From positions 62,001 to 126,000 of the forward strand of contig NC_008571.1 in NCBI RefSeq assembly GCF_000060345.1: a stretch of DNA of 64,000 bases, in the 5' to 3' direction. Position numbers and translations under genes: made by a program. Below are positions 1 to 64,000 of this stretch, piece by piece; the first letter of the stretch is position 1, and each line of letters opens with the position of its first letter. This stretch comes from Christiangramia forsetii KT0803 (GTDB lineage Bacteria; Bacteroidota; Bacteroidia; Flavobacteriales; Flavobacteriaceae). The notes beneath the pieces are model-generated. The model did not search any database and was not told where the DNA came from. It saw only the letters and a program-made list of their open reading frames with translations.

Positions 1-694
1 ATTTTTCTAAAGAAAGCGAAATATCCATATCAGGTATTTCCTGGAATAGATTCATATTCCCATCTAACTTCACGTTCCCGCCCCCAAAAGAAACGCCGGT
101 TGCGTTGATAGGGGAGGGCAGTACACGTTGCCTTTCAATAACATTTCGTAAATTCTTTGCGGAAAGATTAAGCTCATTGATTTGAAGATCTATATTGGGT
201 TCTGCCATAAGGCCTACCAGCGCTATTTTTCCATTGTAAACTTCGAAATGGTTTATTTCCAATGGCACAATATCCTTTAAAGCATTCGTCCAGTCATCTA
301 CACTGGCAGCTTCCTCGTTTGATGTAGTTTTCTGGTCTTCCAACACATAGATGACCTCCGGACTATTCATAGTAATTTCAGCAACAATAGCTCCATTAAA
401 AAGAGCGTTCCATTCTACTGAAATATCGGTTTCCGGAAAATTCAGGAAAGGAATTTGGGTTTCTGCGTCTACCTTATTTAGGTACATGCCGTTAATTGTG
501 TAGGCACCACGATAAAGGGAAATATCTATATCATCTACCTGGCCATAATAGCCCGGGATATCTGCCAATACCTTATTGATGTAGCCTTTTGCCCAGATAG
601 GAAGATAAAGCCGCGCGCCAATGAGTAATAACAAGATAATAAGAGGGATTATGATCCTCTTTTTCTTTAAAATTGAACGTTTTTTCGAGTGCAT
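1..694 (-). CDS. AsmA/DUF748-like envelope protein, N-terminal part
   Basis: First 231 codons of a gene that runs off the left edge of the window. The start is the ATG at 694-692, followed by a basic stretch (MHSKKRSILKKKR) and one hydrophobic helix at about residues 14-27, which suggests an inner-membrane anchor with the rest in the periplasm. The soluble part includes ISLYRGAYTINGMYLNKV and a later TGVSFGGGNVKLDGN stretch, in the style of AsmA/DUF748 (YhdP/TamB-like) proteins implicated in envelope lipid homeostasis. Family assignment is by resemblance only; the C-terminal part is outside the window. It is read in the same direction as the beta-barrel gene upstream, 42 bases away. Confidence 0.6.
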   Translation of the reverse strand, partial: MHSKKRSILKKKRIIIPLIILLLLIGARLYLPIWAKGYINKVLADIPGYYGQVDDIDISLYRGAYTINGMYLNKVDAETQIPFLNFPETDISVEWNALFNGAIVAEITMNSPEVIYVLEDQKTTSNEEAASVDDWTNALKDIVPLEINHFEVYNGKIALVGLMAEPNIDLQINELNLSAKNLRNVIERQRVLPSPINATGVSFGGGNVKLDGNMNLFQEIPDMDISLSLEK

Positions 695-736
695 TTTAAA
701 AGTAATTATTGTTAATAACCCATAAAAACTAAAGGG

Positions 737-1744
737 CTATTTTTTATTTTTCTTACTGGCAAACGGATCTAAGGAAAAACCGATATTAAAATATCCCGTA
801 GCATTTTGATCATTTTGATAAATATAATCCCCGGTTGGCTCCCCTTTTTCAGTTAAGCGATTGCTTATAAAATTAGTAAGTCCGCCTTTTGCAGTAGCTA
901 TGATAAGATCTGAAATTTTATATTCATAGATAAGCCCTGAGTTGATTTGTAACTGGCTGTATTCAAAAACTTCCGCGTAATTGGGAGCATCTACATTCAC
1001 GTAAAAGCCATTTCCGCCAAAAGTACTCCCCAGGGAAAGCCTGCTGTTAGAATTAATATATCTTCTAAACAAAAGACGTTGAGGTAAAATAAAATCAAAT
1101 TCCCATGGAGAATTTTTAAAGTTATGCTTATAAGTAAAGGTTGGAAAAAACGGAATTTGGGTAGTGGGATCTATAAAAGCAATAGCCCCAAGGGTGATGG
1201 TGGTTCTCTCAGTTCTTTTCATGATTAAAGAAGCACCTACGAGCCCTTTAAGACGTTCAAATCCCTGGTCATTTCCATCAACTATTACACTGGCATTATA
1301 GATTACGGGTTTGCCGAATAGCTGCGAAAAGTAAGTTCCGCTAACCGCACCCGAAAAATTATGAAAACCAACAATTCCAGGTTGTTCAAAAATGATCGCT
1401 TCTGAAGTATTTTCTAAATCCTGAAACTCAAACTCATTAAAAGTATAATTAGCTGAAGCGGTAAGCACCAATTTTTTGGTATAATAGAACGGAAGGTTTA
1501 TAGATGCATCAAAAGTTTTCTGATTTTTAATTTCTCCCTCCTGAAAATCTTCATCAAATAATTCAGAATCAAAATCCCTGGAAAAGCTTTGTCCGTATTC
1601 AAAATTGAAAAGTCGGGTTCTGGGAAATTCGGCTTTTATCTGTTTGGAAGCTTCCTGTATAGGTCCGGAATCTTGTTCCTGTGAAAATAGTATCTGTGAA
1701 AGAGGCAGGATACACATTAAAAATAAGTACTTTGATTTAGTCAT
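737..1744 (-). CDS. Predicted outer-membrane beta-barrel protein (335 aa)
   Basis: A signal peptide (MTKSKYLFLMCILPLSQILFSQ) is followed by many alternating hydrophobic/polar strands rich in aromatic residues (for example KLVLTASANYTFNEFEF and GYFNIGFSLDPFA), the usual appearance of an outer-membrane barrel. A DUF or transporter family cannot be named from the sequence. The protein ends in a short lysine-rich tail (ASKKNKK). It lies upstream of the AsmA-like gene in the same direction and may be co-transcribed with it. No catalytic motif is visible. Confidence 0.65.
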   Translation of the reverse strand: MTKSKYLFLMCILPLSQILFSQEQDSGPIQEASKQIKAEFPRTRLFNFEYGQSFSRDFDSELFDEDFQEGEIKNQKTFDASINLPFYYTKKLVLTASANYTFNEFEFQDLENTSEAIIFEQPGIVGFHNFSGAVSGTYFSQLFGKPVIYNASVIVDGNDQGFERLKGLVGASLIMKRTERTTITLGAIAFIDPTTQIPFFPTFTYKHNFKNSPWEFDFILPQRLLFRRYINSNSRLSLGSTFGGNGFYVNVDAPNYAEVFEYSQLQINSGLIYEYKISDLIIATAKGGLTNFISNRLTEKGEPTGDYIYQNDQNATGYFNIGFSLDPFASKKNKK

Positions 1745-1828
1745 TTTTTTGATTGAGGGTTGAAAAATTAATTGAGAACTTGGTCTTTAAAAATCTGCGT
1801 ATCCGTTTTTTGTCCTATAGTTGTTTCA

Positions 1829-1919
1829 TCACCCTGTCCCGATAGCTATCGGGACAGGGTCTCAAGTAACTGTTTGGATTACCAGTGTTCTGAGATTCTG
1901 AAACGAATTCAGAATGGCG
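1829..1919. repeat. Composite intergenic repeat (type C), copy 1
   Basis: A roughly 90-bp intergenic unit with a hairpin at each end. One end is a perfect 30-bp palindrome (1831-1860, ACCCTGTCCCGATAG arm). The other is the imperfect inverted repeat GAGATTCTGAAACGAATTCAGAAT. The same two-hairpin plan is seen at 43676-43759 and 47441-47524 in the opposite orientation. A 69-codon plus-strand ORF across this stretch is judged spurious. Confidence 0.7.
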
Positions 1920-2021
1920 TTCTTTATCAATTTAGGTTCCTTTACGGATATATATTAAAAATTAAAAAAGTCGAATATTAGAAAAATGAGTGCTAATAGA
2001 AATGCTAACATACAATAGAGT

Positions 2022-2150
2022 TTATAGGCGTTTATTAGATTCAAAATAGGCCTGTAATTTTATCCCTAGATAAATAAGGAATAAAATCAATACAAGCCCC
2101 AGGGTTATGAGAGATGCATATACAATCGGGTCATTATCTATTATCAGCAT
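2022..2150 (-). CDS. Small single-helix membrane protein (42 aa) overlapping the mscS end
   Basis: A 43-codon reading frame starts at the ATG at 2150-2148 inside the last codons of the MscS gene, overlapping it by 17 bp in another frame. The product begins MLIIDNDPIVYASLITLG, has one strong transmembrane helix (about residues 10-30) and ends in a short polar tail (QAYFESNKRL). The overlap would allow translational coupling. There is no Shine-Dalgarno site, which is normal in this phylum. No family is recognised; a chance ORF remains possible. Confidence 0.4.
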   Translation of the reverse strand: MLIIDNDPIVYASLITLGLVLILFLIYLGIKLQAYFESNKRL

Positions 2151-3246
2151 CGGTAAATTGTTTTAATTGATCTTTCTTAAAAACGAGGGTGCGGTGTGGG
2201 AACGGAATTTCTATTCCTTCCGCATCAAAACGTTTTTTGATACTTTCATATAATTCGCATTTCATCACAAAAGCCGCGGCATAGTCCCAGGCCCAGGCCC
2301 AGGCTCTGATGGTTACCGAAGAATCACCGAGATTGGTAACCCGAACGATCACTAGCGGTACTCCGTTTCGGAGATCCTGATTTGAACGATTATCAAAAAG
2401 ATTGGGATGAGCCTCACAGTCTTCTTTCATGATCTTTTTGGCCAGGTCTATATCGCTGTCGTAAGAAATTCCAATTTCAATCCACTGGCAGATCTTTTTC
2501 TCTTCCAGATCATAATTGGTCACTTTTTCTTTGTTGATGATCGCGTTTGGGATTACAATCATTTTATTCTGATAGTTCCTTATGATGGTATGCCGAAGGG
2601 TGATATCGGTTACGGTGCCTACGAGGGTGTCGGTAATTTTAATTACATCACCTACCCGAAAAGGCTTAAATGAAATAATAAAAACGCCGCCTACTAGATT
2701 GGCTAAGGCTTCCTGGGAGGCCACTCCAATGACTACCGCCAGAATGCCAGCTCCTCCAATAGCAGTTTGTGCAATTCCTCTTAATGCGGGAAAAGCCAGT
2801 GCGGCAAGGATAATTCCGAAGAAATAGACCGCAAATACACTTAAGTAACGTAAAAACTTATAGCTGGTGGGATCACCACCAGAGGCAGTAGTTCTTTTAA
2901 TTGCCCGTGAGAACAAGGTTTCAACGATGCTTGCCCCAATAATGGTAAAAACCAGTACAAATCCCAGGTAAAGGATAAGTTCAAAATTTTTGGTAGCCAC
3001 ATCATATTTATCTTCAGAAATAAAAATAAAGCTTAACGCAGCAACCCCTAATATAATCCATAGGGTGTTAAGTACCCGTTTTATAAGATTAATAGTGGTA
3101 GGCTCTTCATTGGGATATTTTACTTTTGCTTTTTTTACAAGCCACCCATTTAATAATCTGGTAATAAGTAAAAGAATCAAAACGATGCCTATGACAACAA
3201 ATGCATAAATAATTGCTGCTCGATAAGTATTCCAGAATTCAGTCAT
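2134..3246 (-). CDS. Mechanosensitive ion channel, MscS family
   Basis: Inner-membrane tension-gated channel that releases small solutes on hypo-osmotic shock. Hydrophobic helices occupy roughly residues 10-30, 58-78, 88-108 and 130-150, followed by the pore-lining helix with its Gly/Ala-rich pattern (GIAQTAIGGAGILAVVIGVA). The cytoplasmic MscS beta domain follows (FKPFRVGDVIKITDTLVGTV) with the alpha/beta C-terminal domain after it. At 370 aa it is slightly longer than E. coli MscS because of extra N-terminal helices. It lies 11 bp downstream of a 73-aa hypothetical gene and overlaps a 42-aa membrane ORF at its 3' end. Confidence 0.9.
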   Translation of the reverse strand: MTEFWNTYRAAIIYAFVVIGIVLILLLITRLLNGWLVKKAKVKYPNEEPTTINLIKRVLNTLWIILGVAALSFIFISEDKYDVATKNFELILYLGFVLVFTIIGASIVETLFSRAIKRTTASGGDPTSYKFLRYLSVFAVYFFGIILAALAFPALRGIAQTAIGGAGILAVVIGVASQEALANLVGGVFIISFKPFRVGDVIKITDTLVGTVTDITLRHTIIRNYQNKMIVIPNAIINKEKVTNYDLEEKKICQWIEIGISYDSDIDLAKKIMKEDCEAHPNLFDNRSNQDLRNGVPLVIVRVTNLGDSSVTIRAWAWAWDYAAAFVMKCELYESIKKRFDAEGIEIPFPHRTLVFKKDQLKQFTDADNR

Positions 3247-3257
3247 AATAAAATTTC

Positions 3258-3479
3258 TTAATTAATATTGAATTGATAAGATGGAGTAGAAACAGAACTA
3301 TCCAGACATGTTAAAAATTGATTCTTGAGAGAAGGATGAATTTTAAAAACCACTTGTAAGTGTGATTTTGAAGTTAGCGCATCAATAAAGAGTAAAAGTC
3401 TTTCAAGATCTAATACAGAATAGGTTTCTGCAATCCGTACTTCCAGGGTTTGATCTTTACTTGGATCATAATAAAGCAT
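3258..3479 (-). CDS. Hypothetical protein (73 aa)
   Basis: A short soluble protein immediately upstream of the MscS gene (11-bp gap), so probably in the same transcript. No signal peptide, membrane helix or recognised motif; the composition is ordinary, with a likely helix (VLDLERLLLFIDAL). It contains one Cys (FLTCLDSS). The coding assignment rests on its position and tight spacing; function unknown. Confidence 0.5.
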   Translation of the reverse strand: MLYYDPSKDQTLEVRIAETYSVLDLERLLLFIDALTSKSHLQVVFKIHPSLKNQFLTCLDSSVSTPSYQFNIN

Positions 3480-3645
3480 ATCAATTAATTTTAAATGTTC
3501 TCAAACCTTTCAGGAAAAACTATCAATGTTCAACCAAAAAACCTGAAAGGCCTGGAACAAGTTATTTATATACTAACTGTACAGAAGATTTTAAATTTCC
3601 TTTTCTCTTCTGAATTTAAATTTTCTTTATGCCTCATCGCAGCAT

Positions 3646-6600
3646 TTAATGGGTGGTATGAATTTCTAATTGTGAAATTTCCCTGGCTCGATCTTTAGCC
3701 GTTTTTCGTTTAATTTCACCTTTCCAGATATCAATTACCACATACATTACAGGAACGATAATTACTGTGAAAATCAGGGAACTTGTTAAACCACCAATCA
3801 ATACCATAGCAAGACCGTTTTTCCATTCTGCTCCTGCGCCAGAGGCGAAGGCGATAGGAATCATAGCGATTACCATCGCGAGTGTGGTCATTAAAATCGG
3901 GCGTAACCTCGAAAGACCTGCATTTACTATGGCTTCAACGCTTTCCATTCCTTCAGTTTTGAACTGATTTGCAGCATCTACAATTAATATTGCATTCTTA
4001 ATTACCAGTCCTACCAGCATGATCAAACCTAAAAATGTAAATACACCTAAGCTTTCCTGAAATAAGGCAAGGATTAAAAATGCACCAATCATCGCCGTTG
4101 GAACTGAAAACATTACTACTAGCGGATAGGCATAACTTTCGTATAATGCTACCATGATCAAATAAACAAGCACGATAGACATTAATAAGGCCAATCCTAA
4201 ACTGGCAAATGCCTCGGTCTGGCTTTCCAGGTCACCACCCATTTCAAACTCTACACCTTCCGGCATTTCCATTTCTTCTATGGTTGTTTGAACTTCGGTA
4301 GAGACTGTTCCTACCGGTCGCCCTACTACTTGTGCCCCTATGCTTACACTACTACGCTTATTATCACGCTCTAATCTTGAAGGACCTGTAGATTGCTCAA
4401 TATCTGCGAATTGCTGAAGTTCTATTAGTTGCCCGCTACTGTTTAAAAATGTGACTTTTCTAATATCTTCTATATTCTGGCGATCAAACTGATCGAGTTT
4501 TATATTGATATCATATTCATTTTCACCATCACGGAATTTGTATTGGGTATTTCCTGCAAAAGCATTCTGCATGGTGTTCCCTACAGTATTCATAGTAAGG
4601 TCCAACGCAGCCATCTGGTCGCGATTTACTTCTATGGCGACCTCTGGATTTCCACCTTCTACTGAAAGTTCTACCTCGCGCGTACTGTTCACGCTTTCTA
4701 TGGTTCTTTTTACCTCGTCGGCAGTTTCCATTAAGATATCTATATCATTTCCGGTGAGTACCACTTGTATGGGTCCGGCAGTACTACCACCCACCATTCC
4801 TACGGCAGCAGTTTTAAATTTTACACCGGGAATATTCTTGGTTAGTTTTATTTTTATATCTCTTGCAAATTGTTCCGAAGTAATAGTACGTTCATCTGGA
4901 CTTATCATCTTGGCATTTATCTGTGCCAGGTTAGAGGAGTTTCCTCCACCTCCGGTTCCAGTTCCCACGGTGGAAAATACAGAGGAAACTACGTTATCTT
5001 GTAGTAGAATATCTTCTACCGCCAAAGCTGCAAGGTTAGTCTCTTCTATGGTGCTTTCCTTTGGAAGTTCTAACTCCACGATAAATTCACCATTATCACC
5101 ATTCTTAACAAATTCACTTCCTATAAAACCAAAAACAAGCAATAGGAGGGAAGCAACCACTAAGCCTAATAAAGAGAAGGCCGTTACACGCTTTCTTGTA
5201 AGCGTCCATTGCAGTGCTTTCTTATAAAAATTATTTACTCCTTGCAGAAAATTTTCAAAAGCGATCAATGGCCTGTGTAATAATTTTTCTTTTCTAAGAG
5301 TAATAACTTCAGAAAAACGAGATGATAATAAAGGGGTTAGGGTAAAAGAAACCACCAGGGATATACCTGTTGCAAAAGCTACCACCACCGCAAACTGTTT
5401 CAGTAAATCTGCAATTAATCCGGTTACGAAGGTGATGGGTAGAAATACTGCAATTAATACTAATGTAATTGACATTACAGAAAGTCCAATTTTCTTCCAG
5501 CTCTCCATGGCAGCTTCCATACGGGATTTGCCTTTTTCCATTTCGGCGTGAATCTGTTCTAAGACTACAATACTATCATCCACCAGAATACCCACCACCA
5601 GGGATAGTCCTAATAGCGTCATTAAGTTAAGGGTATAACCCAATTGGCCCATCGCAATAAATGTGGCTACAATAGAAACCGGAATTGAAACCATTACGAT
5701 AATAGAATCTTTCCAGCTTCTTAAAAAGAAAAGCATGATAATGGCTACTAATCCAACTGCAAGCAAAAGGTCAAATATCACCGCATCGGCAGCTTCCAGC
5801 GTAAAAACTGAGCTGTCCTGGGCTACGGCGATTTGCAGATTTTTGTCTGTATAATCGGCTTCGATGATGGCGATTTCAGCTTTTATATCTTCTGCAACCT
5901 GCACGGTGTTTCCATCACTTTGTTTAGAAATGGTCAACCCAATAGAGCTAATACCGTCAATACGGGAAATAGTTGCTACTTCTTTGGTAGTATCATAGAC
6001 TTCAGCAATATCTTCTATTCGCACACTGGATCCGTCTCCGGTAGTGATCTCTAGCCCCTTAATGTCTTCAACATCTTTAAATTTACCGGAAAGTCTAACG
6101 GTTACCTGCTGCTTATCGTCTTTTATGTTCCCTGTTGGGAAATCAAGGTTCGCTGCACTAATGGCCTGGGTTACCTGTAGAATACTTAATCCATATCCCT
6201 TCAGTTTATCACGATCTACATTTACACGTATTTCACGCTCGTTTCCACCAATCACCTGTACCCGGGCTACACCTTCAATACGTGATAACTTTTCTTTGAT
6301 ATCATTTTCAACCAGGTCATTAAATTCATTCGCATCCATTTGGGAAGAAACACCCAAACGCATAATGGGCAGATCATCAAATGAAAATTGATCTACACTA
6401 GGTTGATCTACCTGATCTGGCAGCTGCCCCACAATATTATTTACTTTTCTTTGTGCATCCTGCAAAGCCTGGTCAACATCGGCATTATAGGTGAGTTCCA
6501 CATTCACAATAGAGATTCCCTCCTGAGAAGTTGAGGTAATGCTTTTTACCCCTTCCAGCGCACTTACCGCATCTTCGATATTTGTGGTGACTGAATTTTC

Positions 6601-6777
6601 CACTTCGCTGGGCGATGCACCGGGATAAATGGTGCTAATCGATATTTGTGGCGAGGTGATTTTAGGCAGTAGTTCATAGCCGAGACCTACGTAGCTAACA
6701 ATACCTAAAAGTGCAACAATAGTAAAGATAACTACAGCGAGGGTAGGCCTTTTTACGGATAGTTCTGTTATAGTCAT
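3646..6777 (-). CDS. RND multidrug efflux permease (AcrB/MexB-type, HAE1)
   Basis: Inner-membrane proton-driven pump of a tripartite efflux system. At 1043 aa it has the standard length and the duplicated arrangement of helix 1 (TLAVVIFTIVALLGIVSYVG), a large porter/docking loop, helices 2-6, a second loop and helices 8-12. The proton-relay pair is visible in TM4 (SLVVGILVDDSIVVLEQI). The SPQISISTIYPGASPSEVE stretch after TM1 is typical. It begins one base after the adaptor gene stops (TAA G ATG), so translation is probably coupled. It is the last gene of the regulator-TolC-adaptor-pump operon. The substrate cannot be read from the sequence; the TM4 Asp-Asp pair and overall length fit hydrophobe/amphiphile pumps rather than heavy-metal pumps. 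Confidence 0.95.
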   Translation of the reverse strand: MTITELSVKRPTLAVVIFTIVALLGIVSYVGLGYELLPKITSPQISISTIYPGASPSEVENSVTTNIEDAVSALEGVKSITSTSQEGISIVNVELTYNADVDQALQDAQRKVNNIVGQLPDQVDQPSVDQFSFDDLPIMRLGVSSQMDANEFNDLVENDIKEKLSRIEGVARVQVIGGNEREIRVNVDRDKLKGYGLSILQVTQAISAANLDFPTGNIKDDKQQVTVRLSGKFKDVEDIKGLEITTGDGSSVRIEDIAEVYDTTKEVATISRIDGISSIGLTISKQSDGNTVQVAEDIKAEIAIIEADYTDKNLQIAVAQDSSVFTLEAADAVIFDLLLAVGLVAIIMLFFLRSWKDSIIVMVSIPVSIVATFIAMGQLGYTLNLMTLLGLSLVVGILVDDSIVVLEQIHAEMEKGKSRMEAAMESWKKIGLSVMSITLVLIAVFLPITFVTGLIADLLKQFAVVVAFATGISLVVSFTLTPLLSSRFSEVITLRKEKLLHRPLIAFENFLQGVNNFYKKALQWTLTRKRVTAFSLLGLVVASLLLLVFGFIGSEFVKNGDNGEFIVELELPKESTIEETNLAALAVEDILLQDNVVSSVFSTVGTGTGGGGNSSNLAQINAKMISPDERTITSEQFARDIKIKLTKNIPGVKFKTAAVGMVGGSTAGPIQVVLTGNDIDILMETADEVKRTIESVNSTREVELSVEGGNPEVAIEVNRDQMAALDLTMNTVGNTMQNAFAGNTQYKFRDGENEYDINIKLDQFDRQNIEDIRKVTFLNSSGQLIELQQFADIEQSTGPSRLERDNKRSSVSIGAQVVGRPVGTVSTEVQTTIEEMEMPEGVEFEMGGDLESQTEAFASLGLALLMSIVLVYLIMVALYESYAYPLVVMFSVPTAMIGAFLILALFQESLGVFTFLGLIMLVGLVIKNAILIVDAANQFKTEGMESVEAIVNAGLSRLRPILMTTLAMVIAMIPIAFASGAGAEWKNGLAMVLIGGLTSSLIFTVIIVPVMYVVIDIWKGEIKRKTAKDRAREISQLEIHTTH

Positions 6778-6778
6778 C

Positions 6779-7846
6779 TTACTTGTTGTTGGTGATTTTT
6801 ACTTTGGTTCCTTCGGTTAGGTTAATGATGCCTTTGGTTACGATTTGTTGCCCATTTTGCAATCCTTCAAGAACGATCACATCGCCATCAATGACGTTTC
6901 CAGTTTTAATTTTCTGAAGTGTTACCGTGCTATCTTTAACAACATACACTTGCGGATTTTGAAGACTTCCCACAATAGATCCTCTTGGGATCACCATTGC
7001 ATTTTGCTCGTTGGTCTTTAAGGCGTCAAAATTAACTTCAGCAAAAAGTCCTGCACGTAACTGGTTGTCTTTAGTATTCTCTACTTCAATAATAATTTGA
7101 AATTTTCGGGAAGCATCTGCCTTTACACTTATAGTAGTCACTTTTCCTTTAAAAGTTTCCAATGGATACACATCCGTTTTAATAGATACTTCCTGACCTT
7201 CTTTAATTTTTGAAAGGTTGTCTTCGGCAATATTCACTTTTATTTTAAGTCTATCTACCTGTACAATTTCAGCAATTTCATTACCGGGCATTACAAAGCT
7301 GGTTTCTTCAACCATCAGGCTGTTTACAACCCCGTCTATAGGTGATTTCACTTCGGTAAAACTCAGTTGTTGATTGATTTGAGCGATATTGGCGCGGGCA
7401 TTTTCTTTTTGAATACGAATATCTTCCAAAGCGCTTTGGGATACTGCTCCTACTTTTAGAAGACGTTCGTAACGTTCTACATCTTTCTGCGCTTTTGAGT
7501 AAGCCGAATTTGCACTGGCTAATTGAGAACTTAGAGAGACGGCATCAATTTTAGCAATGGTCTGGCCTTTTTTAATTTTATCTCCCTCTTCAAAACGCAG
7601 GTATTCTATACTTCCCTGTGATTCTGCGACCAATACTACTTCTTCCCATCCTTTAAATTCCCCAGTTGCAGTTAAACCGTTGGAAATAGTTTTTCCTCCT
7701 ACTGTGGCTGTTTGAACCGGGATCGCAAATTCTTCTGGAACTGCAGATGCCGTTTCATTCATTTCTTTTTTATTACTGAAAAGCGTATAACCAATAATCC
7801 CTACTAAGGCGATAACTACGATGATTATGATATTTTTTGTTTTCAT
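6779..7846 (-). CDS. Efflux RND periplasmic adaptor subunit (MFP)
   Basis: Membrane fusion protein linking the RND pump to the TolC channel. A single N-terminal hydrophobic segment (NIIIIVVIALVGIIGYTLF) anchors it. It has the lipoyl/biotinyl-like half motifs (AESQGSIEYLRFEEGDKIKKGQ and later EVKSPIDGVVNSLMVEE) on both sides of a coiled-coil hairpin (about residues 105-160), then beta-barrel and membrane-proximal domains. At 355 aa it is of usual size. It lies between tolC (26-bp gap) and the pump (1-bp gap). Confidence 0.93.
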   Translation of the reverse strand: MKTKNIIIIVVIALVGIIGYTLFSNKKEMNETASAVPEEFAIPVQTATVGGKTISNGLTATGEFKGWEEVVLVAESQGSIEYLRFEEGDKIKKGQTIAKIDAVSLSSQLASANSAYSKAQKDVERYERLLKVGAVSQSALEDIRIQKENARANIAQINQQLSFTEVKSPIDGVVNSLMVEETSFVMPGNEIAEIVQVDRLKIKVNIAEDNLSKIKEGQEVSIKTDVYPLETFKGKVTTISVKADASRKFQIIIEVENTKDNQLRAGLFAEVNFDALKTNEQNAMVIPRGSIVGSLQNPQVYVVKDSTVTLQKIKTGNVIDGDVIVLEGLQNGQQIVTKGIINLTEGTKVKITNNK

Positions 7847-7872
7847 TATATAACTTTTTATGGAAAAAGGTT

Positions 7873-9240
7873 TTAGTTAGTTTGTTCTGGATTGGAAATT
7901 AATTGCGAAAGCTTTCCACTGGATTTTAATAAAGTAACTTCGGCTACCTTCGACTGTAGAAGGGCATTTAAGTAGTTGGATTGTGCTTGTCTCAAAGCAA
8001 ATTCTGAATCCAGCAATTCAGTTAAGTTCGCCACGCCTTCATTATAAGAAGTTTTAATACCGTCATAATTCTCTTGGGCCAGTTCCATATTTCGCTGCTG
8101 ACTCTCAATTTGTGAATTACTCAATAATAATTGTTCGCGGGCATCGCCATATTCTTTTTCTATATTTAATTGTAATGTTTCGCGGTCAAGTTCCAATTGT
8201 TCTGTAGCCAGTTCTTTTTGCTTTAAACGATTGCGTCGCTGGAAGCCGTCAAAAATTGGAATACTGGCTGAAATTCCCCAGGTACCGCTCCATTGTCCCT
8301 GATAAAGTGCCGGATCAAAATCCAGAAATTCATTGGCCTGGCCCAAATAATTATATCCAAAACTGGCGTTTAGCGTCGGTAGATATTCGGCCTTTATTAA
8401 TTTCTGATCAATGATTGAAAGTTCAATAGATTTATCTAATTGTTGATATTCCAGATTGGCATCTAAGAATAATTCAGTTCCTAAAGGGTAAGGTTCCCTG
8501 TCTTCCAATTTTTCTTCCAGAACAACTTCTTTACTCATTGGTATATTAAGTAAAACCTTGAAAAGTCTCAGTTGCTGGTTTTTTCCGAATATAGCATCTT
8601 CTATCTGTGTTTTTAGATTAGAGCGATTTACTAGAAGTTGGTTGAGATCTAATTTTCTAATAATTCCTTCCTCGTATTTTGCTTCAGATAATTCTATAAG
8701 ATTATCTGTGCGGTCGAAGTTTTGTTTTAACAGTTCTACTTCTTTTTGAAAAACCTGAATCTGGATATAGGTTTGGATGACATTTACAATGAGATCTTGT
8801 GTAGTTACCAGCGTTTGCAAATCTCGTAGTTCTGCCAGGGCAGAGGTGCTTTTAATAGAGTTGAATAATTTGAAATTAAGCAATTGTTGCTGGGCATTTA
8901 TGCCGCCAGTATATTGATATCTATTTCCAAAAGCTACACCAATGGTAGTCCCCGGCTCGCCACCAAAAATTTCGGCAGGTAGTCGTTGCTCCTGTAGAGA
9001 AAAATTATCGGTAAAGCCGGCACTTCCATTTATTTGGGGTAAAGCTTGCCCTTTTACTTCAGCAATTTGAGCCTGAATAATTTCCTGATCTATCCGTGCA
9101 GCCTCAAGGTTATTATTATTTTCAATAGCAAAATTGATAGTCTCCTCAATAGTATTGAAAGTGATGGATTCTTGTGCCGCAACCATGTAAGTGGCGAATA
9201 ACATGGAAAGTGTATAAATCCATTTTAAGTTTAATTTCAT
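7873..9240 (-). CDS. TolC-family outer-membrane efflux protein
   Basis: Outer-membrane channel of the tripartite efflux system. Signal peptide (LKWIYTLSMLFATYMVAAQ), then the duplicated TolC repeat of long helices and beta strands, with typical Leu/Asn/Gln-rich helices (LNQLLVNRSNLKTQIEDAI, ELAQENYDGIKTSYNEG). The 455-aa length fits the family. It follows the regulator gene after a 64-bp gap that contains a second copy of the GTTC-N10-GAAC inverted repeat, so it may have an additional point of control. Confidence 0.93.
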   Translation of the reverse strand: MKLNLKWIYTLSMLFATYMVAAQESITFNTIEETINFAIENNNNLEAARIDQEIIQAQIAEVKGQALPQINGSAGFTDNFSLQEQRLPAEIFGGEPGTTIGVAFGNRYQYTGGINAQQQLLNFKLFNSIKSTSALAELRDLQTLVTTQDLIVNVIQTYIQIQVFQKEVELLKQNFDRTDNLIELSEAKYEEGIIRKLDLNQLLVNRSNLKTQIEDAIFGKNQQLRLFKVLLNIPMSKEVVLEEKLEDREPYPLGTELFLDANLEYQQLDKSIELSIIDQKLIKAEYLPTLNASFGYNYLGQANEFLDFDPALYQGQWSGTWGISASIPIFDGFQRRNRLKQKELATEQLELDRETLQLNIEKEYGDAREQLLLSNSQIESQQRNMELAQENYDGIKTSYNEGVANLTELLDSEFALRQAQSNYLNALLQSKVAEVTLLKSSGKLSQLISNPEQTN

Positions 9241-9264
9241 TTCTCCTAGTTAAAATATTAATAG

Positions 9265-9288
9265 TTAGTTCAGAATAAAAAGAACCAA
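9265..9288. promoter_or_regulatory. Candidate operator 2 (between regulator and tolC)
   Basis: Inverted repeat TTAGTTC, 10 nt, GAACCAA. Half-site sequence and GTTC-N10-GAAC spacing match the inverted repeat upstream of the regulator at 9803-9830. Inferred binding site for the MarR/GbsR-type regulator encoded next to it. Confidence 0.5.
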
Positions 9289-9304
9289 TTTGATTAAAAA
9301 AAAG

Positions 9305-9769
9305 TTATTCTTTTTCCCAGTTATCAATTATTCTGATACTCTCTTTCATGAAATAATCCATAAACTCAGTAAGTTCTTTCATACGATTATTAAACTCAGG
9401 ATTTTCTTCGGAACGTACCTCCAGGATTTCTCTTACGACCTTATTATAATTTTCTAGACCTGCGATATCTTTCCGAAATTTCGTTTTCCATTGACCAAGT
9501 TTTGAAAAAAAGAAACGCTTGCGCTCTCCCATCTTCGTTTTATAGCCTATATGTTCCAGGGAAAGAAGACCGTTTATAGCATTGCTCACAGCACTTTTAC
9601 TCAAACCCAGGGTATCACGAATCTCATCGAAGCTAAGTTCGGTTTTGTTAGAAACCGTTAAAAGTGCATTTACTCTGGCAGCGGCGGGGCTAAGACCCAT
9701 ATTTTCCTGAATCACTCCGTAGGCCTCCACCAGTTCCTTTTGTTTTTCTGATAATTTTACGTTACTCAT
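9305..9769 (-). CDS. GbsR/MarR-family transcriptional regulator
   Basis: A 154-aa DNA-binding protein with a winged helix-turn-helix (LSFDEIRDTLGLSKSAVSNAINGLL, about residues 45-72) and the wing sequence IGYKTKMGERKRFFF, of the GbsR subgroup of MarR-like regulators. It is the first gene of the efflux operon, so it most likely acts as a local repressor of tolC, adaptor and pump. Two inverted repeats with identical half-site spacing flank the gene and are plausible operators. The inducing ligand is unknown. Confidence 0.88.
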   Translation of the reverse strand: MSNVKLSEKQKELVEAYGVIQENMGLSPAAARVNALLTVSNKTELSFDEIRDTLGLSKSAVSNAINGLLSLEHIGYKTKMGERKRFFFSKLGQWKTKFRKDIAGLENYNKVVREILEVRSEENPEFNNRMKELTEFMDYFMKESIRIIDNWEKE

Positions 9770-9786
9770 TATGATGAAATCTGCCG

Positions 9787-9817
9787 CAAAGATAAAAGGT
9801 TTTTTTAGTTCTGCAAA
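9787..9817 (-). promoter_or_regulatory. Promoter of the efflux operon
   Basis: Bacteroidetes-type promoter on the minus strand: -33 TTTG (plus-strand CAAA 9814-9817), 19-nt spacer, -7 TATCTTTG (9787-9794), 18 bp upstream of the regulator ATG. The -33 box lies inside the inverted repeat 9803-9830, a position suited to repression. Confidence 0.75.
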
Positions 9818-9830
9818 TAAAGAACTAAAA
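9803..9830. promoter_or_regulatory. Candidate operator 1 (autoregulatory)
   Basis: Perfect inverted repeat TTTTAGTTCT, 8 nt, AGAACTAAAA, covering the -33 element of the operon promoter. It shares the GTTC-N10-GAAC core with the site at 9265-9288. Confidence 0.6.
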
Positions 9831-9848
9831 TTTTATTATTTAACTTGC

Positions 9849-10757
9849 TTAAAAGAACCTTGGTGAATTTGTGTAGTTCAGTGCATCTCTAATGTCAAAC
9901 CTTAGTACGATCTCATGAGATCCATCATTGTAGGTTCTTAATCTTGTGGTATCGGCATCATAGGAATATCCTATAAAAACCGAGTCGAAAATTTGAAAGC
10001 CTGCCAGTGCACTTACTGCCGAATTCAAACGATAGGAAGCTCCCAATGTGAACTTTTCAGAAAATAATAAATTCGCTGAAATATCTACCTGCAAAGGTGC
10101 ACCATCTGTTACCTTTAGTAAATAGGCAGGTTTTAATTTGAGTTCCGGATTCAGATCAAAAACATAGCCACCCATAAAATAGGTATGAAAACGTTCCTTA
10201 GCCAGAAAAGTATCAGAATTCTCATTGTTTTTATAATGCTCTGTCTCTAACAGCTGTGGTACCGAAAAACCTACATAGAATTTATTGCTGTAATAATAGA
10301 CTCCCGCGCCTATGTTTGGAGTGAATCTATTATCAATATTCTGATTAAAATCGGGATCATCGGGCCCGGTAAGTCTGGTAAAGTCAACATTCAGTAAATT
10401 TGCGCTGGCTTTCAAACCAAAAGCAAGAGCAGTATTTTCAAAATCTAGTGTATAAGAAAAATCGGCATTAATGATAGTTTCGCTGCTAGGTCCAATTTTA
10501 TCTGAAATAACAGATCCTCCTAGTCCAACATTTTTTCCGATGCGGTCATTAATACTGAAAGAAAGGGTTTCGGGGGCGCCATCCAAGCCTACCCATTGCG
10601 ACCTGTATACGCCCGATATTTTCAGAAAATCCTCCGATCCAACATAGGCTGGGTTAAACAGTGATGTATTATACATATACTGGGTATACTGTGCATCCTG
10701 TTGGGCATAACCACCCAGGCTTATGAAAATTAGTAATAAAAATGTATATTTTTTCAT
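9849..10757 (-). CDS. PorP/SprF-family type IX secretion membrane protein
   Basis: Outer-membrane barrel protein of the PorP/SprF family (302 aa) with signal peptide MKKYTFLLLIFISLGGYAQ and the family's conserved start (QDAQYTQYMYNTSLFNPAYVGS). Members sit beside genes for large T9SS substrates with type B sorting domains; SprF of Flavobacterium johnsoniae is needed for secretion of SprB. Here it lies 9 bp downstream of the giant adhesin gene, so it is probably its dedicated export or anchoring partner (inference from context). Confidence 0.92.
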   Translation of the reverse strand: MKKYTFLLLIFISLGGYAQQDAQYTQYMYNTSLFNPAYVGSEDFLKISGVYRSQWVGLDGAPETLSFSINDRIGKNVGLGGSVISDKIGPSSETIINADFSYTLDFENTALAFGLKASANLLNVDFTRLTGPDDPDFNQNIDNRFTPNIGAGVYYYSNKFYVGFSVPQLLETEHYKNNENSDTFLAKERFHTYFMGGYVFDLNPELKLKPAYLLKVTDGAPLQVDISANLLFSEKFTLGASYRLNSAVSALAGFQIFDSVFIGYSYDADTTRLRTYNDGSHEIVLRFDIRDALNYTNSPRFF

Positions 10758-10766
10758 GTCAGTTTT

Positions 10767-13700
10767 TTAACGTGTGAGGTATAAGTAACCCGATTTAGAT
10801 TTCCATTCTCCGTCTTTATATCTCAATACATAGAAATAAGTTCCTGCAGGTAATTCTTCACCTTTTCTTACAGTTAACCTTCCTTCTGAAATTCCACCAA
10901 AAAGATTTCCATTTTCGCCATATTCTTTGGCTTTATAGATAAGTACACCCCATCTATTGAAAATTTCCAGGGTATTCTCTTCATATAATTCCAGACCTTC
11001 AATGGTAAAGAAGTCATTAATTCCATCTCCATTAGGAGATAACTTTTGAACGACTCCCGGTCCATCTTCAAGACAGTCTGTTGAAATCGGATTTGGATCA
11101 CAAATATTCAATGGATCACTCACTCCCGTTGCAATTGTTTCTGTTGAGGGATCATCTACTCCATTTACTTCTTCACCATCATTTAAACCGTCATTATCTG
11201 TATCTGCATCCTCAGGATCGGTTCCCGCTGAAGCCTCTTCTTCGTTCGTTAATCCGTCGTTATCGAGATCGCAGGTAGCAGAAGTTTGGAGCGGATCGCA
11301 AATATTAAGCGGATCGCTGACTCCTTCTGGTATTATATCTGTGGAATCATCATCAATACCCAGAACTTCTTCTCCATCGGTTAAGCCATCATTGTCAGAA
11401 TCTGGATTTCCAGGATCTGTTCCCAGAGCAATTTCCTCTTCATTAAATAATCCGTCATTATCAAGATCAGAATCTGCTCCAAAACTCAATACGATCGTCT
11501 GACTTGTAATTCCGCCATTTTCATCGGTGGTAGTGATCTCAAAACTATAATCACCCGCTTCCAATAGCTCAGCATTTTCAACTGTAAGACTTCCATCTTC
11601 ATTTAAGGTGACTCCTGCCGGAAGGTTACCATCGGTCAGTTCAGCATTTACAATTTCACCATCAGCATCAGCAACTGTTGCCAGTACATCGTCGTTTTCA
11701 TATTGATTGATCGGCTTAGCATCGACTACGGTATAGATTGCTTCGGAATCTGAATCTTCTCCGAAACTAAGCACGATCGTCTGACTGGTAATTCCACCAT
11801 TTTCGTCGGTCGTAGTGATCTCAACACTATAATCACCCGCTTCTAAAAGATCAGCATTGCTTACTTCAATGTTTCCATCAGCATTTAAGATTGTTCCAGC
11901 CGGAAGATTTCCGCCGGTCAGTTCCGCATTTACAATTTCACCATCGGCATCAGCAACTGTTGCCAGTACATCGTCGTTTTCATATTTATTGATCGGTTTA
12001 GGATCGGCTATGGTATAAATTGCTTCGGCATCAGAATCTTGTCCGAAACTAAGCACAATGGTCTGACTGGTAATTCCGCCATTTTCATCGGTTGTGGTGA
12101 TCTCGAAACTATAATCGTCAGCTTCCAGAAGATTAGCATTTTTAACGGAAAGACTTCCATCAGCATTTAAAGATGTTCCAACCGGAAGATTTCCATCGGT
12201 CAGTTCAGCATTTACAATTTCACCATCCGCATCAGCAACTGTCGCCAGTACATCATTGTTATCGTATTCATTGATCGGAAGCGCATCGGCTATGGTATAG
12301 ATCGCTTCGGCATCAGAATCTTCTCCAAAACTCAATACGATCGTCTGACTGGTAATTCCGCCATTGGCATCGGTAGTGGTGATCTCAAAACTATAATCAC
12401 CGGCTTCCAGAAGATCAGCATTTTCAACTGAAAGACTTCCATCAGCGTTCAAAATAACACCTGGAGGAAGATTTCCATCGGTCAGTTCAGCATTTACGCT
12501 TTCACCATCCGCATCAGCAACTGTCGCCAGTACATCATTGTTATCGTATTCATTGATCGGAAGCGCATCGGCTATGGTATAGATCGCTTCGGCATCAGAA
12601 TCTTCTCCAAAACTCAATACGATGGTCTGACCGGTAATTCCGCCATTCTCATCGGTGGTAGTGATAACAAAACTATAATCACCTGCTTCCAATAGCTCAG
12701 CATTTTGAACTGAAAGACTTCCATCAGCGTTTAAAATAACACCTGGAGGAAGATTGCCATCGGTCAGTTCAGCATTTACAATTTCACCATCCGCATCAGC
12801 AACTGTTGCCAGTACATTGTCGTTTTCATATTGATTGATCGGCTTGGCATCGGCTATAGTATAGATCGCTTCGGAATCAGAATCCGCTCCAAAACTTAAG
12901 ATTATCGTCTGACTTGTAATCCCACCATTTTCGTCGGTAGTGGTGATCTCGAAACTATAATCACCGGCTTCCAGAAGATCAGCATTTTCAACTGAAAGGC
13001 TTCCATTTTCATTCAGAATCACTCCAGCCGGAAGATTACCATCGGTCAGTTCAGCATTTACAATAGCACCATCCGCATCAGCAACTGTTGCCAGTATATC
13101 CTCATTATTATATTCATTGATCGGACGCGCATCGGCAATCGTATAAATTGCTTCGGCATCAGAATCTGCTCCAAAACTCAATACGATCGTCTGACTGGTA
13201 ATTCCACCATTTTCGTCGGTGGTAGTGATCTCAAAACTATAATCACCGGCTTTCAATAGATCAATATTTTCAACTGTAAGACTTCCATCAGCGTTCAAAA
13301 TAACTCCTGGAGGAAGATTACCGTCGGTCAATTCAGCATTTACAATTTCACCATCCGCATCAGCAACTGTTGCCAGTATATCCTCATTATTATATTCATT
13401 GATCGGCCTGGCATCAGCTATGGTATAGATCGCTTGGGTATCAGAATCTTCTCCGAAACTAAGCACAATGGTCTGACTGGTAATTCCGCCATTTTCGTCG
13501 GTGGTAGTGATTTCAACACTATAATCACCCGCTTCCAGAAGATCAGCATTTTCAACTGAAAGACTTCCATCTTCATTTAAGGTGACTCCTGCCGGAAGGT
13601 TACCATCGGTCATTTCAGCATTTACAATTTCACCATCAGCATCAGCAACTGTTGCCAGCACATCGTTGTTATCGTATTCATTGATCGGTTTAGGATCGGC

Positions 13701-16700
13701 AATCGTATAGATCGCTTCGGCATCTGAATCTTCTCCGAAATTAAGCACAATGGTCTGACTGGTAATTCCGCCATTTTCATCGGTGGTGGTGATCTCAAAA
13801 CTGTAATCACCCGCTTCCAATAAATTAGCATTTTCAACTGAAAGACTTCCATCAGCATTTAAAATAATTCCTGGAGGAAGATTGCCATCTGTCAGTTCTG
13901 CATTTACAATTTCACCATCCGCATCAGCAACTGTCGCCAGTACATCATTGTTATCGTATTCATTGATCGGAAGCGCATCGGCTATGGTATAGATCGCTTC
14001 GGCATCAGAATCTTCTCCAAAACTCAATACGATCGTCTGACTGGTAATTCCGCCATTGGCATCGGTAGTGGTGATCTCAAAACTATAATCACCGGCTTCC
14101 AGAAGATCAGCATTTTCAACTGAAAGACTTCCATCAGCGTTCAAAATAACACCTGGAGGAAGATTTCCATCGGTCAGTTCAGCATTTACGCTTTCACCAT
14201 CCGCATCAGCAACTGTCGCCAGTACATCATTGTTATCGTATTCATTGATCGGAAGCGCATCGGCTATGGTATAGATCGCTTCGGCATCAGAATCTTCTCC
14301 AAAACTCAATACGATGGTCTGACCGGTAATTCCGCCATTCTCATCGGTGGTAGTGATAACAAAACTATAATCACCTGCTTCCAATAGCTCAGCATTTTGA
14401 ACTGAAAGACTTCCATCAGCGTTTAAAATAACACCTGGAGGAAGATTGCCATCGGTCAGTTCAGCATTTACAATTTCACCATCCGCATCAGCAACTGTTG
14501 CCAGTACATTGTCGTTTTCATATTGATTGATCGGCTTGGCATCGGCTATAGTATAGATCGCTTCGGAATCAGAATCCGCTCCAAAACTTAAGATTATCGT
14601 CTGACTTGTAATCCCACCATTTTCGTCGGTAGTGGTGATCTCGAAACTATAATCACCGGCTTCCAGAAGATCAGCATTTTCAACTGAAAGGCTTCCATTT
14701 TCATTCAGAATCACTCCAGCCGGAAGATTACCATCGGTCAGTTCAGCATTTACAATAGCACCATCCGCATCAGCAACTGTTGCCAGTATATCCTCATTAT
14801 TATATTCATTGATCGGACGCGCATCGGCAATCGTATAAATTGCTTCGGCATCAGAATCTGCTCCAAAACTCAATACGATCGTCTGACTGGTAATTCCACC
14901 ATTTTCGTCGGTGGTAGTGATCTCAAAACTATAATCACCGGCTTTCAATAGATCAATATTTTCAACTGTAAGACTTCCATCAGCGTTCAAAATAACTCCT
15001 GGAGGAAGATTACCGTCGGTCAATTCAGCATTTACAATTTCACCATCCGCATCAGCAACTGTTGCCAGTATATCCTCATTATTATATTCATTGATCGGCC
15101 TGGCATCAGCTATGGTATAGATCGCTTGGGTATCAGAATCTTCTCCGAAACTAAGCACAATGGTCTGACTGGTAATTCCGCCATTTTCGTCGGTAGTGGT
15201 GATCTCAAAACTATAATCACCGGCTTCCAGAAGATCAGCATTACTCACTTCAATACTTCCATCAGCATTTAAAGATGTTCCAACCGGAAGATTGCCATCG
15301 GTCAGTTCCGCATTTACAATTTCACCATCCGCATCAGCAACTGTTGCCAGTACATCGTCGTTTTCATATTGATTGATCGGTTTAGCATCGGTGATGGTAT
15401 AGATCGCTTCGGAATCAGAATCTTCTCCGAAACTAAGCACAATGGTCTGACTGGTAATTCCGCCATTTTCATCGGTGGTAGTGATCTCAAAACTATAATC
15501 ACCCGCTTCCAATAGCTCAGCATTTTGAACTGAAAGACTTCCATCAGCGTTTAAAATAACACCTGGAGGAAGATTGCCATCGGTCAGTTCTGCATTTACA
15601 ATTTCACCATCAGCATCAGCAACTGTTGCCAGTACTCCGTCGTTTTCATATTCATTGATCGGCTTGGCATCGGCAATCGTATAAATTGCTTCGGCATCAG
15701 AATCTTCTCCGAAACTAAGCACAATGGTCTGACTGGTAATTCCGCCATTTTCGTCGGTAGTGGTGATCTCGAAACTATAATCACCTGCTTCCAGAAGATC
15801 AGCATTTTCAACTGAAAGGCTTCCATTTTCATTCAGAATCACTCCAGCCGGAAGATTACCATCGGTCAGTTCAGCATTTACAATTTCACCATCCGCATCA
15901 GCAACTGTTGCCAGTACATCGTCGTTTTCATATTGATTGATCGGTTTAGGATCGGCTATGGTATAAATTGCTTCATCATCTATAGAATTTACTGTAACGG
16001 TCACTGTACCGGTATTGCCTTCTGAATTGGTATAAGAGAACGTGTCCTCCCCATTGAAATCTGCATCTGGTATATATTTCACCGTGCCATTATCATTGAT
16101 ACTTACTGCACCATTGGCTGGCTGAGTCACACTGGTTACCGCGGATTTATCATCCACATCGGTATCATTGGCGACCACATCGATATCCACCACAGTATCC
16201 TCATTTGTTGTAGGAGTATCATCGTTTATCGTAGTCAGTTCGTTAACGTTTTCTACACTCACCGTCCAGGATTCAGAATCAGTATTTCCATCCGCATCGG
16301 TAGCAGTCAAGGTCACTTCATAACTATTATCGGTATTGGCATCAGCTGGGTTCTCAAAATCTTTTTCGGTCAGGGTCACCACACCGGTGTCTGCATTAAC
16401 CTCAAACAGGGCAGCATCGGCTCCACTAATGGTATAGGTCACACTGCCAATAGGGGCATCTCCTGCCAGGCTTGGGGTTACACTGGTGTATTTACTATTC
16501 TCATCGATGGTCGCATTATTGATGGTGTTAATGGTAAAGTCGGCAGTCTCGGTGACATCGGTCACCCTCACGCTCCATGATTCAGAATCAGTATTTCCAT
16601 CGGAATCGGTAGCGGTGATGGTTAGCTCATAATTATTATCGGAATCGGTATCTACGGGGTTTTCAAAATCGCGGGCGATCATACTCACTACCCCATTACT

Positions 16701-19700
16701 GGAATTGATGGTAAAGTCAGCAGCATCATCTCCACTGAGACTGTAGGTCACCGTTCCAATAGGTCCTCCGGTAATGCTTGGGGTCTCACTGGTATAAGCA
16801 GTATTTTCAGCTACACTGGCATCTGCAATAGGATCGATACTAAAGCTTACCGCTTCGCTCACATTCTGCACAGCAACCGTCCATGCTTCGGAATCAGTAT
16901 TTCCATCAGCATCGGTAGCGGTCAGGGTCACTTCATATACATTATCGGTATTGGCATCGGCGGGGTTCTCAAAATCTTTTTCGGTCATGGTCACTACCCC
17001 GGTATTGGCATTGACCTCGAATAGGGCCGCATCGGCTCCGCTAATGGTATAGGTCACACTGCCAATAGGAGCATCGCCTGCCAAACCAGGGGTTACACTG
17101 GTGTATTTGCTGTTTTCATCGATGGTCGCATTATTGATGGTGTTAATGGTGAAATCAGCAGTCTCGGTGATATCGGTCACACTCACGCTCCATGATTCAG
17201 AGTCAGTATTTCCATCGGAATCGGTAGCGGTGATAGTTACTTCATAACTATTATCGGTATTAACATCTACCGGGTTTTCAAAATCGCGGGCGATCATACT
17301 CACCACCCCATTACTGGAATTGATGGTAAAGTCAGCAGCATCATCTCCACTGAGACTGTAGGTCACCGTTCCAATAGGTCCTCCGGTAATGCTTGGGGTC
17401 TCGCTGGTATAAGCAGTATTTTCAGCTACATTATCATTCTCGATGGGATCAATGCTAAAGCTTACCGCTTCGCTCACATTCTGCACAGCAACCGTCCATG
17501 CTTCGGAATCAGTATTTCCGTCGGCATCGGTAGCGGTCAGGGTCACTTCATATACATTATCGGTATTGGCATCGGCGGGGTTCTCAAAATCTTTTTCGGT
17601 CATGGTCACTACACCGGTATTGGCATTGACTTCAAACAGGGAAGCATCGGCTCCACTGATGGTATAGGTCACACTGCCAATAGGAGCATCACCTGCTAAA
17701 CCAGGGGTTACACTGGTGTATTTACTGTTCTCATCGATGGTCGCATTATTGATGGTGTTAATGGTAAAATCCGCTGTCTCATTAACATCGGTCACATTCA
17801 CACTCCATGATTCAGAGTCAGTATTCCCATCGGAATCGGTTGCAGTAATGGTTACTTCATAACTATTATCGGTATCAGTATCTACGGGGTTTTCAAAATC
17901 GCGGGCGATCATACTCACCACCCCCTTACTGGAATTGATGGTAAAGTCAGCAGCATCATCTCCACTGAGACTGTAGGTCACCGTTCCAATAGGCCCTCCG
18001 GTAATGGATGGGGTCTCGCTGGTATAGGTATTGTTCTCAGCTACACTGGCATCTGCAATAGGATCGATACTAAAGCTTACCGTTTCTGCAATATTTTGAA
18101 CACTCACCGTCCATGCTTCGGAATCGGTATTTCCATCAGCATCGGTAGCGGTCAGGGTCACTTCATATACATTATCGGTATTGGCATCTGCCGGGTTCTC
18201 AAAATCTTTTTCGGTCATGGTCACCACGCCGGTGTTTTCATCCACTTCAAACAAAGCAGCATCGGCTCCGGTGATGGTATAGGTCACACTTCCAATAGGA
18301 GTGTCTCCTGCCAGTGTTGGAGTAGGTCCGGTATAGGCACTGTTCTCATTTACTGTGGCATCATCAATAGCATCGATAGTAAAGTCAGCTGTCTCAGTCT
18401 GATCAGTTACACTTACACTCCATGATTCAGAATCGGTATTCCCATCACTATCAGTAGCAGTGATGCTTACTTCATAGATGTTATCGGTATTGGTATCTAC
18501 GGGAGCCTCAAAGTCACGGGCGACCATGCTCACCACCCCGGTACTGGCATTGATGGTAAAGTCAGCCGCATCATCCCCACTAAGGCTATAGGTTACACTT
18601 CCAATAGGCCCACCGGTAATGGATGGGGTCTCACTGGTATACGCCGTGTTTTCTACTACTGTATCGTCTGCAATTGCATCGATGGTAAAAGAAGCAGCTT
18701 CTGCAATATTCTGCACACTTACGCTCCAGGACTCGGAATCAGTATTCCCGTCGTCATCGGTAGCAGTCAGGGTCACTTCATATACATTATCGGTATTGGC
18801 ATCGGCCGGGTTTTCAAAATCTTTTTCGGTCATGGTCACCACGCCGGTATCAGCATCTACTTCAAACAGAGCAGCATCGGCTCCGCTGATGGTATAGGTC
18901 ACACTGCCAATAGGAGCATCACCTGCCAAACCAGGGGTTACACTGGTGTATTTGCTGTTTTCATCGATGGTTGCATTATTGATGGTGTTAATGGTAAAGT
19001 CGGCAGTCTCGGTGACATCGGTCACACTCACGCTCCATGCTTCAGAATCAGTATTTCCATCGGAATCGGTAGCGGTGATAGTTACTTCATAACTATTATC
19101 GGAATCGGTATCTACCGGGTTTTCAAAATCGCGGGCGATCATACTCACCACCCCATTACTGGAATTGATGGTAAATTCAGCAGCATCATCTCCACTGAGA
19201 CTGTAGGTCACCGTTCCAATAGGTCCTCCAGTAATGGATGGGGTCTCACTGGTATAAGCAGTATTTTCAGCTACATTATCATCCTCGATGGGATCAATGC
19301 TAAAGCTTACCGCTTCGCTCACATTCTGCACAGCAACCGTCCATGCTTCGGAATCAGTATTTCCATCGTCATCGGTAGCAGTCAGGGTCACTTCATATAC
19401 ATTATCGGTATTGGCATCGGCCGGGTTTTCAAAATCCTTTTCGGTCATGGTCACTACTCCGGTATTGGCATTGACTTCGAACAGGGAAGCATCGGCTCCG
19501 CTGATGGTATAGGTCACACTGCCAATAGGAGCATCTCCTGCCAAACCAGGGGTTACACTGGTGTATTTACTGTTTTCATCGACCGTAGCATTGTTGATGG
19601 TATTGATTGTAAAATCAGCTGCTTCGGTCTGATCTGTAACCGTTACACTCCATGATTCAGAGTCAGTATTCCCATCACTATCGGCAGCGGTGATAGTTAC

Positions 19701-22700
19701 TTCATAACTATTATCAGAATCGGTATCCACGGGGTTTTCAAAGTCACGGGCGACCATGCTCACCACCCCGGTACTGGCATTGATGGTAAAGTCAGCCGCA
19801 TCATCCCCACTTAAAATGTAGGTCACCGTTCCAATAGGCCCACCGGTAATGGATGGGGTCTCACTGGTATAGGCCGTGTTTTCAGCGACACTGGCATCGG
19901 CAATAGGATCAATGCTAAAGCTTACTGCTTCTGCAATATTCTGCACACTTACGCTCCAGGACTCGGAATCAGTATTCCCGTCGTCATCGGTAGCAGTCAG
20001 GGTCACTTCATATACATTATCGGTATTGGCATCGGCCGGGTTTTCAAAATCTTTTTCGGTCATGGTCACCACACCGGTATCTTCATTGACCTCGAATAGG
20101 GCCGCATCGGCTCCACTAATGGTATAGGTTACACTTCCAATAGGAGCATCACCTGCCAAACCAGGGGTTACACTGGTGTATTTGTTGTTTTCATCGATGG
20201 TGGCATTGTTGATGGAATTGATAGTAAAATCAGCCGTCTCAATAACGTCGGTCACACTCACGCTCCATGATTCAGAGTCAGTATTTCCATCGGAATCGGT
20301 AGCGGTGATAGTTACTTCATAACTATTATCGGTATTAACATCTACCGGGTTTTCAAAATCGCGGGCGATCATACTCACCACCCCATTACTGGAATTGATG
20401 GTAAAGTCAGCAGCATCATCTCCACTCAAAGTGTAGGTCACCGTTCCAATAGGCCCTCCGGTAATGGATGGGGTCTCACTGGTGTAGGCGCTATTCTCAA
20501 CTACATTATCATCCTCGATGGGATCAATGCTAAAGCTTACCGTTTCTGCAATATTCTGCACAGCAACCGTCCATGCTTCGGAATCAGTATTTCCATCGTC
20601 ATCGGTAGCAGTCAGGGTCACTTCATATACATTATCGGTATTGGCATCGGCGGGGTTCTCAAAATCTTTTTCGGTCAAGGTCACTACACCAGTATTGGCA
20701 TTGACTTCAAACAGGGAAGCATCGGCTCCACTAATGGTATAGGTTACACTTCCAATAGGAGCATCTCCTGTCAAACCAGGGGTTACACTGGTGTATTTGC
20801 TGTTTTCATCGACCGTGGCATTATTGATGGTGTTAATGGTAAAGTCGGCAGTCTCGGTGACATCGGTCACATTCACCGTGAGGGTCTGAGTATCGGTCAG
20901 GGTTCCATCAGTTACCGTGACGATCGCTTCATATTCGTTATCACCACTTCCTTCAAAATCAGGAGCAACCTTAAAAGTGAGTTCTCCCGTATCTGTATCT
21001 AAATTAAATAAAGCTGCATCACTTCCACTTAGCGAGTAGGTAAGTCCGCCACCATTTTCAGTTTCTCCATCGACATCGGTAGCATCCCAATCGATCACAT
21101 TACCGGTGCTATTTTCAGCATAGTCTACCTCATGGGTGGGAGCACCTGCATTAGTCGTAATTAGGGGGTTTTCGTTCTCATTACTTATTTGAACTGCCCA
21201 GGCTTCACTATCTGAATTGCCTTCGGTATCTGTTGCTATTACTATTAGTTCATAAGTGTTATTAGTATCATCGTCTTCAGGATTTTCAAAATCCCGGGCA
21301 ACCATGCTTACTATCCCGCTGTCGGCATTAATGCTAGAACTACCAGCATCTTCACCTCCAAGGGTGTAGGTCACCTTTCCAACCGGCGTATCTCCAGAAA
21401 GAACCGGCGTAGGGCCTGTATATGATGTATTTTCACTAATTACAATATCATTAATTGCATCAATGATAAAATTAACTGCAGGAGGGGCCGAAGCATCTAT
21501 AGTGATAGTAAAAGCAATATTTTCAGAAAAACAGCCAGTTGTGGGATTTAATACTCTTATAATCCCATTATAGATACCCTCTGTTGCAGAACCTGGTACC
21601 GAAATCTCAATCGGTGATGTAGGGAGACTTATAGCTGTTGAAATATCCACAAAGCCTGCTGAATTGGCTGTCGAATCAAAATCTAATACATAATTTACAG
21701 GATTGTTAATAGCATTGGTGTAGCTAATAAATGCCGAAGTTTCACTATCACTTATAATAGGATTGGTTCCAAGTGTGATAGCAGGCAAAGGGTTTACAGT
21801 TACCGGTATTGAAGGGATTATAATTCTATCGCAAACTATCCCGATTTTTTGTGCGCGGATTCTGACATCTGTAACTGAAGTTTTTAAACCAAAAGTTGTA
21901 AGTGAAATTGAAGACCCTGTTCCAAGTAGGGCCGGTCCAATCCCGGTATTGGTTTGATCTATCAGTTCGTAAACTATATTTTCTTCAGTGTCATTTACCT
22001 GAAAGGTAATGGTTTCATTCTGGCATACGGTTGTGCTCGTTGTCGCACCAAATACTTGTGAGGCCGGTTGTTTACACTGAACAGTTACTCCATTAGAAGG
22101 ATCACTCTCGCAAAAGTCTACCGTAGGGCTGGTTACAGTGACTGTTGCTTCTCCTCCAGCATATAATTTATTGAAAGGCGTGTCTAAACCAGTAATGGTC
22201 CATTCCTGGACAGAGGCTACACCAACTACCTGATTAACTGTTGCCGTAGCACCTTCAATAGCTACCCCATCCATATATAGTTGAATAGTTAATTCAACAC
22301 TCGTACTGGCAAGGGCTTCACCGGTGATGGTCGCGTCTCCTTCCACAATAGGATCAGAAGTAATACTCAGATTTGGGGAAGGAGTTTTGCTTCTTACAAG
22401 AACTTCATTTGAAAATTCACTTACAATTTCTCCTGAAGTCTGAGCTGTTGCAGAAATATATCTTCCAATTAGTATATTTAAACCTGTGGCTGTCCAGGAA
22501 CCATTAGACTTTACGGTTGTTGTTCCTTCCAGGTTTGCCATTCCACCTTCGGTTAAGCTGGAATAAATTTTTATTTCTGAACCTGCATCCTCTGATGATA
22601 CGCCATTTACAGTATTTACGGTCATTCCTCCAGAAAGACAGTATTCACCAGTAACTATAGGAGTAGCAGATTGTGAACTCACAGTCGCGGAAGTTTCGGC

Positions 22701-24353
22701 CTTGCAGCTTCCAGATTCTACAGATCGTATTAGAATTTCATCTCCCTGGGACAATCCAGACACGTCAAAGTTCCAGTTACCATCAGTTGCGTTAAAAACT
22801 TTCTGTTCTTCCCCATTGATAATTAAAGTAACGATGGCTCCGTTAGTTGCTGTTCCGGTTATAGATGTATCAGATTCAAGTATTGGAGTGTTAGATATTA
22901 CCGGAGCTGAAGAAGTTGAAGTGGTATCATAACAAAATTCTGCTTTTGAAGATTCACATTTTCCGGGTTCCGTTATTGTGAAGTAATAAACACCAGCAGG
23001 GATTTTACTTCCTTTAGCGGTAAATACCCAGCTCCAGTCACCTGGTGGGTATCCCTTTGGATTTTCATCAAGACCATTTAAACGACTTCCATCGGCATTG
23101 TAAATCTTCAGATCATAATCTCCCGTAGCTGGGGAAGATCCTGTGAATGTTTTTCCGCCGTTAGCAGTTCCAAATCCAAATGGAGGTGAAGAACAGGTAG
23201 CCCCTACAGTTGTTTCGTTACAGTCTGAATATGATTCTGATTTTTCTGAAGTCCCTGTAGATGAAGCGACCGCTTCAGAAACTTTTGCTGTTGCAGAAAA
23301 AACTTCGTTCCCTTCCGCCGGGATTAATCCCGATAATGTCCAGCTTCCTGAACTTACTGAGGTAGTTCCTTGTGAAACCTCGTCACGAAAAACTTCGATA
23401 GTTGTACCATCCACCTCAGAAGATGTTCCGGTAATTGATGTGGCACCTACAGCTATAGGTCCTGTAATTGAAGGACAGGCGGCTCTGGGAGGTAATGTAG
23501 CTCCCGATCCAATTTCGGTAACACTGGTTGGAGGAAAAACATTGATTAGCTCTTCCCATAAACCATCGGTTATTCCCGTAGTATCGTCAATTCCTCCTAA
23601 ATCGGAAATTCCGTTATTCCCTGTTGCAGCTTTCGGATTGATCACCGTGTTTCCTACCATTCGTAGCGGAGTATCTACTGTTATAGAAGGGAAAGCTGCA
23701 GTAATATCAGCGAACGGGATGTAGAAATCATAGAAGTAATCATCATCTCCGCAAATTTCAGAAAGCGCAATACTTTTTTGAGCAAAATTATCATAAGGCC
23801 TATCTGTAACAGCATCTCCAATTTCTCCAGGAGAAACGGTTCCATCTACATCATAAAGACCAACTCCAAAATTAGTTCGTAAAACAACTTCAATTTCAAA
23901 ACCAGGATTTCCGGGAATACTATTGGGATCTGAGGCGCCAAATTTTTGATCGGTATCAATGAGAATAGAATATCCTTTAGAATTTTCAGCGGTACCACCC
24001 AAACGAAAGCGAAACATAAGATTTTCGCCATCCATGTAAGTGTATATGGTATTGTTGTCTTCAGATTTTACCAGGTCTGTAAATTTACAATCCGGGCCCG
24101 GTCCTAAGTCACTATCTGGTTCTGAAGCTCCTACAGAAGGGAGCGGAGTGTAAGGAATTTCACTCTCAGTTTCATCATTTTGAAAAAATCCCTGATTGGT
24201 TTCAGAAGAATAACCATCTACATTAGGATCTAAAACAGCCTGACCACTTCCGGCAGCTTTTTTATATATAAGTCCTTTTGTTTGTGCAGAAAGGTGCGTA
24301 TTGGATATTATAAGAAGAATAAAAAATATTCCGAGGGGTAAAAATTTCTTCAT
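10767..24353 (-). CDS. Giant cadherin-like T9SS adhesin with type B (gliding motility-associated) C-terminal domain
   Basis: A 4528-residue secreted protein. Signal peptide 1-23 (MKKFLPLGIFFILLIISNTHLSA). Residues about 25-290 form a unique N-terminal region, 290-950 Ig-like units, about 955-2705 cadherin-like repeats (two divergent units, then 15 alternating A/B modules of about 102 aa with DxDGNTDSE calcium-type motifs), 2705-2790 a VCBS/Ig-like unit (NEDTVVDIDVVANDTDVDD), and about 2790-4296 sixteen 94-aa He_PIG/CADG-like repeats (GNLPPGVILNADGSLSV). Thrombospondin type 3-like Ca-binding repeats (SDNDGLTDGEE) occupy about 4300-4420. The last 100 residues are the T9SS type B sorting domain (LSPNGDGINDFFTIEG, EIFNRWGVLIYKA, AGTYFYVLRYKDG). 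Likely surface adhesin or motility-type filament, exported with the adjacent PorP/SprF protein. Several minus-strand and plus-strand ORFs inside it are frame shadows of the repeats. Confidence 0.93.
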   Translation of the reverse strand: MKKFLPLGIFFILLIISNTHLSAQTKGLIYKKAAGSGQAVLDPNVDGYSSETNQGFFQNDETESEIPYTPLPSVGASEPDSDLGPGPDCKFTDLVKSEDNNTIYTYMDGENLMFRFRLGGTAENSKGYSILIDTDQKFGASDPNSIPGNPGFEIEVVLRTNFGVGLYDVDGTVSPGEIGDAVTDRPYDNFAQKSIALSEICGDDDYFYDFYIPFADITAAFPSITVDTPLRMVGNTVINPKAATGNNGISDLGGIDDTTGITDGLWEELINVFPPTSVTEIGSGATLPPRAACPSITGPIAVGATSITGTSSEVDGTTIEVFRDEVSQGTTSVSSGSWTLSGLIPAEGNEVFSATAKVSEAVASSTGTSEKSESYSDCNETTVGATCSSPPFGFGTANGGKTFTGSSPATGDYDLKIYNADGSRLNGLDENPKGYPPGDWSWVFTAKGSKIPAGVYYFTITEPGKCESSKAEFCYDTTSTSSAPVISNTPILESDTSITGTATNGAIVTLIINGEEQKVFNATDGNWNFDVSGLSQGDEILIRSVESGSCKAETSATVSSQSATPIVTGEYCLSGGMTVNTVNGVSSEDAGSEIKIYSSLTEGGMANLEGTTTVKSNGSWTATGLNILIGRYISATAQTSGEIVSEFSNEVLVRSKTPSPNLSITSDPIVEGDATITGEALASTSVELTIQLYMDGVAIEGATATVNQVVGVASVQEWTITGLDTPFNKLYAGGEATVTVTSPTVDFCESDPSNGVTVQCKQPASQVFGATTSTTVCQNETITFQVNDTEENIVYELIDQTNTGIGPALLGTGSSISLTTFGLKTSVTDVRIRAQKIGIVCDRIIIPSIPVTVNPLPAITLGTNPIISDSETSAFISYTNAINNPVNYVLDFDSTANSAGFVDISTAISLPTSPIEISVPGSATEGIYNGIIRVLNPTTGCFSENIAFTITIDASAPPAVNFIIDAINDIVISENTSYTGPTPVLSGDTPVGKVTYTLGGEDAGSSSINADSGIVSMVARDFENPEDDDTNNTYELIVIATDTEGNSDSEAWAVQISNENENPLITTNAGAPTHEVDYAENSTGNVIDWDATDVDGETENGGGLTYSLSGSDAALFNLDTDTGELTFKVAPDFEGSGDNEYEAIVTVTDGTLTDTQTLTVNVTDVTETADFTINTINNATVDENSKYTSVTPGLTGDAPIGSVTYTISGADASLFEVNANTGVVTLTEKDFENPADANTDNVYEVTLTATDDDGNTDSEAWTVAVQNIAETVSFSIDPIEDDNVVENSAYTSETPSITGGPIGTVTYTLSGDDAADFTINSSNGVVSMIARDFENPVDVNTDNSYEVTITATDSDGNTDSESWSVSVTDVIETADFTINSINNATIDENNKYTSVTPGLAGDAPIGSVTYTISGADAALFEVNEDTGVVTMTEKDFENPADANTDNVYEVTLTATDDDGNTDSESWSVSVQNIAEAVSFSIDPIADASVAENTAYTSETPSITGGPIGTVTYILSGDDAADFTINASTGVVSMVARDFENPVDTDSDNSYEVTITAADSDGNTDSESWSVTVTDQTEAADFTINTINNATVDENSKYTSVTPGLAGDAPIGSVTYTISGADASLFEVNANTGVVTMTEKDFENPADANTDNVYEVTLTATDDDGNTDSEAWTVAVQNVSEAVSFSIDPIEDDNVAENTAYTSETPSITGGPIGTVTYSLSGDDAAEFTINSSNGVVSMIARDFENPVDTDSDNSYEVTITATDSDGNTDSEAWSVSVTDVTETADFTINTINNATIDENSKYTSVTPGLAGDAPIGSVTYTISGADAALFEVDADTGVVTMTEKDFENPADANTDNVYEVTLTATDDDGNTDSESWSVSVQNIAEAASFTIDAIADDTVVENTAYTSETPSITGGPIGSVTYSLSGDDAADFTINASTGVVSMVARDFEAPVDTNTDNIYEVSITATDSDGNTDSESWSVSVTDQTETADFTIDAIDDATVNENSAYTGPTPTLAGDTPIGSVTYTITGADAALFEVDENTGVVTMTEKDFENPADANTDNVYEVTLTATDADGNTDSEAWTVSVQNIAETVSFSIDPIADASVAENNTYTSETPSITGGPIGTVTYSLSGDDAADFTINSSKGVVSMIARDFENPVDTDTDNSYEVTITATDSDGNTDSESWSVNVTDVNETADFTINTINNATIDENSKYTSVTPGLAGDAPIGSVTYTISGADASLFEVNANTGVVTMTEKDFENPADANTDNVYEVTLTATDADGNTDSEAWTVAVQNVSEAVSFSIDPIENDNVAENTAYTSETPSITGGPIGTVTYSLSGDDAADFTINSSNGVVSMIARDFENPVDVNTDNSYEVTITATDSDGNTDSESWSVSVTDITETADFTINTINNATIDENSKYTSVTPGLAGDAPIGSVTYTISGADAALFEVNANTGVVTMTEKDFENPADANTDNVYEVTLTATDADGNTDSEAWTVAVQNVSEAVSFSIDPIADASVAENTAYTSETPSITGGPIGTVTYSLSGDDAADFTINSSNGVVSMIARDFENPVDTDSDNNYELTITATDSDGNTDSESWSVRVTDVTETADFTINTINNATIDENSKYTSVTPSLAGDAPIGSVTYTISGADAALFEVNADTGVVTLTEKDFENPADANTDNSYEVTLTATDADGNTDSESWTVSVENVNELTTINDDTPTTNEDTVVDIDVVANDTDVDDKSAVTSVTQPANGAVSINDNGTVKYIPDADFNGEDTFSYTNSEGNTGTVTVTVNSIDDEAIYTIADPKPINQYENDDVLATVADADGEIVNAELTDGNLPAGVILNENGSLSVENADLLEAGDYSFEITTTDENGGITSQTIVLSFGEDSDAEAIYTIADAKPINEYENDGVLATVADADGEIVNAELTDGNLPPGVILNADGSLSVQNAELLEAGDYSFEITTTDENGGITSQTIVLSFGEDSDSEAIYTITDAKPINQYENDDVLATVADADGEIVNAELTDGNLPVGTSLNADGSIEVSNADLLEAGDYSFEITTTDENGGITSQTIVLSFGEDSDTQAIYTIADARPINEYNNEDILATVADADGEIVNAELTDGNLPPGVILNADGSLTVENIDLLKAGDYSFEITTTDENGGITSQTIVLSFGADSDAEAIYTIADARPINEYNNEDILATVADADGAIVNAELTDGNLPAGVILNENGSLSVENADLLEAGDYSFEITTTDENGGITSQTIILSFGADSDSEAIYTIADAKPINQYENDNVLATVADADGEIVNAELTDGNLPPGVILNADGSLSVQNAELLEAGDYSFVITTTDENGGITGQTIVLSFGEDSDAEAIYTIADALPINEYDNNDVLATVADADGESVNAELTDGNLPPGVILNADGSLSVENADLLEAGDYSFEITTTDANGGITSQTIVLSFGEDSDAEAIYTIADALPINEYDNNDVLATVADADGEIVNAELTDGNLPPGIILNADGSLSVENANLLEAGDYSFEITTTDENGGITSQTIVLNFGEDSDAEAIYTIADPKPINEYDNNDVLATVADADGEIVNAEMTDGNLPAGVTLNEDGSLSVENADLLEAGDYSVEITTTDENGGITSQTIVLSFGEDSDTQAIYTIADARPINEYNNEDILATVADADGEIVNAELTDGNLPPGVILNADGSLTVENIDLLKAGDYSFEITTTDENGGITSQTIVLSFGADSDAEAIYTIADARPINEYNNEDILATVADADGAIVNAELTDGNLPAGVILNENGSLSVENADLLEAGDYSFEITTTDENGGITSQTIILSFGADSDSEAIYTIADAKPINQYENDNVLATVADADGEIVNAELTDGNLPPGVILNADGSLSVQNAELLEAGDYSFVITTTDENGGITGQTIVLSFGEDSDAEAIYTIADALPINEYDNNDVLATVADADGESVNAELTDGNLPPGVILNADGSLSVENADLLEAGDYSFEITTTDANGGITSQTIVLSFGEDSDAEAIYTIADALPINEYDNNDVLATVADADGEIVNAELTDGNLPVGTSLNADGSLSVKNANLLEADDYSFEITTTDENGGITSQTIVLSFGQDSDAEAIYTIADPKPINKYENDDVLATVADADGEIVNAELTGGNLPAGTILNADGNIEVSNADLLEAGDYSVEITTTDENGGITSQTIVLSFGEDSDSEAIYTVVDAKPINQYENDDVLATVADADGEIVNAELTDGNLPAGVTLNEDGSLTVENAELLEAGDYSFEITTTDENGGITSQTIVLSFGADSDLDNDGLFNEEEIALGTDPGNPDSDNDGLTDGEEVLGIDDDSTDIIPEGVSDPLNICDPLQTSATCDLDNDGLTNEEEASAGTDPEDADTDNDGLNDGEEVNGVDDPSTETIATGVSDPLNICDPNPISTDCLEDGPGVVQKLSPNGDGINDFFTIEGLELYEENTLEIFNRWGVLIYKAKEYGENGNLFGGISEGRLTVRKGEELPAGTYFYVLRYKDGEWKSKSGYLYLTR
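12208..13502. repeat. Internal duplication, copy 1 (1295 bp)
   Basis: Base-for-base identical by eye to 13900-15194 at an offset of 1692 bp (six repeat units). Identity stops sharply: positions 12207/13899 and 13503/15195 differ. Confidence 0.88.
13900..15194. repeat. Internal duplication, copy 2 (1295 bp)
   Basis: Second copy of the segment 12208-13502; see that entry. Neighbouring repeat units outside the block are clearly diverged, so the identity reflects a recent event rather than general conservation. Confidence 0.88.
16241..20870 (-). repeat. Alternating A/B cadherin-like modules (615-bp super-repeat)
   Basis: Eight A modules (ADFTINTINNATIDENSKYTS...) and seven B modules (VSFSIDPIADASVAENTAY...) alternate. 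The A-to-A distance is 615 bp (205 codons), measured between TTATTGATGG landmarks at 17131 and 17746. A resembles other A modules far more than it resembles B. Confidence 0.88.
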
Positions 24354-24807
24354 ATTAGAAATTTAGAAAATTGTATAAACAGAGATTGAGAATTTATTAG
24401 ATATAGACATATCCCCTTATCGACCTTGGAGTTTCTTTTTCATGAATAAAAGATTTGGGTTGTTAATATATACGTATTGTAGTGACTAAAGATCTTAAAA
24501 CTAAGTTAAAATATGAGTTTTCATCGATAAAACAGTGGTTATAATCGATGATATTTAAAAATTAAAGTTTTTTTTGGCAATCGGCTGTAAGCCATTGAAA
24601 CAAAAAAACATAGCATAAGTGAGAGATTAGAAATATCTACAAAATTTATTTAGCCGAAGCAAAAATATGAACTATTAAAAGCGATTAAAATGGAATAATG
24701 ATAGACGGTATCATTAACAGTTTAAGCGGCGCATGTTTCATGATAAACGGTTTCAGATTGATTATAGGAAGGGAAATATCTTTTAGTACCTAAATTATAC
24801 CTGCAAT
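24354..24807. other. Long upstream region of the adhesin gene
   Basis: About 450 bp without a gene. It holds an 8-bp inverted repeat (TCATCGAT 24521-24528, ATCGATGA 24544-24551) and a -7-like box on the minus strand (TATTTTTG, plus-strand 24660-24667), but no convincing -33 partner. The real promoter of the adhesin operon is not resolved here. Confidence 0.4.
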
Positions 24808-24839
24808 AAAAAAGCCGACTCGTTAAAGTCGGCTTTTTT
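24808..24839 (-). terminator. Intrinsic terminator after tRNA-Leu
   Basis: Hairpin AGCCGACT, 6-nt loop, AGTCGGCT (24813-24834) with A-run and T-run on either side, so it can work in both directions. It lies just past the tRNA 3' end. Confidence 0.85.
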
Positions 24840-24841
24840 AT

Positions 24842-24926
24842 TGGTGCGGGCGAGAGGACTCGAACCTCCACACATTGCTGCACTAGATCCTAAGTCTAGC
24901 GTGTCTACCAATTCCACCACGCCCGC
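24842..24926 (-). tRNA. tRNA-Leu (anticodon UAG)
   Basis: An 85-nt class II tRNA: acceptor GCGGGCG/CGCCCGC, anticodon stem CTAGA/TCTAG enclosing loop CTTAGGA (anticodon TAG), a long variable arm, T-loop GTTCGAGTC and an encoded CCA. It reads CTA/CTG-type Leu codons. Confidence 0.96.
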
Positions 24927-25018
24927 ATTTAAAGTTTCACAACACTTAGGACTCGTTGTGATTCCCTGCTTAATTACTTAAGCGGGTGCAAATATAATTA
25001 TAGTTTTTAAATTTCAAA
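24927..25018 (-). promoter_or_regulatory. Promoter and structured leader of tRNA-Leu
   Basis: Minus-strand promoter: TTTG (plus CAAA 25015-25018), 18 nt, TATATTTG (24989-24996). The leader of about 55 nt has two hairpins: CCCGCTTAA/TTAAGCAGG near 24964-24986, and CACAAC/GTTGTG at 24938-24960. The loop of the second, in the transcript, contains TCCTAAG, a perfect 7-nt complement of the tRNA's own anticodon loop. The remaining sequence to 25230 shows nothing further. Confidence 0.65.
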
Positions 25019-25230
25019 TACTGATGCAAGAAAATATTGAAAAAATTATTTGAAATGATGAACGTCTGAAATTGGATGTTTTCAAGCTATTGATTATCAG
25101 AATATCCCTGAATCATAATTTTTTTAGAAAAATTGAGAAAATTTAGGGCAGACTTATGAAAAGACGCGAGTTATGAAGTTTAGTTTCCAATCATATCTTA
25201 GTAACTTTACGCAAACTTGAAATTAAATTC

Positions 25231-26619
25231 ATGGATTCAATAAAAGAATATTTAGAAAATAATAAAGACAGGTTTGTGGAGGAATTGATAGATCTTTTAA
25301 AGATCCCTTCAATTTCAGCCAATCCTGCAAATAAATCTGATATGCTTAAGGCGGCAGAAGCAGTAAAGAAAAGATTGCTGGAGGCGGGTTGCGACCTGGC
25401 TGAAGTTTCAGAAACTCCCGGTCACCCTGTAGTGTATGCTGAAAAGATCATTGATAAGAATCTGCCAACAGTGCTGGTTTATGGACATTATGACGTTCAG
25501 CCGCCAGATCCATTAGATCTCTGGGATTCACCACCGTTTGAACCCGTGATCAAAGAAACAAAGATCCATCCGGAAGGAGCCATTTTCGCCAGAGGTTCCT
25601 GTGATGATAAGGGTCAGATGTATATGCATGTAAAAGCCATGGAATATATGACTCAGAATGATGAACTTCCATGTAACGTGAAATTCATGATCGAAGGGGA
25701 AGAAGAAGTAGGTAGTGAACATTTGGAATGGTGGATTAAAGAAAATAAGGAAAAACTTCAGAATGATGTGATCCTTATTTCAGACACCGGAATGATTTCA
25801 AAAGATACTCCTTCTATTACCACAGGACTTCGCGGACTTTCTTATGTGGAAGTTGAAGTGACCGGTGCCAACCGTGATCTGCATTCAGGACTTTATGGTG
25901 GAGCAGTGGCAAATCCGCTGAATATTTTAAGTGACATGATCGCTCAGTTAACAGACGAGAATAATCATATTACTATTCCCGGGTTTTATGATAATGTGGA
26001 GAATTTAAGCGACGAAGAAAGAGCTAAAATGGCGGAAGCTCCTTTCAGCCTGGAAGAGTATAAAGAAAAACTGGATATCAAAGACGTTCATGGTGAAAAA
26101 GGTTATTCGACCCTGGAAAGAGGCTCCATAAGACCAACCCTTGATGTGAACGGAATGTGGGGAGGTTATATTGGAGAAGGAGCTAAGACGGTACTTCCTT
26201 CAAAAGCCTATGCAAAAATTTCTATGCGTTTAGTGCCTAACCAGGATCATAAAGAGATCACCGAGTTATTCAAAAAGCATTTTGAAAGTCTGGCGCCAGA
26301 TTCTGTAAGAGTAGAGGTGAAACCACATCATGGCGGTTATCCTTATGTAACTCCAATAGATACAATTGGTTACCAGGCGGCGAGTAAGGCGTATGAGGAA
26401 ACCTTTGGAAAAACACCAATTCCGCAGAGAAGCGGGGGAAGTATTCCCATTGTTTCCCTTTTTGAAAAAGAACTGGATAGTAAGATCATTTTAATGGGCT
26501 TTGGTTTGGATACTGATGCGATCCATTCTCCAAATGAGCACTTTGGGGTGTGGAATTATCTAAAAGGCATTGAAACCATTCCGTGGTTTTACAAGCACTT
26601 TACGGAAATGAGTAAGTAA
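25231..26619 (+). CDS. M20-family dipeptidase
   Basis: Di-zinc amidohydrolase of the M20 (CNDP/PepV-like) group, 462 aa, cytosolic with no signal peptide. The metal-binding His and Asp are in VYGHYDVQPPD (H86, D88), the catalytic Glu in IEGEEEVGSEHLE (about 153-158), and a C-terminal His ligand in DAIHSPNEHFG. A lid/dimerisation domain is inserted in the middle (ANRDLHSGLYGGAVANP). Probably hydrolyses dipeptides or related amides. The single-gene unit is followed by three intergenic repeats. Confidence 0.93.
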   Translation: MDSIKEYLENNKDRFVEELIDLLKIPSISANPANKSDMLKAAEAVKKRLLEAGCDLAEVSETPGHPVVYAEKIIDKNLPTVLVYGHYDVQPPDPLDLWDSPPFEPVIKETKIHPEGAIFARGSCDDKGQMYMHVKAMEYMTQNDELPCNVKFMIEGEEEVGSEHLEWWIKENKEKLQNDVILISDTGMISKDTPSITTGLRGLSYVEVEVTGANRDLHSGLYGGAVANPLNILSDMIAQLTDENNHITIPGFYDNVENLSDEERAKMAEAPFSLEEYKEKLDIKDVHGEKGYSTLERGSIRPTLDVNGMWGGYIGEGAKTVLPSKAYAKISMRLVPNQDHKEITELFKKHFESLAPDSVRVEVKPHHGGYPYVTPIDTIGYQAASKAYEETFGKTPIPQRSGGSIPIVSLFEKELDSKIILMGFGLDTDAIHSPNEHFGVWNYLKGIETIPWFYKHFTEMSK

Positions 26620-26627
26620 TTTTAACT

Positions 26628-26720
26628 GTCATTCCGAACAAAGTGAAGGAATCGCATAGATCTGAGCAATATCTAGTATGATTGAGACTGCTTTGGCAGT
26701 TACACTTCCCTCGCAGGTAC
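26628..26720. repeat. Intergenic repeat type B, copy 1
   Basis: Starts GTCATTCCGAACAAAGTGAA and ends CCTCGCAGGTAC. About 90% identical by eye to 26859-26950, with the same central AGATCTGAGCAATATCTAG core. Confidence 0.75.
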
Positions 26721-26760
26721 ATAGTGATGAACTTAAATTAACAAACGTCTTTTGTTGATT

Positions 26761-26845
26761 GTCATTTCGACCAACGGGAGAAATCTCTAAGCAAGATTAA
26801 CTTCTAAAATCAGATTTCTCAGTCGCTTTGCTTCATCGAAATGAC
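26761..26845. repeat. Intergenic repeat type A, copy 1
   Basis: An 85-bp unit with terminal inverted repeats GTCATTTCGA/TCGAAATGAC and inner AGAAATCTC/AGATTTCTC arms. Lies between two type B copies, giving a B-A-B array. Confidence 0.75.
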
Positions 26846-26858
26846 ATCTATTTTTTCT

Positions 26859-26950
26859 GTCATTCCGAACGAAGTGAAGGAATCTCATAGATCTGAGCAA
26901 TATCTAGTATTATTGAGACTGTTTCGGTCGTTACACTCCCTCGCAGTGAC
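26859..26950. repeat. Intergenic repeat type B, copy 2
   Basis: Starts GTCATTCCGAACGAAGTGAA and ends CCCTCGCAGTGAC. It is the best-preserved type B copy in the window and the reference for the repeat hit by the IS110 element. Confidence 0.75.
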
Positions 26951-27016
26951 TTCCCAATTGGCTTTCCGAAACTATAGAGACGGAACGTTATCATAAGATG
27001 CTAAAATATATGTAGC

Positions 27017-27058
27017 AAAACGAGGAATCAGAATATTCAATTTTGATTCCTCGTTTTT
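27017..27058. terminator. Strong hairpin with T-run just upstream of the M49 gene
   Basis: Perfect 14-bp stem (AAAACGAGGAATCA 27017-27030, TGATTCCTCGTTTT 27044-27057) with a 13-nt loop and T-rich tail. It has the form of an intrinsic terminator usable in both directions, yet the next gene's -7 box starts 3 bp after it. Confidence 0.65.
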
Positions 27059-27059
27059 A

Positions 27060-27067
27060 TATCTTTG
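27060..27067 (+). promoter_or_regulatory. -7 promoter box of the M49 peptidase gene
   Basis: TATCTTTG matches TAnnTTTG exactly, 21 bp before the ATG at 27089. The only TTTG upstream (27042-27045) is 14 nt away and within the hairpin stem, closer than usual. Confidence 0.55.
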
Positions 27068-27088
27068 CACCTCAAATTTTTTAACAAC

Positions 27089-29164
27089 ATGAACAAAATA
27101 GTAAGTACGTGTCTATTAGCTACAGCGCTAACTTTTGTGTCCTGTAACGAGGATAAAAAGGATACAGCAGATAAAGCTCAGACAGAAAAGACTTCAGAAG
27201 ATTTCGATTTTCAGGCAGATGAATTTGCAGACCTTAAGATCCTGCGTTATCAAATCCCGGGGTGGGAGAATTTAAGCTTGAAAGAACAAAAACTGGTTTA
27301 TTACCTAACCCAGGCGGGGCTTTCAGGACGTGATATTATCTGGGATCAGAACTATCGTCATAACCTGAAAATTCGTGGGGCATTAGAGAATATCTACGCT
27401 AATTACGAAGGAGAAAAATCTGGTGATGATTGGGATACTTTTGAAACCTATTTAAAAAGAGTATGGTTTAGTAACGGTATCCACCATCATTATTCAAATG
27501 CTAAATTGAAGCCGGAATTCAGCAAAGAATATTTCGATACTTTATTGAAAGAAACCAATACCGATCTTACCGGAGAGGCTTACGAAGTGATCTTCAGCGA
27601 AAAGGATGCTAAAAAAGTAAATCTTAATGAAGCTGATGGACTTTTAAAAGGTTCTGCAATTAATATGTATGGAGCTGATGTAACTGCCGACGAGGTGGAT
27701 GCCTTCTATGCAAATAAAAAATCTCCAAATCCGGAAAAGCCATTGGCATATGGAATCAATACCAAGTTGGTGAAGGAAAATGGAAAATTGGTAGAAAAGG
27801 TTTATAAGAGCGGCGGACTTTACGGAGACGCGATAGATGAAATCATAAAGTGGCTGGAAAAAGCTAAAGGCGTTGCTGAAAATGAAAAGCAGGCGAATGC
27901 TTTAGGTCTTTTGATCGATTATTACAATACTGGGGATCTTCAAACCTGGGACGAGTATAATGTTGCCTGGGTAGAAGCTACCGAAGGGAATATAGATTAT
28001 ATCAACTCGTTTATTGAGGTATATAACGATCCAAAAGGTTACACCGGATCTTATGAAAGCATTGTTCAGATCAAAGATTTTGATATGTCGGCGAAAATGA
28101 GCAAAGTAGAACAGAACGTTCAGTGGTTCGAGGATAATTCTCCAATCATGGACGAGCATAAAAAAGATTCTGTAGTAGGAGTTACTTACAAAACAGTGAT
28201 CGTTGCCGGGGAATCTGGAGATGCTGCACCAAGTACTCCAATTGGAGTAAATCTTCCAAATTCCAGCTGGATTAGAAAACAACATGGAAGTAAATCGGTT
28301 TCTTTAGGAAATATTATCAATGCTTATGAAAATGCCGGAGGAACTAATAAATTAAAGGAATTTGCTCATGATGAAGAGGAAATTGCCCTTTCAGAAAAAT
28401 ACGGAAATCAGGCAGATAAATTACATACAGCACTTCATGAGGTAGTAGGTCATGCTTCCGGGCAATTGAATAAAGGAGTAGGGACTACAAAGGAAACTTT
28501 GAAGAGTTATGCTTCAACCATGGAAGAAGGTCGTGCAGATCTTGTAGGGCTTTATTATTTGATGGATCCAAAACTGGAAGAACTTGGTCTTACAGATAAT
28601 TCTGAAGAACTGGGGAAAGCTGCTTACAACGATTATATCCGTAACGGATTAATGACTCAATTGGTGAGACTGGAGCCTGGAGAAGATGTAGAAGAAGCTC
28701 ACATGAGAAACCGCCAATGGGTAAGTGCCTGGGTTTTTGAAAAAGGTAAAGACGAAGGAGTGATCGAAAAAGTGGAAAAAGAAGGTAAGACTTATTATGA
28801 TATTAAGGATTACCAGAAATTACGTGAGCTTTTTGGTGAATTGCTTAAAGAAACTCAGCGTATCAAATCTGAAGGAGATTACGAAGCTGCTAAAAATCTG
28901 GTAGAGAACTACGGTGTAAAAGTAGACCAGAAGATTCATAAAGAGGTGTTGGATAGAAATGCGAAATTCAAATCGGCTCCATATAGCGGATTCATTAATC
29001 CGGTATTGGTTGCTGAAATGGATGAAAAGGAAGAGATTACTGCCATTAAAGTAACTCAACCTGCATCTTTTGAAGAGCAAATGATGATGTACTCTAAAAA
29101 TTATAGCTTTTTAACTGAAAAGAAAAAAGCTAAGAAAGAAGAGACTGCAGAAGCAGAAATGTAA
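27089..29164 (+). CDS. M49 (dipeptidyl-peptidase III-like) zinc peptidase, lipoprotein
   Basis: Zinc metallopeptidase of the DPP III family, about 691 aa. The M49 hexapeptide motif HEVVGH is at residues 450-455, and the second metal-binding motif EEGRAD (479-484) replaces the usual EECRAE/D, with Gly for Cys. The ATG at 27089 is preferred over an upstream TTG (27065) because it gives a clean lipoprotein signal (MNKIVSTCLLATALTFVSC) and the -7 box overlaps the TTG. The protein is thus probably lipid-anchored in the envelope, unlike cytosolic eukaryotic DPP III, and would remove dipeptides from peptide N-termini. A terminator follows the gene. Confidence 0.9.
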   Translation: MNKIVSTCLLATALTFVSCNEDKKDTADKAQTEKTSEDFDFQADEFADLKILRYQIPGWENLSLKEQKLVYYLTQAGLSGRDIIWDQNYRHNLKIRGALENIYANYEGEKSGDDWDTFETYLKRVWFSNGIHHHYSNAKLKPEFSKEYFDTLLKETNTDLTGEAYEVIFSEKDAKKVNLNEADGLLKGSAINMYGADVTADEVDAFYANKKSPNPEKPLAYGINTKLVKENGKLVEKVYKSGGLYGDAIDEIIKWLEKAKGVAENEKQANALGLLIDYYNTGDLQTWDEYNVAWVEATEGNIDYINSFIEVYNDPKGYTGSYESIVQIKDFDMSAKMSKVEQNVQWFEDNSPIMDEHKKDSVVGVTYKTVIVAGESGDAAPSTPIGVNLPNSSWIRKQHGSKSVSLGNIINAYENAGGTNKLKEFAHDEEEIALSEKYGNQADKLHTALHEVVGHASGQLNKGVGTTKETLKSYASTMEEGRADLVGLYYLMDPKLEELGLTDNSEELGKAAYNDYIRNGLMTQLVRLEPGEDVEEAHMRNRQWVSAWVFEKGKDEGVIEKVEKEGKTYYDIKDYQKLRELFGELLKETQRIKSEGDYEAAKNLVENYGVKVDQKIHKEVLDRNAKFKSAPYSGFINPVLVAEMDEKEEITAIKVTQPASFEEQMMMYSKNYSFLTEKKKAKKEETAEAEM

Positions 29165-29186
29165 ACTTTCTTCTTCTGAACATAAA

Positions 29187-29212
29187 AAAAGCGTGGCAAT
29201 TGCCGCGCTTTT
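29187..29212 (+). terminator. Terminator of the M49 peptidase gene
   Basis: Hairpin AAAAGCGTGGC, AATT loop, GCCGCGCTTTT, with one G-U pair, starting 22 bp after the stop codon. Confidence 0.85.
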
Positions 29213-29241
29213 CTATTTCCAGACTGTAGGTAATGTTGGTT

Positions 29242-29325
29242 GTCATTTCGACCAAGGGGATAAATCTCTTAGTAGCTAAATTTCCGTTATGAGATTTCTC
29301 AGTCGTTTTACTTCTTCGAAATGAC
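29242..29325. repeat. Intergenic repeat type A, copy 2
   Basis: GTCATTTCGACC ... TCGAAATGAC with inner ATAAATCTC/GAGATTTCTC arms. It ends 9 bp before the left end of the IS110 element. Confidence 0.75.
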
Positions 29326-29340
29326 TTGAAAATGTCATCC

Positions 29341-29348
29341 TATGTTTG
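29341..29348 (+). promoter_or_regulatory. -7 half of a circle-junction promoter
   Basis: TATGTTTG is an exact TAnnTTTG box at the very left end of the element. In the integrated form no TTTG lies at the right distance upstream. In a closed circle, the TTTG at 30511-30514 of the right end would be exactly 20 nt upstream. Confidence 0.6.
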
Positions 29349-29354
29349 TAGATA

Positions 29355-29540
29355 GGACTTATTTTATTGTTAATCCATTATTTTGTAGGTTAATAATAAA
29401 GGGAGAAAGAGCAAGGCAATTATTTGTCATTTGTCTTAAAGACCGTTCTGAATGCTTGCCCCTTTCTCCCAGTGCTTAAATTTTGAACAGTTCATTAGGC
29501 CAAGAGCCTGCATTTAGGATTGATAAAATAATAGCACTTC
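29355..29540 (+). ncRNA. Candidate IS110 bridge RNA
   Basis: Three consecutive stem-loops. (1) 29364-29399: 10-bp stem TTATTGTTAA/TTAATAATAA. (2) Target-binding loop 29401-29470: stem GGGAGAAAG/CTTTCTCCC plus GCAAG/CTTGC; the left side carries TGTCAT (29425-29430), a small GTC/GAC hairpin follows, and the right side carries CGTTCTGAATG (29444-29454). (3) Donor-binding loop 29471-29538: stem AGTGCT/AGCACT plus ATTTT/AAAAT; left side ACAGTTCAT (29487-29495), hairpin AGGC/GCCT, right side TAGGAT (29515-29520). Left and right sides match the element's target and its own ends as bridge-RNA guides should. Exact 5' and 3' ends are estimates. Confidence 0.75.
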
Positions 29541-29555
29541 ATTAAAAGTTACAGT

Positions 29556-30521
29556 ATGAACAAATTTATTGGAATCGACATTAGTAAACAAACCTTTGAT
29601 GTTTCCTTTTCTGAAAATGGGCAGGAAGTATTCGACAACAATCAAAATGGTTTTAAAAAGTTGCTGAAACACATTGATAATAGCATCGGAGTGGTAATGG
29701 AAGCCTCTGGCCCTTATTATCTGAACCTGGCTACTTTTTTGTTCAATAAAAATATCCAAGTATTTGTGGTAAACCCTTTAAAGGTTAAACGTTTTAGCCA
29801 AATGAACTTCAACCGTGCCAAAACAGACAAAAAAGATGCAGAGGTTATCCGCAACTATGCCTTGAAGATGGAGGAAGATATGAAAGAATGGAAACCTGAA
29901 CCCAGGCATATCAAAGATATGAAGCAGCTTCATAGTTCTATTGAATTATTGAACAAGCAGTTGTAACAAACAAAGAACCAGTTAGGAGCTTTTGAAGACA
30001 GTGGTTCTGTCTGCAAAGAGCTGGGGAAAAGTTTTAAAAGTATCCTGAAAAAATTGGAAAAAGAGAAGGGAAAATTGGAAGGACAAATGCTTGTCCTGGG
30101 TAAAGAAGAATATAAACAAACCCTAAGATCACTTACTTCCATTCCTGGGATAGGAGATAAAACGGCTATTATGTTGATTGCCATTACCGCTGATTTTGAC
30201 AAATTCGAACATTATAAACAACTGATTGCTTATGTAGGATTTAGTCCCAGAATATACCAATCGGGCACCAGCATCAAGGGAAAAGGACATATATGTAAAA
30301 TGGGAAAGTCCCAGATAAGGAAATTACTATATATGTGTAGCTGGACAGCTAAAAGGTACAATAAGGGCTGTGCGGAAATGTATGAGCGATTGAGAAAGAA
30401 AGGAAAACCGGAAAGGGTAATTAAAATAGCTATCGCCAATAAGCTCTTAAAACAAGCTTTCGCGATTGCTAAAAACAAAACAGTATTTGATGAAAATCAT
30501 CAGCCAAAAGTTTGTTTTTAA
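29556..30521 (+). pseudogene. IS110-family DEDD recombinase interrupted by one in-frame TAA
   Basis: One continuous frame of 321 codons, broken only by TAA at 29964-29966 (codon 137). The N-terminal RuvC-like DEDD domain has D8 (IGIDIS), E49 (VMEASGP), D91 and D94 (TDKKDAEV). After the stop come a coiled-coil linker and the C-terminal Transposase_20 domain with LTSIPGIGDKTA and the serine-bearing YQSGTS motif (S236/S239). Full length would be normal for the family. The context LNKQL-stop-QTKNQL suggests a single C-to-T change of a CAA Gln codon. The gene as written yields a 136-aa N-terminal fragment and a possible 155-aa C-terminal one (ATG at 30054), so activity is doubtful unless the stop is read through or is a sequencing error. 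Confidence 0.9.
30511..30514 (+). promoter_or_regulatory. -33 half of a circle-junction promoter
   Basis: TTTG inside the last codons of the recombinase. In the excised circle it would be 20 nt upstream of TATGTTTG (29341-29348). Confidence 0.55.
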
Positions 30522-30528
30522 GCACAGT

Positions 30529-30607
30529 TCATTCTGAGGTGAAGCCGTAGGAATCTCATAATGTTAGTTAATAGATTGCGTCGGTCATTTTACTCCCTCG
30601 CAGTGAC
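30529..30607. repeat. Intergenic repeat type B, copy 3 (split by the IS110 element)
   Basis: TCATTCTGAGGTGAAGCCGT ... CCCTCGCAGTGAC. Its first bases (TG before TCAT) remain on the other side of the insertion, at 29333-29334. Confidence 0.75.
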
Positions 30608-30643
30608 TTGTTAAAGTTATCGCAAGTATAACGAATCGGTATG

Positions 30644-30862
30644 CTATTTAAAATCGGTCTTCAAATAAAGTCTTTCCACTTTTTCCCGAGCCCATGGAGT
30701 TTTCCTTAAAAATTTAAGACTGGATTTTATGGTAGGATTGCTTTTAAAACAATTAATATTGATTCGGTCGGCGAGTCCATCCCAACCGTAATGCTTTTGC
30801 AGTTCTTCTACGATAGTAGCCAGTTTTATTCCGTGTAATGGGTTGTTTGGTTGTGATTCCAT
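30644..30862 (-). CDS. VF530-family (DUF2132) DNA-binding-type protein
   Basis: A 72-aa protein matching the short, strongly conserved VF530 family: [40 protein letters not shown] and [11 protein letters not shown]. The Vibrio VF530 structure resembles DNA-binding folds, but the family's biological role is not established. The length equals the whole family domain. It stands alone between repeats. Confidence 0.9.
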
Positions 30863-30887
30863 AGTTAATATTCTTGAATTACCTTAT

Positions 30888-30958
30888 GTCATTTCGACCA
30901 GCGGGAGAAATCTCTTTTGAAACTAGATTTCTCAGTCGTTTCACTTCTTCGAAATGAC
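30888..30958. repeat. Intergenic repeat type A, copy 3
   Basis: GTCATTTCGACC ... TCGAAATGAC with GAGAAATCTC/AGATTTCTCAG inner arms; shorter spacer than copies 1 and 2. Confidence 0.75.
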
Positions 30959-31043
30959 AATTGAAAGATTATTTCATTCTAAACTTGTTTCAAAGCCTAT
31001 TCAGAGATTTATCAATTGTCCATTTTCAATTATAAATTAAGAA

Positions 31044-31622
31044 CTATACTTTCTTTACAAATTTAGTAAGTATCACAATCTGTTGCCCTTCTACTTTTCC
31101 TTCAATTTGTTCCGCGTTATCATGAACCAGGGAAACTCTTCTAACGGCAGTTCCACGTTTTGCTGTTAAACTGGAACCTTTTACATTAAGATCTTTGGTT
31201 AGGACCACGGTATCTCCAGCTTCTATAATTGCACCATTACTGTCTTTATGCACAACAATATTTTCAGATTTCTCTTCCTGCACACCCGCTTTGGCCCATA
31301 CTTTTACATCATCTTCCATATACATCATATCCAGAAGGTCTTGCGGCCAGCCTTCAGCTTTTAATCTGTTCAGCATTCTCCAGGCCATGACCTGAACTGC
31401 CGGAATTGTGCTCCACATACTGTCATTTAAACAACGCCAGTGATTTGGTTGAACCTTTTCTGGATCTTCTATCTGCTCTTTACAGGTCTCACAAATTAGG
31501 ATACTACTTTCATGTCCTTCTTCAGGAGAATTCGGAACTTCAAAAACATTTAGATCGTTTTTATTTCCGCATAATTCACAAGTAGCATCACTGCGCTGTC
31601 TTAATTTTTCTTCAATAGTCAT
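31044..31622 (-). CDS. PhnA-domain protein
   Basis: About 192 aa. An N-terminal zinc-ribbon-like part (CELCGNKNDLNVFEV and ILICETCKEQI, two CxxC pairs) is followed by the C-terminal PhnA/YjdM domain (DSNGAIIEAGDTVVLTKDL, LTAKRGTAVRRVSLV). Despite the name, PhnA proteins are not shown to act in C-P lyase metabolism. The ATG at 31622 is chosen over one 15 codons upstream because MTIEEKLRQRSDATCE is the usual start and the -7 box TATCTTTG (31641-31648) would be inside the longer version. Confidence 0.88.
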   Translation of the reverse strand: MTIEEKLRQRSDATCELCGNKNDLNVFEVPNSPEEGHESSILICETCKEQIEDPEKVQPNHWRCLNDSMWSTIPAVQVMAWRMLNRLKAEGWPQDLLDMMYMEDDVKVWAKAGVQEEKSENIVVHKDSNGAIIEAGDTVVLTKDLNVKGSSLTAKRGTAVRRVSLVHDNAEQIEGKVEGQQIVILTKFVKKV

Positions 31623-31640
31623 TAAAAGGGAGTTTGCCTG

Positions 31641-31648
31641 CAAAGATA
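31641..31648 (-). promoter_or_regulatory. -7 promoter box of the PhnA-domain gene
   Basis: Minus-strand TATCTTTG, exact TAnnTTTG, 18 bp before the ATG. The -33 element is weak (TTG 16 nt further). Confidence 0.55.
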
Positions 31649-31667
31649 GATTAAACTGAAAGTACAA

Positions 31668-32025
31668 CCAGTCCTACCGGTTTTATATTTTTTAAGACCG
31701 TCTCTGAATTTTTTTATTGATTTTAATTATCAATTCTATTTAAATTGGAAGTTGCAAAACAATTTAGTTTTAATCGTTTCTCTCGTTCATTTTTTCCATC
31801 GATGAAAAAACGAACCAAAAAAATCTAGGCTTACTAAAATTTATCAAAATTTATTGTTCTACATCTAAATTTTAGGAACTCGCCAATTAAATGGAACTAA
31901 TTAGAAGAAATTTTCTGAAGCTCAAACAGCCTAAAATTTTACGGTGTATTCACTTCAAATTTTATGAAAAATTTTCGATAGACCAGGAGTATATATGAGA
32001 CTATAAATTCAAAAATTGCAAATAA
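31668..32025. other. AT-rich gap with one inverted repeat
   Basis: About 360 bp without a convincing gene. It holds an imperfect hairpin at 31785-31815 (GTTC.TTTTTT.CATC / GATG.AAAAAA.GAAC). Nothing else recognisable. Confidence 0.5.
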
Positions 32026-33735
32026 TTATTTTTTTGAATTAATGTATTTCATCACTCTCTCCTCCAGAATTGGCAACGTGACCACACCTTCTTCCAGGAT
32101 CACTTCATGAAATTTCCTAATATCGAAATCGGCGCCTAGTGCTTTTTCTGCTTTTTTTCGTAATTCCCGAATCTTTAATTCCCCGATTTTATAGGAAACT
32201 GCCTGTCCCGGCCAGGAAATATATCGGTCAACTTCAGTATTGATCTCATGGATAGAAAGTGCGGTATTTCTCTTCATAAAATCTACCGCCTGTTCCCTGG
32301 TCCATCCTTTCGCGTGAATTCCGGTATCTACTACCAGTCGGCAGGCACGCCACTGTTCATAGGTTAGCTTTCCGAAGATTTCATAGGGATTGCGATAGAT
32401 GCCCATTTCTTCGGCTAAAAATTCTGCATATAATCCCCAGCCTTCTCCAAAAGCAGAGATGTAAAAGTTTCTTCTGAATTTAGGGATTTCTTCTCCCAGT
32501 TCATTGTTCAGGGAAATTTGTAGATGATGCCCGGGAACTGCTTCATGCGCCGTAAGTGACGGTAACACATATTTTGGTCGGCTGGGGAGATCATAGGTAT
32601 TCACCCAGTAATATCCCGGTTGCGTGTCATTGGAAGCGCCAATATATCTTCCCGTGGTATATTTTGGGGCGATAGCTGGTGGAACTTCAGCAACACCATA
32701 AGGTTTTCGCGGTAATTTGTTGAAATACGCCGGTAATTTGGCATCGATTCTTTTAGCAATATCTCTAGCAAACATGAGCAATTCCCCGGGAGTTTTTGCG
32801 TAGAACTGTTCATCTGTTCTTAGAAAATCAAAGAATTCTGAAAATGTGCCTTTAAAGCCAGTTTCAGCCATTACTTTTTTCATTTCTTTATTAATGCGTT
32901 TCACTTCAGATAGGCCTATATTGTGGACTTCATCTGCACTTAGATCGAGCGTGGTATAATATTCTAAAAGATAATCATAGTATTCTTTGCCATTGGGTGT
33001 TTCAGAAACGCCCAAAACTTTCCTGGTCTTCGGAAAATATTCTGTTTCAAAAAACTTTTTAATCCTTCTGAATTCAGGAATTACATTTTTAGTGATCGCC
33101 TTTTCTGCAGCAGTTAAAACCGAGTCTTTTTGTTTTTGAGATAAGGTTGCTGGTAAATTTCGGAAAGGTTGGTAGAAATAACTGTCTTTATAATTTTCTG
33201 TAATCTGACTGTCATACGTGTTTTCATAACCTTCAAAAATTATGAGGGGCTGTGTGATGCCTTCTTTTAAACCTTCGCGAAGCAAAAGAAAATGCTGGTC
33301 TACATAGGTTGGAATTGCATTTAATTTATTCAAATAAGCTTTTACCTGAGCATAATTATTGAGATCACGAATATGATAATTCAGACTTAAATGAAAACCT
33401 GCGTCAGAAAGTAACGGATTTAAATAAGCCTTAAATTCATAGGTTTTCACCGTATTTTTTAGATCATACTTTAGAAGATCGGCAGAAATGTTTTGAGATG
33501 CGGAGAGCTTTTCAGGTTCAAGATCATTTAAATCTTTCAGCAGTTTTTTGGCGAATTCAGCTTCCTTTTTATAGTGCTTTTCAGAATACAATCCTAGAGG
33601 ATACTCTGAGCGCTGGTAGGGTTGATGATCCTGAAATTTTTGAATGACCTTTTTAAGCTGTATAGAATCTTGTTGAGCTAAAACTGAAGTGGAGAAAAGT
33701 ATAAAAATGAATAGAAAAGCCGAAAACAATCGCAT
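32026..33735 (-). CDS. DUF885-family putative metallopeptidase
   Basis: A 569-aa exported protein (signal peptide MRLFSAFLFIFILFSTSVLAQ) of the DUF885 family. The zinc-binding-type motif HEAVPGHHLQ lies at about residue 393-402, and the conserved C-terminal signature with RWPGQAVSYKIG-like sequence appears as ISWPGQAVSYKIGELKI. Family members behave as zinc carboxypeptidase- or dipeptidase-like proteins, but substrates are mostly unknown. Single-gene unit in the envelope. Confidence 0.88.
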   Translation of the reverse strand: MRLFSAFLFIFILFSTSVLAQQDSIQLKKVIQKFQDHQPYQRSEYPLGLYSEKHYKKEAEFAKKLLKDLNDLEPEKLSASQNISADLLKYDLKNTVKTYEFKAYLNPLLSDAGFHLSLNYHIRDLNNYAQVKAYLNKLNAIPTYVDQHFLLLREGLKEGITQPLIIFEGYENTYDSQITENYKDSYFYQPFRNLPATLSQKQKDSVLTAAEKAITKNVIPEFRRIKKFFETEYFPKTRKVLGVSETPNGKEYYDYLLEYYTTLDLSADEVHNIGLSEVKRINKEMKKVMAETGFKGTFSEFFDFLRTDEQFYAKTPGELLMFARDIAKRIDAKLPAYFNKLPRKPYGVAEVPPAIAPKYTTGRYIGASNDTQPGYYWVNTYDLPSRPKYVLPSLTAHEAVPGHHLQISLNNELGEEIPKFRRNFYISAFGEGWGLYAEFLAEEMGIYRNPYEIFGKLTYEQWRACRLVVDTGIHAKGWTREQAVDFMKRNTALSIHEINTEVDRYISWPGQAVSYKIGELKIRELRKKAEKALGADFDIRKFHEVILEEGVVTLPILEERVMKYINSKK

Positions 33736-33922
33736 AAAGAGAATTTTTTCTAAATATAATAATTGTAAATCCTTCGCTTTATTAAAATTGAATATTCGTC
33801 AACCTAAACTTGTTTGACTTCGTTGAATCTTCGATTTCAGGGTTTCAATTTGTGCTAATAAATTATGTTCTTAATAGATTCTAAAACTAGTTCAGAATGA
33901 AAAATAGAATTTTCGAATAATA

Positions 33923-34927
33923 TTAATTACCTAAAATGCGAGACCAAAGTCTTGGAAGAAGGGCTTTTGCATCGGTGAGTTCCTTTTCAGTTTCTGTTGC
34001 GATTAATTCACCGTTTTCCTCTGATAACTTATAACTGAAGATAAATGGGGCGGCAGGATCTTCAATATCCATTTTACCGAATCTAAGATCGTTGAAATAA
34101 AGATTTCCATTTTCCTTGGAAAAAGTGTACCAGCCCTCGCTTATCTGTATCAATCTGTGGAGGTTTGGATCGTCCTCAATTTCTTCGGCCAATTTGTAAT
34201 TTTTCGGAACGCTATAAAAACTGATGGGTTGTGTATCAAAAACTGAATAGTTTCCAATAAGAAAAGCTTCTTCCGTTTCTATATTTGCCGTCCATAATAT
34301 AGTATTCAGCGGAGTTGGTCTTGTGTCTATTCTGTGATACTCGATGTTCTGAGCCTCCAAAGCATTTTCAAATTTCTGAAAAGTGTAAATCTTTAAACCT
34401 ATAGTAATTATCAAAAGATAGATACTGCTAATTATAAGGCCGAGCCGGTTGTATTTTTTTCGTTTAGGGTCGGTTCTTTTTAATCGCATTGGCAGAATGA
34501 GAAATATCAAAAAAGGAAGGGTATACAAAGGGTCTATTACAAAGATATTTTTGTAGGCCAGTCGAAGATCAAAAGGCCAGAATAACTGTGTTCCCCAGGT
34601 GGTATGCGCATCAAGTAATGGGTGCGTGAACAAGCCCCAGAACATCAACCACGACCAGTTTTTCCAATTGGCTTCAGATTTTGATTCGATCTTTGAAATA
34701 ATCCATCCAAAGAGAGGAGCAAAAATGATCGCAAATATGATGGAATGTGAAAATCCACGATGGATTTCAATCGAAGTGATCGTATCGAAAAAATTACCAA
34801 TAAAGGTGTCGAGATCTGGAATTGTACCGGCAATCGCCCCATAAAGCATCGCTTTATTACCGACTTTTTTACCAAGTACTGCTTCACCAACAGCAGCTCC
34901 TAAGACGATTTGGGTAAGTGAATCCAT
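33923..34927 (-). CDS. YdjM/YbcI-like membrane-bound metal-dependent hydrolase
   Basis: A 334-aa inner-membrane protein of the LexA-binding/metal-dependent hydrolase family (DUF457). The N-terminal motif MDSLTQIVLGAAVGEAVLG, PDLDTF and HRGFSHSII (metal-type Asp and His) and GLFTHPLLDAHTTWGTQLF are all typical. There are about four to five transmembrane helices, then a C-terminal soluble extension of about 140 residues. The catalytic activity is not established for the family. Confidence 0.88.
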   Translation of the reverse strand: MDSLTQIVLGAAVGEAVLGKKVGNKAMLYGAIAGTIPDLDTFIGNFFDTITSIEIHRGFSHSIIFAIIFAPLFGWIISKIESKSEANWKNWSWLMFWGLFTHPLLDAHTTWGTQLFWPFDLRLAYKNIFVIDPLYTLPFLIFLILPMRLKRTDPKRKKYNRLGLIISSIYLLIITIGLKIYTFQKFENALEAQNIEYHRIDTRPTPLNTILWTANIETEEAFLIGNYSVFDTQPISFYSVPKNYKLAEEIEDDPNLHRLIQISEGWYTFSKENGNLYFNDLRFGKMDIEDPAAPFIFSYKLSEENGELIATETEKELTDAKALLPRLWSRILGN

Positions 34928-34950
34928 GGTGTAAATATAAGGGCTTAATT

Positions 34951-35104
34951 AGAGATTGTTTCGCTTTGCTCGCAGTGACATTGATTATCGGTTGTCATCG
35001 TGAATGCAATGAAGCGATCTCAGGGTGAGACTGCTTCAGTCGTAAACTTCTTGTAGTGCCTCTCAGTTTTAATTTGTCATTCCAAGCGCAGTCGAGGAAT
35101 CTCA
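34951..35104. repeat. Degenerate type B repeat tract reaching into a stop codon
   Basis: Contains CTCGCAGTGACA (34969-34980), TTGTCATCGTGAATGCAATGAAGCGATCTC (in part, near 34992) and GTCATTCCAAGCGCAGTCGA (35075 on). Two partial type B units. The terminal GGAATCTCA supplies the TGA of the MutS-like gene. Confidence 0.6.
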
Positions 35105-36880
35105 CTCCTCCACAATTTTCATCTTCCTTAATAAAAAAGAAGCATTCATATTCTGGCAAATTCCATCTTTTAAATGATAGTCAAAATGAAGTTCGTCGTT
35201 TACGATTTCGGCATCAAAATAGAAATTTTTAACCTCCTCTAATTCTTCACTTATTTCACAGAGACTAAGATCATGAGTGGCGATAATTCCGGTGGAATGA
35301 CTGCCTACGAGTCTTTGCACAAATTTTCGGGATCCAATTGCCTTATCTGTACTGTTGGTACCTTTCAGGATTTCATCCAGGATAATAAAATAATTCTCTG
35401 TCTGAATTTTATCAACAATAAATTTCAGTCGTTTCAATTCTGAAAAGAAATAAGATTCATCATCACCTAACGAGTCACTGGTACGCATACTCGTGATAAG
35501 CTTGATAGGAGCATAGCTGCAACTTTCAGCGCAAACAGGAAGCCCAATATTTGACATCACGATCTGTAGGGCCACCGTTCTTAAAAATGTACTTTTTCCG
35601 GCCATATTTGCCCCGGTAATTATAAAGAACTGTTTCCCATCTATTTCAAAATGATTGTCAACACGTTTATTTGGGTCGAGTAGGGGATGTCCCAGATTTT
35701 TAGCTTTGATGCCCTGATCTCCAGATACAATTTCCGGGAATATATAGTGCTGATGATTAAAAGCAAAATTCCCCAAACTGTTATATGCATCGGTTCTTTC
35801 TACCGCTTCAAACCAACGTTCAACTGCGGTGTGATGATGCTCGATCCATTTTTCCAGGCGGTAACTTTGTCTAAGGTCCCATAGTAGAAATCCATTTCCG
35901 AAAATTCCAAAAAGCAAATTATTTCGTTGATCCAGGGCGTCGATAGCTTTTGAAAATTCCTTTAAAATATCGGAAGCTTTTTTGGACTCTGAAGAAATAG
36001 AATTCTTCACTTCCTGCATTAATTCTGAATTGAACTCTTCTGTCTCCAGAAATCCCAGTAACTGGTGGTATTGCTGAAAAGTTTCCTGTACTTTACTAAC
36101 GGTTCCTGAAAGTTCATTAATTTTCTTCAGAAAAACTCCGGTAATAAGGACTCCAATGAAGAACCATAACAGCACCTGGGAAAACCCGATAATATCAAAA
36201 TAGAAGATGGTGAGCACAGCAATAGAAAGCACTGAAAATAGTATTGGCAGCCACTTCATGTATTTTGGAACAAAACTTTTATAGTTCCTAATCCAGTTGA
36301 GAATAAACTTAGAATCGGTTTCGGTCTTTACAAGGGTCGCGGTCGCGGAATAATTCTGTCTCCAATCTGCTTTTGAGGCAAGCTCTTTAACTGCTTCCTG
36401 TTTCTTAATAATATCAAGGGTTTTATTGGCGAGCAGTATTTTAGCTAGTCTGGCTTTTCCTTCTTTTAAGGCCGTTCTATTCAAAAACTGAAAAAAGGAT
36501 TTCTTGCCAAAAAGATCTATATCTCTGGAAAACTCATGATTTTCAGGATCGAATTTCTTTCCGTCTGGCAGATCTGAAAAATCTCTTGTTCGTATAATTT
36601 TTAATTCCTGATCATTGATATCGATCAATGCCAGTAACTTCTCTTTTTTCTTTTTCAGGTCTGAATGCCTGGAAACAAGAAATATGAAAACAGCCAAAAA
36701 TGCAATAGCCAGAGGTAGCAAAACTGTAATATTTCCGAAGAAAAAATAGATGGATGCACAAATTGCCAAAAAGGCTGCTAATCTCAACGTACTGGACAAA
36801 ACCAGTTTTTTGGAGATAGTGCTTTTTAATTCGGAATACTTTGTTTTTCGTGAGGAGTAAAATTCTTCAGCTTCTGTCAT
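35102..36880 (-). CDS. MutS-family ATPase with membrane helices
   Basis: A 592-aa protein with the C-terminal MutS ATPase: Walker A GANMAGKSTFLRTVALQ (about 425-441), a conserved SYFFSEL stretch, and Walker B FIILDEILKGTNSTDKA. There is no N-terminal mismatch-recognition domain. Instead there are two hydrophobic pairs (about residues 28-68 and 208-250) that look transmembrane. A role other than classical mismatch repair is likely but unknown. It overlaps the upstream YjbR gene by one base (TAATG). Confidence 0.88.
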   Translation of the reverse strand: MTEAEEFYSSRKTKYSELKSTISKKLVLSSTLRLAAFLAICASIYFFFGNITVLLPLAIAFLAVFIFLVSRHSDLKKKKEKLLALIDINDQELKIIRTRDFSDLPDGKKFDPENHEFSRDIDLFGKKSFFQFLNRTALKEGKARLAKILLANKTLDIIKKQEAVKELASKADWRQNYSATATLVKTETDSKFILNWIRNYKSFVPKYMKWLPILFSVLSIAVLTIFYFDIIGFSQVLLWFFIGVLITGVFLKKINELSGTVSKVQETFQQYHQLLGFLETEEFNSELMQEVKNSISSESKKASDILKEFSKAIDALDQRNNLLFGIFGNGFLLWDLRQSYRLEKWIEHHHTAVERWFEAVERTDAYNSLGNFAFNHQHYIFPEIVSGDQGIKAKNLGHPLLDPNKRVDNHFEIDGKQFFIITGANMAGKSTFLRTVALQIVMSNIGLPVCAESCSYAPIKLITSMRTSDSLGDDESYFFSELKRLKFIVDKIQTENYFIILDEILKGTNSTDKAIGSRKFVQRLVGSHSTGIIATHDLSLCEISEELEEVKNFYFDAEIVNDELHFDYHLKDGICQNMNASFLLRKMKIVEE

Positions 36881-37239
36881 TATAAATCTTCAAGTTCTTT
36901 TTTCAGTTTTATGGTAAGTCCGTTTACTACCAGCTCGTAAGAATGGTCTATCAGTTCAAAAACCAGTTTTGAATCCAGCCTGCCGTCCAAAATCAATGTA
37001 TTCCAATGTTGTTTATTCATATGGTAACCCGGAAGAATATGTTCTGCAAATTCTTCTCTTAGCTCAATCACCCTTTCAGGATCACATTTAAGATTTGCCC
37101 GTAGCGGAACCTCGTCCAGGGAAACAAGGGAGAACATTTTGCCCATTACTTTAAGCACAAGAACATCTGGCCCAAAAGGAAGCCCTTCGGTTACCCCTTT
37201 TTTATTAAGACAATAATCTCTGAAAGTGTCGATGTTCAT
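36880..37239 (-). CDS. MmcQ/YjbR-family protein
   Basis: A 119-aa cytosolic protein with the family pattern: an N-terminal YCLNKKGVTEGLPFGPDVLV, KMFSLVSL, NLKCDPERVIELREEF and GYHMNKQHWNTLIL. The fold (CyaY-like/DNA-binding) is known, but the function is not. Translationally coupled to the MutS-like gene through a 1-bp overlap. Confidence 0.9.
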   Translation of the reverse strand: MNIDTFRDYCLNKKGVTEGLPFGPDVLVLKVMGKMFSLVSLDEVPLRANLKCDPERVIELREEFAEHILPGYHMNKQHWNTLILDGRLDSKLVFELIDHSYELVVNGLTIKLKKELEDL

Positions 37240-37253
37240 AGGTTTCTGCTCCG

Positions 37254-37330
37254 AAGAGATTTCTCACTACGTTCGAAATGACATTATTTTGTCATTCCGA
37301 TTCCGATGAAATCGGGAGAGGAATCTCTTT
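37254..37330. repeat. Mixed intergenic repeat (half type A plus a palindromic unit)
   Basis: GAAGAGATTTCTCACTACG, then TTCGAAATGAC, then GTCATTCCGATTCCGATGAA followed by ATCGGGAGAGGAATCTC. The second unit contains the inverted repeat TTCCGAT/ATCGG(G)A. Confidence 0.6.
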
Positions 37331-37332
37331 TG

Positions 37333-37950
37333 TTATTGATTCTCAATTTTTTCATTCTCTGAATCTTCAATTGTCAAAGCCGTATAATCCAGTTTCCAGC
37401 CGATGGTTTCCACGATCTTTTCCATTAAAACAATGGTGTCCAGCGCTTCTTTTCGAGCCTGATCCATGAGACCGCTTTGAGGAATTTTGTCTACAATTGC
37501 TTTTTTCGCATCCCGGTTAATATCGGTAAGATCTGAAGTTGTAAAAGGATTCGCCCATCCTTCCCGTTTATCGTAATATTTGAAATCTGTTTCAATCGTT
37601 AATAATTCTGGCTGAGGAAAATTGGTAAGAATGATCTTTTTATGCTCGTTATCACTGTCCATTCTAATCTTGCTAAGATCAAAACCAATGTGCGCTTTCG
37701 CAGTAACTAATACGATCGCTTTTTTCTTTCCGAGGACAAGGCTCAAATATTTTTCCTTCATGTTCTCGTAATGATAGATCTCAGAAAAGTCACCTTCTAT
37801 ACTGATGAATTTACAAACGCTTTTAATCTTATCCATCAAAACAACAGACTGCTCGCTAGTTTTCAATTTTGAGCGGTCTTTGTTGAAAGCGGTAAAAATA
37901 AAATAAGCAATAACGGCACCAACGGCCAGTCCTATAAAGAGTAATTCCAT
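37333..37950 (-). CDS. DUF4230 domain protein
   Basis: A 205-aa protein with an N-terminal transmembrane helix (LLFIGLAVGAVIAYFIFTAF) and the DUF4230 domain (CKFISIEGDFSEIYHY, VLVTAKAHIGFDLSKI, FPQPELLTIETDFKYYD). The domain probably lies outside the cytoplasm. Function unknown. The upstream gene (DUF4260) ends one base before its start, indicating an operon with the DUF4260 and cyclase genes. Confidence 0.88.
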   Translation of the reverse strand: MELLFIGLAVGAVIAYFIFTAFNKDRSKLKTSEQSVVLMDKIKSVCKFISIEGDFSEIYHYENMKEKYLSLVLGKKKAIVLVTAKAHIGFDLSKIRMDSDNEHKKIILTNFPQPELLTIETDFKYYDKREGWANPFTTSDLTDINRDAKKAIVDKIPQSGLMDQARKEALDTIVLMEKIVETIGWKLDYTALTIEDSENEKIENQ

Positions 37951-37951
37951 A

Positions 37952-38302
37952 TTATTTTCCTATTTCTCCCAGATGGGTAAATTTAAAGCCTTTTTCGAAC
38001 TTCAGTCCGTATCCCAGTAAGCGGTCAAAACTGGAGTGAGCGAATAAAATGATGCCGGCAACTTCCAGTTCCTGCAATTTAAGATAATATCCAAGTAAGC
38101 CAATGAGAATTGCAAGGCCTTTATGGTGAAAGATATTATAGAAAAATGCACCCCATTTATTATTCATCAAATAACCTAACATTCCAATATCGGGAATAAA
38201 AAATAGTCCGAAGAACCACCACCAGCTGAAGTCCTGAAGACTGAACGCCCAAATGCCAAATAACAGCATGGCTAGTTCTTCCAGTTTTAAGCTTATTTTC
38301 AT
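37952..38302 (-). CDS. DUF4260-family membrane protein
   Basis: A small integral membrane protein (116 aa) with about four helices and the conserved features WWWFFGLFFIPDIGMLGYL, FYNIFHHKG and FAHSSFDRLLGYGLKF. Function unknown. It overlaps the cyclase gene stop by one base. Confidence 0.88.
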   Translation of the reverse strand: MKISLKLEELAMLLFGIWAFSLQDFSWWWFFGLFFIPDIGMLGYLMNNKWGAFFYNIFHHKGLAILIGLLGYYLKLQELEVAGIILFAHSSFDRLLGYGLKFEKGFKFTHLGEIGK

Positions 38303-39051
38303 TAGTCAATTATTTTATACAAAACCGGCTTGCAAGGTGCAGCGTCATTTTCAAACGAAGCGGGCTGAAGATTTAAAAAATACTCCCCATCCTCAATTTT
38401 ATTGGGAACATAGATCAATTCAGTAATAGTCGCATCAAACCGTGTGTTCTTCGGATAATCCCAAAACGCTCTATGCGCCAGTAATTTTCCGTCGTCCTTT
38501 TCTTTATCTACTGAAGGCTGATCTGTGAGAAAATGTTTGATCCCAAGTTCCCTGATCAGGATCATCGCATCTTCTTCAATATAAGGCCAGTTTGTATGTG
38601 AATGATCTTTAGAGATCTTTCCAATGTAGTTTGGAAGTGTCCTGATAACCAAAGCTTCCGTATCTATATTTTTAAGTTTTTCTGAAATCTGTTTTTTTGT
38701 AAAAACGAGATTGTCTCCTTTTTGCTGAGGTTCCAAAGAAATAAGTTCTGCCTTAAAAAAGAAAGTTTTCAGGTGTTGCTGAATGGTGTTTAACTCAGAA
38801 CTTATATGTCCAACACATTCGGTATGCGTAGCATGTGCATGCGGATTGAACCAAATACTATTGAAATTCACCGAAGATCCCTTGCTGACTTTCTCGATAA
38901 AATCACCATCGATCACTGGCTCTATTTCCGGGTGTTGTAGATACCAGGCCATGGGATTCTTGTTGTCACCACGCAGGCTGATAGAAATATCCAGAGGTTT
39001 TGAGAAATCTATTTTATATGAATGGCCTTTGTGGCTTATACTGGCTAACAT
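38302..39051 (-). CDS. Cyclase family protein (kynurenine formamidase-like)
   Basis: A 249-aa metal-dependent hydrolase of the cyclase/kynurenine formamidase family, with the metal-binding pattern FNPHAHATHTECVGHI (in place of HxGTHxDxPxH) near residues 66-80. Families of this type open cyclic or formylated amides; no kynurenine pathway gene is nearby, so the substrate is unknown. First gene of a tight three-gene unit with the DUF4260 and DUF4230 genes. Confidence 0.85.
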   Translation of the reverse strand: MLASISHKGHSYKIDFSKPLDISISLRGDNKNPMAWYLQHPEIEPVIDGDFIEKVSKGSSVNFNSIWFNPHAHATHTECVGHISSELNTIQQHLKTFFFKAELISLEPQQKGDNLVFTKKQISEKLKNIDTEALVIRTLPNYIGKISKDHSHTNWPYIEEDAMILIRELGIKHFLTDQPSVDKEKDDGKLLAHRAFWDYPKNTRFDATITELIYVPNKIEDGEYFLNLQPASFENDAAPCKPVLYKIID

Positions 39052-39189
39052 TTTATTCGATTAATGTTAACAAATGTAATGTTGTTAATTGAAAAATTTC
39101 GATAGAGTTGGAAATAAGATTTAACAGTTCTGCAACTGCTTAAAATAGATCCTTGATTTGGAGTTTTTCAATTAAATTAATACAAAACC

Positions 39190-39489
39190 TTAAATGTTTT
39201 TAGCCAGGTTTTTATCAGGATCTTGCCAGGTGTTGAATATTGCATAAATTATTATACTTTTTTCAACTATTTCATAGACAATTATATAGGGAAAGCGTTT
39301 TATAAATGCTTCGCGGTAAGGTTTTCTTTTTTCTGGAAAATGAAACGGCTCAGATTGTATGCGGTCAAAATAGGTCTCTAAGTGTTTTAAAAATTCTTCT
39401 CCCAATCCTGTACGCTTAGATTCGTAAAATTTGTACGCATTAGCAACATCTTCATTTACTTCATCAATGAAATCCAGGTTGTATTTCAT
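39190..39489 (-). CDS. RelE/ParE-family toxin
   Basis: A 99-aa ParE/RelE-fold protein: DFIDEVNEDVANAYKFYESK at the N-terminus, GLGEEFLKHLETYFDRI, and the C-terminal strands FIKRFPYIIVYEIVEKSIIIYAI. Toxins of this superfamily either cleave mRNA on the ribosome or poison gyrase; the sequence does not decide between them. The gene starts inside the last codon of the antitoxin gene (4-bp ATGA overlap). Confidence 0.85.
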   Translation of the reverse strand: MKYNLDFIDEVNEDVANAYKFYESKRTGLGEEFLKHLETYFDRIQSEPFHFPEKRKPYREAFIKRFPYIIVYEIVEKSIIIYAIFNTWQDPDKNLAKNI

Positions 39490-39728
39490 TTCTTATGTGG
39501 ATTCTTGGCATTTTGCATTAATTTAGATCTGCTAATTGCTTTGGTCTTGCCCTCTTGAAATTTCTCCCTTCTTTCTCTTATAATTTTATATTGTTCATCA
39601 CTCAAATTAGATTTCCCCTGCTGTTTAATTTGATATTTTTCAGTAAGTTCTTTTACCATCTCAAGCAAATCATCATCAGCGTTATTCATATATTCTATAA
39701 CAGTTTCACGCAATTTTGTAGTTTTCAT
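39486..39728 (-). CDS. Antitoxin partner of the RelE/ParE toxin
   Basis: An 80-aa, highly charged protein (MKTTKLRETVIEYMNNADDD...) overlapping the toxin gene by 4 bp. The N-terminal half looks helical and could be the dimerisation/DNA-binding part. The basic C-terminus (SRSKLMQNAKNPHKK) probably wraps the toxin. The antitoxin role is inferred from gene order. Confidence 0.75.
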   Translation of the reverse strand: MKTTKLRETVIEYMNNADDDLLEMVKELTEKYQIKQQGKSNLSDEQYKIIRERREKFQEGKTKAISRSKLMQNAKNPHKK

Positions 39729-39883
39729 ATCTTAGGATTTAAAAGACGATCTAAGTCCGATTATTATTTTTGGAATTTAAATTCTAACTTCCTAAAATGA
39801 ATAAATTCTTTCTAATTTACAATTTCTAAAATAAACAGGAATAATTATAAACAGTTTAAAATCAGGCTTTCTTTATAATAATT

Positions 39884-41008
39884 TCAATCTATATAAAAAA
39901 GTTCTGCAGCGATCCCGTCACTTAAAAATTTGCCTTCTGAAGTAATATGAAAAGTGTTTTCAGTTTTTTTGATAAGTCCGTCTTTCAGAAATTTTTCGGA
40001 TTCTTTTAAAAAATGACCTCTATATTTTTCTCCAAATTTCTCCTGAATATCGCTGGCACAAACGCCAAATTTGGTTCGGAGTCTGGTCATTACAAATTCG
40101 TTATAAGAATCGGTTACCGAAAGTTTTTCTGTTTGCTGCGGAATTTTATCCTGTTCCAGAGATTTAATATAGAGTGCATTATTACTGATATTCCACTTTC
40201 TGGAAGAGCCATCGTAAGAATGTGCTGAAGGTCCTATTCCTAAATATGATTTACCCAACCAATACGCCATATTATTTTGAGAATGATAGCCCGGTTTTCC
40301 ATAATTGGAAAACTCATAGTGCTCAAATCCGTTTGAGGTAAGGGCGTTCACCAGAATATCAAATTGCTCACGGTATTGTTCATCGTTAACAGGTTTTACT
40401 TTTCCTTTTTCGATGAACTTTTCTAAAGCCGTTTTTGGCTCTACCGTAAGGGCATAGCTCGAAATATGCGGAATATCGAGTTCAAGTGCTATCTTTAGAT
40501 TTTCTTTCCATTGTTCATTAGACTGACCGGGAATTCCGTAAATAAGATCGATGCTGATATTATCAAAATACCGCCTCGCTAATTGCAATGATGCCAGAGC
40601 TTCCTGGGCATTATGTGCGCGGTTCATTAATTTGAGATCTGCTCCAAAAAATGACTGAACTCCAATACTCAATCGGTTTACCGGAGATTTGTCCAGCACT
40701 TTGATGACTTCTTCTGAAAGATCATCAGGATTCGCTTCAAGTGTAATTTCAGCATCTTTAGAAACTTCATAATATTCAAAGATGGTTTTGAAGATCGAGT
40801 CTAATTCTTCCGAATTTAATAGGGAAGGAGTTCCTCCTCCAAAATAGACGGTTTGAATAGTTTGGCCTATTTCATCTTTTCTAAGCTCAAGCTCTTTGCA
40901 AAGCATTTCAACCAATTCTGATTTCTTCTTTGTGGAGGTAGAAAAGTGAAAATCACAATAATGACAGGCCTGTTTGCAAAAAGGAATATGGATATAAATT
41001 CCAGACAT
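39884..41008 (-). CDS. hemW: HemW: radical SAM heme chaperone (coproporphyrinogen oxidase-like)
   Basis: A 374-aa radical SAM protein. The 4Fe-4S motif is CxxxCHYC (C11, C15, C18) in IPFCKQACHYCDFH, followed by YFGGGTPSLL and EANPDD. The C-terminal HemN-like domain is shortened (SNYGKPGYHSQNNMAYWLG), and the layout matches HemW, which binds heme and delivers it, rather than true HemN. The protein is cytosolic. It is read in the same direction as ruvC, with a short AT-rich inverted repeat (ATTTGAAAAT/ATTTTCAAAT) in between. Confidence 0.9.
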   Translation of the reverse strand: MSGIYIHIPFCKQACHYCDFHFSTSTKKKSELVEMLCKELELRKDEIGQTIQTVYFGGGTPSLLNSEELDSIFKTIFEYYEVSKDAEITLEANPDDLSEEVIKVLDKSPVNRLSIGVQSFFGADLKLMNRAHNAQEALASLQLARRYFDNISIDLIYGIPGQSNEQWKENLKIALELDIPHISSYALTVEPKTALEKFIEKGKVKPVNDEQYREQFDILVNALTSNGFEHYEFSNYGKPGYHSQNNMAYWLGKSYLGIGPSAHSYDGSSRKWNISNNALYIKSLEQDKIPQQTEKLSVTDSYNEFVMTRLRTKFGVCASDIQEKFGEKYRGHFLKESEKFLKDGLIKKTENTFHITSEGKFLSDGIAAELFYID

Positions 41009-41072
41009 TATTTGAAGATTTGAAAATTGATTAATTTGAAAATGCTAATATTCAAATTTTCAAATTGGTTCA

Positions 41073-41651
41073 TTATCTAATTTTTTTTGGGTTTTGCTTT
41101 ACAAATGCGTCCCAGCCAGTGTAACTTTTACCAATTTCAGTTTTGCCGGAATTATAGAAATGGCAAACCGCAGCGGCAAGTCCATCGGTGGCATCCAGGT
41201 TTTTAGGAAGTTTTCCAATGTTCAACTGACTTTGTAGCATTCTCGCCACTTGTTCTTTACTGGCATTTCCGTTTCCTGTAATGGCCATTTTAATCTTTTT
41301 AGGAAGGTATTCCGTGATGGGAACCTCTCTGGAAAGTCCGGCGGCCATGGCAACTCCCTGCGCACGCCCCAGCTTGAGCATGGATTGAACGTTCTTGCCA
41401 AAAAAGGGAGCTTCAATCGCAATCTCATCGGGATGGTAATTGTCAATAAGTTCGATGGTTCTTTCAAAGATCAGTTTCAGCTTTACGTAATGATCTTTGT
41501 ATTTGCTTAGCTGAAGTTCATTCATTTGGATAAAACTCATTTTTTTGTTCTCCACTTTGATAAGTCCGAAACCCATAATAGTGGTTCCCGGGTCAATACC
41601 AAGAATGATTCTTTCGCTTTTCAAAACTGACTTTTCCGAAGATTTGCTCAC
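41073..41651 (-). CDS. ruvC: RuvC Holliday junction endonuclease
   Basis: A 192-aa RuvC homologue that resolves Holliday junctions with RuvAB. Catalytic acidic residues are seen in LGIDPGTTIMGFG (D20), IAIEAPF (E around 80), and the C-terminal DATDGLAAAVCH. The start codon is GTG at 41651, and a promoter with TAGCTTTG (41678-41685) lies 26 bp upstream. It is flanked by hemW and a divergent glycosyltransferase. Confidence 0.95.
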   Translation of the reverse strand: MSKSSEKSVLKSERIILGIDPGTTIMGFGLIKVENKKMSFIQMNELQLSKYKDHYVKLKLIFERTIELIDNYHPDEIAIEAPFFGKNVQSMLKLGRAQGVAMAAGLSREVPITEYLPKKIKMAITGNGNASKEQVARMLQSQLNIGKLPKNLDATDGLAAAVCHFYNSGKTEIGKSYTGWDAFVKQNPKKIR

Positions 41652-41677
41652 AAAAATTACCTAATTTGGGACTTTCA

Positions 41678-41711
41678 CAAAGCTAAACAATTCTGTGTTG
41701 GCAGCACCAAA
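41678..41711 (-). promoter_or_regulatory. Promoter of ruvC
   Basis: Minus-strand TTTG (plus CAAA 41708-41711), 22 nt, TAGCTTTG (plus 41678-41685). The start codon follows 26 bp downstream. Confidence 0.6.
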
Positions 41712-41721
41712 CTTATAAGTT

Positions 41722-42864
41722 ATGCTTTTGCTGATCTTTTTTGCATTAATTACCGCAGCTTATCTGGGACTAGTGGTTGCATTCATTTTTGGATGGAATA
41801 AAGTGCCTGAATTTCGTCTAACAGGAATGGCTTCAGAAAACACATTTTCTATCATCATACCATATAGAAATGAAGCTGAAAATTTACCGCGACTTTTCAA
41901 ATCACTTAGCAATCTGAATTATCCCAGTAGGAAATTTGAAATTATACTGGTAAATGATGCTTCCAGAGATGATTCAAAAATTTTAGCTGAATCATTTCAA
42001 AATGATTTTCAGGAATTAAATATCCAATTACTCGAAAATAGTAGAAAAACGAATTCTCCAAAAAAGGATGCGATAAAAACCGCTATAGAGATTTCCAGGT
42101 TTGATTATATCGTCACGACCGATGCCGATTGTGTAGTTCAATCAAAATGGTTACAGTTTTTTGATGAAAGCATTCAACTTTCAAATCCTAAAATGATAGC
42201 CGGGCCGGTAGGTTTTATTCAGCAACCAGGAATTAAGAAGCCTTATTTTCAGAATTTTGAAGAGATGGATTTTATGAGTCTGCAGGCTTCTACTGTTGGT
42301 TCCTTCGGAATTGAAAAAGCATTTATGTGCAATGCTGCAAATATGTGCTATGAGAAAGAAACATTTTTTAAAGAGGCAGGGTTTGATGAAAACGAGTCAA
42401 TTGCCAGTGGTGATGATGTGTTTTTGCTACAGAATTTAAGAAAAAAAGGAGTGAAGGTTTCTTATATAAAATCTAAAGAAGCAGCAGTTTTTACCAATTA
42501 TCAAAAGAGTTTAAAAGATCTTTTAAATCAGCGAATTCGGTGGGCAGCGAAAACTTCATCTTATTCCAGTGTTTTTGCGAAATTCACGGCAGTAGTTGTG
42601 TTCTTAATGAATTTATCGTTGATTGTTTTTACAGGATTAGCGTTTTTAAAACTGATTCCATATCAATTTTTGATGCTGGTATTTCTCCTGAAATTTAATG
42701 CCGATTTTATCCTGATCTATAAATCGGCAAAATTTATGAATCGCGAAAACTTGATGCGCCATTATTTATGGTGTAGTATGGTGTATCCTTTTTTTACTGT
42801 TTTTGTGGCAGGGCTTTCAGTTTTTAAGGGCTATGAATGGAAGGGGAGACGGTTTCGAAAATAA
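41722..42864 (+). CDS. Membrane glycosyltransferase, GT2 family
   Basis: A 380-aa inner-membrane family 2 glycosyltransferase. N-terminal helix (LLLIFFALITAAYLGLVVAFIF), the GT-A domain with IIPYRNEAENLPRLF, NDASRDDSK, the DxD-like VTTDADCVV, and the QRIRWAAK motif (QxxRW) of processive GT2 enzymes. Two or three C-terminal helices follow (about 290-360). Probably makes a surface polysaccharide or glycolipid; no other sugar genes are adjacent. Confidence 0.9.
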   Translation: MLLLIFFALITAAYLGLVVAFIFGWNKVPEFRLTGMASENTFSIIIPYRNEAENLPRLFKSLSNLNYPSRKFEIILVNDASRDDSKILAESFQNDFQELNIQLLENSRKTNSPKKDAIKTAIEISRFDYIVTTDADCVVQSKWLQFFDESIQLSNPKMIAGPVGFIQQPGIKKPYFQNFEEMDFMSLQASTVGSFGIEKAFMCNAANMCYEKETFFKEAGFDENESIASGDDVFLLQNLRKKGVKVSYIKSKEAAVFTNYQKSLKDLLNQRIRWAAKTSSYSSVFAKFTAVVVFLMNLSLIVFTGLAFLKLIPYQFLMLVFLLKFNADFILIYKSAKFMNRENLMRHYLWCSMVYPFFTVFVAGLSVFKGYEWKGRRFRK

Positions 42865-42969
42865 TTGAGAATTGATAATGGACAATTGACAATGAGATTT
42901 CTTTGGCTTCGCCTTGGAATGATGGATCCCAAAAACGTTACAAGCAAGGAGTAAAGCGACTGGAGTAGT

Positions 42970-43055
42970 TCAACTCAGAGATTCCTCGACTGCGCTCGGA
43001 ATGACACACTTTGAACGTCACTGCGAGGAAGTGAAACGACCGACGCAGTCTTGTA
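42970..43055. repeat. Type B-like repeats, inverted and degenerate
   Basis: AGAGATTCCTCGACTGCGCT then GGAATGAC (inverse of GTCATTCC...GGAATCTC), followed by CGTCACTGCGAGGAAGTGAA and CCGACGCAGTCT (inverse of the distal type B end). The plus-strand 64-codon ORF over it is spurious. Confidence 0.6.
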
Positions 43056-43090
43056 CTTCCAACTTCGTCGTTCTAACCTTGTACTTCAGT

Positions 43091-43564
43091 TTATTCTGCT
43101 TTAACAACCACCGGCATTTTGAAGACCGTAGAAACGGGAATTCCGCGTTTACTTGCCGGGTAAATTTTTGGAAGCGAATCTATACTTTGCCTTAGCCATT
43201 GTTCAATTTTGGGTAATTGGTTGGTCACGATAGTATCTACTTTTACAGAATCTATCTGTGGTTTACCATTCTTGGTAATTTCAAGATAAATAAAGATCGT
43301 GTCGTTAATACTTTCAGTTACTACTGGTTGCTGACTTGATAAAAATGAATAAATAGTAGTAGCGACTGTTCGTTCAAAGCAATTTTTGGCTGCAGCGAGT
43401 TCCGTTTCATTCTGGCAGTTTTCGAAAGCGGGATATTCATCTACTTCTTTCCAGTTAAGAGAACGGGACTCCTGTTCTAAAACATCTTCAGAAGAGATTT
43501 TTTTAGTTTCAAAATTGCAGGAAGTTAGCATTAGGGTAACTACAAAAAGTAAAACTTTTTTCAT
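43091..43564 (-). CDS. Lipoprotein with a TonB-like C-terminal region
   Basis: About 157 aa. The ATG at 43564 is chosen because it gives a lipoprotein signal (MKKVLLFVVTLMLTSC). The soluble part has the pattern DEYPAFENC ... AAKNCFERT and a TonB/TonB-like domain (IYLEITKNGKPQIDSVKVD, LPKIYPASKRGIPVSTVFKM), distantly matching the C-terminal domains of the two downstream genes of the BlaR1 cluster. No plug or barrel. Function unknown; perhaps an envelope sensor part. Confidence 0.7.
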   Translation of the reverse strand: MKKVLLFVVTLMLTSCNFETKKISSEDVLEQESRSLNWKEVDEYPAFENCQNETELAAAKNCFERTVATTIYSFLSSQQPVVTESINDTIFIYLEITKNGKPQIDSVKVDTIVTNQLPKIEQWLRQSIDSLPKIYPASKRGIPVSTVFKMPVVVKAE

Positions 43565-43675
43565 TGGCAATCCGCTTTCGGATTCCAAAAATAGTGAAAT
43601 ATAGCAGGTTAGTAAAAATTGCAAGAATTAAAATATTTATTGCATATCCGTAAAGCGTCCTAAACTGATAAATGT

Positions 43676-43759
43676 CGTCATTCTGAACTTGGTTGAGAAT
43701 CTCGGTACGTTAGTAATTATAACAGAAACTAGAGACCCTGAAATAAATTCAGGGTGACG
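43676..43759. repeat. Composite intergenic repeat (type C), copy 2
   Basis: CGTCATTCTGAACTTGGTTG at one end, GAGACCCTGAAATAAATTCA then GGGTGACG at the other. The latter half contains the inverted repeat ACCCTGAA/TTCAGGGT. Confidence 0.75.
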
Positions 43760-43847
43760 AAATAACCATAGAAGGAAAAACGGATATACAAAAATGTTGC
43801 AATCCAAGGCTTAACTCTCAAATTTATAGTTTTCAGGTAAAATCGAA

Positions 43848-44993
43848 CTATTTAGCCTGATGTATCTCACTCTTAAGTTCACTAATACGATATTTTGCTA
43901 CAGAGATCATATCATTTCTGCCAGATTTCCCATACTTCTCGATATATGCTTCATATAAGTTCAGCACCGCTTCCTGATCTTCAAAATAAGCATCGGCGGC
44001 TATAGCACGCTCTAATAGCGCCCGTTCGTTTTCAGGATTTTCTTCCAGTGCCGCATTAAAATTATTAAAAGCGCTTTTAAAATCTTCCTGTCTTTTAAAA
44101 GTCAGCCCGATATTAAGATATTCCCGGTCTACAGGTTGTTTTTTTATAAGTAAAGCCATGGTAAAATGCTGTTGTGCTTTTTCAACCTCGTTGGTTTTAA
44201 GGTAAAGAGCACCAAGATTGGAATGTACCGCAATGTTCATATCGTTAATATCCAACAACATTTTATAGGTTTTAATAGCTTTTTCAAGTTGTGAGGTTAC
44301 ACGATATGCTTTTGCGAGTTTTTCCAGGATAAATTCTGAACTTTCGCCGAGTTTTAATAGTTTTTCATAGGGAGGAATTGCTTTCTCGAATTGCAACGAA
44401 GCAGAATATGCCTGTCCTAAAATGGACAATAAAGATACATTATTTGGACGCACTTCTAGACCGGAATTACACCAGGAAATAGCGTTATAAGGTTTACCAT
44501 TTTTTAAATGATGCTTTGCTGCCTTATATAAAGCTCCCTGATGTGTAAAATCTTTACTTATTGTTTTAAAAAAGTATTTTATTGCTGTAGTGTCTTTTTT
44601 TTTCTCCTTCACCAAACCTAATCTATAATGAAAACCTGCGTTTTCAGGATATTTTTCACTTAGATCACTAAAAAGGCTATCTGCCAGATCCAGATTTCCG
44701 GTCTTCAGGAGTAGTTCGCCATAATCTATAGCAGTAAGTACCCGTTCCGGATTTTGATTCAGCACACTTTGATAATGTCTCAGGGCTTCTTCATTTTGCC
44801 CATTTTCCTGCTGAAATTTTGCTAATTTTAAATGTATCCTTTCAGTCTTCGGCTCAGTTTTCTGAAGTAATTCGATAGCTTCATTCTGCTTTCCAAAAGA
44901 ATAAAGGCTATCCGCTGTCTTTATATCTTCCTCCTGGGAATAAAATGACAGCGAACAGCCTAAAATTAAAAGTATTGTCAATCTAATTTGCAC
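43848..44993 (-). CDS. Tetratricopeptide repeat protein
   Basis: A 381-aa protein with a signal peptide (TILLILGCSLSFYSQ, start codon GTG at 44993) and at least eight TPR units through the whole chain (typical pattern in ALRHYQSVLNQNPERVLTAID and AINVHSNLGALYLKT-like sequence IAVHSNLGALYLKTNEVEKA). Likely a periplasmic scaffold for protein-protein contacts. It lies 18 bp downstream of the TonB-like gene and the BlaI/BlaR1 unit, so it is probably the last gene of that operon. Confidence 0.88.
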   Translation of the reverse strand: MQIRLTILLILGCSLSFYSQEEDIKTADSLYSFGKQNEAIELLQKTEPKTERIHLKLAKFQQENGQNEEALRHYQSVLNQNPERVLTAIDYGELLLKTGNLDLADSLFSDLSEKYPENAGFHYRLGLVKEKKKDTTAIKYFFKTISKDFTHQGALYKAAKHHLKNGKPYNAISWCNSGLEVRPNNVSLLSILGQAYSASLQFEKAIPPYEKLLKLGESSEFILEKLAKAYRVTSQLEKAIKTYKMLLDINDMNIAVHSNLGALYLKTNEVEKAQQHFTMALLIKKQPVDREYLNIGLTFKRQEDFKSAFNNFNAALEENPENERALLERAIAADAYFEDQEAVLNLYEAYIEKYGKSGRNDMISVAKYRISELKSEIHQAK

Positions 44994-45011
44994 AGATAAT
45001 CTTTATGAATT

Positions 45012-45485
45012 CTAACCTTTTTTATCTTCCTCTTCAGGTACCGCAAACGCGATAGGCAAAGAATACATAATTGCAACATCATTACCATCTTTTTGACCTG
45101 GTTGCATTTTAGGAAGACTATTTACCACCCGGGTTGCTTCATTTTGCAAAACTTCTCTAACCTCTGCTACGTCAGCCAGAGAGCGCGAACGTACATCAGT
45201 GATATTCCCGCTATTATCAATTTTAAACTGAACAACGATTCGGCTAACTCCTTCAATATTGAATTCCTTGCCTAAAGACGTGTTGAAATTCGTATTTACG
45301 TGATCGGTAATCTTCTGAACCGTGCAATCTTTTAATTCATTACCATCCAGTTGTTCGCACCCGGGATAGGCTGGAACCTGGTCTACCACCGCAAAGGGAA
45401 TAGCATCTGTTTCCTGACTCAATCCCCCGACGGAAATTAGTGTGAATATTAAAGTAATTGTGTAATAATTAAAAAGTATTTTCAT
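45012..45485 (-). CDS. TonB-like domain protein (duplicate of the BlaR1 C-terminus)
   Basis: About 157 aa. The start at 45485 gives a signal peptide (MKILFNYYTITLIFTLISVGG) and avoids overlap with the previous stop. The mature part (FAVVDQVPAYPGCEQLDGNE, NTSLGKEFNIEGVSRIVVQF, MQPGQKDGNDVAIMYSLPI) is clearly homologous to the C-terminal 110 residues of the M56/BlaR1-like protein 17 bp upstream. It is a periplasmic TonB-C-like domain without a membrane-spanning TonB N-terminus, so it is unlikely to be an energy transducer. Its job is inferred to be linked to the same signalling unit. Confidence 0.8.
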   Translation of the reverse strand: MKILFNYYTITLIFTLISVGGLSQETDAIPFAVVDQVPAYPGCEQLDGNELKDCTVQKITDHVNTNFNTSLGKEFNIEGVSRIVVQFKIDNSGNITDVRSRSLADVAEVREVLQNEATRVVNSLPKMQPGQKDGNDVAIMYSLPIAFAVPEEEDKKG

Positions 45486-45501
45486 GATTAAAATTTTAAG
45501 A

Positions 45502-46947
45502 TTATTCTGCAACTTTAAAAGCAATAGGTAAAGAGTACATTACACTAACGGCTCTGCCTTTTTGTTCTCCCGGTTGCATCTGAGGTATATTTGAGATCAC
45601 TTTTTTAGCTTCGTCTTCAAGTTCAGGATGTGCTGCCCTTGCCTTGATATCTGCAATAGCTCCGGTTTCATCTATTCTAAATTGTACAATTACACGATTC
45701 AACCCGGTTAAACCTAATTTTTTTCCTAAAGAGGTATCGAAGTTTTTACTTACGAACTGTGAGATTTTATCGCTCATACATTTCTTTTGGACCTCATTTG
45801 AACCTAAATTTTCACAACCGGGGAACACAGGAACCTGGTCTACAACAGCAAAAGGTACTTTAGCAAGGCCGTCTCGTGGGAAACTTTCAACTATTTTTCC
45901 ATTTGCTTGTGCTTCTTTATCTAATAGTTCTTCTCTCTTTTCTAATAATTGCAAAAATTGCTCTTTTTCCTCTTGTGACAGACTTTCTTTGTTTTCCAGA
46001 TGAACTTTTAGTTTAGCAATGATTTCTGAAGTAGTTGTTTCCGGCATTTCTGAGTCTAGATCTGCTGAATTGTCTTCGGAACAAGCAACATAAGTCAGCA
46101 TGAGCATCATTAAAGGTATAATGATTAAAAATTTGAATTTTGAAAGTCTGGATGATTTGTTTTTCTGTAACATAAATATTCGTTTTTTGATTAATGAATG
46201 ATTAAAAAATTGATTGATAAATGAAATGTTTTGAGTGCTAAAAGCGGTGTTTAGCAGTTGCTCGTAATAGGTTTTTTTGGCAGTTGTTTTTACAACTTCT
46301 TTATCGGCAATGAATTCGTGTACGCCTGCAATCCTGGTTTGATAGATATAAACTAACGGATTAAACCAGAAGATAATTTTCAGCAATTCAAAGAATACAA
46401 GATCTAAGCTGTGCTTTTGTTTTACATGTACCATTTCATGTGATAAAATTTGATCCTTTTCTTCGTTAGAGAGCTGATCTCCTAAAAATATGGTATTAAA
46501 AAAAGTATAAGCAAGGTTAGAATTTGGGATTTCAATGATCTTAAAATTCCTTTCTTCAGCTATTTTATTTAAACTGAATAATTTATTGAGTCTGTAATAT
46601 TTTTTAAAAAACAGGAATAAACTGGCACAAACTCCTAAAATATAAGTTGCGAGCCACCAGTTGATAGAAAATGTACTTTCTTCTGAAACTACCACGGTGG
46701 GCAAAATTTCTATCGCAGATTCTCTGGTTCCTATAAAAACCTCCGGTAAATTAATCCGGGCATTCGCCGGTACTACCTCTACAAGAAATTCTAGTCTTAA
46801 AAGAGGTAAAACCAATGCCAGGACCGGGGTTAGCAAAAGATAAATTCTATTGTAATTGAAAAAGGTTTCGTTTTTCAAAAACATATCATATACCAGTAAA
46901 AAAACCAACTGGAATACTATTACCTGTATAGTATATTCTAGTATCAT
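45502..46947 (-). CDS. BlaR1/M56-family membrane metallopeptidase with TonB-like C-terminus
   Basis: A 481-aa inner-membrane protein. Helices at about 2-22, 34-52, 96-116 and 268-288 surround the M56 zinc protease site HEMVH (H170, E171, H174). A coiled linker (about 310-350) leads to a TonB-like domain (FAVVDQVPVFPGCENLGSNE to the end) in place of the beta-lactam sensor of Staphylococcus BlaR1. In BlaR1 systems, protease activation removes the BlaI repressor. Here the signal sensed is unknown; the overlap with blaI (4 bp) supports the pairing. Confidence 0.88.
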   Translation of the reverse strand: MILEYTIQVIVFQLVFLLVYDMFLKNETFFNYNRIYLLLTPVLALVLPLLRLEFLVEVVPANARINLPEVFIGTRESAIEILPTVVVSEESTFSINWWLATYILGVCASLFLFFKKYYRLNKLFSLNKIAEERNFKIIEIPNSNLAYTFFNTIFLGDQLSNEEKDQILSHEMVHVKQKHSLDLVFFELLKIIFWFNPLVYIYQTRIAGVHEFIADKEVVKTTAKKTYYEQLLNTAFSTQNISFINQFFNHSLIKKRIFMLQKNKSSRLSKFKFLIIIPLMMLMLTYVACSEDNSADLDSEMPETTTSEIIAKLKVHLENKESLSQEEKEQFLQLLEKREELLDKEAQANGKIVESFPRDGLAKVPFAVVDQVPVFPGCENLGSNEVQKKCMSDKISQFVSKNFDTSLGKKLGLTGLNRVIVQFRIDETGAIADIKARAAHPELEDEAKKVISNIPQMQPGEQKGRAVSVMYSLPIAFKVAE

Positions 46948-47309
46948 TTTTTCTCTTCTTTATTTATTTCCTTTAAAATACTTTCCAGGTCCTGACTACT
47001 CATATCGTTCTTCTTCATAAAAAACGACACCATACTTTTAAATGAACCGTTGAAATAATTATCCATCAACTGGGTCATGCTCTGGTTGCTGTAAGTTTCT
47101 TTCTGCACCAGCGGAAAGTATATATAACCCCTGCCTTCCTGTCTATGACCTACGAATTCTTTATTTTCCAGGATCCTGACAATAGTAGATGCAGTGTTAT
47201 ATGCCGGTTTAGGTTCTGACATCTCCTCAATGATGCTGGCTACATTCGCTTCCTTTAAATCCCAAAGAATTTGCATGATCTCTTCCTCGGCTTTGGTTAA
47301 TTGTTTCAT
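46944..47309 (-). CDS. BlaI/MecI/CopY-family transcriptional regulator
   Basis: A 121-aa winged-helix repressor (TKAEEEIMQILWDLKEANVA, SEPKPAYNTASTIVRILENK, GHRQEGRGYIYFP) of the BlaI/MecI family. The gene is translationally coupled (4-bp overlap) to the M56 protease gene, the standard partner that inactivates such repressors. It probably controls its own four-gene operon. Confidence 0.93.
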   Translation of the reverse strand: MKQLTKAEEEIMQILWDLKEANVASIIEEMSEPKPAYNTASTIVRILENKEFVGHRQEGRGYIYFPLVQKETYSNQSMTQLMDNYFNGSFKSMVSFFMKKNDMSSQDLESILKEINKEEKK

Positions 47310-47440
47310 TGATGAATGAATTTGTTTCTGCTAATATAAACTAAGTTTTTAGTTTAAACTAATATTTTAGTTAAAAATTGAAATTAAGTTGTTTATCTTC
47401 GTGGTGATATTTTTTAATTTGGATTCGAATATTGTTATAT

Positions 47441-47524
47441 CGTCCTGCTGAACTTGTTTCAGCATCTCTCCTGAATTATATGTTATTTAAATAAGAGAGA
47501 CCCTGAAATAAATTCAGGGTGACG
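47441..47524. repeat. Composite intergenic repeat (type C), copy 3
   Basis: CGTCCTGCTGAACTTGTTTC then AGCATCTCTC at one end and GAGACCCTGAAATAAATTCA then GGGTGACG at the other; same plan as 43676-43759, with different middle sequence. Confidence 0.75.
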
Positions 47525-47558
47525 CTAAGCTTTAAGGATCATAAGCATATTTAAGAAA

Positions 47559-48056
47559 ATGGAAATAATCTTATTAATAGTGGCTGGTTTATTTATGATT
47601 TTGGGGGTGCTGGGGAGTTTTCTGCCCGTGCTTCCGGGAGTACCTCTTAGCTGGATTGGTTTATTGATCTTTTATCTTATCCCCGGTATTGGTATCAACT
47701 ATTTATTCTTAGGGATTACACTAGCAGTGGCAATACTTTTCTATATTCTGAATCTTATAATCCCTGCTTTGGGAACTAAAAAGTTTGGGGGAAGCAGGAA
47801 AGGAATGATAGGTGCCACAATTGGTCTTGTGGTTGGAATTTTTGTTCCTTTTCCATTTGCGATTCTTGTTTGTCCTTTTATAGGAGCTTTTATTGGGGAA
47901 ATTTTAAATAAAAGTAATTCCAGGGCTGCAGGGAAAGCAGCGTTTGGATCTTTTCTCGGACTGTTAGCCTCCAGTTTTATGGAATTCATTGTTAGTTTCG
48001 CTTTTTTAATACTATTCCTTTATCAGTTCTGGAGTTATAAGGAAATTATTTTCTAG
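47559..48056 (+). CDS. DUF456-family membrane protein
   Basis: A 165-aa integral membrane protein with four to five helices and the DUF456 features: GLFMILGVLGSFLPVLPGVP at the N-terminus, the glycine-rich GGSRKGMIGATIGLVVGIF, and GAFIGEILNKSNSRAAGKAA. Function unknown. Divergent from the BlaI operon, with one repeat between them. Confidence 0.88.
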   Translation: MEIILLIVAGLFMILGVLGSFLPVLPGVPLSWIGLLIFYLIPGIGINYLFLGITLAVAILFYILNLIIPALGTKKFGGSRKGMIGATIGLVVGIFVPFPFAILVCPFIGAFIGEILNKSNSRAAGKAAFGSFLGLLASSFMEFIVSFAFLILFLYQFWSYKEIIF

Positions 48057-48186
48057 AAAAGGCTTATAGAGATCAGTAGTTAAGTGCATATAATTTTAGA
48101 ATTATATAAAACTGATTACGAAAGTCATAAAAATAACTCTTTTATAAGTTTGAATGCAGTTGAGAACTATTGGTCAGGTATATTTA

Positions 48187-48211
48187 GGTTTCGACTTCGC
48201 TCAACCTGACA
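48187..48211. repeat. Short intergenic inverted repeat
   Basis: TAGGTTTCGACTTCGCTCAA then CCTGAC: palindrome-like AGGTT..CGACTTCG..AACCT, of the same general style as the other dispersed repeats. Confidence 0.45.
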
Positions 48212-48292
48212 TTTACAAATCTAATTAAATATTGAATATGAAACTATCTACTGAACTCTAATGGCTTATTTTCAGAAACCTATAAATAAGCT

Positions 48293-48300
48293 TACTTTTG
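48293..48300 (+). promoter_or_regulatory. -7 promoter box of the FMO-like gene
   Basis: TACTTTTG matches TAnnTTTG, 15 bp before the ATG at 48316. It overlaps a possible TTG start at 48298, which argues for the later ATG. Confidence 0.5.
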
Positions 48301-48315
48301 CAAAAAATTAAAGGA

Positions 48316-49356
48316 ATGTTGGATTTTATTGTGGTTGGAGCTGCACAGGCGGGATTGGCTATGGCACATTATCTGCAAAAACAAGGGAAAAATTTCCTGG
48401 TGGTAGATAAAGAGTCAGAGATCGGTGCTTCCTGGCTTAACCGATGGGATTCCCTTACTTTATTTACTCCTTCGGAATTTAATAATATGCCTGGAATGGA
48501 ATTTCCGGCGGAAAAAGGACATTATCCCAGTAAGACCGAAGTTGCTGCCTATTTTCAGGATTATATAGAAGAGTTTCAGATCTCTGTTCAGCTAAATACG
48601 CTGGTTGAAAATATTACGCATCATGATGATCATTTTATTCTGAAGACTTCGCAAGGGGAATTAAAATCACGAAATGTGGTGGTTGCTACCGGGCCATTTC
48701 ATATTCCTTATACTCCGCCGTTTTCAAAAAAAATAAATAAAGACATTTTTCAAATTCACAGTAATTTCTATAAAAATCCGAATCAACTTCAGGAAGGTAA
48801 GGCGATGGTGGTGGGAGCCGGAGATAGCGGTTTTCAGATTCTTGATGAAGTTTCTCAGGATGATCGCGGAGTTTATTTTTCGGGTACAACCGATGTAAAA
48901 GTGCTTCCGCAGGAAATATTGGGAAAAACTTTGTGGTGGTGGTTTACAAAATCTGGCTTTCTAAGTTTTAGTCGTGATACCTGGTTGGGTAAAAAGATTT
49001 CGAAATCAAGGCAACCGGTGATTGGAACACCTGTTAAGGAGATACTGGAAAGAACAAATGTAGAATCGGTTGGAAACACTAAAAATGCTGAGGGTGACCT
49101 GGTAGTGACCGAAAAGAGAAAGATCACCGACCTTAAGAATATCATCTGGGCTACCGGTTATCGTCCTAATTTCAGCTGGATTGAAGGATTAGAATTAGGA
49201 AAAAATGGCTACCCAAAACATTACAGGGGAGTAAGTAATATTGAAGGTCTTTATTTTATAGGTCTTCCCTGGCTACATACCAGAGGATCGGCGACCCTGG
49301 GTGGAATCAAGAGGGATGCGAGGTATCTTGCCGATTATATAAGCCAGACCAAATAA
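48316..49356 (+). CDS. FAD-dependent oxidoreductase (flavin monooxygenase-like)
   Basis: About 346 aa. The first Rossmann FAD-binding motif is altered (VVGAAQAGLAMAHYL), the second NADPH-binding site is VVGAGDSGFQILDEV, and between them lies FQIHSNFYKNP, an FMO fingerprint-like sequence (FxGxxxHxxxY degenerate). The C-terminal ATGYRPNFSWIE is the standard second FAD-binding signature. Likely oxygenates nitrogen- or sulphur-containing small molecules, or acts as a related reductase; substrate unknown. Confidence 0.85.
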   Translation: MLDFIVVGAAQAGLAMAHYLQKQGKNFLVVDKESEIGASWLNRWDSLTLFTPSEFNNMPGMEFPAEKGHYPSKTEVAAYFQDYIEEFQISVQLNTLVENITHHDDHFILKTSQGELKSRNVVVATGPFHIPYTPPFSKKINKDIFQIHSNFYKNPNQLQEGKAMVVGAGDSGFQILDEVSQDDRGVYFSGTTDVKVLPQEILGKTLWWWFTKSGFLSFSRDTWLGKKISKSRQPVIGTPVKEILERTNVESVGNTKNAEGDLVVTEKRKITDLKNIIWATGYRPNFSWIEGLELGKNGYPKHYRGVSNIEGLYFIGLPWLHTRGSATLGGIKRDARYLADYISQTK

Positions 49357-49464
49357 AAAAGAAGTTTCGCTTCACTTAGGTGAAAGTAATTTCATACTTA
49401 CAATAATATTGCATAAATTTATTAGGGTATAGATTAAAACTATATCCTTTTATTTTTCGTAAGT

Positions 49465-50040
49465 ATGATTATGCGCGTCACATTACTGTCAGTTTTTTTC
49501 TTCATACTTGGAATTTCAGTTCCCTTCTCTATTAGTGCCCAATCTTCATATTATCAAACAACCAATGCAGGTATAAGCTTTTTTTCATCGGCACCTGTAG
49601 AAGATATAGAAGCTATTTCAAAATCTGGTATTTCTGTATTAAACTCTAAGAATGGTTCAGTCTCTTTTAAAGTTAAGGTTCGAAGTTTTGAATTTGAAAA
49701 GGGTTTAATGCAGGAACATTTCAACGAGAATTATATGGAAAGTGAAGAGTATCCAGATGCCAGTCTTAAAGGAAATTTTGTGGAAATGATTGACTTTAAT
49801 GATACAGAGGTTCAGAAATTAATGCTTCGGGGAACTTTGAACATTCATGGAGTATCTAAAGAACGTGAAATTCCGGTGATGCTAAGAGTTTCTAAGGATA
49901 AGGAAACGATAATGCTGAAGTCTGAATTTGATGTTCTTTGCAAGGATCATAAAATCAAAATACCAAAGTTGCTATGGGAAAATATAGCCGAAGTAATAAT
50001 GGTCAATGTTAACCTGGAATATAAAATTATAAAAGAATGA
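49465..50040 (+). CDS. YceI-family periplasmic protein
   Basis: A 191-aa secreted protein (signal peptide ending SFSISAQSS) with the lipocalin-like YceI pattern: FFSSAPVEDIEAISKSGISV, GSVSFKVKVRSFEFEKGLMQ, HFNENYMESEEYPDASLKGN and LNIHGVSKEREIPVMLRV. YceI proteins bind isoprenoid quinone-like ligands. It overlaps the DUF5777 gene by 4 bp, which together with the Rieske gene forms a three-gene operon. Confidence 0.88.
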   Translation: MIMRVTLLSVFFFILGISVPFSISAQSSYYQTTNAGISFFSSAPVEDIEAISKSGISVLNSKNGSVSFKVKVRSFEFEKGLMQEHFNENYMESEEYPDASLKGNFVEMIDFNDTEVQKLMLRGTLNIHGVSKEREIPVMLRVSKDKETIMLKSEFDVLCKDHKIKIPKLLWENIAEVIMVNVNLEYKIIKE

Positions 50041-50933
50041 AAAGATTTTTACTGGTTGCGGTTTCAATAATTTGCTCTGGAATGTACGCTCAGGATGTAG
50101 ATAGTATAATGGACAATATTTCAGAAGCTAAAGAATTCAGAACTATTGCGACATTTAAGAGCCCAAGATTGGTTCTTCTTCAAACCAATGAAACACAAAA
50201 GGCACATGATCTGGCTTTCTGGGTTGGACATAGATTTGGTGATATTGGCGGAGAATTTGGAGGTTCAAATACGTTATACGGTCTGGATGTGGCAAGTGAT
50301 CTTTATCTAGGTTTTGATTATGGGGTAACTGATGCTTTAACTGTTGGAATAGGGCGAAGCAAATTCAACGAAGCCTATAGCGCTTTAATTAAATACAGAT
50401 TGTTATGGCAGGATGAAAATATGCCGATTTCTGTAACCTTATTTGAGCAAAGTAGCTGGATAACCCGAAAGCCGTTTTCTAATAATGAGTTTGATAGCGA
50501 GGGCGATAGAATTTCGCATTTTTTTCAGGCAATAATAGCCCGGAAATTTAGTCCCGGTGTTTCTGTAATGGTGAACCCTGGATTTTTAATAAGGCCGGAA
50601 GCACAAAGACAGGATTTTGAAGATTCAGATAATCTCTTTGCCCTTGGTATTGGGGGAAGATTTAAGATTTTCAAGCGAATATCAATAATTACAGATTATA
50701 CTTTTGTAAATGGCTTAAGCAGGCCAGATGATCTCCAGACAGATTATTCAAATCCTTTTGGCGTAGGTGTGGAAATTGAAACAGGAGGTCATGTATTCGC
50801 TCTTAACTTCCAGAATTCACAATATATAACCGCAAATAATTTTATTCCGAATACAACTAAAAGTTGGTCTGACGGTGGAGTTAGATTTGGGTTTATGATT
50901 TCAAGGAATTTTAGACTTGGATCCAAGAAGTAA
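50037..50933 (+). CDS. DUF5777-family outer-membrane beta-barrel protein
   Basis: A 298-aa protein (signal peptide MKRFLLVAVSIICSGMYAQ) with the family's characteristic FKSPRLVLLQTNETQKAHDL and AFWVGHRFGDIGGEFGG, followed by barrel strands. Often found beside YceI and Rieske or cytochrome genes in Bacteroidetes. The gene is coupled to both neighbours. Role unknown. Confidence 0.88.
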   Translation: MKRFLLVAVSIICSGMYAQDVDSIMDNISEAKEFRTIATFKSPRLVLLQTNETQKAHDLAFWVGHRFGDIGGEFGGSNTLYGLDVASDLYLGFDYGVTDALTVGIGRSKFNEAYSALIKYRLLWQDENMPISVTLFEQSSWITRKPFSNNEFDSEGDRISHFFQAIIARKFSPGVSVMVNPGFLIRPEAQRQDFEDSDNLFALGIGGRFKIFKRISIITDYTFVNGLSRPDDLQTDYSNPFGVGVEIETGGHVFALNFQNSQYITANNFIPNTTKSWSDGGVRFGFMISRNFRLGSKK

Positions 50934-50952
50934 ATTAATTAAATATCATATT

Positions 50953-51408
50953 ATGAAAAGAGGTGAGTTTTTAGTAAAAGGAGTTTTATTAGCTTGTTCC
51001 GGAGCCTGTGCCCTAACAGCCTGTAGTTCTGGAGATGATAGTGGAGGAACCACAACACCTCCTCCTGGGAATGGTGGCGGAAATAGTGCAGAGACTGTTT
51101 CAGTTAATCTTTCCAATCTAACGAATGTTGGAGACCAGATCACCAGTAATGGTGTACTTTTTTTTAGGATAGGCGCGGGCAATACTCCATCAGATTTTGT
51201 TGCGACAGAGGCACTATGTCCACATCAGGGTGGAGCACTGGTTTGGGTTGAAGATGGAGGGTACATTGAATGTCAATTACATTTTTCGAGATACGAAGAA
51301 GATGGCGACACAATTCGCGGACCTCAGAATTCTGCTGGGGGTACCCGAGACCTAGAAGTTTATGCTACTGCCATTAGTGGAGGCAATATTACGGCGACTA
51401 TAAGCTAA
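50953..51408 (+). CDS. Rieske [2Fe-2S] lipoprotein
   Basis: About 151 aa. The ATG at 50953 gives a lipoprotein-like signal (MKRGEFLVKGVLLACSGACA then LTAC) after which comes a low-complexity PPPGNGGGN linker. The Rieske cluster ligands are CPH (ATEALCPHQGGALVW) and CQLH (GGYIECQLHFSRYEEDGD), spaced as CxH-15-CxxH. Probably an envelope electron carrier. It starts 19 bp after the DUF5777 stop. The rest of an electron-transfer chain (for example a cytochrome) is not present next to it. Confidence 0.88.
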   Translation: MKRGEFLVKGVLLACSGACALTACSSGDDSGGTTTPPPGNGGGNSAETVSVNLSNLTNVGDQITSNGVLFFRIGAGNTPSDFVATEALCPHQGGALVWVEDGGYIECQLHFSRYEEDGDTIRGPQNSAGGTRDLEVYATAISGGNITATIS

Positions 51409-51506
51409 CAGGTATTTTATTTACATTGAAATATACCGGAAATTTTCCGGGGTAACTCGTATTGATATTTAACGACTTCTATTTTTATCATTCTGCAATC
51501 TTCTGT

Positions 51507-51514
51507 TATTTTTG
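51507..51514 (+). promoter_or_regulatory. -7 promoter box very close to the tatD start
   Basis: TATTTTTG, exact TAnnTTTG, ends 5 bp before the ATG at 51520, so the transcript may be leaderless or nearly so. No clear -33 TTTG. Confidence 0.45.
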
Positions 51515-51519
51515 CAATT

Positions 51520-52287
51520 ATGATAATTACAGATACCCACACGCATTTATATAGTGACTCTTTTGATGAAGACCGAAAAGAAGCAATTCAGGAAGCAATA
51601 AATAATCATGTTGAAAGATTTTTTATTCCGGCGATAGATTCTGAGACTACTCAAAGTATGTACGATCTTGAAAAGGCATTTCCTGAAAATGTTTTTTTAA
51701 TGATGGGGCTTCATCCAACACATGTCAAAGAAAATTTTGAAGAGGAGTTGAAGCATGTGGCAGAAGAACTTAATAAGCGGAAATTCTATGCGGTAGGAGA
51801 AATTGGGATAGACCTTTATTGGGATAAGTCTACCCTGGAAATTCAGAAACAGGCTTTTAGAAAACAGATCCAGTTTGCGAAAGACAGGGGTTTGCCAATT
51901 GTAATACATTGTCGTGAAGCTTTTGATGAGATTTTTGAAGTTCTGGAATCTGAAAAAGATGACAAGCTATTTGGGATCTTCCATTGTTTTACCGGAACTC
52001 ATGAACAGGCTTTAAAGGCGCTTTCATACAATATGAAACTTGGAATTGGTGGTGTAGTCACTTTTAAAAATGGAGGGATAGATAAATTTATGAATCAAAT
52101 CTCCTTAGAAGAGATCGTTCTTGAAACAGATTCTCCATATCTGGCTCCAAAACCTTACAGAGGTAAAAGAAACGATCCGGTTTATATTTTGAAGGTAGTT
52201 GAAAAACTTGCCGACTTATACAATATTTCTGTTGAAGAAGTTGCTGAGGTGACTACAAAAAACTCGAAGGAAGTTTTTGGAATTTAA
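51520..52287 (+). CDS. TatD-family metal-dependent hydrolase (DNase)
   Basis: A 255-aa TIM-barrel hydrolase. Metal ligands are the N-terminal DTHTHL (H7, H9), the Glu of AVGEIGID, the His of IVIHCREAF and HCFTG, and the Asp of ETDSPYLAPKPYRGKRNDP. TatD proteins are 3'-5' exonucleases or D-aminoacyl-tRNA deacylase-like hydrolases. The length equals the family standard. Confidence 0.95.
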   Translation: MIITDTHTHLYSDSFDEDRKEAIQEAINNHVERFFIPAIDSETTQSMYDLEKAFPENVFLMMGLHPTHVKENFEEELKHVAEELNKRKFYAVGEIGIDLYWDKSTLEIQKQAFRKQIQFAKDRGLPIVIHCREAFDEIFEVLESEKDDKLFGIFHCFTGTHEQALKALSYNMKLGIGGVVTFKNGGIDKFMNQISLEEIVLETDSPYLAPKPYRGKRNDPVYILKVVEKLADLYNISVEEVAEVTTKNSKEVFGI

Positions 52288-52337
52288 AGCTGTTAAACAG
52301 AAATTTTGTTCATTTGCTGAAATAATTTTAGAAATAG

Positions 52338-53474
52338 GTGCAAAACTTTGACGATATAAGATTTTATAAGGATGAAGAAGTGAATCCTGCTTTACAGGAA
52401 TTTATGAAACATCCTATGGTAAAGGCAATGCTTCAGTTTACCTTTCCGGAGCTTAGCTCTGAGGATATAAGGGCTATATTGAAAGAATGTCATTCCATTT
52501 CAGATTTTCAAAGCAAGGTGATTTACCTTAGTGTTGAAAGGGTTTTGGAAAAAACCAGTGAAGGTTTAACTGACGACGGATTTGATAAACTAGATACTTC
52601 AGAATCTTATTTTTATGTATCTAACCATCGTGATATTATTCTGGATACCTGTCTTATCAATTATAACTTACACGATCATGACCTGGTAATGACGGCTTCA
52701 GCTATTGGTGATAACCTTGTTCAGAAGCCTTTCTTAATGGCTTTATCAAAACTGAATCGTAATTTTCTTGTTTTGCGTAATCAGAGTCCCAGGGAAATGC
52801 TCAAAAGTTCCCTGAAACTTTCAGAATATATAAAACATCTGCTTTTTGAAGAAGGACGTTCCGTATGGATGGCGCAGCGTGAAGGAAGAACCAAGGATGG
52901 AAATGATTTTACGCAACAGGGGGTGCTTAAGATGGTAGGAATGGGTAAGGGCGAGTTGGATATACTTGATTATTTTGTTAAGCTCAAAATAGTTCCGGTT
53001 GCCATGTCCTACGAATTTGATCCTACAGATATGCTGAAAATGCCTGAAGTGCTTGCAAAACGGATGCAGGAAGAATATAAGAAGTCTGCCAATGAGGATT
53101 TCAATAGCATTATGCAGGGGGCTATGGGGCAAAAAGGCCGTATTCAGATCAATGCAGGTAAAGTAATTACGGAAGAAGATGTTGCCGGGATAAGGAAAAA
53201 AGATTTATCTATAAATGATCAGCTAAAGGAAGTTGCCATCTTAATAGACCGCGCGATTTACCGCAATTACAAATTATGGCCTTCCAACTATATCGCCTAC
53301 GATCTTCTCAAAAATGAAGATAGGTTTGTAGCTGAGTATACTGAAAAAGAAAAAAGACAATTTGATAGGCGTGTAAGTAGAAGGGTGGATGTAAAAAACC
53401 CACTTGCTTTGAACAGCTATTTATTGATGTATGCTAATCCTGTGATTAATAAACTCTCTTTGAATGAGGAGTAA
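52338..53474 (+). CDS. PlsC-like acyltransferase
   Basis: A 378-aa protein with the acyltransferase HX4D motif in VSNHRDIILDTCLIN and a downstream MAQREGRTKDGNDFTQQGVL (the EGxR-type substrate-binding motif). It is longer than ordinary PlsC and resembles the glycerol acyltransferase group of Bacteroidetes. Probably acts in membrane lipid synthesis; no strong N-terminal helix is seen. The start codon is GTG. Its end overlaps the asparaginase start by 11 bp. Confidence 0.85.
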   Translation: MQNFDDIRFYKDEEVNPALQEFMKHPMVKAMLQFTFPELSSEDIRAILKECHSISDFQSKVIYLSVERVLEKTSEGLTDDGFDKLDTSESYFYVSNHRDIILDTCLINYNLHDHDLVMTASAIGDNLVQKPFLMALSKLNRNFLVLRNQSPREMLKSSLKLSEYIKHLLFEEGRSVWMAQREGRTKDGNDFTQQGVLKMVGMGKGELDILDYFVKLKIVPVAMSYEFDPTDMLKMPEVLAKRMQEEYKKSANEDFNSIMQGAMGQKGRIQINAGKVITEEDVAGIRKKDLSINDQLKEVAILIDRAIYRNYKLWPSNYIAYDLLKNEDRFVAEYTEKEKRQFDRRVSRRVDVKNPLALNSYLLMYANPVINKLSLNEE

Positions 53475-54492
53475 GTCCAGAATATTACTCATATATACTG
53501 GTGGAACCATTGGTATGATTAAAGATTATGATTCCGGTGCCTTAAAAGCCTTCAATTTTGATGAGCTTTTACAGAATATTCCTGAATTAAAGATCCTGGA
53601 ACATGATATTGAAACTTTAAGTTTTGAGGAGCCAATAGATTCATCTAATATGAATCCGGCGTTTTGGGAAATGATCGCTCAAACTATTAATGATCATTAT
53701 GATCAATATGATGGTTTTGTGGTTCTACATGGAAGTGATACGATGTCTTACACCGCATCTGCGTTGAGTTTTATGTTTGAGAACTTATCTAAGCCTATTA
53801 TATTTACCGGTTCACAATTGCCAATTGGAGACCTTCGTACAGATGCCAAAGAGAATCTAATTACCAGTATTCAAATAGCAGGACTCCGGAAGAACGGAAA
53901 GCCTGTAATTTCTGAAGTAGGCTTGTATTTTGAGTATAAACTGTATCGTGCTAACAGAACTACTAAGGTGAATGCAGAGCATTTTCAGGCATTTTCTTCC
54001 ATGAATCACCCTGCTTTGGCAGAATCTGGAGTATATCTTTCTGTAAATTATAAAGCGCTTTGGAAGCCTAACAGGAAACAGAAGACGAAATTGCACACTG
54101 GTTTCGATAATGAAGTCCTGGTTTTAAAAATGTTTCCGGGTATTAATGAAAGTACGGTGGAGCATATTTTATCTAAAAAGAATTTAAAAGGAGTGGTTCT
54201 TGAAACCTACGGTAGCGGAAATGCACCTAGTGATTCCTGGTTCCTGGATATTTTGAGAGAAAAAATTAAAAATGGACTGAGTATAATTAATGTAACTCAG
54301 TGTATCGGAGGCAGTGTCACTATGGGCCAGTATGAGACAAGTGTAGGTCTCAAAAAAATTGGTGTGGTGTCTGGAAAAGACATTACAACGGAAGCTGCAG
54401 TGTCAAAATTAATGTATTTATTAGGCAAAGAATTATCGCCTAAAGTGTTCAAAACTATTTATGAAACATCGTTAAGAGGGGAAATGTCCTAA
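53464..54492 (+). CDS. Type I L-asparaginase
   Basis: A 342-aa cytoplasmic asparaginase, hydrolysing L-Asn to L-Asp and ammonia. Two catalytic threonine motifs: IYTGGTIGMI (near the N-terminus) and VLHGSDTMSYTASALSF (HGxDT). LxxITGSQLPIG-like sequence is IFTGSQLPIGDLRTDAKEN. No signal peptide, so type I. It overlaps the acyltransferase gene by 11 bp (coupled translation). Confidence 0.93.
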   Translation: MRSKSRILLIYTGGTIGMIKDYDSGALKAFNFDELLQNIPELKILEHDIETLSFEEPIDSSNMNPAFWEMIAQTINDHYDQYDGFVVLHGSDTMSYTASALSFMFENLSKPIIFTGSQLPIGDLRTDAKENLITSIQIAGLRKNGKPVISEVGLYFEYKLYRANRTTKVNAEHFQAFSSMNHPALAESGVYLSVNYKALWKPNRKQKTKLHTGFDNEVLVLKMFPGINESTVEHILSKKNLKGVVLETYGSGNAPSDSWFLDILREKIKNGLSIINVTQCIGGSVTMGQYETSVGLKKIGVVSGKDITTEAAVSKLMYLLGKELSPKVFKTIYETSLRGEMS

Positions 54493-54559
54493 AATTAACG
54501 GTGTGTTACTTGACGGGGACGGTTTTTTTTTGTTATTTGCCGCTCCGAAACAATTAAAC

Positions 54560-54647
54560 AGAGAGGTGGCCGAGTGGTCGAAGGCGCACGCCTGGAAAGT
54601 GTGTATACGTCACAAGCGTATCGAGGGTTCGAATCCCTTCCTCTCTG
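54560..54647 (+). tRNA. tRNA-Ser (anticodon GGA)
   Basis: An 88-nt class II tRNA: acceptor AGAGAGG/CCTCTCT, anticodon stem CACGC/GTGTG (one G-U pair) with loop CTGGAAA (anticodon GGA), a long variable arm and TTCGAAT T-loop. CCA is not encoded. Confidence 0.95.
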
Positions 54648-54714
54648 CTAAGTGTTTTATTAAAAATAATTTATATCTTTAACCCTTTAACTAATTAAAT
54701 TAAGACAAACAGTA

Positions 54715-55518
54715 ATGAAAAGATTATTTTCTATTTTGGTAATCGCCGCGATTACGGTTCTTGGGGCCTACAATCTAAAGGCGGCTAACAGCGCGAATAT
54801 TTTGCCAGGAACGATTGTGACCTTTGTACAAGATGACGAGGAAGCAATGGCCGGCGATGATTTGGAAGGAGAGGAACTTGGTTTTCACCAGGAACTTAAA
54901 AAACGTTTCATCGAAGGTGGTCCCGCCTTTATGGGGATCGTGCTATTGTGTTTAATTCTTGGTTTGGCTATCGCCATTGAGAGAATTATCTTTTTAAACC
55001 TTTCAACTACGAACACTAGAAAGCTTGCTCAGGATGTTGAGGATGCTCTTAATAGTGGTGGTGTTGAAGCAGCAAAGGAAGTTTGTAGAAATACAAAAGG
55101 ACCTGTTGCTTCTATCTATTATCAAGGTCTCGATAGAGCTGATGAAAGCATTGAAGCTGCTGAAAAAGCGGTTGTTGCTTACGGAGGTGTTCAAATGGGA
55201 CAACTTGAGAAGAACGTATCTTGGGTTTCTTTGTTTATCGCATTAGCTCCTATGCTTGGTTTCATGGGTACTGTAATCGGGATGATTCAGGCTTTTGACC
55301 GTATTGAAGCAGCAGGAGATATGCAGCCGTCACTTGTGGCAGGAGGTATTAAAGTAGCACTTCTTACTACAGTATTTGGTTTGATCGTTGCGATTATTCT
55401 TCAGATTTTCTATAACTATATCATTGCTAAGATAGACAGTATCGTTAATGATATGGAAGACGCTTCTATCATTCTTATTGATATGTTAGTAGCTTACAAG
55501 AATAAAAAAAGAATCTAA
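54715..55518 (+). CDS. exbB: MotA/TolQ/ExbB-family proton channel
   Basis: A 267-aa inner-membrane protein with an N-terminal signal-like helix, an acidic segment (QDDEEAMAGDDLEGEELGFH), and three conserved helices (FMGIVLLCLILGLAIAIERI, VSLFIALAPMLGFMGTVIGM, VALLTTVFGLIVAIILQIFY). Together with ExbD it converts proton motive force into energy for outer-membrane transport. First gene of a four-gene operon with a 145-aa membrane protein and two ExbD proteins; no tonB gene is in the window. Confidence 0.92.
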   Translation: MKRLFSILVIAAITVLGAYNLKAANSANILPGTIVTFVQDDEEAMAGDDLEGEELGFHQELKKRFIEGGPAFMGIVLLCLILGLAIAIERIIFLNLSTTNTRKLAQDVEDALNSGGVEAAKEVCRNTKGPVASIYYQGLDRADESIEAAEKAVVAYGGVQMGQLEKNVSWVSLFIALAPMLGFMGTVIGMIQAFDRIEAAGDMQPSLVAGGIKVALLTTVFGLIVAIILQIFYNYIIAKIDSIVNDMEDASIILIDMLVAYKNKKRI

Positions 55519-55531
55519 GACAAAGTAAATT

Positions 55532-55969
55532 ATGAGCTTACATAAAATATTAAAATATCTGGCACTTGTTATTGGTGTGATAGGGATGATCTTTCTTGGA
55601 AGGATTATCGCTACCGGTGACGATGCCATTAAAGCCTCGGCAGACCTTCAGGGTAGTCATTTAGACCCTTATATGTGGATTGCTTATTTGGTTCTAGCAG
55701 TAGTTATTCTGTTAGTCGGAATATTTGTGATCGTAGGTTTATTCAGAGGTAATATTAAGAACACAATTATTGCTATAGGATCATTTTTAGTGGTCATAGT
55801 CGTGGCTTATGTATTAAGCGACGGTACAGCAACAGAACTTAAGGACGGTAGCATGCTTTCAGCATCTGGTGATCATTGGGTTGGAGCAGGTTTAATTACT
55901 TTCTACATCCTTGCCGGAATAGCTATCGCTGCGATGGTATTCTCTGGAATTAAAAAATTGGCTAAATAA
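55532..55969 (+). CDS. Membrane protein of the exbB-exbD operon (145 aa)
   Basis: A small inner-membrane protein with four hydrophobic helices (about 8-25, 45-68, 75-95, 120-140). No family is recognised with certainty. It sits between exbB (13-bp gap) and exbD (1-bp gap), so it is likely a partner in the same complex or operon. Confidence 0.75.
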   Translation: MSLHKILKYLALVIGVIGMIFLGRIIATGDDAIKASADLQGSHLDPYMWIAYLVLAVVILLVGIFVIVGLFRGNIKNTIIAIGSFLVVIVVAYVLSDGTATELKDGSMLSASGDHWVGAGLITFYILAGIAIAAMVFSGIKKLAK

Positions 55970-55970
55970 T

Positions 55971-56579
55971 ATGGCAAAGAGATCAGCACCGGAAGTTAAC
56001 GCCGGGTCCATGGCGGATATCGCCTTCTTACTCTTAATCTTTTTCCTGGTAACTACTACCATTGAAACAGATAGCGGGATAAGCAGGAAGTTACCGCAAT
56101 GGCAACCTGAAGACGTTGAGCCTCCGGTTATTAAACAACGTAATATCTTTACAGTAGAGGTTAATAGTAATAACCAGCTACTTGTGGAAGAAGAGGAAAT
56201 GGACCTTTCTGAACTTCAGGAAGCGGCTGTTGAGTTCTTAGATAACGGGGCGGGTGCCGGTGATGAAGCTTGTAGTTTTTGTCAAGGTGCTAAAGATCCT
56301 GCATCATCTGTGAATCCTCAAAAAGCCATTATTTCATTAATGAACAATAGAGGAACCGAATATGGTACTTATATCGCTGTTCAAAACGAACTTGTAGCTG
56401 CTTACAATCAGTTAAGAGATCGTGAAGCTCAGAGAATGTACGGTATGACGTTCACTCAGATGGAGAAGAATTATAACGATCCAAGCTTTAACGGTGATAA
56501 AGAAGCCCTTAAAGAGAAGATTGATATAGTTCAGGATATGATCCCACAGAAATTATCTGAGGCTGAACCAAGAAGCTAG
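55971..56579 (+). CDS. exbD: ExbD-family biopolymer transport protein
   Basis: A 202-aa protein with the N-terminal motif SMADIAFLLLIFFLVTTTIE (the conserved Asp in the single helix) and a periplasmic domain. It has a unique cysteine-bearing insert (EACSFCQGAKDP). Proton-coupled partner of ExbB. Confidence 0.9.
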   Translation: MAKRSAPEVNAGSMADIAFLLLIFFLVTTTIETDSGISRKLPQWQPEDVEPPVIKQRNIFTVEVNSNNQLLVEEEEMDLSELQEAAVEFLDNGAGAGDEACSFCQGAKDPASSVNPQKAIISLMNNRGTEYGTYIAVQNELVAAYNQLRDREAQRMYGMTFTQMEKNYNDPSFNGDKEALKEKIDIVQDMIPQKLSEAEPRS

Positions 56580-56609
56580 AGCTTTTAATAAACGAAAACG
56601 ACTTTAATT

Positions 56610-57092
56610 ATGTCTAAATTTAAAAAGAAGAAGTCTGGAGATTTGCCCGCAGTAAATACGGCATCTTTACCTGATATCGTTTTTATGCTCTTATTTTTCT
56701 TTATGGTTGCAACAGTAATGCGTCAGAATACTTTGATGATTCAAAACAAATTACCGTTTGCAGATCAGGTTGAAAAGCTTGATAAGAAAGATTTGATCAT
56801 GTATATCTATGCCGGTAAACCGAGCAAAAGATACCAGGCTAAATATGGAACAGAAGCCCGTATTCAGTTAAATGATAAATTTGCGAGTGTTGAAGAAGTA
56901 CAGCAATTTATCTATTCTGAAAGAGAGTCTAAAAGAGAGGAATTAATTCCTTATCTAACCACTGCTCTAAAAGTAGATGAAGAGACAAATATGGGTCTTG
57001 TTTCAGATATTAAACAAGAATTGAGAAAAGCTGATGCACTCAAAATCAACTACACAACTGTGGTTGGTGATGCTCAGCAAAATGTTGAATAA
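56610..57092 (+). CDS. exbD2: ExbD-family biopolymer transport protein, second copy
   Basis: A 160-aa ExbD homologue with SLPDIVFMLLFFFMVATVM (helix with conserved Asp) and a periplasmic domain shorter than in the first ExbD. The pair exbD-exbD is typical of Bacteroidetes. A terminator hairpin follows. Confidence 0.9.
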   Translation: MSKFKKKKSGDLPAVNTASLPDIVFMLLFFFMVATVMRQNTLMIQNKLPFADQVEKLDKKDLIMYIYAGKPSKRYQAKYGTEARIQLNDKFASVEEVQQFIYSERESKREELIPYLTTALKVDEETNMGLVSDIKQELRKADALKINYTTVVGDAQQNVE

Positions 57093-57116
57093 TCTTTTCA
57101 ATTTAATTATAGAAAG

Positions 57117-57153
57117 CATCCTGTTTGGGTTAAACCAGACAGGATGTTTTTTT
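57117..57153 (+). terminator. Terminator of the exb operon
   Basis: Hairpin CATCCTGTTTGG, 6-nt loop, CCAGACAGGATG (57117-57146) with one G-U pair, followed by a seven-T run. Confidence 0.88.
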
Positions 57154-57184
57154 ATATTTAAACTTTAGATCTTAAATTCTTCCA

Positions 57185-57901
57185 ATGGCTGTCAAAAATA
57201 TTCTTTCAATAATTATCCTTATTGCACCATTTTTCGTCCTGGCACAGGATGAAGAGCGCGATAAAATACCGGATACTATCCCTTTCTCCATTGATAGTCT
57301 TTACAGGGAAGATCAATTTTATGTTGGATTTCACTTCAATCTCGTCACTAACAAACCTTCGAATATTTCTCAGGAGAGTTTTTCAGGAGGAGTTAATCTT
57401 GGTTTTATCCGTGATTTTCCTTTAAATGAGAGAAGAAATATTGCCTTAGGAGCTGGTCTTGGATGGTCTATAAATACTTACGGACAAAATTTATTTATTG
57501 AAAAGAATCAAGATGGTTCCACTAATTTTAGGAGTCTTGATGATGAAGATGAATATAGCCGCAATAGATTTACGACACAATTAATAGAGGCACCAATAGA
57601 ATTTAGATGGAGAACTTCAACTCCTGAAAGCTATAAGTTCTGGAGGGTTTATACTGGAGTGCGATTGGGATATATGTACAATTTTAGAAGTAGATATGTA
57701 GATCGGGATGAGGAAATCATTGTAAATGATATTTCAGAATTGAATAGGTTTAGATTGGGTGCCACTTTTACCTTTGGGTATAATACCTTTAATTTTCAAT
57801 TTTATTACGCGTTAAATCCTTTTTTTAAGGATGCTACAGTAGATGGAGAAAAGATAGACTTATCAACAGTTAAAATAGGTCTGACATTCTATATTCTCTA
57901 A
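57185..57901 (+). CDS. Outer-membrane beta-barrel protein
   Basis: A 238-aa protein with a signal peptide (ILSIIILIAPFFVLAQ) and repeated amphipathic strands (FYVGFHFNLVTNK, NIALGAGLGWSIN, RFRLGATFTFGYN, STVKIGLTFYIL). Resembles the PorT/OMP_b-brl type of small barrels, but PorT identity cannot be claimed. It lies 31 bp after the exb terminator and its last 32 bp overlap the convergent membrane gene. Confidence 0.75.
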   Translation: MAVKNILSIIILIAPFFVLAQDEERDKIPDTIPFSIDSLYREDQFYVGFHFNLVTNKPSNISQESFSGGVNLGFIRDFPLNERRNIALGAGLGWSINTYGQNLFIEKNQDGSTNFRSLDDEDEYSRNRFTTQLIEAPIEFRWRTSTPESYKFWRVYTGVRLGYMYNFRSRYVDRDEEIIVNDISELNRFRLGATFTFGYNTFNFQFYYALNPFFKDATVDGEKIDLSTVKIGLTFYIL

Positions 57902-58502
57902 GCCATAAATTAAAAACTATTAGTTGCGGGACAACTCCTATAATAAATCCAAGAAAAAGTTCCCAGGAAGTATGTGCTTTGTTATAAAGTCTCGACGAAG
58001 CTGTAAGGCCTGTTGCTATAATTAAAAAGCTGATGGTGTATATAAAATAAAGGTGAAAATAAGTACAGAACCCAACTACAAACATTAGTAGACCAGATAT
58101 TCCAACCATATGTAAGCTTGCTTTCAGCTTAAACCAGGTTAATAAATAAGTGATCAATGAAGAAATTAGAATACCTACAAAGTAATAATAAAGGCCAGGG
58201 TAGTTATAAATATTAAGAATTTGGTGAAGCACCATAAAACTTAAAAGAATAAAAAAGAACAGTGGCCATCTTCGTTCATTTACATTTTCAAGAAAAATAT
58301 TACTGGCTTTTCCTAGATTTTTCAACAGAAAGTAAAATACGATAGGGATAAAAATAGTAATTATGGCAATGGCCAATAACTTGGCTTTTACGATCTCTTC
58401 AGGAAAATACCTCGGAATAAGCAGGAAATAGAAAAGACTTCCCAGGAAAGGCATCCATAACGGATGAAAGAAATAGGAGGCAAGCTTAAGTAGTATTTTC
58501 AT
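57870..58502 (-). CDS. Multi-helix membrane protein (PAP2-like)
   Basis: A 210-aa protein with about six helices. The C-terminal SSRLYNKAHTSWELFLGFII resembles the phosphatase (PAP2) signature 3 (SRxxxxxHxxxD) but lacks the final Asp and the first two catalytic motifs. So it is either a degenerate PAP2 relative or an unrelated membrane protein. It overlaps the rpoN stop by one base (TAATG) and is thus likely co-transcribed with it. Confidence 0.65.
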   Translation of the reverse strand: MKILLKLASYFFHPLWMPFLGSLFYFLLIPRYFPEEIVKAKLLAIAIITIFIPIVFYFLLKNLGKASNIFLENVNERRWPLFFFILLSFMVLHQILNIYNYPGLYYYFVGILISSLITYLLTWFKLKASLHMVGISGLLMFVVGFCTYFHLYFIYTISFLIIATGLTASSRLYNKAHTSWELFLGFIIGVVPQLIVFNLWLREYRMSDLF

Positions 58503-59965
58503 TAAATTTCTTTGCGTAATCTTGCAACAGAGATATCTAACTGTTCCCTGTATTTTGCTACCGTTCTTCGGGCAATTGGATAGCCTTTATCTTTTAAGAC
58601 TTTTGCTAATTTTTCATCGGTTAAAGGCTTGCGCTTATCTTCCTCTTCAATAGACATCTCCAGGATCTTTTTGATCTCTCTTGTAGATACTTCTTCCCCC
58701 TGGTCATTAGTCATAGATTCGGAAAAGAACTCTTTTATGAGTTTGGTTCCATATGGAGTGTCCACGTATTTTGAATTTGCGACTCTGGAAACGGTAGAAA
58801 CATCCATCTCAATCTCATCGGCAATATCTTTTAATATCATGGGGCGTAAATTACGCTCATCTCCGGTTAGGAAGTATTCCTTTTGATAATTCATGATAGA
58901 ACTCATGGTGACCATTAAAGTCTGCTGTCGTTGCTTAATAGCCTCTATAAACCATTTCGCAGCATCAAGTTTTTGCTTGATAAACATAACCGCGTCTTTT
59001 TGAGCTTTGGTCTTTTCTTTCGATTCTTTATAGCCTTTAAGCATATTATTGTAATCCCGGGAAATGTGCATTTCAGGAGCATTCCTTCCGTTCAGGGTTA
59101 ATTGCAACTCTCCATCTTCAATTTTTATAGTGAAATCTGGAATCACATGCTCAACCATTCTTGTGTTTCCGGAATAGGCTCCACCTGGTTTCGGGTTTAA
59201 ATGCTCAATAACCTCAATAGCCTCCCGAAGTTCATCTTCAGAGATATCATGTCTCGATAGTAACTTCTTGTAATGTTTTTTGCTGAAATGATCAAAAGAT
59301 CGTTCCATGATGTCCTTTGCTAATTCTACCTGTTTAGTAGATTCTTTCCGGGTAAGCTGAATTAGAAGGCATTCTTCAAGACTTCTTGCGCCCACCCCTG
59401 CCGGATCTAGTTGTTGTACCTTATCAAGTACTTTCTCAACGGTTGCTTCATCAGTATAAATGTTCTGAGTGAATGCGAGGTCATCTACTATATCCTGTAC
59501 AGCTCTTCTTATATATCCACTTTCATCAACACTTCCCACAAGAAATTCTGCGATCTCGTGCTCGGTTTCTTCAAACCTAAAAGTGCTTAATTGTGTTTTT
59601 AAATGCTGGGTAAACGAAGTTCCTGCGGCATAAGGAACCTGCTTGTCATCATCATCCGGGCTGTAATTATTGGCATTAAGCCGGTAACTTGGGATTTCAT
59701 CATCACTAAGATATTCATCTACATCAATCTCAGTTTCTATTGTCTCGTTATCATTATCGTAATCGTCTTCAGAATTTTCATTACCTATATCGTCATACTC
59801 ATCAATCCGCTCCTCTTTTCCATCTTCCAATGCCGGATTTTCTTCCATTTCTTCCTTAATTCTCTGTTCAAATGCCTGCGTTGGCAATTGAATGAGTTTC
59901 ATCAATTGGATCTGCTGCGGAGAGAGCTTTTGAGATAATTTAAAATTTAATTGTTGCTTTAGCAT
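58502..59965 (-). CDS. rpoN: RNA polymerase sigma-54 factor
   Basis: About 487 aa. The N-terminal activator-interacting region is Gln/Leu-rich (QQLNFKLSQKLSPQQIQLMK), then an acidic linker (residues about 55-95), the core-binding domain, the helix-turn-helix (IADEIEMDVSTVSRVANSKY) and the RpoN box (ARRTVAKYRE) near the end. The ATG at 59965 is chosen because an upstream TTG adds only seven unusual residues. Sigma-54 requires AAA+ activators, none of which are in the window. Confidence 0.95.
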   Translation of the reverse strand: MLKQQLNFKLSQKLSPQQIQLMKLIQLPTQAFEQRIKEEMEENPALEDGKEERIDEYDDIGNENSEDDYDNDNETIETEIDVDEYLSDDEIPSYRLNANNYSPDDDDKQVPYAAGTSFTQHLKTQLSTFRFEETEHEIAEFLVGSVDESGYIRRAVQDIVDDLAFTQNIYTDEATVEKVLDKVQQLDPAGVGARSLEECLLIQLTRKESTKQVELAKDIMERSFDHFSKKHYKKLLSRHDISEDELREAIEVIEHLNPKPGGAYSGNTRMVEHVIPDFTIKIEDGELQLTLNGRNAPEMHISRDYNNMLKGYKESKEKTKAQKDAVMFIKQKLDAAKWFIEAIKQRQQTLMVTMSSIMNYQKEYFLTGDERNLRPMILKDIADEIEMDVSTVSRVANSKYVDTPYGTKLIKEFFSESMTNDQGEEVSTREIKKILEMSIEEEDKRKPLTDEKLAKVLKDKGYPIARRTVAKYREQLDISVARLRKEI

Positions 59966-60046
59966 ATATTCTTGCTTCTCTAACAAAAATAAGAAAAATA
60001 CAAACTATCTCGACTTTGGCACGCCTTATGTTGTGGTAAAATTTTG

Positions 60047-60916
60047 TTAATGCGCCCTGTAATAGCCTAGGTTCCTGAATTTTTTTGGCAACTGAAGTTG
60101 GAAAGTCATTAGTTTTTTGGACAACGGATGATCAAATGAAATTTTACCGGCAAACAGGTAAATACTTTTGTTTTTTAACAAATTAGTCTCTTCTTTTCCG
60201 TACAAATTATCTCCAATTATTGGAGTGTTATTCTCGCTTAAATGTATCCTTAACTGATGTGTTCTTCCAGTTAGCGGATTTAATTCAACCAGCGTATAAT
60301 TTTTATTCTCTATCTGATAAAATTCAATGGGAATCAATATTGTTTTTGAGATTTTCTGATCTATTGGAGAGTCTATTTCTATTTTTTCCTTTATCTCTCC
60401 AGACACAATCGCGTAATATGTTTTCTGAATTTGCTTTTGAGCAAATGCCTCCTGAAGCTTAATAAGGGAACTATTAGTTTTTGCACAAAGCAAAATACCA
60501 GACGTGGGATTGTCTAATCTGTGTGCGGGTAATGGGTATGGAAGTGTGTCAATCTCGCTGGATGAACTTAAATTGTGCGGTAAAGCATTTTCAATGGTTT
60601 TAAAGTAATTTCCGCTGGTAGGAAAACCCGGAGGTTTGTGGACCACGGCAATATGCTCGTCTTCAAATAGAACTTCAAAGTTAAGTTTAAAGACCTTTTT
60701 AGTTTCAGCAAAAGGTTTTAAAAGATCAATTTTCTGGCCCGGCTTGATCCAATCACTGGTTTGAGCTTTTTCGCCATTAATAAGAACCAGTCTTTTTTTA
60801 ATGGCTTTTTTGAGGCTGCTACGGGTTTGTATGGAGGTGAAGATAGAAACCGCATATTCCTGCAATCTAATTTTTTCAGAGATTGCAGGAACTATATGCG
60901 ATTCTAATATTTTCAA
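60047..60916 (-). CDS. RluA-family RNA pseudouridine synthase
   Basis: A 289-aa enzyme with an N-terminal S4 RNA-binding domain (SSLKKAIKKRLVLINGEKAQ) and the catalytic motif HRLDNPTSGILLCAKT (catalytic Asp). FALFKxPTGRTHQLRIHL-type signature is NPLTGRTHQLRIHLS. Modifies uridine in rRNA or tRNA. The start is TTG at 60916, 4 bp after the asnS stop, with no closer ATG. Confidence 0.9.
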   Translation of the reverse strand: MKILESHIVPAISEKIRLQEYAVSIFTSIQTRSSLKKAIKKRLVLINGEKAQTSDWIKPGQKIDLLKPFAETKKVFKLNFEVLFEDEHIAVVHKPPGFPTSGNYFKTIENALPHNLSSSSEIDTLPYPLPAHRLDNPTSGILLCAKTNSSLIKLQEAFAQKQIQKTYYAIVSGEIKEKIEIDSPIDQKISKTILIPIEFYQIENKNYTLVELNPLTGRTHQLRIHLSENNTPIIGDNLYGKEETNLLKNKSIYLFAGKISFDHPLSKKLMTFQLQLPKKFRNLGYYRAH

Positions 60917-60920
60917 TGGA

Positions 60921-62363
60921 TTAAAATTCTGCGTTTTGTGGTGTACGTGGAAAAGGAATTACATCTCTAATATTACCCATTCCGGTAGTGAACTGTACAA
61001 GTCTTTCAAAACCAAGTCCAAAACCACTATGCACACAGGTTCCAAACTTACGGGTATCCAGATACCACCAAAGTTCTTCTTCCGGGATATCCAGCTCGGC
61101 CATTTTTTCCTTTAGAACGTCCAAACGTTCTTCACGTTGGCTTCCACCAACAATCTCCCCAATTCCAGGGAAAAGGATGTCCATTGCTCTTACAGTCTTT
61201 CCATCTTCATTCATTCTCATATAGAAAGCCTTAATATTTGCAGGATAATCAAAAAGGATTACCGGGCATTTAAAATGCTTTTCAACAAGGAATCTTTCGT
61301 GTTCACTTTGAAGATCGGCTCCCCATTCTTCAATGACATAATTGAATTTCTTCTTCTTGTTTGGTTTGGAGTTTTTCAGGATCTCGATAGCTTCTGTATA
61401 ACTTACTCTTTTGAAATTATTATCTAAAACAAAGTTTAGCTTCTCAAGAAGTGTCATTTCGCTACGTTCTGCTTTCGGCTTCAGTTTATCTTCGCTTTCC
61501 TGTCTTTCAGCCAGAAATTCCAAATCTTCTTTACAATTTTCAATAACGTATCTAAGAACGTATTTTATAAAATCTTCAGCCAGATCCATGTTCTGGTCAA
61601 GATCACAAAATGCTACTTCCGGCTCGATCATCCAGAATTCTGCCAGGTGACGTGAAGTGTTTGAATTTTCAGCTCTAAAGGTTGGCCCAAAAGTATAAAC
61701 CTGGCCAAGTCCGAGCGCAAAAGTTTCCGCTTCTAACTGCCCGGAAACAGTAAGATTGGTCTCTTTTCCGAAGAAATCTTCTTTATAATTAATACTTCCA
61801 TCCTCATTTTTTGGAGGATTTTTCATGTCTAATGCTGAAACCCTAAACATCTCTCCGGCACCTTCAGCATCACTCCCTGTAATTATGGGGGTGTTTACAT
61901 AGTAGAAATTTTTCTCCTGGAAATATTTATGAACGGCAAAAGATAATTTACTTCTCACGCGCATTACGGCGCCGAATGTATTGGTACGTACCCTTAAATG
62001 CGCCTGTTCCCGAAGCTTCTCCAGGCTATGTTTCTTCGGAGAAAGAATGGTAAGTTTTACTTCTTCCGGATTTGCATCACCAAGAATTTTCAGCTCGGTC
62101 ACGTCAACCTCTACACGTTGCTGACTTCCCTGACTTTCCTTTAAAGTGCCTTTTACAGAAATCGCAGCACCTACATTTATTCTTTTAATAAGATCTTCAT
62201 CGGTATTTTCAAAATCGATAACACACTGAAGGTTTTTTATAGTTGAACCATCGTTAATTGCGATAAATCGATTGCTTCTAAAAGAGCGTACCCAACCTTT
62301 AACATGGTGTTCCTGTAAAAACTGATCGCTTTCCAGTATTTCAGCGATTTTTGCTTGTATCAT
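60921..62363 (-). CDS. asnS: Asparaginyl-tRNA synthetase
   Basis: A 480-aa class IIb synthetase. The N-terminal OB-fold anticodon-binding domain (VKGWVRSFRSNRFIAINDG) is followed by the class II catalytic core: motif 2 (FRAENSNTSRHLAEFWMIEP) and motif 3 (GFGLGFERLVQFTTG, IRDVIPFPRTP). Charges tRNA-Asn. The promoter TATATTTG lies 22 bp upstream. Confidence 0.97.
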   Translation of the reverse strand: MIQAKIAEILESDQFLQEHHVKGWVRSFRSNRFIAINDGSTIKNLQCVIDFENTDEDLIKRINVGAAISVKGTLKESQGSQQRVEVDVTELKILGDANPEEVKLTILSPKKHSLEKLREQAHLRVRTNTFGAVMRVRSKLSFAVHKYFQEKNFYYVNTPIITGSDAEGAGEMFRVSALDMKNPPKNEDGSINYKEDFFGKETNLTVSGQLEAETFALGLGQVYTFGPTFRAENSNTSRHLAEFWMIEPEVAFCDLDQNMDLAEDFIKYVLRYVIENCKEDLEFLAERQESEDKLKPKAERSEMTLLEKLNFVLDNNFKRVSYTEAIEILKNSKPNKKKKFNYVIEEWGADLQSEHERFLVEKHFKCPVILFDYPANIKAFYMRMNEDGKTVRAMDILFPGIGEIVGGSQREERLDVLKEKMAELDIPEEELWWYLDTRKFGTCVHSGFGLGFERLVQFTTGMGNIRDVIPFPRTPQNAEF

Positions 62364-62384
62364 TTAGTTGAAATTTAGAAAAAA

Positions 62385-62416
62385 CAAATATAGTTTTTCG
62401 CCTGAAGCTTAGCAAG
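62385..62416 (-). promoter_or_regulatory. Promoter of asnS
   Basis: Minus-strand -7 box TATATTTG (plus CAAATATA 62385-62392), with a CTTG -33 candidate 20 nt upstream (plus CAAG 62413-62416). Confidence 0.55.
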
Positions 62417-62447
62417 CAGGCTGTTTTTAATAATGAATTCAAAACCT

Positions 62448-64000
62448 TTAATTCTTTGGCTTCTCAGAGTTATAGTTATTCTCATCCTCATCGGTTTCGA
62501 TGATCTTCATTGCCGGTTCCTTTAATACCTCTTTATTAGCAATACTTTTTTCTAAAGAAAGCAGTAAAGAAGGTAACAGAAGTAAATTGGCAAGCATGGC
62601 AAATAACAACGTAGCGGAAACTAAGCCTCCGAGAGCCACTGTTCCGCCAAAGCTGCTAATCATAAATACTGAAAACCCAAAAAACAATACTATAGAGGTA
62701 TAGAACATGCTAACCCCTGTTTCTCTCAGAGCTCCGTAAACAGATCGTTTTATTTTCCAGTTATTGGCTTTTAGCTCCTGTCTGTATTTCGCCAGGAAAT
62801 GTATTGTGTCATCTACGGAAATCCCAAAGGCGATACTAAATACCAGAATAGTAGATGGTTTTATCGGGACGCCCAGGAATCCCATCACGCCGGCTGTTAC
62901 CAATAAGGGTAAAAGGTTTGGCACCAGGGAAATGATGATCATTCTAAAACTTCTAAACATCCACGCCATTAGACCTGCAATTAGTATGATGGCTAAGCCA
63001 AGGGAGATGATAAGGTTTCTAACCAGATAATTTGTCCCTTTCTGAAATAGTAAAGCTTTACCGGTTATAGAAATATTATACCTTTCTTCTGGAAAAATCT
63101 TTTTGATCTGTGGTAAAAGGTCATTCTCAATTTCTTCCATTTTCTCGGTCCCCACGTCTTTCATAAAGGTGGTTATTCTGGCATATTGGCCAGTGGAATC
63201 TATATAAGATTGCATAATCCCTTCATTGGAAGAAAGACTTTTGGCGTATGGCATAATAAAATTACGCTCCTGAGAAGAGGGGAGTTGATAATATTTTGGA
63301 TTACCATTATAATAAGCCTGTTTAGAATACTTCACCAGTCGGTTTATTGAAAGTGGCTTTGAAAGTTCTGGAATATTCTGAATAAAATTCTCCAGTTCCT
63401 CCATTCGTTTTAGGTTGGAAAGCTTTAAAACACCTTTCGGTCTTTTTGTGTCGATAAATATTTCCAAAGGCATCACGCCGTCAAACTCTCTTTCAAAGAA
63501 TTTCACATCCTGGAAGAATTGAGTGTTCTGTGGCATATCTTCAAGAATACTTCCTGAAACTTTTATAGTGTAAATACCAACAATACTTAAGGCAAGTAAT
63601 GATACAGAGCAGATATAGATCGCGATTCTATGATGGCGAACCATATTCTCCATCCAGTTTACAAAACCACCGATCCATCTTTTTGTCAAGTGCTTTAAGT
63701 GTCTATCCTTCGGAGGTTTTAAATAGCTGTAGATAACCGGGATTATCAATAAACTAAGAATGAAAATTGCCAGAATATTGATGGAAGCCACCACACCAAA
63801 TTCACGTAATAGTTTACTATCGGTTAAAATAAAGGTTGCGAAACCCGATGCGGTAGTCACATTGGTCATTAAAGTGGCATTACCAACTTTAGTGATCACC
63901 CGTTGTAATGACTTCGCCTGATTTCCGTGATTTTTTATTTCCTGCTGATATTTATTGATCAGGAAAATACAGTTAGGAATACCAATTACAATAATCAGTG
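62448..64000 (-). CDS. RND superfamily (MMPL-type) exporter, C-terminal part
   Basis: The open frame continues past 63899 to the right edge (upstream residues include LIIVIGIPNCIFLINKYQQE), so a start at 63899 is only an internal GTG and the gene is truncated by the window. It shows MMPL/HAE3-type helices (TTASGFATFILTDSKLLREF, IISLGLAIILIAGLMAW, GFLGVPIKPSTILVFSIAFG with GISVDDTIHFLAKYRQE) and a periplasmic loop. Members export lipids or hopanoid-like molecules; the substrate here is unknown. Confidence 0.9.
   Translation of the reverse strand, partial: LIIVIGIPNCIFLINKYQQEIKNHGNQAKSLQRVITKVGNATLMTNVTTASGFATFILTDSKLLREFGVVASINILAIFILSLLIIPVIYSYLKPPKDRHLKHLTKRWIGGFVNWMENMVRHHRIAIYICSVSLLALSIVGIYTIKVSGSILEDMPQNTQFFQDVKFFEREFDGVMPLEIFIDTKRPKGVLKLSNLKRMEELENFIQNIPELSKPLSINRLVKYSKQAYYNGNPKYYQLPSSQERNFIMPYAKSLSSNEGIMQSYIDSTGQYARITTFMKDVGTEKMEEIENDLLPQIKKIFPEERYNISITGKALLFQKGTNYLVRNLIISLGLAIILIAGLMAWMFRSFRMIIISLVPNLLPLLVTAGVMGFLGVPIKPSTILVFSIAFGISVDDTIHFLAKYRQELKANNWKIKRSVYGALRETGVSMFYTSIVLFFGFSVFMISSFGGTVALGGLVSATLLFAMLANLLLLPSLLLSLEKSIANKEVLKEPAMKIIETDEDENNYNSEKPKN

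What the first reader, a model, noticed from the sequence alone, without database searches (positions are those of the whole stretch)
29355..29540. A bridge RNA can be read directly from the left end of an IS110 element
The 220-bp non-coding left end folds by eye into three stem-loops in the order known for IS621-type bridge RNAs. The target-binding loop (29401-29470) has TGTCAT on its left arm and CGTTCTGAATG on its right arm, separated by a small hairpin. The donor-binding loop (29471-29538) has ACAGTTCAT, an AGGC/GCCT hairpin, then TAGGAT. ACAGTTCAT equals the right end of the element (30524-30532), and TAGGAT is the reverse complement of ATCCTA at the left end (29337-29342): the match expected for donor guides pairing with opposite strands. 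Seen: the stems and matches. Known: IS110 bridge RNA architecture. Inferred: that this RNA is made and works.
Basis: partly seen in the sequence, partly recalled or inferred. Interest (0 to 1): 0.9.

Follow-up and report, generated by a model that had tools for sequence, protein, structure and literature searches.

The report
Guide RNA of a stranded IS110 element
A small jumping gene in this bacterium carries the blueprint of a guide RNA that tells it where to insert; comparison with relatives supports the RNA strongly, but this copy's enzyme gene is broken, so it is a new example of a known kind rather than a new system.

Summary
The left end of a 1,194-bp IS110-group element (29339-30532) encodes a two-loop RNA whose loops match the element's ends and flanks. 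In 23 related RNAs, 21 of 30 pairs show compensatory change. Right-target, left-donor and right-donor guides track their own DNA (0 of 50,000 permutations each). It is an IS110/IS621-type bridge RNA.

Three corrections. The 5' stem-loop is not conserved. The left target guide is supported only over its last five to six bases within this clade. The window copy's recombinase is split by an in-frame stop, it is the only copy in the genome, and its right guide mismatches its flank once, so it is probably stranded.

TTG stands exactly 20 bases before TAnnTTT(G/A) in 27 of 30 distinct circle junctions and in 0 of 30 integrated left flanks. The RNA would then be made mainly from the excised circle, as in IS621 but with this phylum's promoter type. 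Targets in the clade are mostly dispersed GTCATTnCGA palindromes.

The parts
29339..30532 (+). IS110-group element, 1,194 bp, shared core CAT at 29336-29338 and 30530-30532
   Evidence: ends set by donor-guide matches and by the same ends in relatives
29325..29338 (+). left target flank plus core, CTTGAAAATGTCAT
30530..30540 (+). core plus right target flank, CATTCTGAGGT
29341..29348 (+). TATGTTTG, putative -7 half of a Bacteroidota promoter; predicted RNA start near 29353
   Evidence: consensus TTTG/TANNTTTG from PMC6847099 (passage)
30511..30514 (+). TTTG, putative -33 half; exactly 20 bases before the -7 half when the ends are joined in a circle; in the window it overlaps the last codons of the recombinase gene
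29353..29540 (+). predicted bridge RNA, about 188 nt (start inferred from the promoter)
   Evidence: folds, covariation; transcript not observed
29363..29400 (+). weak 5' hairpin, not conserved in relatives
29401..29470 (+). target-binding loop with closing stem GGGAGAAAG/CTTTCTCCC
   Evidence: helices 1 and 2: 97-98% of cells paired, 10 of 12 pairs with double changes
29422..29430 (+). left target guide ATTTGTCAT, 7 of 9 equal to the flank
   Evidence: within-clade permutation test not significant
29444..29454 (+). right target guide CGTTCTGAATG; reverse complement CATTCAGA against flank CATTCTGA, 7 of 8
29471..29538 (+). donor-binding loop with closing stem AGTGCT/AGCACT
29487..29495 (+). 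left donor guide ACAGTTCAT, identical to right end 30524-30532
29515..29520 (+). right donor guide TAGGAT, complement of left end 29337-29342
29556..29966 (+). recombinase, N-terminal DEDD piece, ends at in-frame TAA 29964-29966
   Evidence: PF01548 2.1e-26; ORF list
29967..30521 (+). recombinase, C-terminal piece with serine motif, same frame after the stop
   Evidence: PF02371 9.2e-23
29238..29330 (.). dispersed palindromic repeat unit left of the element

Best explanation
The left end encodes a bridge RNA of an IS110-group element. In an active relative, the element is cut out as a circle. Joining right end to left end assembles a Bacteroidota -33/-7 promoter that transcribes the left end. 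The RNA binds the DEDD recombinase; its first loop pairs with a genomic GTCAT-TnnGA target and its second loop with the element's joined ends, so that strands are exchanged at a CAT/AT core. Shown here: structure conservation, guide-DNA covariation, and promoter-like halves at fixed spacing. Inferred from IS621: transcription, RNA-protein binding, and cleavage after the core T. The window copy is probably stranded by its interrupted recombinase gene, and no close relative of that recombinase was found in the genome to act in trans.
For: Structure: 94.2% of 688 cells paired against 81.1% after shuffling and 37-50% when slid; 21 of 30 pairs with double changes. Guides against own DNA in the clade of the window: right target 4.59 of 5 against 3.01 permuted (22 distinct elements), left donor 8.78 of 9 against 8.15 (23), right donor 5.70 of 6 against 5.19 (23), each 0 of 50,000 permutations. 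Natural retargeting: Sphingobacterium relatives with right guides TTCGA and TGCGA have flanks TTCGA and TGCGA, one with guide ACCGA has flanks ATCGA and ACCTA; L074 has guide and flank TGTTG, L093 CTCTA, L068 TCCTT. In Polaribacter, 7 insertions avoid the commonest repeat form TTCGA (1 of 7 against 70 of 100 listed of 106 sites, Fisher p 0.0056) and favour the guide form TGCGA (3 of 7 against 11 of 100, p 0.046). Recombinase: PF01548 and PF02371 in the two pieces; intact relative L051 matches the IS621 transposase, 7.2e-29, and passes the NCBIfam IS110 RNA-guided transposase cut-off, 201.4 against 140 bits. Split promoter in 27 of 30 junctions; TTG 18 bases before the right edge in 28 of 30 distinct right ends. 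The covariance model finds the RNA in 12 of 397 family genomes and 9 of 395 phylum genomes, the own genome counted in each.
Against: No transcript was seen; no RNA data were available. Left target guide: within the clade own match 3.21 of 6 against 2.93 permuted, reached by 2,806 of 50,000. The window's right guide has one mismatch in the first eight bases. The measure 'further pair types' was reached by 28 of 500 shuffles. Element ends were located with patterns that already fix part of the donor letters and the TAnG-TTT box, so the box itself is not independent evidence; four matches of a distant group (L139, L141, L146, L149) have TATATTAG there instead. The box carries G at -9, which is virtually absent from F. 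johnsoniae promoters (PMC6847099 passage). Permutations ignore relatedness. Rfam has no matching family at its cut-offs. The window's C-terminal piece alone stays below the NCBIfam cut-off (104.4 against 140). The window recombinase frame is interrupted.
Confidence: 0.93

Rival explanations
1. The structured left end is a 5'-UTR regulator (attenuator or riboswitch-like leader) of the transposase gene, not a guide.
For: It lies upstream of the gene on the same strand with conserved stems.
Against: It does not explain why loop bases follow the element ends and the foreign flanks across elements.
Confidence: 0.03
2. Target preference comes from the protein or from the abundance of GTCATTnCGA repeats, and the guide matches are inherited coincidence among related elements.
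For: The repeats are abundant (86 TGTCATTNNGA against 28 for the reversed pattern in the own genome; 662 against 8 and 106 against 7 for BGTCATTNCGA in two relatives). Left-guide matching is weak within the clade.
Against: Elements with different right guides have correspondingly different flanks, including forms outside GTCATTnCGA (L074, L093, L068). Polaribacter insertions do not follow repeat abundance (7 insertions only). Donor guides change together with the ends (ATCCTA, ATTCTA, ATCGTA, ATCTTA).
Confidence: 0.03
3. The window copy is still active as it stands, for example through recoding of the stop or assembly of two polypeptides.
For: Both pieces keep their domains and the frame is the same on both sides of the stop; DEDD and serine motifs are readable in the two pieces.
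Against: 14 of 14 relatives examined have a sense codon there; single copy; right guide mismatched once to its flank.
Confidence: 0.08

Closest known systems
IS621 and its bridge RNA (IS110 group; PMC11208160, PMC11208158)
   Same: Non-coding left end upstream of a DEDD recombinase; target loop then donor loop; left guides pair with the bottom strand and right guides with the top strand; promoter rebuilt across the joined ends; palindromic repeats as targets.
   Different: Core CAT/AT instead of CT; right target guide supported over about eight bases and left over five to six, whereas the IS621 structure pairs nine left and four right; 5' stem-loop not conserved; junction promoter of Bacteroidota type instead of sigma70.
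seekRNA-guided IS110 and IS1111 elements such as ISEc21, ISKpn4, ISPa11 (PMC11187229)
   Same: RNA from the long non-coding end, bottom-strand match before top-strand match as stated for IS110; repeats or attC sites as targets.
   Different: IS1111 members have the RNA downstream of the gene with the order reversed; here it is upstream.
CGTC-tagged palindromic repeats (PMC3733652)
   Same: The target repeats (CGTCATTGCGA in Sphingobacterium) carry the CGTC tag; the class is reported from Bacteroidetes (passage).
   Different: The term IS110 does not occur in that paper; that the window's repeats belong to this class is inferred from the tag.

Membership tests
IS110 group with bridge RNA | Recombinase with N-terminal DEDD domain PF01548 | tested here: met
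   2.1e-26, in the piece before the stop
IS110 group with bridge RNA | C-terminal domain PF02371 with conserved serine | tested here: met
   9.2e-23; G--P----SG motif read by eye from the translation
IS110 group with bridge RNA | Structured ncRNA in the left end, upstream of the gene, with two internal loops | tested here: met
IS110 group with bridge RNA | 5' stem-loop before the two loops (part of the IS621-type consensus; PMC11208160 reports diverse structures in the family) | tested here: inconclusive
   folds weakly in the window; 22 of 38 distinct stretches fold no better than -3 kcal/mol, 3 of 38 have z below -2; hairpins using the 14 bases next to the left edge were not examined there
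IS110 group with bridge RNA | Donor guides match the joined ends | tested here: met
   0 of 50,000 permutations for both sides
IS110 group with bridge RNA | Right target guide matches the insertion site | tested here: met
   22 elements, 0 of 50,000; window itself 7 of 8
IS110 group with bridge RNA | Left target guide matches the insertion site | tested here: inconclusive
   within clade 2,806 of 50,000 permutations reach the value; over all 36 elements 0 of 20,000
IS110 group with bridge RNA | Promoter across the RE-LE junction | tested here: met
   sequence only: 27 of 30 junctions, 28 of 30 right ends; activity untested
IS110 group with bridge RNA | RNA expressed and bound by the recombinase | not testable with these tools
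   needs RNA-seq and co-purification
Autonomous (self-moving) IS110 element | Uninterrupted recombinase gene | tested here: not met
   in-frame TAA 29964-29966; open in relatives, e.g. L051. The window copy is therefore not filed as autonomous.
IS1111 group | Long non-coding end downstream of the gene | tested here: not met
   217 bp upstream, 11 bp between stop codon and end downstream

The most novel reading that the evidence does not exclude
This is a Bacteroidota branch of bridge recombinases with its own rules: a CAT/AT core, target recognition weighted to the right guide, no conserved 5' stem-loop, and a phylum-specific -33/-7 promoter split between the ends so that the guide RNA is made mainly from the excised circle. 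Natural changes of the target loop have aimed members at two classes of palindromic repeat, REP-like GTCATTnCGA repeats and attC-like palindromes.
Probability: 0.6. Interest if true: 0.5.

Novelty: new member of a known kind. Interest (0 to 1): 0.4.

Why it matters
It gives a bridge-RNA family with readable guides, multi-copy relatives and named host genomes in a phylum whose promoter code differs from the sigma70 type published for IS621. It makes three things directly testable: whether the circle-driven expression switch is kept with a different promoter code, how guide length is divided between left and right arms, and how guides are re-aimed in nature. It also shows that a reader can predict guides from a single copy, although one copy alone gave only modest statistics.

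Tried and rejected
Rfam search, at gathering score over the window and at E up to 5 over the element, gave no bridge-RNA-like family. Nucleotide search of 397 family genomes gave matches in 45, the own genome included: one relic of the left end (L022, 82%) and otherwise short partial matches. Protein and covariance searches were far better. An exact empty site was sought in the genus: 19 of 20 genomes have a match to the left neighbourhood; six loci were given, one of them the own genome, and the stretch between the two neighbouring genes was read in four of the other five (L159-L162). None of the four shows the element. L159 has no repeat there, L160 and L161 hold one repeat unit, L162 a longer, different stretch; so there is no clean empty site. 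L163 was fetched but not read; my notebook entry wrongly says five of five. Full left-guide pairing over nine bases was tested and not supported within the clade. A conserved 5' stem-loop was tested and not found. In one search the right-donor offset was chosen by the own guide, which favours a match; one search was run without that choice and the result held.

Limits of the end-finding: of 78 RNA matches a left end was found in 68, a right end in 63, both in 58. Ends were found by patterns that allow only some donor letters; elements outside those patterns are not in the counts. Rows dropped: L094-L105 (one fragment, the rest 23-25% identical) were not analysed; L092 lacks the left end; L073, L022 and L135 were dropped before (contig end, relic, seemingly the same element as L054); one search used only the window's clade and left out the second match in L063. 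A1 holds 23 distinct RNAs; identical or near-identical copies and the relic were left out. No structure prediction was made.

Literature: no paper holding IS110, bridge RNA and Bacteroidetes together was found (0 papers), and nothing on a Bacteroidota-type junction promoter of IS110 showed in the listings. The library is open-access only. PMC11208160: abstract, passages and sections 12 and 13; PMC11208158, PMC11187229, PMC6847099, PMC9723704 and PMC3733652: passages only; all others: listings only.

Full report
What is there. The element runs from 29339 to 30532 (1,194 bp) with the trinucleotide CAT shared at both edges. It has 217 bp of non-coding sequence before the recombinase start at 29556 and 11 bp between the final stop codon and its right edge. 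The recombinase is read in one frame but is split by a TAA at 29964-29966. The piece before it matches PF01548 (2.1e-26) and the piece after it PF02371 (9.2e-23). In 14 relatives examined, all 14 have a sense codon at that place. The element is the only copy of its kind found in the 3.8-Mb genome. The other eight PF02371 matches there belong to a different IS110 element, which the RNA model does not match.

The observation. The RNA folds better than 199 of 200 dinucleotide shuffles over two stretches (z -3.65 and -3.29). On this one sequence alone the guide matches are suggestive rather than conclusive: 89 of 3,000 shuffles contain a match to the right end as long, 518 of 3,000 to the left end, and 0 of 3,000 hold both guides in order.

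Relatives. A scan of genome contigs with the C-terminal piece gave 55 loci, of which L051 to L093 are of this kind, in Flavivirga, Polaribacter, Flavobacterium, Sphingobacterium and other Bacteroidota plus one bin labelled Ignavibacteriota. Twenty-three distinct left-end RNAs, the window included, were aligned by sequence. RNAalifold gave 30 pairs, 21 with at least one double change. On the same structure 94.2% of 688 cells are paired; shuffling gives 81.1% and sliding 37-50%. The covariation score is 0.430 against 0.189, reached by 0 of 500 shuffles; the number of further pair types, 41 against 37.1, is reached by 28 of 500. The weakest helix is the outer donor stem (76% of cells), where the sequence alignment is also poorest. 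A covariance model finds the RNA in 12 of 397 genomes of the family and 9 of 395 of the phylum, the own genome counted in each and with strict filters. Over 86 sources it gives 78 matches in 77 sources; the nine without a match are L092, whose left end is cut off, and the eight copies of the other IS110 element.

Guides follow DNA. Forty-five distinct guide sets were obtained. In the window's own clade, right target guides match their own flank at 4.59 of 5 positions beyond CAT against 3.01 when permuted (22 elements). Left donor guides match at 8.78 of 9 against 8.15 (23), and right donor guides at 5.70 of 6 against 5.19 (23). None of 50,000 permutations reached any of these. The changes are easy to see: left end ATCCTA with guide TAGGAT, ATTCTA with TAGAAT, ATCGTA with TACGAT, ATCTTA with TAAGAT; right end ACAGTTCAT, ACAGATCAT and ACAGAACAT with the same letters in the RNA, with exceptions such as L067 and L057. 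Two cautions. Ends were found with patterns that allow only a few donor forms, though not with the own guide, so the matching of form to form is still informative. Permutation ignores relatedness, so the figures overstate independence. Against the reading: the left target guide is not supported beyond GTCAT within the clade. Own match is 3.21 of 6 against 2.93 permuted, and 2,806 of 50,000 permutations do as well. Over all 36 elements, including a sister group with other targets, it is supported (0 of 20,000), and L122 and L134 match at all nine of the last nine bases.

Target. The flanks of most clade members are GTCATTnCGA repeats. The pattern TGTCATTNNGA occurs 86 times in the own genome against 28 for the reversed pattern and 10 times in the window against 0.82 expected. 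The joined flanks of the window fold as a palindrome. In the genomes of the Sphingobacterium and Polaribacter relatives BGTCATTNCGA occurs 662 and 106 times against 8 and 7. In Polaribacter the commonest form is TTCGA (70 of 100 listed of 106 sites) but only 1 of 7 insertions uses it; 3 of 7 use the guide's TGCGA, which is 11 of 100 (Fisher p 0.0056 and 0.046). So the guide, not repeat abundance alone, best explains the choice. The window's right guide reads CATTCAGA; its flank is CATTCTGA. Its relative L051 has the same guide core and a perfect flank. The mismatch may be a tolerated insertion or later decay.

A split promoter. When right end and left end are joined as in the excised circle, TTG lies exactly 20 bases before a TAnG-TTT(G/A) box in 27 of 30 distinct junctions. 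The exceptions are two Polaribacter elements and the relic L022, which has no true right end. TTG occurs at any other spacing from 10 to 30 in only one junction. In the integrated left flanks TTG is at that spacing in 0 of 30. Because the pattern that located left ends already contains the box, I also tested right ends alone: TTG stands exactly 18 bases before the right edge in 28 of 30 distinct right ends. Together this is the Bacteroidota consensus TTTG/TANNTTTG (PMC6847099, passage). IS621 rebuilds a sigma70 promoter in the same position (PMC11208160, passage). Against it: G at -9 is virtually absent from F. johnsoniae promoters yet present in all junctions counted here; four matches of a distant group have TATATTAG instead; and in the window and some relatives TTTG overlaps the last codons of the recombinase gene, so coding conservation may contribute, although in others it lies beyond the stop.

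How it most likely works. Excision forms a circle; the circle makes the RNA; the recombinase uses the first loop to find a repeat arm and the second to hold the joined ends; strands are exchanged at the core. The last steps are taken from IS621 structures (PMC11208158, passages) and not shown here. An intact relative's recombinase aligns with IS621 along 307 residues (7.2e-29). The window copy itself is probably stranded.

Differences from IS621. The core is CAT/AT rather than CT. The right guide carries more of the target information than the left. The 5' stem-loop is not conserved: 22 of 38 distinct stretches fold no better than -3 kcal/mol. The junction promoter is of the phylum's own type. 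I file the element as a new member of a known kind, with these as clade features.

Noticed in passing
L164-L167 (own genome, 944-1,018 kb): Eight copies of a different, intact IS110 element with identical proteins, all in one orientation, in a long cassette-like array; seven of eight are followed at once by GTTATCGC, the start of an attC-like palindrome (GTTATCGC 48 times on one strand in 74 kb, 0 on the other; 2 in the 64-kb window).
   Followed up: partly
L175:4600-5775 (-), next to that array: A 392-aa tyrosine recombinase that reaches the NCBIfam XerA-type 'site-specific tyrosine recombinase/integron integrase' cut-off (220.3 against 220) but not the integron integrase one (209.3 against 265); its match to the latter is in two pieces, profile 6-180 and 239-314. 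It may serve the array as an integron-like system without a classical IntI.
   Followed up: partly
L138, L148, L151, L153, L155 (G449, 110-138 kb): Five copies of a sister-group element within 27 kb in another genome of the family, with left target guide ATAACCGC beside flanks AAACC(G/A)C and, read by eye, palindrome-like sequence in some left flanks: the sister group may be aimed at attC-like sites.
   Followed up: partly
L022:1486-1628 (-): An orphan left end, 82% identical to the window's, with an RNA truncated after the right donor guide and no recombinase match in the fetched stretch: a relic of a close relative.
   Followed up: partly
L063:2242-2565: One element appears inserted in the donor loop of another copy near a contig end; it may be real nesting or an assembly artefact.
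   Followed up: no
window 26627-30959: Several dispersed palindromic repeat units (TGTCATTTCGA...TCGAAATGACA) cluster around the element; the same intergenic spot in genus relatives L160 and L161 holds one such unit and no element.
   Followed up: partly
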